40,457 bases of DNA from NCBI GenBank assembly GCA_000310025.1, contig FN647857.1, positions 467,857-508,313 of the forward strand. Reading direction: 5' to 3'. The notes below the pieces were generated by a model. That model searched no databases and was not told the origin of the DNA. It saw only the letters and a program-made list of their open reading frames with translations. The position numbers were made by a program, and so were the translations under genes. Below are positions 1-40,457 of the stretch, piece after piece; the stretch's first letter is position 1; each line of letters opens with the position of its first letter. This stretch comes from Ectocarpus siliculosus. Taxonomy: Eukaryota > Sar > Phaeophyceae > Ectocarpales > Ectocarpaceae.

Positions 1-2
1 CA

Positions 3-227
3 CGCAGCGAGAAGGAACTGCACGCCCTCCGCGTTAGCTGCGGGGAGTTCGCCTGGCTGTCGGAGCACGCCCGGGGACACCTCAAGTCCGTCCGGGAGAC
101 GGCCGGAGACCCCGGCATCTTCGAGCAGGAGCTGGAGCTTGCGGAGGAGATGGCGCAGCTGCAGCGGCGCAACATCGCCAACCTGGAGCAGAAGCTGGAG
201 GAGAAGAAGAAGATCCAGGCGAAGTAG
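3..227 (+). CDS. 3' end of an unidentified gene, coiled-coil C-terminus
   Basis: Read from base 3, the frame is open for 74 codons and stops at TAG 225-227; the gene begins upstream of the window. The peptide is very rich in Glu, Lys, Gln and Leu. It runs from RSEKELHALRV through a run containing EQELELAEEMAQLQRR to NLEQKLEEKKKIQAK at the end, with hydrophobic residues at heptad-like spacing. It is therefore probably a helical coiled coil ending in a basic tail. GC content and codon use match the other real exons in the window and contrast with the AT-richer DNA that follows. I do not recognise the family, and no enzyme motif is visible. I am fairly sure it is coding, but not what it does. 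Confidence 0.7.
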   Translation, partial: RSEKELHALRVSCGEFAWLSEHARGHLKSVRETAGDPGIFEQELELAEEMAQLQRRNIANLEQKLEEKKKIQAK

Positions 228-1202
228 CCGCGGCATTTAGCAGCCGTTGCAGCGGCGGCGGCGACGACGGGAGGTGTAGTGAGATGGCAATAATAATGTA
301 GAACCTATTGTCTTGAGCTGCGGGCACCGAGCGCAGGCCGTATTTACGCGGTGGGTTTGTTTTGTCCCAGAAAGTGCGGCAGAGCGGCAACAGCAGGTAT
401 TCGCACGCACCGCTTCGGCTTGTGCGTGAAAATGGCGGGCTCGAGCTGGTGTTGACGCGTACGGGAGGCAGGCTTAGATCGAGGAAAAGAAACATGGCAT
501 GCACGCCAAGGTGCTTGTTGTCAAACAGTCTGGGACAGTTTCAAGGGATCGATTGTTGGGCGGAGCAGACAGCACTTCTCTACAGCTGCGCGTCCACCAC
601 TTTCGGTCTGCTTTCTGCGTGACGGTTTGATCCGACACGCCGGCGGCTCCGAATACAAGAAAGAGAGGTGTAAGGCGTGGATGTGGTGTAGCCGCCCTTG
701 TCGGCACCCCATTCCGCATCACGCACACGGGTGTCTGTGTCTTTGGGGGAAGTCGGGTGAGATTCCCCCAAAGTCGTGACCAAGGTATCGGTCTTTGTCA
801 CCTGTTCGGCAATAAATTGTGGGCAGGTCGAAGCCCAGCACATCTTATCGGTTTCGCACTCTTTGTGCTCCTTTCGGCTTTAACGGTGGCAGGCAGCTTT
901 CTGATTGATGTAGTGGATCAACCCTGCTCGCCTATCTTGCACACGAATATGGCCCTAAGGCGATATCCTTACCCTGGTAGACCACCATGTTTTTTTGGGG
1001 GGTCGTGCGTGGACCTACAGTAGTAGAGTTCGTAAAGACAGGCGGATTCATGGTGTGGGATGTAAACGTGTGAGTGGACCCGTTCTGAGTCCTGTTCTTC
1101 GGCAAGGGACACGCCATTTCGGTGGCCCCGTTTCGTCGGTCGACAGTCTCGTGGAGAAGGCTACACATACATTTGTGGATTAACGTGTGTGTGTTGTTGT
1201 AT
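228..1202. other. 3' UTR and spacer, no gene seen
   Basis: After the stop codon at 227 the sequence drops in coding character. All open frames here are short and overlap one another on both strands. An AATAAA-like hexamer lies near 811 and could serve polyadenylation of the upstream gene, but brown-algal signals are poorly defined. I see no RNA gene or promoter that I can support. Confidence 0.4.
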
Positions 1203-1267
1203 GTACAGTAGGTGTCCCGATATTGTGCCGGTGGAATAGTGCCGGTAAAATTTCTCGATACAGACAC

Positions 1268-1304
1268 AGCCCTGAATAGTGCCGTTTTGGCACTATTCAG
1301 GGCT
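1268..1304. repeat. Perfect 16-bp hairpin inside the element's left end
   Basis: AGCCCTGAATAGTGCC at 1268-1283 is followed by the loop GTTTT and then by its exact reverse complement at 1289-1304. The stem includes one copy of the ATAGTGCC motif in each orientation, so it belongs to the subterminal array of the surrounding element. It is not a terminator. Confidence 0.8.
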
Positions 1305-2153
1305 GCCCACTATAGTGCCGGTTCAGGCACTATCGAACCCGTCAATAGTGCCGGTTCAGACCCCACACACAACACCTTTTTTCGCCCCAAGCCTTCCACG
1401 CCAACAGGATTCTGAGACGGTTTCCCTTCGAGCTACAAGTATAGCTCGGTTCCTCTCGGTACGCGTGACGTCTTCAAATGTCACGGTATACCGATCGACC
1501 AGGTTCCGCCAATAGGCTGGGGTTTCAGTAGTGAGGCGAGCGAAAAGGAAGATAGTGGTAGTGACGAAGGATATGGAAAATATAGCCAAGGATAGCCGTG
1601 ATGATGCAGGAGACAATATATATGGCGATGAGGGGAACAGCAAGAGTTTCGAGCGAGATGACCTTCCTCACAACAAACGCCGCAGTGGCGCAGAATCTAG
1701 AGATAGATGAAGAGTGTAGTAGTGAGTGAGTGGTGGTAAATACAATATTTCTAAGGAACGCGTGTTCAAAGTAGTAAGCCTTGGCAGTCACGTAGTTCTC
1801 CTCTCTCTGCTGCTACCATTTCTGTCTTTTATCCAGAGAATAGCTCAGCCTCCTCCATGACACCCTCTCACGGCCTTGAGAAACAAATATTTTCTGTTTT
1901 TGACCGCACTGAGACTGACGTCTTTTGGTTGGCCAGTCGTTTTTCTTGCTTCTGAAAGCAAGCTTGGTCTTCTCTCTAGCTTTTTATCGAAGGAACAGGG
2001 GAGTTCGTTATCTGCTTTGTTGGGTGGCTTGGTGCGCCCGGCGCAGTTGTAGACGGCAAAAATAAAAGAACCGCGCGGCGAGTTTGCCGGCAACGATAAA
2101 ATACAGTAAACTGCCCACGGGTGTGGTAACCCGCCGCATCTATGATGTTCCGG

Positions 2154-2299
2154 AGCGTGATAGCTCTGATGTGTTGACGCTGGTGCTGTGATAGCTGTTG
2201 TGATGGCGTGATAGCCTAGAGGCGTGAAAGCCTGGCAGCGTGATAGATGGTGGATAGGTAGTATGGGCACGGGCGTGATAGCCCAGGGCGTGATAGCCG
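2154..2299. repeat. Degenerate GCGTGATAGCC tandem repeat
   Basis: About seven imperfect copies of GCGTGATAGCC, separated by 5-25 bases, lie within the mobile element. They force a spurious open frame on the minus strand rich in Tyr-His-Ala. This looks like a minisatellite grown inside the element. Confidence 0.6.
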
Positions 2300-3164
2300 G
2301 GAAAAAGGAAGATGAAAAAATCAAGGGCACGTGGCCAACACCGTTGCTGACACGCATACCCAGAAAACAATAATATGTGGCAAAGATGGTACCACCATTC
2401 CCCCAATTTATTACAACTGCGGAACCCCCAAAATCCCCCGCTCCATCTTCTAGGAACATTCCTCGGTTGCAATAATCTGTCAATGCTGTGAGTACATCCA
2501 ACATGCTTCACCCCTTTTTTAGGTTGCATCTGCTTTTTTTTGTGTGCTTATTTAAGGAGCTTACATCCATCCATGTTTTACTTCCAGTTGTACATCGGGT
2601 GCGTGCATGAGCGACTTTCTTTCGCTGTCGAGGGGTGCCTTTGAGGTTGCCTGAATAGTGCTACGGCCTTCTTGCAATACACAACACATAATAATTTGAT
2701 AGCGAGGTGAACTTTTATCGGGCAGCACGGTCAACGGTTAAAAGGCAGCAGCAACGCTTCACTAGCGAGTGCTTGCGCTGAGGTGGGAAGAGAACAACTG
2801 CTGTGCAACAAATTAAACTGGTCAATCAATCAAGTTAATTTTGATGTGACCAATGCCTGCCGTGTTTTCGACAGTCCAAGAGCCTCACGAAACTTAATGA
2901 AGCCCGCCCACGTCACCCACCTCACGATTGATCCAAATAACGTTCGTTTGGCACTCTGTCAGCCCCGCAACGCGCAAGCGTTGCACTCTGAAGTCGAATA
3001 GTCCTGCATAGTGCCAAGCCGGCACTCACTATGGAGGGATTTTCAGGCCCCGAAAAGTGCCGGTTTGGCATCAGGCACAGTTAGTTCTGAATACCGGTGC
3101 CCGGTATAGTGCATGTCAAATCGCCTGGACATATACCGGCACTATATCGGGACACCTACGGTAC

Positions 3165-5912
3165 CATAATTTACTGCGGAGTATTTAGTTGTTTTTGGGA
3201 CGGTATAATACTGTTGGGAGTGGTGTCGTGGTGTCTTACATATTTTTTATGGTGTAAACTTCTTGAAGTGATGCACTTATCGAATGGTCGCACTCACAGA
3301 CCTTAGCCCCACATAATAGCAAGAATGATGCAAAATATACAGCCATGACTGACAGCAGTTGTGTTGGCACAACAATGGTAAACAGTAGTAAGTAGTGGCT
3401 GAGAGGCGTGCCACCGGGATTGAAGACCTTATGCTGAGCCAAAATTAAGGGTCACTCCTCGCTTTCTGTAGAAGACACCTACTACCTACCTTTGTTTCAG
3501 AAGCGGGGCTAAGTAACCAAAGTCTAGGGAGTACAATTTTGAGGATACTTGTCTTCGTTTTATAGAACAACAACCGTTCGTTCAGCATGAAATAAAATTC
3601 TTCAACATTACAATGCATACTTTATTTACTACTACTTTCCTATCCAAAGTAGTCTACGGACTTCGCTGTGGTGTTACAATTTTTCCGCGCGTACAGCAGG
3701 ATCAATGCGCGGCCTACAAGTGAATTTGTACGGAAACCAGCACTACCATGTCCTCTTGCACTGCCGCATTGAGGCAAGTCACCAACCTTCCGGAGCCCAT
3801 TCTGTAGCCTGTTTTTGTACGCCTTAGACTATCGATATTCTGCTGCTCCGCGCGTAACACACTCTCACCCCTGTACCCTGCACGCTGAAATTATATTTTC
3901 GTGTGGTGTGTATCTGCAAGGTACAATAATACCTGAAGTAGTTGCTTTCTTCACATTCAAAATACTATGCATTCGAAGCGTTATTTTTTCTTACAAGCAC
4001 ACAACGGAATACAGCAGTAGCTCTTCCACTGTTGTAGGAAGTGTTTCTTTCACGCATACAATTGTTAAGAGCCCGGGATATGGAGTATTAAGGAACAATA
4101 AAAACACACACGGAAAAGGAGTATGAACTCATAGCAATCAATCAATGTAGTAGCGTTGTGTGATAACCAGTCAGTTAATTTGTGTCACGATTCCGCCCAG
4201 CGGCATAAAGCGATAACTCCCCTGTTGGTAACAGGCTCAACAAGACAGTTTGGGGGCCATCTTGTGTATTTGACTGTACTCCGTACGTATATGTCACGGC
4301 AATATGAAGTTTGGTTTGATGTTTTTAACGCGTGGGAAAACGAAACGTCTCGAATGTTCCTTTTCGCCCAAATTTTTGTTCCGGTTCGCCTTATATCGAG
4401 TGTGTGCCTTTTTTTTTGTTCTTCAACGTATAACTAACTTGTCGAGGCGAGGAGCACACCAGCGCGCACCTGCTCACAAAGCACGGCTACCCTGGTTTCG
4501 GTTCTTGACAGCGTTGCACTTGTCGCAACGAAGTTAAGGTCGCGATCGGGAAGAAACCATCTACGAGTCCATACGTGCGTTCGCCAGAACATTGCCTGCG
4601 GATACCGCCGTGGGAGAGAGATCGATAAGCGGTGAGAGCTATGATACCTGCCATGACTTGGCACACGATTGCACGCGTACCCGACAGTATGTTCATTGAC
4701 GTATTAGACACGCATGGTGTCTCCCTCACGACAAAATATCACCCGCGGTACCTATAGAGTCTCGAGCCTCCACCGGCGCGTGGGTCGGCACAAATCGTCG
4801 AGCCAACATGCTCCCTTCACAGACGTCCGCGAGGTCTTCGTTTTTGCGTTGTGGCCGGCCGTGTTTTGGGCCTAGGTTGTACAGTATATCGAATGTGTAT
4901 AACGAACGTTGTGACGCTGCTCTTAGTTTTCAAGGGCAGTACATGCCTAGATGGTGGCCGCACAGCATGCGTATTTGACCGAGCATGGCGCCCGCCCACC
5001 GTTGGGTGATCAACGGAATCCTTGGCCTTGCTGCGGTCGACGTTTGATGCCGAGCCGGTCCGGTGGAGGTGTCCAGATGGATCGCGTTACTGTTGTCTAG
5101 TCTGCAGAGTACGGGAGTCTGTGGGTGAGATTATCAATAGTGCTGTTGGGTCACAAATCCGATTTCCGACGAGATTTCTACAGGCTACCTCCCTTTCTTC
5201 ACGCACCCGGTGCGTACGACCGGCATCATCGTGTGTTTGACTCCGCCATGGTATCATAGGACGCCCCCTACGAAATTTGTGGTTCGTACGGAACAGTACG
5301 CATGGAAGTGCGAGCACTTCCACCAGGGCACAAAAATATACGGTATCTTAATTTCCAACATGATGATGAGTAGTTGGATAGGTAGTGCTTTTCGTCATGC
5401 GAGGGCTAGGGCGACGAAAACCAAATCTCAGGTGTATGTGCCGGAGGCACAGCAGTTCAACGTGTACGTCTCAGACCCGTACTTGTCGTCCCTGACCGAA
5501 CTACAAGTAAAACTATTCACTGGATAACGATGATGTACGATATCGTACGAGACTCTTGTGAACCAAAGAAATCAACGATCAGATGCACTTACATGCGACA
5601 ATTTGCCTCGCTGCCTTTGACATACTACTACTCCTCCATCCGGAGTACAATAGTCTATACAGTACTATATGTACACGTAATAATTTAGTTTCCCGCCCGG
5701 GTCGAGTCTCAGTGTTACTGTTGTTGTATGTTTGCAACAACACTCCATCCATTCGACAGAACACGGCCGTCATTGGACAGCATGATTCGCCCATTCACCA
5801 CCAACGCCATGGATGTATACTTGTAGCACGTCAAAATAGACAGGCCGCTGTTTTGTCCCACGCAACCGCCGCCGTGTCTCCCAGGTACCCGACGAAATTT
5901 TCTTCCAAGAGG
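3165..5912. other. AT-richer spacer upstream of the kinase gene, no gene seen
   Basis: This 2.7 kb has only short, overlapping frames without recognisable protein features. Small palindromes occur, for example GTACGATATCGTAC around 5535-5548. The kinase promoter and 5' UTR should lie toward the right end, but I can point to no TATA box or start site. Confidence 0.4.
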
Positions 5913-6088
5913 ATGATGTCGTCCACTGCTACACCCCGCTCGGCGGGTACTCCGGCGGGCCCCCGTCTCGCCCCCGGATCTGTTCCGGCAGCACCACCGA
6001 CGGCAACAACGCCGACTCGGTTTTATCACAACAACGAAGTCCCTCGCCTGTCGAAGGCCCTTTCGGTGGTGGCGAACCTTCTTAAATC
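5913..6088 (+). CDS. Kinase gene exon 1
   Basis: The chosen start is the first of two adjacent ATGs (5913, 5916), because upstream codons in this frame look non-coding. The exon encodes a Ser/Thr/Pro/Ala-rich leader, then VPRLSKALSVVANLLK. The donor GTGAGC at 6089 leaves two bases (TC), which the G of exon 2 completes as Ser. Confidence 0.65.
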
Positions 6089-9000
6089 GTGAGCGCTACC
6101 TTTTAGCACTTCCCCTGCGGCCTAAACATTTCCTAACCCCGCTGTAACGTCATTCCTTACCCGCTTTTATCGCACGGGCATATTCTCCGTTGTCTGCTGC
6201 AAGCGAAAACAACGCCTAGCAACTGCCACCATCCCCACCGCGAACAACCACCTGGGATTTATGTTATCATTGAGGGCCGATTACCCTCGGTGTAGTTAAG
6301 TTCCGGGCGGCTGCCTGGTTGGGCTTGCCCTTCGCTCGCCAGGACCAGTCCTCTCCATGGTGCTAACTCTCTCGACGTTGCTGTTGAGCGGTGTCTTTGG
6401 TACCCCAGAGCAACTACAATGCCTTCCTGGGTTGAAGCTTAAGTTGCGCGCGTGGTAGTGACAACGAGGAAGTTGAATACGGGGTGGCACTCAGCAAGTA
6501 AGTGTTTTTCGTTCCCTTTCGGTGACAAACACGATCGTTGCCCACCCGCGCGCACGTCCCGCCCTGCCTTTTCTATTTCTCTTTTCAGGCCTGCCAAGGT
6601 GTCCAGTCGCTTGTTCGACGTCGGCAAGGCTATTGTCCTCCTCGCCCTGACCCAGAGATTCTCACCCACCTCCATCAAAGTGCGGCAGCTCGAACAGTCG
6701 TCTGGTGCCGATCGAAGCCGCGGCGCCGTCAACACCATCTCAACCTGGGCGAGGCAAGTCAGCAAACAGCGCGCGAACAAGGACCAGGCCGTGCTCGAGC
6801 TCCTCGACAACGCGGCGAGAGCCGCTCCCGCCACGAAGCAGACGCTGCTCGAACACTTCGGCATGGGAGGAACGAATCCGGCGTCCGTGTGCAAGGAGCT
6901 TAGCATCCTGCTCACGGCGTTGATCAAGGAGCTGCACGGCGAGGCGGGAAGCGATTCTCCTTCCCCCTTTTCTTCATCGGCGACCAGTGGCGACAAAGGC
7001 GGCATGGCTACGGCAGCAGCCGCCCCCTCTGCCGACTCTGCCACCACTGTCGCCGCCATCGCCACAGACGACGTCGTCCCGCGTCGCAGACTGCCGGCCT
7101 CAACGGATAGCGCAGTGACCGGGGCGGACACAGCAGTCCAGGCTTCGCTCGAGGGGGTGAATGCTAAATCGGCGATAGCGATCGCGGCCACGGCTACGGC
7201 GGACGAAAGCAAGCGCCAGTTCCGTGCTCCGCCTGCCACCGCGACCGCAGCCGAGGTCGGTGCGACGGCAGGCGACGTGGTCGGGCCGGGCAAACCATCA
7301 GCATCCTCACACAATGAGGAGAACATCGGCAGTGCCGCTGCTACGCCCGGTATGGTAGTGCCTGCTTCTCTCGAGACCGGCACTCCTGCACCTGGCGTCA
7401 AGTCAGTTTCCGCCGCCCCCGCCGACATGGCGGCGTTGTGTCGAGGCGGTCCCAGCAGCAGCAGGAAGTGCTCTGCTCTCAAGGTGGGCAAGGGAGAGGG
7501 GGGCTGGGGAGGTGGGCGAGGTGGTGGACACCTCGTGAAGGAAGGCCACGTGGTGGGAACTAGGGATGGTCGCAGCTCTACGGTTCGTCAGGGCAGCAAC
7601 CGCCAGAAACCGACCGTTGTCAATGCCGGTCGACCAAGTGCGCCGGCAAGCGCCAACGCCGCGGCAAGAGCGCGGTCGCGGGGCTTAGCCTTCATCGCTC
7701 GCCCGGCCGGGACGCCGTTCAGCAGCGGTGCTGGTGAACGAGGAGTTCCGCGTGATCGTCAGGTTAAGGCGGCGGCAGCGAACCGCGCACCAGGAGGTGT
7801 AAGGGGAGGAGGCCCTCGCAAGCAAGGCTGCGAGCTCTCGCGGTCTGATCGCGATGGCGCTGTCGCGGCGGCGACGGCGTTAGCGGCAGCATCAGCGGCA
7901 GCGAAACCCGCAGCAGCTGCAGCGGGTAACTTTGCCCAGGAGAAGGTGACGCAGGTTGTCGTCATTGGTTTTGTTTACTCCACCGGCGCTTTTGCTGCCT
8001 GCCATCGGTGTTCATGTTGATGCTGCCAACATTGTTGTTGTTGTTGTTGTTGTTCTCGTGGGCTAGCTCCCTTGACGTACACTAGCTGATCCTATATCGT
8101 GAGAACAAGCCTATGGTGATCGTTTCGACGACTTTCTCGCCCGCCGTTCTCTCTTGTGTCACCTGACAGCGTGGTGAGAACGATGGCGTCCGTGATGACG
8201 AGGGTGCTGGAGGCAACCACCGCCACCGAACGCGCCCAATGGTAATGCAGCTGTCCCGACCCACTCACCGCCCACTTCGCGACCGATCCCAGCAAGACTC
8301 TCCTAACACGAACACCTCTGCCGAGCTGAGGCGGACCAAGGGCCTCCTCAGCAAGGCCCTGAGCGACCAGGAGAGGCTAGCCGCGGCCCTTGTTCAGCAA
8401 CGGAAGCTGCATCAAGAAGACGTCGAGCGTCACGCGGCCGAGTTGCGAGAGGTGAGCTCTTGGTAAAGCGGGAGAGAGTGGGTTGGGATAGGATGGTTGA
8501 ATGGCTGTTCTTGCTTTCGAAGACGATCAACAGTCGCCTTCTGCCTGTCCCTTCTGGTACATTTTGTCAGTGTTTCGAAAACCTTCTGATAAGTAGAGAA
8601 TTCGGAGTTCGAATCTCGGTGGCGAGGTGTTCCGTCCGCTTTTGATACCCAGCAAATACAAAACGCTTGTTGTCTTTTGAGTACACTGGCGGGAGGGAAC
8701 AGCTGAACATTTGTCTCGCGCAGCAAAATAGAAGCACATACCACAGAGGAATTGCTGCCTGCGTCACCCGGGAACGGCGCTCTTTCTCATGTAAATGTAA
8801 ATACGCCCAACCGTACGGTCGAGAAAAACGGCCTATTATCGCGTATGTCTGCGCACATAGGATGCCGAAAACACAAGGAGGTGTGCGTATCCTACGTTCC
8901 CTAGCAATACGCAAGTTTTAGTGCTCACTGGCACTAGAGTAGAGGCGTTCGTTGACTCAAGGACTTAGTTTTTTTTGGGGGGGGAATTCGCACCACTGCA

Positions 9001-12000
9001 ACTATCGCGTTGTGGTTGGTCCATCCGGCTTCTAGAGTCAGTTCCATAGACCGCAACAAGTAGCTCTTTCTGCTGGCCCATACCGCGTGGTACCACCTGA
9101 CTGAGGCTTTGCAAAATGTACGGTTTCCCCGACACCTCTTCACGAAAAACTCAAACACCAAAGTACACGTGTTCCACACGTTAACAGATGCGCAAGGAGA
9201 ACCTTGTCTTGGACGGACAGCGAAGTCGTCTGGAGGCCCTTCTGCTGCAGGCTTACCGTGATATGACCGAGCTTCAAGGGCAGAAGACCGAGACGGAATC
9301 CCATGAGGACGACGAGTCTAAGCACACGAGCGTTCCCTGCGGCTGTCCCCGTCCCGAGGAGGGCGGAAACGATAGCGGCGGAGGCGGGGGCGGCGATGAC
9401 GACCATCACCACGAGCCCTCCAAGCACGTCTCAGCAGGGCTGCCCTCACCTGGCTCCTACGCCGGCTCCGACGCGTCCGGCGGCAGCGGAGCAGAGGGCA
9501 CGCGCGGGAGCGACGACCACGAGCCTGACGGCCACGACCGCTTCGAGGAGCCCTGCCTAGACACCGCTTCAACCTGCCCCTCTCTCGAGTCTGGTTCGTG
9601 TTCTGGCTCGGACACGTCTGACGGGAGCAAGGAGGGGAGCACGCACGATGATGACGACGATGACGAAGGCAACGGTGACGGCGGAGACGGCGAGGATAAC
9701 AGCAGCGGAAAGCTTTCCACAGTTGTCTCTTCAGGCTGCCCCTCACTCGACGACGGGAGCGAGGAGGGAAGCTCCCACGACGACGACGATGGTGATGACG
9801 ACGACGATGATGACGACAGCGACGGTGCCAAGCTTTCCACGATCGTCTCTTCAGGCTGCCCCTCGCTCGCCAGTGATGGGTCTTACGATGGCCCTTTGAC
9901 GTATGACGGGGACGACTCCGGCGGCAGCTCCGGCGATAGCGTGGTTGGATCCGCCGCTAGCGTCTCCCTTCTACCGCCGCCGCCGCCGCCGCCGCCGCCG
10001 TCGCAGCAGAAGCAGAAGCAGAAGCAGAAGCAGAAGCAGAAGCAGCAGCAGCAGAAGAAGCAGAAGCATCAGCATTCTCCGCCGCCGCCGCCGCCATCGC
10101 AGCGGAAGCAGCAGCACCAGCGGGGCGCGATCGGTCTTGAGTGCAAAGGCGTTAGATCCGCCCTCTCTTCGAGGGCCGAAGCACTCCTGACGTGTGCCCG
10201 CCGACAGGCTCTCGACAGGTTCAACGGGGTCGGGTTCCTGGCGTCGCTACTCCCACTGAGCGGCAGCCACGGAGGAAGCGGAGGCGCACGCGGCGACATT
10301 GTTGCTGGGGTGGTAGCGACCGAGAAGGGGGCGAAGCTAGGTGAAGGAGGAGGCGGAGGCGTCTTCGACCTGAAGATCGCCGATGAACAGCTTCAGGGCC
10401 AATTTGCCGCGGCCGGCGTGGGACAAGGACTTGTCTTGAAGACCCTCAAGAAGGTGAGCCCTCGTAATAGCAGTCGTGTGTTGAGGCGCTGAGCCTGTTC
10501 GGGGGTGAATGGTCGCGTCGAGCTTGGCGGTTGGATATTATCTCTGGCAGAAAGAAATATGAAAAAGGCCAAGCAACGCGAATCTGTGGTAACTCAGACG
10601 CTCGAAAGGAAAGCTCTCAAGCCGTCACCCCTTTTTGCCGTTTACCCCCGTCCTTCTTTTTTCCCGGCGGTGTCTCGAATACCTCGCCCGAACGTTCTCG
10701 CCAATGCAGCCGAAGAAAGGGACAAGGGACACGGGAATGAGAGAGATCAGGATGCTGGCGAGGTACGGCTGGCATGTTGTCCTAGCCCTTACACAATACG
10801 ACCCACGGACAAACCTCGGTTTGTGCAGATTCCGGGTACGTTGTCGCAAATCATGCTAACGGTTTTTTCGCCTGGAGGAGCGATCCTGCGATAGGCTACG
10901 TGACGCTGTGAAACGGAACCCACGGGCGATTGGAAGGTGGAAGGTCCACTCCATACGTCGTTTCTTCCGCCATAGAGGTCGCTCTAGCAGCGGTTGTATG
11001 AGACTACCGCCTTCTGGAACCCCCCCAACAAACCGCGCCCCTGCGGAGATCCGGAAATAGTCGTAGAACTCCCAATATTGCGTGAAATATCCCATTTTAG
11101 AAGTATGGTCTCTCAACCACCATCTGGACCCTCCCTCGCCCCGATTCCTCCCGGTTTGCTCCCCCCCCACAGCTTCATGCCCACCTGCCACCCCAACATC
11201 ACGAACGTGTTCGCGACAAACATTGCAACGCGGAGCATCGTTATGGAAAAGATGCATATGGACCTGGAGCACCTGCTCAACCACACAAGGGAAGATATCG
11301 ACCGGGTATCACAAGATCAGATGGTCCGGTGAGTGGGCGTTGCGTTTGTTGCTGCCTCGAACGCTTGACATAGTTGTCGAAGGACACATGTGTATGAGTG
11401 GAATATGTATGAAGTCGCGTGGGACCATTCGCCGAGAGCGCTTCATACTGTACAGTCTAGGCTTGGAATGCAGAGCCGTACTTCGGGCGGCCGGCCAAAC
11501 ACCAGGCGGCGAGTGGTCTAACTTAGCCCGAGAGTCGGAATATATTGTCAGAAGCACAAGAGAAGATGTTTCGGGATGGAGGGAGCAGGGGGACCACTAA
11601 AGTACGCAAAAAAAGTAAGACAGTTGAAGACTTTATCGAGCGTTGTACCAATTCGTTTGAAACAATTCAGCGATGGTTCGCGTGAGCCCTGTCCTATCGC
11701 ATGGAATCAGGGTAGAATGCATGTCTCTCTCTGAACTGGACCCCGGTATGTAGACGCGTAAGGCGCGGATAATCCTTGTTTCCGTCTGTGCCCCGCATGC
11801 AACAATAGTCTGACTGCCAACTTCACAGCACTCTAAAGGGAGGGTGGCAGAAAGTCAAAGGAAGTCCACAATCTCGACTGTCTTGAGAAAATGCCTGATT
11901 GCGGTCGTTCACTGCTCCTACAATCCATCGGTTTGGTACAGCACGGAGGTAAGTTCTCTCCTCTCCACTTTTGGTTGGCTGTCGTGAACGCACAGCGATA

Positions 12001-15000
12001 GAACTACCGTATATGACACAAGATAACACACCCTCTTGACCGATTTTCAAAGCTCGATTTCTCAACAGCAGGAAGAGTCACAGCGCCGAAAACGGCGGCG
12101 TTGGAACCGTCTCGTCGAGAGCTGTTCGAAAACGTATTGTTTCATTTATGCATCCTCTTCGTCGTGGAGTAATCGAGCTTTGAAAATCGGTCCAGGGGGT
12201 GTGTTATCTTGTGTCATATACGGTATCCCAGTGTACTTTCCGGATTGAGCGGCGCGTCTTCAGCGCGAGCCGCGCCAGCTTGAAAGGGTACGCGAGCGCC
12301 ATGCCATTATTCCCGTCCCCGCCGCCCTTACTTCTTCCCACTTTCCCGACAGCTGCTACATGCGTGAACCACGGCATCCAGCTCATCGCGTACCCCTCAA
12401 ACTCTGCCGCCCCGACCTACCCCCGCCTGTACTGCCTGTGGCCTCCTCTCCCCACCCCAAACCTGTGGTGAATCACTACCAACGTTCCGCATCCACATCG
12501 ACGCAACACCTGCAAGGCTGATCTGCGGCGCGGCGCTAGGTTTGAAGTTCATGCACGAGATGGGCTTTGCGCACGGAGACGTAAAACCTGCGAACATGCT
12601 CGTGTCCGACGACCTCAGAGAGTGCAAGATATCCGACTTTGGGAGTGTCGGAAGTGAGCATGATATCCAGCACGTTTCGTTTTGGTGCACACACACACAC
12701 GTAGGGAGAAAGAGAGCGAGAGAGAGAGAGAAGCGGGACATGCACTTAACACTATACGTGACTGAGGAGGTTCAAAAGCGGTTGTTTGTGTCATCCACAG
12801 TTCCACCAGAGGGCACCAAGGAATCAGAAAATAACAAAAAAGACGGCACGTACCGGTCTGCCCAACCGTCTACCAACGCAGGCAAGGCAGGTCGTCGACG
12901 GCGGTAGCAATGACCTTGATATGTCGTGCGAACCCTAGCTCTGACTGCTATCGTACACGAGAGGATCCTGACCTCAACCTGCTTCAGAGCCGATGCCCCC
13001 AAGAACCATGAGTCTTGCCATTATCATCTGTGATCCCTACCCATATCTTGATCTTTTCGCGAACAGGGCTTGGTGTGGCGAATGTGGGAGACGTGACGCT
13101 GCCATTCACGCCTCCCGAGGCCATGGGCGTCGCCAACGGCTGGAAAGTTCCGCTGAAGGCCTCGATGGACGTGTGGTCTTTCGGGATGGTCGTCTTGCAG
13201 GCGACGTCAAGGGCAAGGTGTCTGCCCACAGACCACGAAGTGAGTGGTCGTCGGTTGCAGGGTTTGCTCCTGCAGCAGCGGAAGGTTCAGTCCACGTCAG
13301 TGAGCCCCAGAAGTGTTTGCGGGATAGAGTTTTGGGGGCTACATTATGCGAAGGCGTGGTGTACTACTTGTCGGAATCCCTTTGGCCTGCGATTTATGGG
13401 CGTGTGTATCTATCGGGGCACACAGCGTCCGCAAATCGAGGCACACTCGTGTGGTGATTGGAAGTAAACTCTTTCTTTCGTCGATCCTGAGCATGAAACG
13501 ATATCGCCGTAGACGTTGTTTCCCTCTCTCCTCTAGCATAAAAAACTCATGATTTTCCAACCCTTACGCTTGCCGCACATGCACTGCGCGCAGGTGCTAG
13601 GCGATCACATTCACAGCATCTTGCCCACTGAGCGCCAATCCTGGATCGCCCAGGCCCATGAAGCGATGATGGTTGCCAACGACAACTTTTATTACATCGC
13701 CTGCGGGCGGAGCAAGCGCACGCAGGAAAAGGCGTCGTCGGATATCATTCGGCTGAGGGTGAGTCGGCACAACAACTGTCTGGCGACGTAGCCGTCCCAT
13801 CAACCCCGTTCCGTAGTGTATTTCTGATTGCTCCTGGTTGGAGCAGATAGAGTTAGGGTTAGGGTTAGCGTTTAGTTGGTTCTCGAAACCTTTCGTCTCG
13901 ACAACGGACACCTTTTCCCGCCAGCGGTGTAGGAGGTCTCACCACATTTTGCTATTATTAGTTGATTCGATGAGATTCGACATCAACACCAGCAAAACCA
14001 GCGTGAAGGAAGGGTCTCGGTTCGGAAAAAGGTTTTGCGTGACTCGGACAAACGCAGGAACGGGGAGACAGGGGTAATACCGCTATAATACTTTGTGTAA
14101 GGCTACAAGACAGCTCGACTTATTGGAGTTGAAGAAACAAAAGAAGACTGTGAAGGAGTTGAGTATCATCATGCCAGCACCTGGCTGCACGAAAGAATGA
14201 AGCAGCAAATTTTGTTCCCAATTTGCTTAGAGCTTTCAAAGCTTCTGCAGTTCGCTGATGTACCTGAAATGACAGGATCAAGACCAACCCTGTTGCCCCC
14301 CATGTTGCGCATGGGTGAAAAGTTTCCGTTTTTTCGCCCCACGTTGTTGTGCTTGATCCGACAGGAGGTTTATTTCGGCACGTATGCCAAGACGAAAAAG
14401 CTGGACAATTTCATCCTGTCCCGGAGAGTGTGGCCAGACCAGCGGGCTTTCCGGCACCTGCCCGAAGTAAGTCGCATGTGTTGTCTTCGTCAAGCCTTGA
14501 CTGTTCGATTCTACGGGTATGACAGCGCAAGGATATTTGAGCTGGGACAAGGTCGCCCTATTTAACTTTTAGAGGTCCATGCCAAGAGATGGTCACGGTG
14601 CCTCCCCGCACGACCCGAGCATATCCCAGAAAGGGATCGGTCTGCAGTACAAACCAAGCAGAGAACACAGAAAGAACCAGAATACAACACCACCAACGTT
14701 GCACACCAACTCGACACCCACAACCAACAACACACTACGACGCAGGTGCGGAAGGTGCTGGGCGCGATGATGGCTGTAGACCCCCGCGAGAGGATCAACA
14801 TGAAAACTGTGGCGCTCTTCCTCAGGCACCCCGGGCTGTGGGCTCGCACAACAACCGGGCTTCGAGCAGCAGCTTCTGCCGACGCGCCAGGACTGCCCGG
14901 GGCGCCGACGGCACCAGCAGCAGCATCGCCGTCCCCCGGTGACGGTAGCGGCAAGACGAGCCTCGATTTCAAGCCCGTTCCCGAGACCGCCCACACGCTG

Positions 15001-15195
15001 CTCTCCGTCCTCGATGAGGCCACTAACCACGACATGGTTTTCACGGCGGACGGACAGGTCGTGCCCGGCGACCGCGCTGAAGTACCATCCTGGTTGGAGG
15101 TAGAGATGGCGAGGAAAGACGGTGCGTGGTGGCAGAATGTACCCATCCCTACGGCGTTGGCGCGCAAGGCTCCACGGCGGCAGTTCAGGGTTTAG
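5913..15195 (+). CDS. Protein kinase, 11 exons, predicted 1438 aa
   Basis: The joined exons are 5913-6088, 6589-7945, 8170-8451, 9188-10453, 10710-10762, 11173-11328, 12517-12653, 13067-13239, 13594-13758, 14365-14466 and 14746-15195. They sum to 4317 nt with every junction in phase. The product should transfer phosphate from ATP to a protein. Visible kinase features, in order, are a glycine loop LGEGGGGGVF and the beta-3 lysine in VLKTLKK (about K1023). Then come the alpha-C glutamate in MREIRML (about E1039), HPNITNVF, and the hinge-like MEKMHMDLEHLL. The catalytic loop is HGDVKPANML (D1118, K1120, N1123), followed by DFG (D1137), PPE (E1160), DVWSFG and DPRER. The first ~1000 residues hold a helical region, Ala/Ser/Gly-rich stretches, a coiled coil and acidic repeats. 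HGD replaces HRD. An insert rich in charged and aromatic residues separates DVWSFG from DPRER. No signal peptide or membrane segment is evident. The subfamily is unassigned. Confidence 0.85.
6589..7945 (+). CDS. Kinase gene exon 2: helical N-terminal region plus low-complexity linker
   Basis: The acceptor is a good pyrimidine tract ending TTTTCAG at 6588. Residues about 59-170 look like a folded helical region (VSSRLFDVGKAIVLLALTQR, then FSPTSIKVRQLEQ, AVNTISTWARQ and ELSILLTALIKELHG). The rest is Ala-, Thr- and Gly-rich linker. The donor GTGACG at 7946 is phase 0, after AQEK. A 350-codon antisense frame here is a compositional shadow. Confidence 0.8.
8032..8054. repeat. (TTG)n microsatellite in kinase intron 2
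   Basis: About seven and a half uninterrupted TTG units lie in the 224-base intron between kinase exons 2 and 3. Confidence 0.85.
8170..8451 (+). CDS. Kinase gene exon 3: coiled-coil start
   Basis: The best acceptor is the pyrimidine-rich run ending CCTGACAG at 8169. In-frame alternatives at 8251 or 8293 would only shorten the exon. It encodes a basic linker, then a heptad-like helix (LRRTKGLLSKALSDQERLAA, later VERHAAELRE). The donor GTGAGC at 8452 is phase 0. Confidence 0.75.
9188..10453 (+). CDS. Kinase gene exon 4: coiled coil, acidic repeats, kinase beta1-beta3
   Basis: The acceptor TTAACAG at 9187 continues the coiled coil (VLDGQRSRLEALLLQAYRDM). Next comes a His/Asp/Ser-rich region with two near-identical KLSTxVSSGCPSL segments and a related TCPSLESGS segment, each followed by Asp runs. 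Then come nine prolines near 9972-10000, a (Gln-Lys)n stretch, a second Pro run and a short helical region. The exon ends with the glycine loop LGEGGGGGVF and the beta-3 strand VLKTLKK. The donor GTGAGC at 10454 is phase 0. Confidence 0.85.
10710..10762 (+). CDS. Kinase gene exon 5: 53-nt micro-exon with alpha-C glutamate
   Basis: This tiny exon was found by looking for the missing alpha-C helix. After acceptor CCAATGCAG it encodes PKKGTRDTGMREIRMLA plus two bases, and the donor is GTACGG. Joined to exon 6 it gives MREIRMLASFMPTCHPNITN, a natural alpha-C to beta-4 transition, and it restores the phase of both neighbours. Confidence 0.75.
11173..11328 (+). CDS. Kinase gene exon 6: beta4-beta5, hinge
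   Basis: The acceptor is a run of eight C ending in ACAG at 11172. The exon encodes FMPTCHPNITNVFATN, then SIVMEKMHMDLEHLLNH and a linker helix. The donor GTGAGTG at 11329 leaves phase 2. Confidence 0.85.
12005..12225. repeat. Fold-back inverted repeat in kinase intron 6
   Basis: The arm at 12005-12060 (starting TACCGTATATGACACAAG) is the near-perfect reverse complement of 12171-12225 (ending GTGTCATATACGGTA). About 110 bases of unrelated spacer lie between them. Arms this long and this similar suggest a recently inserted fold-back or MITE-type element. In transcripts of the kinase gene it would form a ~55-bp hairpin within the 1188-base intron. Confidence 0.8.
12517..12653 (+). CDS. Kinase gene exon 7: catalytic loop and DFG
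   Basis: It encodes LICGAALGLKFMHEMGF, then AHGDVKPANML and CKISDFGSVG. The acceptor is an unusual CAAG at 12516, preceded by a long C-rich tract; it is supported by phase (the G completes Arg) and by the kinase match. The donor GTGAGC at 12654 leaves phase 1. Confidence 0.8.
12687..12731. repeat. (AC)n and (GA)n microsatellites in kinase intron 7
   Basis: About seven AC units at 12687-12700 are followed shortly by an interrupted GA run at 12710-12731, in the intron after the DFG exon. Confidence 0.8.
13067..13239 (+). CDS. Kinase gene exon 8: activation loop end, PPE and DVWSFG
   Basis: The acceptor CGAACAG at 13066 completes Arg. The exon encodes LGVANVGDVTLPFTPPEAMG, then VPLKASMDVWSFGMVVLQAT. 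The activation loop is short. The donor GTGAGTGG at 13240 is phase 0; an alternative GTGTCT donor at 13218 is weaker. Confidence 0.8.
13594..13758 (+). CDS. Kinase gene exon 9: C-lobe insert
   Basis: The acceptor GCGCGCAG at 13593 is followed by VLGDHIHSILPTERQSW. The exon continues with a helical, charged segment containing NDNFYYIACGRSKRTQEK. The donor GTGAGTC is at 13759. This lies where alpha-F to alpha-G would be expected and does not match a standard kinase pattern. Confidence 0.75.
13853..13868 (+). repeat. Short interstitial TTAGGG run in kinase intron 9
   Basis: Two and a half TTAGGG units occur in the intron. The unit matches the telomere repeat reported for brown algae, but at this length chance is a real explanation. 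Confidence 0.5.
14365..14466 (+). CDS. Kinase gene exon 10
   Basis: The acceptor GATCCGACAG at 14364 and donor GTAAGTCG at 14467 are both phase 0. The exon encodes EVYFGTYAKTKKLDNFILSR, then a Trp/Phe-containing stretch ending FRHLPE, the rest of the C-lobe insert. Confidence 0.75.
14746..15195 (+). CDS. Kinase gene exon 11: end of kinase domain and C-terminal tail
   Basis: The acceptor ACGACGCAG at 14745 is followed by VRKVLGAMMAVDPRERINMK, the usual alpha-H/alpha-I ending of kinases. Next come FLRHPGLW, an Ala/Pro/Gly linker, and a conserved-looking tail (LDFKPVPETAHTLLSVLDEA, then VPSWLEVEMARKDGAWW). The stop is TAG at 15193-15195. Confidence 0.85.
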   Translation: MRKVLGAMMAVDPRERINMKTVALFLRHPGLWARTTTGLRAAASADAPGLPGAPTAPAAASPSPGDGSGKTSLDFKPVPETAHTLLSVLDEATNHDMVFTADGQVVPGDRAEVPSWLEVEMARKDGAWWQNVPIPTALARKAPRRQFRV

Positions 15196-17475
15196 AGCGC
15201 CTGCGGCTCTTTTCCTCCCACACCACCACAGGTTGATGCCTGATCGTAAGGAGCGTAGTGCACGCATGGACCAAAAATAGCGGAATCTAGGAGGAATTTG
15301 GGTGTCGCCAGTATGTGTGTGCGTGAGGTGCTTCTGTTAGGGATGCAATTGGGTCAATTCTTGCGTAACCAAGCGAGATATCTTTCCTGTGTACATATTT
15401 TGGTCCCAACATTGTGCAACCCGGGGTAGATCTTATGTGATTAGTGGCAGGAGGCACGATGATGCCACATTCGGTGGTGGGTAGACTATGCGACGGTGAG
15501 GTAGACCATTCAATGTGTGGGTGGCGCGTGAAGGACATCGTATTCTCTTGTTGCCGTGTGTTTGTGTGTGGCTACCAACAACATGAACAGGAGGGCTGCT
15601 CCAGTGTTTATCCCCGAGCGGTCTCGGGTCTCGGGCCCTCCCGACGTCACAGGGTCTGTCGCACCTTACTCGTTGCCAGAGGGATCTACATCGGGCCTTG
15701 ACGTGATGTCCATCCAATGACTATCGACGGAGAATCTACCCTGTACCCAGTTAGTTCCCTAGGCGAAGGTATTGGTCAGGTTGAGAGGTTTCAGGTGGCA
15801 TGGCCTCAGCGGGAGTTTTGAGCCAACCATAGGGGGGAAGAAAGACAGAGAGAGAGAGTCGAGGAATGAGATACCCTGAGACGGAACGACGGATCAAAGC
15901 CGAAAGGCAAAATCTTGCCAGTGAAAAAGTGGGAGTGCCATGGATCACAGAATATAGCCAAGTCTGCAAGGTTTCGGTGGCTCTCGCCGCCATGCTCGAC
16001 GGATCGTCCGGTCCCGATACACCCCCGATAGACCTGTCATGACGAATGCACGCGTCGGTGCGAAATGCACACACACATGCAGTTGGCGCCCGGAAAAAAA
16101 AAGTCGTGCACAAAAGCAGGCAATCAGACGTACATCTCTTCGTCGACACCATTGTGAAAAGAGGAAACCGTCCTCGACAGACGTTGGAGAGATTGTACCT
16201 TTATGAAGGTGGTCTCCATATGCGCACCTAAACAAAACGAACGCAACGGGATGGCTAAGAAACACAAAAGCACGCGTGCCACACACAGCGAACACGTCGC
16301 TAAGATTATATGTTCTACGGTAGGTAGGGCGTTCATGGGACACCCTTATATAGGATGTGCACTCTAGGACCGAAGCCAACAAGCTCACAGGATATTATAC
16401 TTTTAACAACCCATGGCCTATACTGCAGTTTTGCAGCTATAGCCCCGTGCCGCAAGAGCCAACCCTCAGGGGGGGGCGCAGTAGTAGGCCTAGCCTAGGC
16501 AGCTGTCCATTGGGTGTGAAAGTTCCGTGTGTCCTACCACACTACAGGAGCAACAAGGCCCGTCAATGGCGCAGAGACAAACGGATCCATCCCCATACTG
16601 TGAGATTTAAAGCTAGCCACGACGTGAGCGAGGAAGCGAAAACGAAGGCGGCAGGAAACCTGAAGAAGGGTCCGGGTGCCAGAAGGCAGGATTGTTATTA
16701 GCTCTCGTGTTGTGTTGCCCTACAGTAGGTGTGTTTCTTACACTTGGGCCCGCACACACGACGAAAAACATGATACTTCGATGTGTCCACAGAGGGACAG
16801 AAGGAAGGCGAGACCACGCACGCCTGCCACAGGCATGCATATTCCGTCGAAGGCCCAAGTGCCTACGTAGAAACTGCTGCGACGGGCCCGGCGTGGGGGG
16901 AGGGGTCGAGAAGTCTGCCCGTCTTGCCCGTGTGTGTCTGCCCTCTCTTCCTTTGGCGAGGGAACAAAGCAGCTCAGCAAGTACTGTCGGACTCTCGTCG
17001 TCCAGGGAAGAGGGGGAGAGCAGTGACGAAGAGGAAGAGGGGGGAAGGGGAAGAGGAGGGGGGAGAATACGAGGAGGAAAGGGGCGAAGAGGAGGGGAAA
17101 GAGGAGAGGAGGAGGAGGAGGAGGAGAGGAATAGGAGCCGTAAGCTCGAGGGGGCGTAAACGCACCCCGGAACGAACGGTGGTTTCCGGAGTTGGCGTGC
17201 GGTAATGCTCGTCGCAGTATATGGAGGAACGAACGGTAGGCGGAACGGAACACTCAGCATAATTGCGAGCTCCTACATATGATCCGCGATTTCCGTCGAG
17301 CATTGGGGTTCTTTGCTCGTGCGCGCAGAGGCATGATGCTTCTCAGGGCTTCAAGCTTCACTGAAAATTGGTTCGAGGATATGTAGATGGTGTGGATGAT
17401 TGACGTGTGGTTTCTTCGCCAACAACAACAGCGTGTTCTTGGGGAAGGCATGTAAGGCATATTGTGTGCCAGTGT
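15196..17475. other. Spacer downstream of the kinase gene, no gene seen
   Basis: It should contain the kinase 3' UTR at its left end. Open frames on both strands are short, low in complexity and overlapping. The only clear structure is the purine-rich tract near 17004-17137. Confidence 0.4.
17004..17137 (+). repeat. Polypurine (GA-rich) tract
   Basis: About 130 bases are almost entirely A and G, with few interruptions; the longest pure runs are about 40-45 bases (roughly 17027-17067 and 17086-17131). They generate Glu/Arg-rich frames on the plus strand and Ser/Pro/Leu-rich frames on the minus strand, neither believable as protein. Confidence 0.7.
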
Positions 17476-17545
17476 ATCACCTCTCTGTAGAAACAACAGA
17501 TTAGACGCCCATCACCTCTCTGTAGAAACAACAGATTAGACGCCC
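17476..17545. repeat. 35-bp exact tandem duplication
   Basis: The unit starting ATCACCTCTCTGTAGAAACA and ending TTAGACGCCC occurs twice back to back and is followed by another ATCAC. A replication or repair slip of one unit explains it. Confidence 0.85.
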
Positions 17546-17679
17546 ATCACACGATGCATACGGTCAAGAAGAACAAGAGAAAAAATGGCCCTCCCGGGGT
17601 ACCTTGCTAGGTGTGAGGGTTAATTTTATCCCTTGCCCTTGCCCAATTACTTGATTTTCGTGAAAAGCATCATTGTCCC

Positions 17680-18365
17680 TCAACGGAGCAGAGCAGCGTG
17701 GGGGTGTCTCTGGAAGTACGCCCGAGAGCTCTTCGACCGGCAGACAGCACCGTGGCAATTAAAGGCCGGGCTTCTGAATGCGGAGGTGATGGAGGCCCTG
17801 CTCAGCGGATGTATGACGTGGGCCCCGCGCCACGACCACTACAATCTGTTGACGAGTGCACACCACCGGCTTCTGCTACGGGTTATCGGGTACCGCCGCA
17901 CGCGCGGCCATTATCGGCAGCTCTCATACGCCCAGACCCTTGAAAAGGTCGGATGCCAAAGCGTGGAACCTAAATATTGTAGTCCGGCTACGGGGGCTAC
18001 TGTTTGCTGGAGCATTGGCCGGACAACAGGAAGGGCGACTCTCGAAGCGAGTGATGCTCGGCGACATCGTTGGGGCGGAGGAACCAGACAGGGGTGTATG
18101 CCCGGAACAGAATTGGGCGAAATTCTTGAAGGTCGACTTCACAGCGTTCGACGCCACAGCCGAACCCACGGGGGAAGACAAGAGAACGTCCGGGATACCG
18201 CATGCCTGCTGGCTCTGGCAGCGAGGGGGTTGCTGAGGCACAAGAGGTTCACGGTCAAATGGCACAAGGAGGAAGAGAAGGTCAGCAGACTACGCTTGGA
18301 GAAACAGAAGAAGAAAAACATCGGACAAAAGACCCGAACGACAACCAACCGAGCAGGGGGGGCGG
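17680..18365 (+). pseudogene. 5'-truncated, frameshifted LINE reverse-transcriptase tail
   Basis: The sequence encodes the C-terminal part of a non-LTR retrotransposon ORF2. The first frame gives WKYARELFDR, LKAGLLNAEVMEALLSGCMT and HHRLLLRVIGYRRTRGHY, then LSYAQTLEKVGCQSVE. A shift near 17970 moves to the next frame: VRLRGLLFAGALAGQ, then RLSKRVMLGDIVGAE. A second shift near 18190 returns to the first frame for KRFTVKWHKEEEKVSRLR. This order (segment after the RT core, SVE, RLLFAG, then KWH) is usual for such elements. The RT core and endonuclease are absent, as expected for 5' truncation. The copy is dead. Confidence 0.75.
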
Positions 18366-18520
18366 GGGGGGGCGTACTGAGGCACAAGAGGTTCACGGTC
18401 AAATGGCACAAGGAGGAAGAGAAGGTCAGCAGACTACGCTTGGAGAAACGGAAGAAGAAAAACATCGAACAAAAGACCCGAACGACAACCAACCGAGGAG
18501 GGGGGGGGGGGGGGGACCCC
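18233..18520 (+). repeat. 144-bp tandem duplication of the LINE 3' tail
   Basis: The segment starting CTGAGGCACAAGAGGTTCAC at 18233 restarts at 18377 with only a few differences. Each copy ends in a G-rich run. It may be real or an assembly product, because it abuts the poor-quality stretch before the gap. Confidence 0.7.
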
Positions 18521-18921
18521 CAGTCCTGGGGGGCGGAATCCTGGGAACCTTTACCCCCCCTCCCCACCAAACCGGGAAGGAGCCCCCGGGGGGGGGGGAT
18601 TAACCTTCAAAAAACCCCTATTTCCGGCCCACCGCCATTTTTGGGGGCCAAAAAAAAAAGGGGCCCTTTAAAAGGGGAAAAGGGGGGGGGGAACCCCGCC
18701 CAAAATATGATGGGGGGGGGGGGCGGAAAAAAAATTTTTTTTTGTAACCCCCCCCCCCCCCGGGTTTTCCCCCCGGGGTGGGTTTTTCCCCCCTGGGCGC
18801 CATTTTTTTAAAAAAACCCAANNNNNNNNNNNNNNNNNNNNNNNNNNNNNNNNNNNNNNNNNNNNNNNNNNNNNNNNNNNNNNNNNNNNNNNNNNNNNNN
18901 NNNNNNNNNNNNNNNNNNNNN
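18503..18921. other. Low-quality sequence and 100-base assembly gap
   Basis: Positions 18822-18921 are 100 N, a conventional unknown-size gap. The ~320 bases before it consist of inflated homopolymers and align in order with 18925-19244. For example, GGGATTAACCTTC near 18596 matches GGGATTAATCTTC near 19018, and CCCCCCCGGGTTTTCC matches the CCCCGTCCCCGCCGG region. It looks like the tail of a read whose base calls collapsed after a long G run. Nothing here should be translated. Confidence 0.75.
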
Positions 18922-18938
18922 GAAGGGGGGGGGGGGGG

Positions 18939-19571
18939 GTACTCACAGTCGTGCAGGCGGTAGTCGTGAGACCATTGACCTCGCATCCCTACTAAGCCGG
19001 GATGGAGCAGCTGGGGGGGGGGATTAATCTTCGAAAGACCCAGTATTACGGCACGACTGCAATTGATGGGAGCAAGACAGAGATGGGCACTTGAAGATGG
19101 CAGAACGGGTAGGGAGACACGTGCCAGACTGATGATGGGGGAGGCGGCAGGAAATAAATCTTGTTTTGCTAACCCCGTCCCCGCCGGTGTTTGCCATCGG
19201 GGTTGGGTTTTCGTCGCTTGGCAGCGATGTTGTAAAACAAGCCGATCACTTCGCACCACGTTGTGTTAAAATGGTCAAGCACCCTCGAGGCAGTTACACA
19301 GTGCTTATAACTGTCTCTGGACGTGAAAGCACCAGAAAATAAACTAAGTCATACGCAGCTGTCATCCGTACGCAAGTAAGTAAGCACAAGATGCCGAACA
19401 CGCTTAGCAGCATGCAGCGCACCCTTCATGCGACCCGCCGAATACCTCACGGCGCTTCGCGCTTGGTGATGTGAGAGCCTGGTCCGGTGAGAACCCGGCG
19501 TGCTCCGTCCCGGCTTTGTAGGGATGCGAGGTCAATGGTCTAACGACTACGGCATGCACGACTATGAGTAC
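18939..19571. mobile_element. ~630-bp segment bounded by 72-bp inverted repeats
   Basis: Positions 18939-19010 (starting GTACTCACAGTCGTGCAG) are the reverse complement of 19500-19571 (ending CACGACTATGAGTAC), with 7 mismatches in 72. Outside them lie a G run on the left and a matching C run on the right, extending the symmetry. The ~490 bases between have no recognisable protein. This fits a MITE or a solo inverted-repeat element inserted at, or fused to, the LINE tail. The left arm directly follows the assembly gap, so its outer boundary is uncertain. Confidence 0.6.
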
Positions 19572-20010
19572 ACCCCCCCTCCCCCCCCTCCCCTGTCATT
19601 GCCCCCGATGTGATCTTATCCATTTGTTTGTGGCTCTATGGGGTAGACTATAACGTTAAGAAGGTCTCTGTTTATTTATAGCTTGTAGTCATACCCCACT
19701 GGTTTGTTGTTGTACATTTCTGTTGAGTCGGTTCCCGGTGGAGCGATCCTTGAACCGCCCACACGAAATGTTTTTGGATGGGCGTCTGAAGATTGGCTCG
19801 GCCGGTGCAACCCCCTGCTGCGAATATACTCTGCCCCCCCTATCCTTTGGGCGGGTTCGCTCGTCTCCCGGCTGGTTTCCTTTCTCTGTAGTCGGATTAT
19901 TTTCTCGTTTGGAGGATGTTGTTGTGTTTTTCTGGGTCCACCTTGTTTTTCGTTTCTGTGAGCTCTAGAAAGCCTACAGGTGTATCCCTTCTCGGGGAGT
20001 TACAATAATA

Positions 20011-20129
20011 GTCTGTGACCACGGAGGAAGGCGTCCCCGTCAGTTGGATCAGTGCGATAAGAAGGTACGGAGCGGAGACTGGAACGGGTTACGAATGATA
20101 ATTAAAATGAATGGAAGACAACAACAACC
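20011..20129 (+). repeat. Dispersed ~120-bp repeat, diverged copy
   Basis: It starts GTCTGTGACCACGG and ends GAAGACAACAACAACC. It aligns along its length, with small gaps, to the copy at 39622-39735 (minus strand) and partly to 23451-23556. Shared blocks include GAACGG followed by a T-rich patch and AATG. The family is unidentified. Confidence 0.5.
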
Positions 20130-20279
20130 AACACCTATGTCTTCAATGGTTTCTTTCGTCCGGGCGCTCTCGGTATGATGAGTCAATCAATCACGTGTAT
20201 CTGCGTGATCTACAGTCAATGGAGCTGCAACAACCCTAGTTTCAATTTATTTCGCGAACATGCAGCCCAAATGCGGACA

Positions 20280-20523
20280 GACCTTGCCTCTGTATGTTGC
20301 TCAATGGGATAATAAGAATGAATAACCCTTTGGGCCCGTTTTAGACGTATTTACTACGTGTGAACACGGAATACCACTGGTCTGATGAATAAGAAGTAAC
20401 CTGTATCATCTGCAGTCGATCATTCATTCTGCCAGAAAAGAAGACTTAGAGACTGTCTCTGTTTCTCAACGGGATAATAGTAATAGCCCTTTTTCGGGCC
20501 CGTCTGTGTACTGAATACCACTG
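20280..20523 (+). repeat. Diverged ~165-bp direct duplication
   Basis: The block around 20280-20372 (GCTCAATGGGATAATAAG, CCCTTTGGGCCCG, GAATACCACTGG) recurs at 20446-20523 (CTCAACGGGATAATAGTAAT, CCCTTTTTCGGGCCCG, GAATACCACTGAC). A similar GGGATAAGAATAATTAA lies near 32070 in the next gene's last cassette intron. It is an old non-coding repeat. Confidence 0.45.
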
Positions 20524-20756
20524 ACATATCTACGTGTTCTACCAGAAAATCTTTGGCAGGGCAGAAGGCTGGAATCTCGGAATAAAAAGTCACAGATTTC
20601 AGCAGTAGTGTAGCACTTGTACATCGAAGATACCGCCTCTTGCACAATCATTCTCGGCCGTGCCGCCCCAGCCCCACATCTCACAACACGTCCGCACTCA
20701 AGCACCAAATCTAGAGTTTTGAGGCACGGCCAAAACGGCTGGGTCTGGCTTTCAGA

Positions 20757-21074
20757 ATGCTACGTTCGATCCTGTGGCTTGCGACGGTCTCACGCTTACC
20801 GGTCGCCACATTCGCGCAAGATCACAATCAAGATTCACAGCAGCGGCTAGGTGTCATCGTACCGGCGTACGACGGCGACCTCGCAAGGGCTGTATCTTCC
20901 CTGGAGCGATGGCCCGTCAAGTGCTCGCCCCTGACCCTCAAGAATGCTGACCTCGTGCTGTACTACGCGGAAGAAGCAAGCAGCGCTACTGCCTCCGCGC
21001 TCGACAGCATCTCCAGCACCGCCGGCCGTTGCTTCTCGAGAACCCGGGTCGTGTACGCCAATCTTGCGGAAGAG
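20757..21074 (+). CDS. GT-like gene exon 1: signal peptide and start of GT domain
   Basis: The ATG at 20757 begins a hydrophobic leader ending VATFA, a plausible cleavage site. It is followed by RLGVIVPAYDGDLARAVSSL and ADLVLYYAEE, typical of the first strands of a GT-A fold. The donor GTGAGC at 21075 is phase 0. Confidence 0.8.
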
Positions 21075-24000
21075 GTGAGCAGAATGTTTTTTTAAAATAT
21101 TTTTTTCCGGTGCCGATGCCGCTGTCACATGCGCGCGTGCGCGTGCGTGCGTGGGGTTGCGACAGGCCGCATGACGCGCCGCGGCGTCCTTCTACCCTCT
21201 CCCTCTCGTAATCTTGACCGCAGGTCACATGCTTATCTCTACACAGAGAGATTCATCACGTAACATTTTCACCTTGTTTGGATTTTTCGAATCGGTACCA
21301 GAGCCGCAGGCGGTCGATCAAAAATCCAAACTTGGCGAATTGATTGCTGTCTCTCACAATCACAGATGCGACAGTACTCTCACACTCTCTCACGTATGTA
21401 TGCATGTACACACGGTTGAGAGAAGTATCGCCGCCACCACTGAATCGCACACAAAAAGGCTCCCCGGCCTAGCAAACCGCCGGGACCGAGTTCGAGAGGA
21501 CGGTGAACGTCGCCCTATACCAAGGCAGCGGTATTGTGCGTTACATTATTTTCTTTGCCCGAAGGTTCCACGTTCTCAAAAGCACACATTTCACGATACG
21601 ATCGTGTAGCGGATAAACAAACAGCGGACAAACAAATTTGTCTAAAGAGGGCTGCTGCTGCTGCTGCCGTGCCCGATGTCTGTCCGCCCCCGTCTATGGA
21701 CACAGCAGCTGCTGTGTGGAAAGGGTGCACGTAGAAAGTCTCGTTCGCATGATGTTCGCCTACCTCGGCCTCTCCTCAGTCGCCGAATACAATAGCCAAA
21801 CTGCAGCTGTCACATCACGGTGCAGTGATCCCGTGTGGTGACATCGATTGATGACTGACTGCATACATGACCACAGCAGTACACGACAGCACCCGCCCAA
21901 CCACAAGGATTGATTTTTCATTCTTGATTGCTTCTCACAACTGAGGTAGAACATGATAAAATATGTGATACGCTTTGTGTTGCCTTGTGGCATCGTGTCC
22001 GCAACAAGGTGGGTGATGCGAGAAGGGCGCATGGGAGCACAGCAGTGGTGTTATCCGTCTTCGTGAACTGTTTTTTTCTTCTGTTTTTGGAAATGCATGT
22101 GTGCACCAGCTGCGTAGTAAAGACTGTCCGCGCTGTTGGCCACGTTGCCTCCCGTTCTCCCAATATCTACGCAATGGCCACACGTATGCGATGCACAATA
22201 ATATCAGATCTATGATACTGTGTACTGCTACATAGCTGCTTGATCGCGTCCTCCACAGATGGACAAGGTACAGGATGAAATATACTTGCTTGCTTGACTC
22301 GGGTTTTTCAACACTTTCGGCCGGCCGGCCGGACTAGATCATGTAGCAAGCTGCTGTGTTGCTGTGGTCGAAACCACGAAATTTCGTCCGTCTGGCTTTC
22401 GCCCTTTTTGAAATAAAAATCTTTACCGGTACAGGGCTGCCCTTGGGAGTTGACTCATGTGAGCACAGCAGTAGTGCCATCAAGGGGTGATATCCAATGA
22501 CGAAACAAAAGCTCGCCCCCCCCACCTTGTCTACGGGAGACAGCTAGCTGCTGCTTTTTGGGGACAGCTGACGAAAATCAAAGTATCATTGAAACCAACA
22601 CCCGCTAACAACAGGCGGCTGCAACCGTTGGCTGGCTGCATGCTAACGGATGTGCAGTTTAATAATTATTTGCCTCTACAGTGATGATGTTAGTGCGCCT
22701 ATTCGAGAATTCATAGAATGGCATGCACCCGAAAAAAAAAAGTACCAAGTTAGTTAGTTGCGATCCAAACGCTCAGCAGACACTTTCTTTCTCGATCTCA
22801 AGGAAGAGGCTTAGCCCCCCACGAGTGCCATTAGAACAAGATAATTTTCTACCTCTCGCATCATGTCTCAACAATGGTTGTTTAAATCCCATTTCGTACT
22901 CGCAGGATGACATCTACCCAAAAGGCCCTTCCGTCATGTTTTACAAGATGTTCCTCGACGAGAACGTGCGCTCCAGCCTCTCCGAGTACGACGCGCTCTC
23001 CATCGTCGAGTGGGACGTGCTCGTCGCCAGCGACAACTCCTTCGAGGAGCTCTACCACGCCGCGTTCCGCGTGAACGAAGAGTTCTGGGTGAAGGGCAGC
23101 AACCTCGAGGGCACCTCGTTCCACTCGAGCGCTGAGGCGTCGGAGATGTGGCAGGTGCTAGGCCACATAAACGGCAACGCCATCTACAACAACGACGACC
23201 CCGCGTTCGTCGAGTACGTGGAGTACACCCGGGCCCGCTGGGGATACGAGCACCCGTACGACGTGGCGCTGTGGATGACTATTTCGGACTTCCCCTACAG
23301 TTGGCCTCTCTACCAGCGGTACTCGAGCAAGTTCGTCGTGACCAACCTGGTGAGTAAAGGGGCAAGGTTGTGGTGGGCGGTTGTTAGGACGACAAACGGG
23401 TCGTCTTTTTCCCCACCCACATTTTATTTTCGTTAAAACTTTTGGTGAAATTAGCCTGTGACCACGGGAACCGACCGCGCGTCACGTGGTAGACTACTGT
23501 AGAGAGAACAAACGGTTTTTAACGTGAAGACTGAAGACAACAACAAACACAACAACAACTACAACTGTAGAGACTTCAACGCATCCCAATCGACTTGTGG
23601 TGTTCTCTCGAACCGGTAGTCTTGATGTGTTTGCATATAAATTTTCTGGTGACGAGAGCGCACTACAAGCCAATCCACAGCAAGCAGTAGATACGGCAGG
23701 ATGCACCGTCTCACGCAAAAGTACTGGTGTACACACACCGCGAACCTCTCGCCCCTTGCTGGAGCATCGGTAAACACGGCCGTCCGAACATCGACCGTTC
23801 GCGTTGGGTTGTACCCCACCCCGTCACCACCGCGCAAATCGATTTCAAGATTTCGTACGTCGGCTACGAGCACGTGAGTCACGATACGGTCTCCGACGCC
23901 GTCGCGGGCAAGACTCTGTTCATCCACGGAAGCAGCGTGGAGGACGGCAACGTCGCCTCCTACGAGGCCGTCGCGAGCACCGCCACCGCCACCGTCGACG

Positions 24001-27000
24001 TCGCGAAACAAACTCGTGGCCGGAAGCTTACGGGTAGTACGCCGAAGTGGAAGACACAGGAGAAGTGGAGGAGCAGCAAGGACGACAGCATCCCCAAGTG
24101 CGTATTTCGTAGCAGTTGAAGGGTTGGGGTTTCTGTTGGCGTTGGTGATTATATACGAGATCGATGCACCACCGTCGTCATGGTAACCTACCCTCTCGAA
24201 ACCGCGGGCCCCCTTCGGAACTCCAGTACTCGTGGAGGTGTAATTGTTTGCATAGTCATATATGGCCACGTAGGTACGACGGTTTACGGGAATACTCAAA
24301 GAGTATCTGAGCAACGCGTTGAATCGAACGGCGTAGACATAATGGTGTCCAAACCCTCTGACAGAAGCGGAGCCTGTGGATTCGTGACCCGGATTTCAGC
24401 TCTTCACGACGCCCTAAGTCGCCACGTGCCGATGAATCCTCCCTCAATTGCAGTGGGTTGTTTGCCAGTACGGCACGGCACCCGTTGTCATTAGGTTTGT
24501 ACAAGGGGTGCCCCATCAGGAGACTCAAGGGGTGCCCATCAGGATACTCTGTCATTTCGAAGGGGACGTGATCAGTACCTACTTGTGTGGTGCACCAAGT
24601 ATTGGAAATATAGGTGGTGTCTGATGAATCAAGGTCGTCAACGGTGGTAGTAGGTCTTTGGTTGTACATGGAATTTTCTCGGTCGACGCCCGCAGATAGT
24701 ATACGTCGGACGGGCTCGTTGGTGACGTGCAGCCCCATAGCTCGTCTTTTTCTCGTCTCGCGCTAACCCATCCTGCTCCATGGACTTCAACGTGCTTTCG
24801 CAACGGGACAGGTGGAAACGCAACCAGAAGTGGCAAACGAGCAAGGACGACAAGGTCCCCAAGTGGAAGACCAACCAGAAGTGGAAGAACAAGTTGTCGG
24901 ACGGAGCGTGAGTGGTGCTAACGTCTCGCTCTAGTGTTCGTCGAGTATGTTGAATCATGTTTCGAAACTTTTGGAGGACGCTGCGTTGGCAACAACAGTC
25001 TTAAACGCTTAGCGGTTGTGAGACAGGACGAGACTTGTTTGAGCTGTGTAACAGTCTCATGGCAGTTGTTGACGATCGTTGGCGGAAATGCTGCCTAACG
25101 CTTGGGTGTTCCGGCGTCAGTCTTCACAATGGTGCGGGTGAGGTCGACGACTCTGTCCATGTCCAGCATGACGGCCACGTCAGCATCCGTTGTCGTAGGT
25201 AAACCATCAGCGCAAGACACTCGAGGCGATCCGGTCACTTTCCACTATTTAGTACTTCTAGCGTGGTTCGCCTGTTCGGCATGCTCTGTAGATTCATACG
25301 ATGCTGCAGGTGTTCGCGCACCCGCCTACTCATTGCTCGCAGTCGGTCATGTTCCACGAAGCTCGCATTCCAATATCCTTTACAACTGCCCGACTCCCTC
25401 CCGCTGCTACCCTTTACTCGTCGCCACCACAAGCAGGTGCTCGTCCACCTGCGAGTACACCAGCAGGGACGGGACCAGGGGACGCGTGTGTGACGCGAAC
25501 TGCTCGACCCCCGACGTGTACGGTACCCGCGGATGCAACGCCAAGCAGGGGACCTACGGAGAGGAATGCCGCGCTTGCTTCAACGACGTCGACAAGGCCC
25601 GCAAGCAAGACACGCCTGAGAACCGCTCGATCATGTGAGACGCCACCTGAACATGTAGGAGTGAACGGTCGCAGTTGAGTCGGGAGACAGCAGTAGTAGG
25701 ACGCCCAGCCGAGTCTTGGCGACAGGTTTGGCCGATGACGCACGCCGAGTTGTGTCGCCGAGGGAAAGCCGTCGCGGTCGCTTGTAGGACGACGACGCCA
25801 GGAACACACAGACCATGGTATTCTCCACCCTCCCCACCCTGCCATACTCCTCCCTAACACGCCCTTCCCTTACGCGTCCTCTTTCGCCCGATTGATCTTG
25901 ACCTCGACAGGTGTTCGACCAAGAGACCCGTAGAAGGCTACGGCCGTCGCCTGACTGCCGACGACGAGAGCGACCCTCTCCGCGTCGCGCGTGATCTCGA
26001 GACCTTGCAGGAGGACGCATCATCACCGTCCGGAGAAGAGGAGCACCGCCAGTTGTCAGGTAGTACGCCCAAGTGGAAGTCACAGGAGAAGTGGAGGACC
26101 AGCAAGGACGACAGCATCCCCAAGTGCGTACCATTCCGAAGCGGTTGGAGTGTTGGCGTTGTTGTTGTTGGCTTTGGTGTTGATTGTTTGTCATACACAG
26201 ATCGATGCATCACCGTCGTGATGATCCCACAACGTACCCCCTCCACACCATGGGCCTCCTTTGGAAGTCCAGTACTCGTAGAGCTGACATTGCCCACGTA
26301 GGCACGGCTCTCGTTGGCTCTAGGTTTTTGTGCAACGGGCGCCAGCCAGTGAATTCTCTGATTTAGGAGGGGAGGTGGTCAGGCCCACCATACAAGAGTA
26401 GTCTCGTGGTACTGTAGTGCACGGACCCGTGTTTGTGGCCGATGATGATTTACAGTCGTCGAGGTCTGCAGCAGTGCATGGAATTCGCCCACCCGACATC
26501 CACAGACGGCATACGTCGGACGGGCTCGTGGCGCGGTGCTGCTTCATGACTCGTCCTTTTTATGCACTCACACCCGTCGTTCTCCATGTGCTGCAATGTG
26601 CTCTCGCATCGTGATAGGTGGAAACGCAACCAGAAGTGGCAGACGAACAAGGACGACAAGGTCCCCAAGTGGAAGAACAACCAGAAGTGGAAGAACAAGT
26701 TGTCGGACGGAGCGTGAGTGGCGGTAAATGTCTCGCGCTAGAGGTCGCCGAGAATGATCAAATTGTTTTTCGGAACGTTTGGGGGTGGCAGCAGCGGCCG
26801 TTAAACCGACAGGACGAGACTCGTCTGAGCTGTGTAACAGTCTCATGGCAGTTGTTGACGATCGTCGGAGGAGATGCTGCCAAACACTTGGGTGTTGTGG
26901 CATCAGTATTCACAGTGGTCCGGTTGAGGTCGACGATGCTGTCCATGTCCAAAATGACGACCACGTCAGCATCCGTTGTCGTCGGTAGAACCGTAAGCGC

Positions 27001-30000
27001 ACGGAGCTCGAGGCGATCCGGTCACTGCAATCTCCATTCTTATTAAAGTCTAGAGTGTGCTGCAGATTTCGGCGGGCTCTGTAGGCTCATACGATCGCGT
27101 AGCAGTTCGCGTCAGGCGCGTTCCACGAAGCTCGCCATGCGTCATGCAGCAGCGTATCACAAACCTCTCCCAACTTCCTCCCACCAATACCCCGTGCTCG
27201 TCGCCACCACAAGCAGGTGCTCGTCCAGCTGCGAGTACACCAGCAGGGACGGGACCAGGGGACGCGTGTGCGACGCGAACTGCTCGACGCCCGACGTGTA
27301 CGGTACCCGCGGATGCAACGCCAAGCAGGGGACCTACGGAGAGGAATGCCGCGCTTGCTTCAACGACGTCGACAAGGCCCGCAAGCAAGACACGCCTGAG
27401 AACCGCTCGATCATGTGAGACGCCACCTGCACATGTCGGAGTGAACGGTCGCAGTTGAGTCTGGTGACAGCAGTAGTAGAACGCCCAGCCGAGTTTTGTC
27501 TGCCATGTTTTTCCTCGGCCTTGGCGACAGGTTTGGCCAATGGCGCACCACCGGTTGTCGCGCCAATGAAGGGCTGTCGCGGGTGCTTGCAGGACGACGA
27601 CGCCAGGCACAGTATTCTCCACCCTCCCTTACTCCTCCCTAACACGCCCTTCCCTTTCGCGTCCTCTCTCGCCCGATTGGTCCCGACAGTTGCTCCAACA
27701 AGAGGCCTGTAGAGGGCTACGGCCGTCGCCTGACTGCCGACGACGAGAGCGACCCTCTCCGCGTCGCGCATAGCCTCGAGACCTTGCAGGAGGACGCATC
27801 ATCCCCGTCGGGAGAAGAGGAGCACCGCCAGCTTTCGGGGAGTACGCCGAAGTGGAAGTCACAGGAGAAGTGGAGGACCAGCAAGGACGACAGCATCCCC
27901 AAGTGCGTATTCCGAAGCGGTGGAAGTGTTGTTGTTTGCATAGTGGCACATGGCCACATAGGCACGGTCACCTTCGGCTCTAGGTTTGTGCAAGGATGCC
28001 GATCAGGGGAGCATCTCATTTCGGACAGGAGCTGATCAGGCCCACCATGCAGCAGAATTGTTCTCGTGGTACATGCGGTGAACCGTACATGTGGCAATCT
28101 AGGCTGAGTAGGTCTGCACCAATGCAGGAAAGTTGCTCGACTGACGTCCGCAGAGAACACACGTCGGACGAGATCGTTGGCGCAGTGTTGCTCCATGACT
28201 AGTCCTCATGTTGTCATGCGCTCACATCCGTCGTTCTCCATGTGCTTCAACGTGCTCTCGGATCGCGATAGGTGGAAACGCAACCAGAAGTGGCAGACGA
28301 GCAAGGACGACAAGGTCCCCAAGTGGAAGACCAACCAGAAGTGGAAGAACAAGTTGTCGGACGGAGCGTGAGTGGCGTTGGTGTCCCGCGCTACTTGTTG
28401 CCGAGATGAAATCATGTTTCGAAATGTTTGCGGGTGGCAACAGCGGCGGGTAAACCGTACCGGCTGTGAGACAGGACGAGACTCGTACGATCAGTTTTTT
28501 TACAATCGCATGCCAGATGTTTGCAATCATCGGAGGGGGCGTTCCCCAACGCTTGGGTGTTCCGGCGACAGGATCGACAATACTTTATTTGAGGCAAGCT
28601 ACGAGGCAAAGCCGTAAAGAGTTCGTATTGGTTGGCTAAGCACCACAGTACTCAATTTTGTTCCGCCAAGCTCGCATTCCTGCTCACCCCCCCTCCCGCC
28701 GCTACCCCTTTGTCATCGTTTCCACAAACAGGTGCTCGTCCAGCTGCGAGTACACCAGCAGGGACGGGACCAGGGGACGCGTGTGCGACGCGAACTGCTC
28801 GACCCCCGACGTGTACGGTACCCGCGGATGTAACGCCAAGCAGGGGACTTACGGAGAGGAATGCCGCGCTTGCTTCAACGACGTCGACAAGGCCCGCAAG
28901 CAAGACACGCCGGAGAACCGCTCGATCATGTGAGACACCATGTGGCATAGCTGGGTGAACGGTCGCCGTTGAGTCTGGCGACAGCAGTAGTAGGACGCCC
29001 AGCTCCGTGTTGTCATGTTTTCTTTTTCCTCGGCCTTGGCGATAGGTTTGGCCAATGGCGCACGCCCAGCTGACGGCGGAAACAAACAGACTACTAGACC
29101 TCGGAGTGTAGCTCGTCGATCGGTATTCTCTATCCTCCCTTACTCCTCCCTAACACGCCCTTCCCTTTCGCGTCCTCTCTCGCCCGATTGGTCCCGACAG
29201 GTGCTCCAACAAGAGGCCTGTAGAGGGCTACGGCCGTCGCCTGACTGCCAACGACGAGAGCGACCCTCTCCGCGTCGCGCGTAGCCTCGAGACCTTGCAG
29301 GAGGACGCATCATCCCCGTTGGAAGAAGAGGAGCACCGCCAGCTTTCAGGTAGTACGCCGAAGTGGAAGTCACAGGAGAAGTGGAGGACCAGCAAGGACG
29401 ACAGCATCCCCAAGTGAGTACCCCCTTCTCACCGCAGGCCTCCTTTGGAAGCCCGCTATGTACTCGTGGAGGTGTCGTTGTTTACGTAGTGGCACATGGC
29501 CACGTAGGCACGGTTCACTTCGGCTCTAGGTTTGTGCAAGGGGTGCGGGTCAGCGGAGTATCTCATTTCGGAAGGGAGGTGGTCAGGCCCACATACAAGA
29601 GAAGTCTCGTTGTACATGGTGCACGGAACCCTGTTTGTGGCCGGTGACGAATCAAGGTCGTCTAGGTCTGCGGCAGTGCATGGAACTCGCTCACCCGACA
29701 TCCACAGACCGAGCACGTCGGACGGGGTCGTTGGGGCGGTGCTGCTCCATGACTGGTCCTCATGTCGTCCTGCGCTCACACCCGTCCTTCGTGTACTTTC
29801 ATGTTTTCTGACGACATTACAGGTGGAAACGCAACCAGAAGTGGCAGACGAGCAAGGACGACAAGGTCCCCAAGTGGAAGACCAACCAGAAGTGGAAGAA
29901 CAAATTCTCGGACGGAGCGTGAGTGGCGTTAAACGTCTCGCGCTTCTTGTTGTCGAGGATACTGAAGTCATGTTTCGGAACTTTTGGGGGTAGCAGCAGA

Positions 30001-33000
30001 GGCTGTTAACCCGTACCGCTTGTGAGACGGGGCGAGACTCGTATTAACAGTCCCATCACAGTTGCTGACGGTTGTGATAGGGTGCGGCATGACGACCACG
30101 TCAGCGCCGGTTGATATAGGTAGAACACGTCAAGGACCTTTCCACCCACAAGTTGCAGCAGAATCTGGTCAAGTCCAACGGATACGGAACATATTCTCTT
30201 TCACCCTTACTCCCCTTTGTCATCGTTTCCACAAACAGGTGCTCGTCCAGCTGCGAGTACACCAGCAGGGACGGGACCAGGGGACGCGTGTGCGACGCGA
30301 ACTGCTCGACCCCCGACGTGTACGGTACCCGCGGATGTAACGCCAAGCAGGGGACCTACGGAGAGGAATGCCGCGCTTGCTTCAACGACGTCGACAAGGC
30401 CCGCAAGCAAGACACGCCTGAGAACCGCTCGATCATGTGAGACGCCACCTGCACATGTAGGAGCGAGCAGCCGCCGCTGAGTCGGGCGACAGCAGTAGTA
30501 GACGCCCAGCGCAGTCTTGGCGACAGGTTTGGCCATCTTCTCTCACTCCTCCCTCACACGCCCTTCTCCCTCACACGTCCTTCCCTTTCGCGTCCTTTCT
30601 CGCCCGATTGGTCCCGACAGGTGCTCGACCAAGAGGCCCGTAGAGGGCTACGGCCGTCGCTTGACTGCCGACGACGAGAGCGACCCTCTCCGCGTCGGGC
30701 GTAGCCTCGAGACCTTGCAGGAGGACGCATCATCACCGTCGGGAGAAGAGGAGCACCGCCAGCTTTCAGGTAGTACGCCGAAGTGGAAGTCACAGGAAAA
30801 GTGGAGGACCAGCAAGGACGACAGCATCCCCAAGTGCGTATTCCGAAGCGGTGGAAGGGTTGTTGTTGGTGTTGCTGATTACTACTGTAGTCGGCCACGT
30901 AGTAGTCACGATTCCCGTTAGTTGTGGCAGGGGGGCCAATCCGTGAACTCTCTCATTCCGGAGGGGAGGTGATCAGTCCCACCGTACAGTAGCGGTCTCG
31001 TGGTACATGGTGCACTGAACCAGAAATGTGGCCGATGACGAATGAGGTCGTCTACAGGTAGGTCTGTAGCATGCATGCCAGTTGCTCGCCCGACGTCCAG
31101 ATAGCATACGTCGGGCGGGCTCGTTTTGCACGGTGTTCCTCCTTCTCCATGACTCGTCAGCAGGACGAGTCATGCGCTCACACCCGTCGTTCTTCGTGTA
31201 CTTCAATGTGCTCTCGCATCGTGACAGGTGGAAACGCAACCAGAAGTGGCAGACGAGCAAGGACGACAAGGTCCCCAAGTGGAAGACCAACCAGAAGTGG
31301 AAGAACAAGTTGTCGGACGGAGCGTGAGTGGCCTTGACGTCTCGCTCTAGTTCTTTGTCGAGCATGATGAGATCGTGCTTCGGAACGCTTGGGGGTGGCA
31401 GCAGCGGCCGTTAAACCGTACCGGTCGTGAGACAGGACGAGACTTGCTTGAGCTTCTTTAACAGTCTCATGGCAGTGGTTGACGATCGTCGCGAGAGCTA
31501 TTCCGTAACGCTTGGGTGTTCCGGCAGCAGTTTTGACAAAGTTTGATTTTGCAGACAACAGAGGTAAAGCCGTAGACATTTGTGAACCCTTGGCTACACA
31601 CTGCACACCAGTAGCCGGCCATCTGCCACCAAGCTCGCCATGCGTCGTGCAGCAGAGTATCACTCTTCCAACTCCCTCCCGCCGATACCCCTTACTCGTC
31701 GCCACCACAAGCAGGTGCTCGTCCACCTGCGAGTACACCAGCAGGGACGGGACCAGGGGACGCGTGTGCGACGCGAACTGCTCGACCCCCGACGTGTACG
31801 GTACCCGCGGATGCAACGCCAAGCAGGGGACCTACGGAGAGGAATGCCGCGCTTGCTTCAACGACGTCGACAAGGCCCGCAAGCAAGACACGCCGGAGAA
31901 CCGCTCGATCATGTGAGACACCACCTGAACGTAGAGGAGAAATTCCTTGCGTACAGGGTGCTGTGGACGGTTTCCCGCCAATCCCCCGCATGTCTTTTCG
32001 CTTATCGGTCCAAGATGGCTGCGACTAAATTTTAATAAATGACCTTAAGAACATATGAAATGCTTAAATGGGATAAGAATAATTAACTTTATTCGGCCTA
32101 AATTTGGTTCGCCAACGACGAATTGCGGTCGTGTCTGCATGACACATGAAAGCAGGGACTGTAAGTAGCCTTCTTAATCTCTCTATCTACGACACTTCGT
32201 GTGCGCCGGTCAACCTCTCTTTTCGCCCGATTGATCTCGACAGGTGCTCGACCGTGATGCCTGTAGACGTCTACGGCCGTCGCCTAACCCCCGACGACGG
32301 GAGCCGCCCTCTTCGCGTCGCGAAGATATTCAGCGTCGAGGATAGCGAGGAGGAAGCGGACGATGTCGAGGAAGAACTTGCAAACGTCGACGTCGACCGG
32401 GAGGACGTGATCTCTTTCTTCGAGGAGGCAGCCGAACGACCGTACTCCCAGGACCTGAAGCGCCGCAACCTGTGCGCCTTCGTCGGTGGTCGGGCGGGCG
32501 AGGAGGCCATGTGGGACGTGACGGTGAAGAGCATCCTGCAGTTTGTGCCGGGCATGAGGGTGGCCATCGCGGCTGAGGCGGAGGGACTTGACGCGTACGA
32601 GAGGTGGGCGTGTGGGTCAAAGAATTTGCAAAGCTGCACACGATGGCCGAATGTTCTCCTCTGGTGAAAAACAGGCCTCTTGACCTCCGTCTCTGTTGCC
32701 CCTTTCCTTCTCTTTCTCGACGCTGATGCAGGTCCATGGGCGGTCTCCCCGGCGTCACCGTTTCCGGCACCCAGAACCCCGCCACGGCGGCCCTGTTCGC
32801 AGACCAGTACTGCGGGCCTGGCACCGCTCTCATCTTGTACGTCGAGCCGGGGTCTGTTCTCTCCCGCCCCTTCACCTCCAAGGACACCCACTCCCCGCGG
32901 GGCGACCTCCTGGTCGTGCACACGGGCTCTCAGGGGAGCTACCACGACGCCCAGCTGAGGCGCCGCTCGGCGTCGGTGCTCGGGTTCGATGCGCCGTCCT

Positions 33001-33648
33001 TCACGCACGGCACCGACCTGATGCTGCCGGTCGGCGCAAACGAAGACCTCCGGGAGTCGCTCGGGCTAAGGCATGGTGCCAGCCTGCAGCACGACGGCGA
33101 CTGGGCTTCAATGGTCGCGCTTCAGGAATTGGTCGAGTTCGACCAATTCTCCGCTGTCCCTCAGGTACATACGTCTTTTGGTGTGCTCGGGGAAGGATGT
33201 TTGGTGTTGACGTTGCAGGGTGCGGTGCTTTTGGTGTGAGAGCGTCACCGGGTGTTGTTGTGTTCGTCACAATGGAGAACTTTTCTGTTGTAGAAAGATT
33301 TACGCCATCAGCGGGATGCGATCTCTTTGAAGTCGCTGACCGTGCAGCCCTGTGTCATTTTCTGCCACTACCACGTTGCAGGTGCTGGCCGCGCTGGCCT
33401 ACTCCCGCGACACGCCCGGAGTGTGGTTCCTCGACCCCCAGGCTTGGGTGGGCCAACACCTGTTTCAGGAGGCGTCCATCTGGAATATCCCTCTGGTCAA
33501 GCCCCGCTACACGTGCGCCATCGCTCCCGCCCAGCTGGAGCCTGGCAGCCCCAAAACTGCCGAGGTCTTGCAAAGTAACCTCGACTTCTTCTCTATGGGG
33601 GGCAAATGCGCCAACGGCCTGATCGACTTTGTTCTGCCGCTGGAGTAA
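20757..33648 (+). CDS. Secreted glycosyltransferase-like protein with five exon cassettes, 20 exons, predicted 1463 aa
   Basis: Exons are 20757-21074, 22906-23349, 23850-24097, five B/C pairs and four A exons (see the cassette entries), then 32244-32603, 32732-33164 and 33382-33648. They total 4392 nt with all junctions in phase. An N-terminal signal peptide (residues 1 to about 20) is followed by a GT-A-like domain: LGVIVPAYDGDL, LSIVEWDVLVAS (EWD at 141-143, a possible DxD-type site), FWVKGSNLEGT, LGHINGNAIYNND, KTLFIHGSS. Residues about 337-1110 are the cassette array. The C-terminal ~340 residues (LCAFVGGRAGEEAMWDVTVK, then ALILYVEPGSVLSRPF, GVWFLDPQAWVG) may be a second, catalytically altered transferase-like domain. 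It probably acts in the secretory pathway or cell wall. Substrate is unknown and the family call is tentative. Confidence 0.8.
22906..23349 (+). CDS. GT-like gene exon 2: core of GT domain
   Basis: The acceptor TACTCGCAG at 22905 is followed by DDIYPKGPSVMFYKMFLDEN, LSIVEWDVLVAS, EFWVKGSNLEGTSFH, VLGHINGNAIYNNDDPAF and YSSKFVVTNL. The donor GTGAGTAA at 23350 is phase 0. This is the best-conserved-looking part of the protein. The EWD triad is where a metal-binding acidic motif would be expected. Confidence 0.85.
23451..23556 (+). repeat. Dispersed ~110-bp repeat in GT-like gene intron 2
   Basis: It starts TTAGCCTGTGACCACGGGAA and ends GAAGACAACAACAAACACAA. It matches the reverse complement of 39622-39735 closely at both ends and in the central AACGGTTTTTAA block. 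It lies wholly within an intron. Confidence 0.6.
23850..24097 (+). CDS. GT-like gene exon 3: end of GT domain and first KWK motif
   Basis: It encodes ISYVGYEHVSHDTVSDAVAG, KTLFIHGSS and then LTGSTPKWKTQEKWRSSKDD, the tail half of an A exon. The acceptor is a TTTCAAG at 23849, unusual but in phase. The donor GTGCGT at 24098 leaves phase 2, the phase used by the whole cassette array. The exon looks like a fusion of GT sequence with part of a cassette A exon. Confidence 0.75.
24812..26123 (+). repeat. Exon cassette 1 (B1, C1, A1) of the GT-like gene
   Basis: Coding exons are B1 24812-24907, C1 25437-25634 and A1 25911-26123. B encodes WKRNQKWQTSKDDKVPKWKT and then NQKWKNKLSDG. C encodes a seven-cysteine module (CSSTCEYTSRDG, VCDANCSTPDVYG, RGCNAKQGTYGEECRACFND, ending in NRSIM). 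A begins with an eighth cysteine (CSTKRPVEGYGRRLT), continues with an acidic linker and ends in PKWKSQEKWRTSKDDSIPK. All three exons start and end in phase 2. Introns inside this copy are the longest of the array (529 and 276 bases; 714 before B1). Confidence 0.85.
26618..27902 (+). repeat. Exon cassette 2 (B2, C2, A2)
   Basis: Exons are B2 26618-26713, C2 27217-27414 and A2 27690-27902. B2 differs by QTNKDD and PKWKNNQKW. C2 has CSSSC where C1 has CSSTC. A2 begins with T instead of G after its CAG acceptor, turning the boundary codon from Met (ATG) to Ile (ATT). A2 also has CSNK and VAHSLE. All lengths and phases match cassette 1. Confidence 0.85.
28272..29413 (+). repeat. Exon cassette 3 (B3, C3, A3)
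   Basis: Exons are B3 28272-28367, C3 28732-28929 and A3 29201-29413. B3 matches B1. C3 is preceded by TTTCCACAAACAG, a different acceptor context from C1, C2 and C5. A3 carries TANDES and SPLEEEEH. Its donor is the consensus GTGAGT where sibling A exons have GTGCGT. Confidence 0.85.
29823..30833 (+). repeat. Exon cassette 4 (B4, C4, A4)
   Basis: Exons are B4 29823-29918, C4 30239-30436 and A4 30621-30833. B4 has NKFSDG instead of NKLSDG. C4 shares the ACAAACAG acceptor with C3. A4 has RVGRSLE. Introns are the shortest of the array (320 and 184 bases), giving the most compact cassette. Confidence 0.85.
31228..32603 (+). repeat. Exon cassette 5 (B5, C5) with diverged A5
   Basis: Exons are B5 31228-31323, C5 31715-31912 and A5 32244-32603. 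B5 and C5 are near-identical to cassette 1, and C5 has CSSTC as C1 does. A5 begins like the other A exons (CSTVMPVDVYGRRLTPDDGS) but loses the KWK end. It runs instead into an acidic helix (VEDSEEEADDVEEELANVDV) and the start of the C-terminal domain (LCAFVGGRAGEEAMWDVTVK). It leaves in phase 2 at a GTGGGC donor. A5 is therefore the ancestral exit from the array. Confidence 0.85.
32732..33164 (+). CDS. GT-like gene penultimate exon: C-terminal domain
   Basis: The acceptor CTGATGCAG at 32731 completes Arg. The exon encodes SMGGLPGVTVSGTQNP, YCGPGTALILYVEPGSVLSR, LLVVHTGSQGSYHDAQLRRR and HDGDWASMVALQELVEFDQF. VEPGS sits where a DxD-like motif might be, but only one acidic residue remains. The donor GTACAT at 33165 is phase 0. 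Confidence 0.8.
33382..33648 (+). CDS. GT-like gene last exon
   Basis: The acceptor ACCACGTTGCAG at 33381 is followed by VLAALAYSRDTPGVWFLDPQ, WNIPLVKPRYTCAIAP and FFSMGGKCANGLIDFVLPLE, then TAA at 33646-33648. The segment reads as the C-terminal part of the same folded domain. Confidence 0.8.
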   Translation: MLAALAYSRDTPGVWFLDPQAWVGQHLFQEASIWNIPLVKPRYTCAIAPAQLEPGSPKTAEVLQSNLDFFSMGGKCANGLIDFVLPLE

Positions 33649-36600
33649 CTTCTCCTCCGTCGCCAGAAACTCAGCCTTGGCATTATCTGCTATTAATGCA
33701 TTACGTGGCCTAGGTTTCGAAGATTCCGCCTTGCGAATAGATGATCTTTTTCGTGGGGATGATGTCTGTCAGCGTTCGTTCGCGTCGCGCACCTCGCGCA
33801 CGCAAAAATTGTATCTGGGAGCAAATATGCCGCTTTTAGGCGCGCGCTCGACGCTACACTCCCCCGGGTCGCGTCTCATGCAGGCTTGCTTTAGTCCCAC
33901 CGTATTCTTGTCGTAGTGTTTGGTTGTCGTCGCGGTAGGACCACGTAGTTAAAAGCACTGATGTACCCCCTTTCCTCTCTTGGCGGGCGGGCGCGCGTGT
34001 GGTGACGGTTCTGACCGCCCGTCCATCTCTGTTGCTTATTTTTGCCTACCGTTTTTTTGGTTTTGTTTATTAGTACCTACAGTAGAACGGAGGAGGGGGA
34101 GCTGCCAAGGATAGTTGGCCCCTCGATGCTTGCATGCGTTCGGCACTACACCACGCCTTGCGTGCTGTATGTCCCCGCGCCCCCGCCGACCAGGCGGGCT
34201 GAAAGCTATGACTCTGGGATAAGTAGGCGATCCATCGTAGGAGGTCGTAACCGGACTGTGCAATTTTTCTTATTATTATGGTATTACTGGCTGATATGGT
34301 AACGATTTGGCCGTTGTTTTTATTTTGACCACGATTTTTTTTAGGTGAACTTGAGTGCTCTTGGCGGCCACAGAGTACTTAGGACGACCTTGATGTTTAG
34401 CCCCTGAGCATCAATCATTAATATATTGCCTGTGTAATCGTGCAGGAGTGAGAGCATGCCGAGCGATAGCAGCAACCGATGCTAGCATACGCGCGGCACC
34501 GCGACGGTTGACACGTTTTCTGGTCGCATTGTGAGATGGATGGTCCTGAACGCTGCGTGCTATAGGAAGAGACTGGACCATGTACAATGAGCTGTAGATA
34601 TTATTTGAAATGTTTTCGTCAGTTGCGTTTCAATTGTTTTTGTTCATTTTTCGTTTCAATTGTATTTGTTCATTTTATTTCGGTTGTTTTTGTTTATTTC
34701 ATGGACCCATGAAGTAGCGGATCTGTTACTATCTGTACACAGACAGGCAGGTGCCCTTCACCCCCTTTTGATTTATTTTGGGAAAGTTCGATGTAGGGGA
34801 GGGGTCGAATCTTGTAGTTGTCATTACCTGGACAATTTGTATTCTGTTATTTTTTCCTTGGCCAGAGAACTCTTGTTGGAGCTCTCTATTTTGCGAGTAC
34901 ATTGTCAATAGTTGAACATACTACTGCTACGGCAAGGTATCCGTTAAAAAGGTTCAATCGCAGCGTTCGACGAGCTGCGGTGGTTTGAACCTGGCTGGCT
35001 TGTGGAGCACCCCTGTGTTTCCGAGCAGCGGTGTTTGCAGCAAATATGTCGACTCGTGCGGGATATACTTAACACTCTTGCCCGATCGGTTCTTAGGTAG
35101 GCCAGAAACCTTAGGACCTTTCCATAGATAGATGATGGTCACAGCTGGACACTGCCTGCGAGGGGGGGGCGACTTTCGGGTGGAAAGACTGTATGTCGAT
35201 GGTATGAATAACGATTAGGCTTGGTCTCGATGTTGAAGTAAAGCAGATTGAGTTTTGTCTGGAACGTGCGGACAGCGGGATGACAAATGGAGAGGACGTA
35301 CTGTAAGGGAGACGGCGCTGTACTATGCATACGTACGTACGGAACATTGCTGAAATGCAGAGGTGATCGAGGTGTAATCGAGGTGTAAATTAATGCGTGT
35401 ATCTTCTTGTACATTACAACGGCGCGCATCCCGAGGTAGCTAGGGCAGTTACCTGTAGAGGGTAGCTGCGCCTCGGGAATGATCGAGCACAACCACTACT
35501 GTATTAAGCACCGCAACGATGATAGTAGTGGTCACATGGGCAAGACGTTGCAACGTCGATGCTTCGCGAGCAGATATTGTTTGTGCATGTAGGATGATGA
35601 CAGTTTGGGGGGGGGCGTCCTAATAAATGGAGCCCATCTTTGTGTATCATACTCGATACGATACATAGAACGGCATCTTTCGGCGTCTCTTGTCTCATCG
35701 ACACCAACCAAATACGCCCGTAACTGCAAATTTGGTTGAAGTAGGCTTGGAACGGACGCCATTCTTGCGATGGCAACTCGCAAACGCAAAAAGAAGCCAA
35801 AACCTCGAACAAGTTATTCCGACGCGATTGTTTTCGTTCTAGAAAAGGACTGCTATTATACTACCGTACATCAGTGACACGGGTGTTGCACCTTCATCGG
35901 AAAATAGGCATCCGTTCTGTTTTTCGACTCCAATTATCGCGACGTGCACGCAACTGATGAGCAAACGCGTCGGAAAATGCCGACCTGGCATTTCGTGTGG
36001 CGAACAGAGTACATGGACCATGCGACCATCACCCCCCTTGCACATTCATTGCACGGAAACACGTTGCACCACCGGACGGAACACAACTACTTTAGACAAG
36101 ACTGGACTTCTGGACTTAGCTCAGCGTCGAGAGGCGTTGCTGCAACGCCGACGGTAGTAGAATATCGGCGGTATGACCTATAGCCCACGTAAAAGCAAGA
36201 TCGTATGCTACCAGGCGCAAGATCGTACCAGGATTTCTACGAGTGGTTAGCATTGACAACAAGCTTGTGGACCTCTAGCGTTTCTTGGGTTCAGCCCCAA
36301 CTCTACAACCACAGGAACAAAAACACAAAGGATGTCCACAGCAACCAGCAGTCGTGCACTTACCCGTGTAGAGTATGAGGGGCAGGCAAAACGAACGCCT
36401 GAAAGACGCACGGCTCCAGCCTCAACCAACAGGTCGATATGGGCAACAAACTAAAGTGGAGTTCTTCGACGCAAGAAACAACGGGTAAAAGTATATGCCG
36501 ACGACCGACAGTAGCGGTGGTACAGCAACAGCAGCAGCGGAAGCAGCACGCCGCGAGCCATAAAGACACCCCAGATCAACAGCCAGCAAAAAGCAACCGT

Positions 36601-36750
36601 CTTCGCTATCCTCCCCCGCTCTCTCGCCTCGTCCCCTACCGCCGCTCCTTTCCATACCCTGCTTCAACAACGCTCGAGGAGAACCGCACCACCACCAACA
36701 AAAAACAAAAAAAATGAGACGACGACGACCTGCATACATAACAACATGCA
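33649..36750. other. Convergent spacer with the 3' ends of the GT-like gene and TIM17
   Basis: The two genes converge on this 3.1 kb. Frames are short and compositionally unlike the exons. A T-rich tandem repeat lies near 34626-34700. The Gln-rich plus-strand frame near 36439-36717 probably lies in the TIM17 3' UTR. I see no other gene. Confidence 0.4.
34626..34700 (+). repeat. T-rich tandem repeat, about 2.5-3 units
   Basis: The unit CGTTTCAATTGTTTTTGTTC plus ATTTT appears twice with one or two changes, then as a shorter CGGTTGTTTTTGTTTATTTC. The unit is about 26-29 bases. Confidence 0.65.
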
Positions 36751-37389
36751 TCACTTGCCGCCCCCTCGGCCAATCATCCTCCCAAACCAGCCTCTACTCT
36801 CGGCTCCTTCTGCCGCCGCCGCCGCTGCGTCCCCCGCCCCCCGTGGCGCCGCCCCGCCCTCCAGGTAGCGGTCCCCCGTGTTCGACGCGAACGGGTCTTG
36901 CGTGGCCAGCGTGTCCTCGAACCTCGACCCGGTCTCGAAGCCCGACCCGGTGACCACGTCGTGGGATCTCGTCGCGGAGGAGTCCACCTCGCCTCCGTCC
37001 CCCATCGGTCGGTAACCCGCGGGCGCCCCGACCGGCGGCAGCGGCGGCGCCAGCCCGAGTGGTCGCGGCGCCTGCGGGGCACCCAGCCCCCCCCCAGCCC
37101 CCCCCGCGTCGCCCCCTGCCTCCATCGGCGGGGGCTCCACCTGCGCCATATACCTAGACAGGAGGATGCCCATGCCCTCAATGACGGCCAGCAACGCGCC
37201 GCCCACGACAGCGTTCTTAGCGGCGGTCCGGGGTCCCGCCCGGAGGGCGAGGATGCCGCCGGTGGCGGCGCCGGACAGGATGGGGTTCCAGGCGTCCTCC
37301 TTGTGGCGGACGGCGACCAGGGAGCAGTCGCACACCGAGAAGAGGGCGCCCCAGACGGCGAAGTTTCCCCCCAACACCGGCGCGCGGTA
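36751..37389 (-). CDS. TIM17: TIM17 exon 2
   Basis: It begins at 37389 after acceptor CTCCGACTACAG (minus strand) with YRAPVLGG and ends at TGA 36753-36751. It holds membrane spans 2-4 and the low-complexity tail. The open frame extends upstream of 37389 into the intron, but those residues do not fit the family. Confidence 0.9.
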   Translation of the reverse strand, partial: YRAPVLGGNFAVWGALFSVCDCSLVAVRHKEDAWNPILSGAATGGILALRAGPRTAAKNAVVGGALLAVIEGMGILLSRYMAQVEPPPMEAGGDAGGAGGGLGAPQAPRPLGLAPPLPPVGAPAGYRPMGDGGEVDSSATRSHDVVTGSGFETGSRFEDTLATQDPFASNTGDRYLEGGAAPRGAGDAAAAAAEGAESRGWFGRMIGRGGGK

Positions 37390-39187
37390 CTGTAGTCGGA
37401 GGAGGAGGTAGATACCAAACGAGAGCGAAGGTGCGAGGCAGGGGGGCCAGAGGGGGGGAGGGTGTTGGCGACGTGCAGGCGGTAGGACCGAAGCGGGTAG
37501 GCGGAGAGTTGGAGGACCATGGAAGAGCGCGACACTCACTGCCATGCGGCGCGCCATCTTGGGGCGCCGCGCATGCGCACGCGTACACTCATCTGCCAGA
37601 CACTCAACCGTCCTCACTCAAGGAGCAAACCAAGGCGTGGCCTAGAGTGCCGACAACACTAAATCTTGCCAAGACTCCTGCACAAAAAAACGTCAAGCAT
37701 TGCCGGGCACAACAGCGCGTACAAAACCTCTACAAAACGCTGGAGTCTTTCGGGGGTTCCGCTGCAAGCGCAGACCGGGAAAAACACGTGCAGTGGAGAA
37801 ACGCGACGAACCCCCGCGCCACGAACTCGAAAACCGGGTCATGTACGAGCAACCGCTGCCGCAAAGGCGTGCGCTATCTAGTGGTGGGTTCGCATGGCGT
37901 TTGCGTCCACTGGCGGAGGCTTGGTCTGCAGTATGCGTATGTCTTTTTGAACAGACTCACTCCGCCTCACGAATGCACTCGCCACAAAAAAAAAACGCGG
38001 TGTAAGGCCCGTCAAGACGGAAAGCATTCTGCTCCGTCGCTAATCGCAAGCGTTTCCCACACAGAGGCCCGCACGCGGTATGAAGAGGTACTACAGAATC
38101 ACTTGCATGCGGGAGACACACACATACGAGGAGGTTGAGATCTACCAGCATCAGGATGAGGGTCGTAACCCTGGCTGCCCATGTGTGACTGTGAAACCCC
38201 AATCACCGGCTATCTGTTGGAGTGGTGGCGAAGCGCGTGAGAGCGTTTGAACGTCAACAACTGGCTACCGCTACAGCAGCGCTTCAAGATCGATGGCGGT
38301 GGCAGTGGTATCAGTCAGTAGCTGTGCAGGAATAAACGCTCCCCCCCTCTCCGACTATTGACAGTATATAAGATGTTGTTGCTGGCCTATGCGTCACGTC
38401 GTTCTAAAGTTGCCTACAGGATTACAACGCGGAATGTTGATATTGCCGACGAATTATTTGCACAAGGCTTTATTTATCCTTACGTCGAGTTCGATACTGA
38501 ATAAGGGGGATCACGGCTCGAGAGACGCCTCGCGACTTCGTCGGACACGCGAGCTTATGCATATCAGCAGAGCGGAAGTAGCCAGCCGCGGGGAGTTTAC
38601 TTCAGACCGACAGACCAGTTTTGTTTGGCCGCCTCCTCCGTGGGCAAGAACACTGCTGTAAATACGTATATACAGGAGTAGTAGAGAGTTTATTAGTGGG
38701 CGTTACTATGTACTAGCTTACATAAACTATGTTACGGAGTAATTCAAACTGCACGTGGGCGTGCAATGGGCGGCGTCACACTCTACAGCAACACACCGTG
38801 CATGCTTCCGCAAGGGCAATGACAGCAGTATGCGTTCATGGAAACACGAGGCACAGGGCGTGTTCACGACTTCTCGGGGACCTCACCACACGGCACCAAA
38901 TTTCAAACACGCACAGCGTGCATAGTGGGCACAGGGCACAAAAACTCACGACTAAAATTCAGAGCAATGAAGACTTTGGGGTGTGTGTGTGCATATCACC
39001 ATTTTTCTCGCCAGAGCTCTCTCTTGCTCACCATCACTGCCTTGAGAGCGCCCTGTGTCCCCTGGCCCTTGGGAGAGTTTCTGAAGCCCTTGACGCTGTG
39101 CCAGATCCCTCCACCCGCCAGACCGAAAGCAAAAGCACCCCCAACATCGCCCACGATGCGGTGGGGGCAGGGGTCCCTGTCTCCCAT
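36751..39187 (-). CDS. TIM17: TIM17, mitochondrial inner-membrane translocase subunit, two exons
   Basis: On the minus strand, exon 1 is 39187-39032 (52 codons) and exon 2 is 37389-36751 (213 codons with the stop), giving 264 residues. Tim17 is a core subunit of the TIM23 complex, which moves presequence proteins across or into the inner membrane. Diagnostic segments are DPCPHRIVGDVGGAFAFGLA, GFRNSPKG, YRAPVLGGNFAVWGALFS, AVRHKEDAWNPILSGAATGG and VVGGALLAVIEGMGILL: four Gly-rich membrane spans by about residue 135. Cys7 and Cys74 are 67 residues apart, the spacing of the disulfide pair in yeast Tim17 (Cys10/Cys77). The intron of 1642 bases has a GTGAGC donor and a GACTACAG acceptor and is phase 0. 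The tail (136-264) is Gly/Pro/Ala-rich, longer than usual, and ends in a basic RMIGRGGGK. Confidence 0.92.
37390..39031 (-). other. TIM17 intron 1
   Basis: The intron runs on the minus strand from GTGAGC (39031) to CAG (37390). No separate gene is recognisable on either strand within it. Confidence 0.8.
39032..39187 (-). CDS. TIM17: TIM17 exon 1
   Basis: The ATG lies at 39187-39185. The exon encodes MGDRDPCPHRIVGDVGG, AFAFGLAGGGIWHSVKGFRN and SPKGQGTQGALKAVM, up to donor GTGAGC. The start is set by the family, whose members begin a few residues before the PCP motif. Confidence 0.9.
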
Positions 39188-40457
39188 GGGGAGATGGCTT
39201 GCCCGGCTACGGCTGCAACGTGCTCCTTCCTCCCCCTACCGCCTGCCGTGGCAACTCGACGTTGTGTGTGGGGCTCTCGTCTGCGAGCCAAAGAAGCAAA
39301 GAAGCGGAGATCACACGCGACACGTTTTTTTTTTGTGCGGTGTTGGTGGTAACGAGGTCTGGAACCTTTGGAAGCGAAGCAGCTAGTGCCACGCAACTTG
39401 CCGGCACAGGGGACAAAGCTACCGAGCACTGCACTTCCCCGCGTGGCTCGTCTTGCGGAGACGGCGGTGCTTCGAATACACCTCTCCCGTACCTCGACCT
39501 TCCACGTACTGCGTCCACCAGGGGGAGCCGCAGACAGAATTTGAGCATAGGTGCATAATTAACGGCCATGTATAGAGCCTCTTCACCCCGCCGGCCACAG
39601 AGGGACAGGGACCATGGGCCATTGTTGTTGTTGTCTTCACATTAAAAACCGTTCCGATCTCTCTCTACCCAGTACCTTCGTATGTCCGTACTCATCCAAC
39701 ACTCGACGCGGTCGATTCCCGTGGTCACAGGCTAACTTACCCTAAAAAGGTACACTCAAATAAACTGGCCCCGAGGGGTCCGCAAGTCAATAGAAATCAA
39801 CGACAGATATTCTGGAATCCTCCACTCCCTCTTCGCGCTATGCGAGGTATCAACTGAGACAAGCAGTCACTATCTATCATGGGCCGGAGAGAATGGGTAG
39901 CATTGGTAGGGAGGGCCATGGAGGTCGGATTACCAATCGTGCGAAAGGATCTTTAGGGGGTTCGGGGGTAGGGTTTCCGGAAGGTTCGGAAAGCATGCCG
40001 TGCTTTTTGGGCGCGCGCGCACGCGGTTCTTGACGGTTTGGAGGTGGTACTCGGCTAGCTCAGCTCTGCTAGCTTGCATACTGAAGCCCGAGCTGTGCAG
40101 GCTTGCAGAGCCCGCCTGCTCGTATGTTCTGTGGAGTATGTTCCTGCGCGCACAGGGGACTCATGGTGTGTAGGGGAGGAGAAGAATGCTGCTAGAAAAA
40201 CATGTCAGGACCGCCGAAAGCACAATCAATTAGTCTACAATGTAGACTGTTGTCGGGGGCACCGATTTGTATGTGCGCGCTACCGGGCTGCCGGCCGTTC
40301 GGTAGGGCATGTACTGCTGCTGTACGAAGAGCGAGTGGAATATCTAGCTGAGTCTAGGTGCTGTAGGTCTAGGCCTACTTTGCACAGCTTCGAGATGACC
40401 GGAACCGCTTTCTGTGCTGGTACACGAAAAGAAACAACCGATTGCCCCGCAACGCTA
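39188..40457. other. Upstream region of TIM17, no further gene seen
   Basis: It should contain the TIM17 promoter and 5' UTR (minus strand). Apart from the dispersed repeat at 39622-39735 and a short alternating GC/AC run near 40010-40025, I see no gene, RNA or conserved site. Confidence 0.4.
39622..39735 (-). repeat. Dispersed ~110-bp repeat upstream of TIM17
   Basis: On the minus strand it reads TTAGCCTGTGACCACGGGAA, then CGACCGCG, a variable middle, AACGGTTTTTAATGTGAAGA and an ACA run. It is a clear inverted-orientation copy of 23451-23556, about 430-550 bases upstream of the TIM17 start. Confidence 0.6.

Follow-up and report, generated by a model that had tools for sequence, protein, structure and literature searches.

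A three-exon cassette array in an Ectocarpus gene family, apparently created and maintained by recombination

A gene of the brown alga Ectocarpus siliculosus carries the same three exons, in the same order, five times over, which raises the question of how such an array arises and how its copies come to stay alike. The gene lies in the window, a stretch of 40,457 nt. We put the chance that this three-exon cassette array was created and is maintained by recombination at roughly three in four.

Gene model and cassette array

Twenty joined exons (20757–33648, forward strand) form a single open frame that has no internal stops and encodes a product of 1463 aa (Table 1). The splice sites of this gene and of its paralogues were all predicted from genomic sequence. 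Exon 3 was taken to start at 23850 rather than 23700 by comparison with six other genes, and the codon homologous to this start is preceded by CAG or AAG in 7/7 family genes examined. The exon map bears out the sequence-only reading, according to which exons B, C and A follow one another five times and the last A diverges into the C-terminal domain; indeed, the fifth A-like start opens the exon at 32244–32603. The uniform lengths of B (96 nt), C (198 nt) and A (213 nt) hold for every copy inside the window gene, and all 15 introns bounding the array exons (spanning 24098 to 32243) are GT..AG and of phase 2, as had been proposed. The intron directly after the array (32604–32731) is likewise of phase 2. 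The equality of phase does not amount to 15 independent facts, since three ancestral introns were each copied to give five. Since all three internal introns are of phase 2, gain or loss of a cassette always preserves the frame. The expectation that exons or cassettes can be skipped without a frameshift also proved right: no junction contains a stop, and all six possible post-skipping junction codons are sense.

Table 1. Predicted exons of the window gene (positions within the window)
Feature	Position	Strand	Remarks
Exon 1	20757..21074	+	Predicted start codon, signal-peptide-like N terminus, N domain start; alignable in p1, p2, p3, others
Exon 2	22906..23349	+	N domain core, 148 aa; 92–96% identity in three C38 paralogues
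Exon 3	23850..24097	+	N domain end and KWK tail resembling exon A end; start by family comparison
B1	24812..24907	+	96 nt, phase 2-2
C1	25437..25634	+	198 nt, 7 Cys
A1	25911..26123	+	213 nt
B2	26618..26713	+	96 nt
C2	27217..27414	+	198 nt
A2	27690..27902	+	213 nt
B3	28272..28367	+	96 nt
C3	28732..28929	+	198 nt
A3	29201..29413	+	213 nt
B4	29823..29918	+	96 nt
C4	30239..30436	+	198 nt
A4	30621..30833	+	213 nt
B5	31228..31323	+	96 nt
C5	31715..31912	+	198 nt
Exon 18	32244..32603	+	A-like head continuing into C-terminal domain, 360 nt
Exon 19	32732..33164	+	C-terminal domain
Exon 20	33382..33648	+	C-terminal domain and stop codon

Copies of the exons within the window gene are 96–100% (B), 97.5–99% (C) and 91.5–97% (A) identical at the nucleotide level. 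Near-identical exons classically mislead assemblers, and the five copies might be read as an assembly or haplotype artefact, but the introns of different copies differ at 19–35% of aligned sites (pooled per cassette pair) and also in length. This contradicts such a reading for the window array, making it extremely improbable, and together with the exon identities it also speaks against chance. The introns are nonetheless alignable between copies (71–88% identical for inner C–A and A–B introns and 60–77% for B–C introns, versus a shuffled mean of 43%), as is characteristic of duplication of genomic DNA with its introns. This holds for the window gene; in the paralogue p3, introns are near the shuffled baseline. 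With its equal-length repeated exons and single intron phase, the locus belongs to the general kind of tandemly duplicated symmetric-exon arrays.

Copy number among paralogues

On contig C38, the window gene has five C exons, and its sister genes have eight (p1), five (p3) and one. Thus, cassette copy number does change, and such differences between related genes are a further mark of symmetric-exon arrays. The inner C–A and A–B introns of p1 are 79–100% identical, so that its exact copy number is less secure. Genome-wide, both flanking domains are found together at 13 loci at least; this number, like the count of C-exon matches, is a lower bound. Among the matches listed, the C exon measures 198 nt between AG and GT in 24/24 full matches, a count that leaves aside weaker, distant C-like modules found by profile. 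The profile search covered the fetched stretches, and a match on C20 (E 0.23), located upstream of an N domain, was left out of the count. Among paralogues, only C holds its length. Exon A has 183 nt in p1 and 213–231 nt in p3, and exon B has 57 nt in p1, with one of the eight copies at 58 nt, and 120–123 nt in p3.

Homogenization within genes and end effects

In a phylogeny of 24 C exons, each array gene forms its own clade, with ultrafast bootstrap values of 98 (window), 73 (p1) and 100 (p3), which implies that the arrays are homogenized within each gene. Consistently, the mean pS of C exons is 0.055 within and 0.326 between genes (18 exons, three arrays), a contrast reached by 0/2000 label shuffles, although shuffling ignores relatedness and the bootstrap of the p1 clade is the lowest of the three. 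Within-gene homogenization of cassettes is thus well supported, and we regard it as highly probable. Unequal exchange further predicts that introns at the ends of an array are more diverged than inner ones, as is seen in both the window array and p1. The last C–A intron has an identity of 0.53 to the inner ones in the window gene (inner versus inner, 0.80) and 0.66 in p1 (0.94), and the first A–B intron 0.62 (0.73) and 0.47 (0.89), respectively; the mean shuffled baselines for these comparisons are 0.43 and 0.45. The first B–C intron of p1 is 0.48 identical to the remaining p1 B–C introns. The p3 introns all lie close to the shuffled baseline, where an end effect cannot show. The five B–C introns of the window gene, none of which is at an array end, have a mean identity of 0.68 (0.60–0.77) and barely exceed the first A–B intron, indicating that inner position alone is insufficient for intron likeness. 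The p1 introns fall into two length classes, which roughly alternate from cassette to cassette; cassette 6 combines the short B–C class with the long C–A class, as expected of a recombinant.

Introns are 3.7 (window), 3.8 (p3) and 4.9 (p1) times more diverged than synonymous sites, the p3 value being a lower bound due to an intron divergence of 0.50, which is near saturation. The pooled pS used here is drawn from exon pairs that match in length, which leaves out unequal A and B pairs of p3 and those with the p1 exon B3, and the first A–B intron of each gene was analysed in the end-effect comparison instead. Such an excess would also fit homogenization confined to exons, for example, by repair from spliced RNA, with introns left drifting. 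However, exon 2, which lies outside the arrays, has a pS of 0.08–0.20 between four C38 genes, whereas its flanking introns have no between-gene match at E 1e-3; because the same contrast is found there, a faster intron clock suffices. Moreover, three arrays that differ in age have similar intron/synonymous ratios, and in window cassettes 2–4 the likeness extends from exon A into 40 nt of the upstream intron (39–40/40 identical). Collectively, these results make exon-confined homogenization very improbable.

Introns of the window gene also gave short matches. Intron 2 has matches of 25–131 nt at several places on C38, C6 and C7; those that were placed fall outside the homologous introns and suggest a dispersed repeat. 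Four C–A introns and intron 19 have matches of 20–29 nt adjoining their acceptors.

Origin of exon A

In alignments, the head of exon A matches the beginning of the C-domain exon and its tail the final part of the last N-domain exon. Exon A is thus likely to be a chimera of these two pieces, and the chimera is probably the scar of the founding duplication. We propose that the ancestral gene would have had the order N-domain exon, B, C, C-domain exon, and that an internal stretch bounded by one break in the last N-domain exon and another in the first C-domain exon would have been duplicated, its junction becoming chimeric exon A. The A-B-C unit would subsequently have multiplied, and its copies would have been homogenized per gene, for which unequal crossing-over together with gene conversion is the simplest route; the outcome on one contig would be 5, 8 and 5 copies in three genes and one C exon in a fourth.

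Alternatively, the arrays could have been built separately, in each gene from its own flanking exons. The A tail and the N-domain exon of its own gene share gene-specific residues, which separate array-founding events would equally account for, and the single C-exon clade per gene also fits such origins. However, three like breakpoints would be required, and the central part of A contains a short stretch (LE-x-L and neighbouring residues) that the three array genes share and that was not seen in their flanking exons. In addition, a candidate exon with an A-like head, found between the two C exons at each of the C6 and C7b loci, hints at an older two-module state. Separate origins are therefore unlikely. 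The reading of one founding event before the gene duplications rests on the short middle stretch of A.

End domains, modules and possible role

No Pfam family exceeded its curated cut-off for the N domain, one cassette, the C domain or the paralogue pieces; sub-threshold matches were ELMO (0.23), topoisomerase I (0.14), TraO (0.16) and APD1-4_N (0.0093). In the first Pfam scan, the N-domain query included 50 residues outside the final gene model. PDB sequence searches gave no match below E 0.3, and the N and C domains showed no detectable relationship to each other, with an hhalign probability of 0.1% from shallow profiles of three and four sequences. AlphaFold models of single window exons were of low confidence, with a mean pLDDT of 34.5 for exon 2 (unusable) and 52.5 for the C module. 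Motifs such as EWDVLVASD suggested a GT-A-like glycosyltransferase as a candidate identity of the N and C domains, but no glycosyltransferase matched in Pfam or among PDB sequences. Searches of viral contigs (exon 2 and C module queries) and prokaryote contigs (exon 2 query) found no confirmed relative. The EsV-1-7 domain, which is expanded in brown algae, scored over its cut-off at 150/150 scored places (880 candidates) versus 0/14 control genomes, whose kinds are unstated, which fits a brown-algal origin. Among the papers listed by keyword searches of open-licence literature (titles and abstract openings), which cannot show absence, none concerned the gene family.

The window gene begins with a hydrophobic, signal-peptide-like N terminus (MLRSILWLATVSRLPVATFA), as do p1 and p3, judging by eye. 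Exon C1 encodes seven cysteines, and an eighth is the first full codon of the following exon. Module B has a net charge of +7 and four tryptophans in 31 aa, and the net charges of modules C and A are 0 and −3, respectively. The product may thus be a secreted protein in which the array would form a stem of disulphide-bonded C modules, with the basic, Trp-rich B and the acidic/KWK A serving as linkers between them, and the two conserved end domains would do gene-specific work. Accordingly, the earlier picture of a modular, expandable stem between folded domains of a secreted protein stands in part: the phase 2 introns and paralogue copy numbers of 8, 5 and 1 favour the stem, whereas the domains found no family or structure match as folded units. 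Given the copy numbers of the sister genes, recombination appears to make the stem longer or shorter. As the modules are near-identical, copy number would set reach and valency, most plausibly for anionic cell-wall polysaccharide (alginate, sulphated fucans). This role of a length-tunable extracellular stem is a tentative guess, and the family and structure searches gave no match in favour of any biochemical role.

Instead, the array might be a splicing repertoire, in which different exon combinations yield a large set of isoforms; such a scheme has been proposed for LRR and TPR receptor genes of brown algae. Every skip junction is in frame and open, and splice isoforms are reported for brown-algal ROCO genes with 72-nt phase-2 LRR exons (PMC11378527). 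Furthermore, the third B copy of p1 has 58 nt, so that, barring an assembly error at the extra base, an intact product from that gene would have to skip it. However, the window modules are nearly identical (C-exon pN 0.004, pN/pS 0.07), so that combinations add little beyond length, and skipping would alter length or valency rather than specificity. We consider a splicing repertoire quite unlikely. It is more doubtful still that cassette number is polymorphic among strains and the array is also spliced to different lengths, the alga thereby using both recombination and splicing to tune how far a secreted cell-wall linker reaches and its valency.

Relation to known systems

Tandem LRR exons in ROCO genes of brown algae were reportedly described by Zambounis et al. 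in 2012. Like these genes, the window gene has constant-length tandem exons, all of phase 2, that expand part of a protein in brown algae. Unlike them, its unit comprises three exons kept near-identical, whereas the ROCO unit is one exon with diversifying selection and isoforms reported, and its product is probably secreted and lacks an LRR match. In Teng et al. 2024 (PMC11378527), the ROCO exons are tandem 72-nt phase-2 exons, each encoding one LRR, with splice isoforms; NB-TPR genes with TPR exons are described for brown algae as well. The NB-TPR repeats were also expanded exon by exon in the same lineage, but they carry TPR motifs in candidate immune receptors. Measured against such LRR/TPR receptors, the window gene has phase-2 repeat exons, but Pfam searches with one cassette and the C module found neither LRR nor TPR, and the low pN/pS of its C exons, taken over whole exons, speaks against diversifying selection.

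Symmetric-exon shuffling in animals mostly involves phase 1-1 exons. Animal extracellular proteins resemble the window product in their symmetric exons, Cys-rich modules and, putatively, extracellular location, whereas the window array is 2-2 and its unit includes the apparent founding-breakpoint exon. Shuffling of modular exons in these proteins, and the duplication of symmetric exons in tandem, are the subject of PMC8001218. Concerted evolution of coding tandem repeats is known from, for example, spider silk genes (PMC9779670), in which repeats are likewise homogenized; unlike theirs, the window repeat unit is split by introns, exposing the end effects. The process is of a known kind and occurs here in a family that none of the papers listed describes.

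Overall, the family represents a second style of amplifying phase-2 exons besides the one reported for brown algae: it lies outside receptor genes, and the copies of its multi-exon cassette are kept similar instead of being diversified. What seems to be the founding breakpoint can still be read from chimeric exon A, and one genome holds arrays of apparently three ages, so that rates of cassette gain, loss and homogenization become measurable through simple genotyping. The protein family itself, without a Pfam match and present at no fewer than 13 loci in the genome, may belong to the extracellular matrix.

Gene model and exon array

The window corresponds to C38:467857-508313. The array and its flanking exons join in a single reading frame of 20 exons, every splice site being a prediction. 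The gene contains five B exons of 96 nt, five C exons of 198 nt and four A exons of 213 nt, with exon 18 opening on a fifth, A-like start; the exons are thus as the sequence-only reading had them, a three-exon cassette repeated five times, the last A passing into the C-terminal domain. The constant exon lengths and the uniform phase are likewise borne out in the predicted map: all 15 introns from 24098 to 32243 are GT-AG and phase 2. The uniformity is less striking than at first sight, as it amounts to three ancestral introns copied five times. Its proposed consequence, exon skipping without a frameshift, holds, the possible junction codons being AAG, AAT, ATG, ATT, GCG or GCT, with no stop among them. 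The start of exon 3 was placed at 23850 because CAG or AAG precedes the homologous codon in 7/7 family genes (the window gene, its paralogues p1, p2 and p3, and those at C6, C20 and C42a). An assembly duplication of a single cassette, named beforehand as the finding that would undo the array, is excluded for the window gene: exons of the copies are 91.5–100% identical, and their introns differ at 19–35% of aligned sites and are of unequal length.

Features of the window (window positions) and related loci on contigs C38 and C7
Feature	Position	Strand	Remarks
Window gene	20757-33648		predicted
Exon 18	32244-32603		A-like head running into C domain
Intron 2 region	23350-23699		matches over 25-131 nt at several C38, C6 and C7 places, both orientations; resembles a dispersed repeat
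Kinase fragment	about 12368-12907	+	Pkinase, E 3.8e-10; perhaps a single exon of a kinase gene
Open frame	17624-18811	+	no Pfam match at 0.01; start presumably similar to the C-terminal portion of reverse transcriptases of the LINE type
Tandem repeat in this frame	18233-18515		two copies of 144 nt
X run after this frame	near 18.8-18.9 kb		gap or masked stretch
Open frame	36751-37617	-	Tim17/Tim22/Tim23 family (PF02466, E 1e-20)
p1	C38:191300-205974	-	eight C exons
p1 B copy	C38:199309-199366	-	58 nt, one base over 57
p2	C38:208983-214402	-	one C exon
p3	C38:221124-233356	-	five C exons
Lone C module	C7:1809395-1809592		near the next two
Close partial exon-2-domain copy	C7:1810593-1810901	-	near the lone C module
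Close partial exon-2-domain copy	C7:1811818-1812123	-	near the lone C module

Paralogues and the wider family

C-exon matches in the 189-Mb genome number at least 24, each of the 24 spanning the full 66 codons and each forming an AG-to-GT stretch of 198 nt. Besides the C38 genes, C6 has two C exons, and C7 has two loci with one and two. Exon A is 183 nt long in p1 and 213–231 nt long in p3, and exon B 57 nt and 120–123 nt, respectively, all divisible by three save one of the eight p1 B exons, whose extra base would shift the frame unless splicing omits this exon or the base was introduced wrongly in assembly.

The N and C domain cores co-occur at at least 13 loci. At least one C module is present at 12 of the 13, although at some of them the modules match the profile only weakly (E up to 0.005), and a profile search within the retrieved stretches of these loci found none at C20. 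Two modules are present at eight of the nine loci outside C38, and long arrays are therefore a feature of the C38 genes. More distant members, on C26, C42 (two loci), C56, C87, C109 and C112, have two C-like stem modules each (weak profile matches), which on C26 lie nearly 16 kb apart. The EsV-1-7 domain, which has expanded in brown algae, exceeded the cut-off at all 150 places scored among 880 candidates in this genome and in none of 14 control genomes, which would fit a brown-algal genome.

Maintenance and turnover of the array

When the 24 C exons are placed in one tree, those of the window gene (bootstrap 98), of p1 (73) and of p3 (100) each group as a single clade. Mean C-exon pS is 0.055 within genes versus 0.326 between them (18 C exons, three arrays), a contrast matched by 0 of 2000 label shuffles, which ignore relatedness. 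Against mean shuffled baselines of 0.43 and 0.45, the last C–A intron of the window gene has an identity of 0.53 to its inner counterparts, versus 0.80 among the latter (0.66 versus 0.94 in p1), and the first A–B intron 0.62 versus 0.73 (0.47 versus 0.89 in p1). Array-end introns in these two genes thus behave as unequal exchange would predict. Support for an end effect is absent in p3, where all introns are near the shuffled baseline, and among the window B–C introns, none of them at an array end, which are only 0.60–0.77 identical, the first being no more diverged than the others. The p1 cassettes fall into two roughly alternating intron-length classes plus one mixed cassette, the pattern that block duplication, two cassettes at a time, and between-class recombination would give.

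Introns are 3.7 (window gene), 3.8 (p3) and 4.9 (p1) times as diverged as synonymous sites, as might arise if repair confined to exons homogenises them. Yet outside the array, exon 2, the core of the N domain, has a pS of 0.08–0.20 between genes while its adjoining introns have no mutual match; since the same contrast is found there, a faster intron clock suffices.

Within the window gene, C modules have a pN of 0.004 versus a pS of 0.056, indicating that modules of one protein are kept alike; comparisons among the four C38 genes give a pN/pS of 0.33–0.56. This differs from ROCO LRR exons, which are reported to be under diversifying selection (PMC11378527).

Origin of exon A

Exon A looks like a chimera of two flanking exons: its head can be aligned to the opening of the C-domain exon, and its KWK tail to the closing part of the last N-domain exon. 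In the simplest history, an internal duplication would have had one breakpoint in the last N-domain exon and the other in the first C-domain exon, its join giving exon A. The window gene, p1 and p3 share a short mid-A stretch (LE-x-L, with acidic or basic residues beside it) that was not seen in their flanking exons; on these few residues, the founding event is probably older than the gene duplications. Counting against a shared event, the A tail carries gene-specific residues that recur in its own gene's N-domain exon, a likeness to be expected from separate origins and equally from later conversion. At C6 and C7b, candidate exons with an A-like head sit between the two C exons.

Predicted protein

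The predicted protein of 1463 aa comprises an N domain (1–316), a stem (317–1111) and a C domain (1112–1463), and its N terminus, judged by eye, is signal-peptide-like. Exon C encodes seven cysteines, invariant across the nine sequences compared, and the module is completed across the splice junction, since an eighth opens the following exon in 19/19 C38 copies. Exon B has a charge of +7 and four Trp per 31 residues; exon A has a charge of −3 and two Trp. Some motifs prompted the idea that the end domains might be a glycosyltransferase. Comparisons with Pfam, PDB sequences and AlphaFold models gave no family, structure or fold result backing an enzymatic role of these domains or a secreted, multivalent, polysaccharide-binding stem. 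Given the signal-like N terminus, Cys-rich C, basic, Trp-rich B and acidic A, we favour a secreted, multivalent stem that would bind anionic wall polysaccharide, its reach set by copy number. Overall, the array is a true, well-preserved case of tandem symmetric-exon amplification, a kind of process already known; we found no name for the family in which it occurs. The array shows clear traces of turnover and, likely, a trace of its origin.
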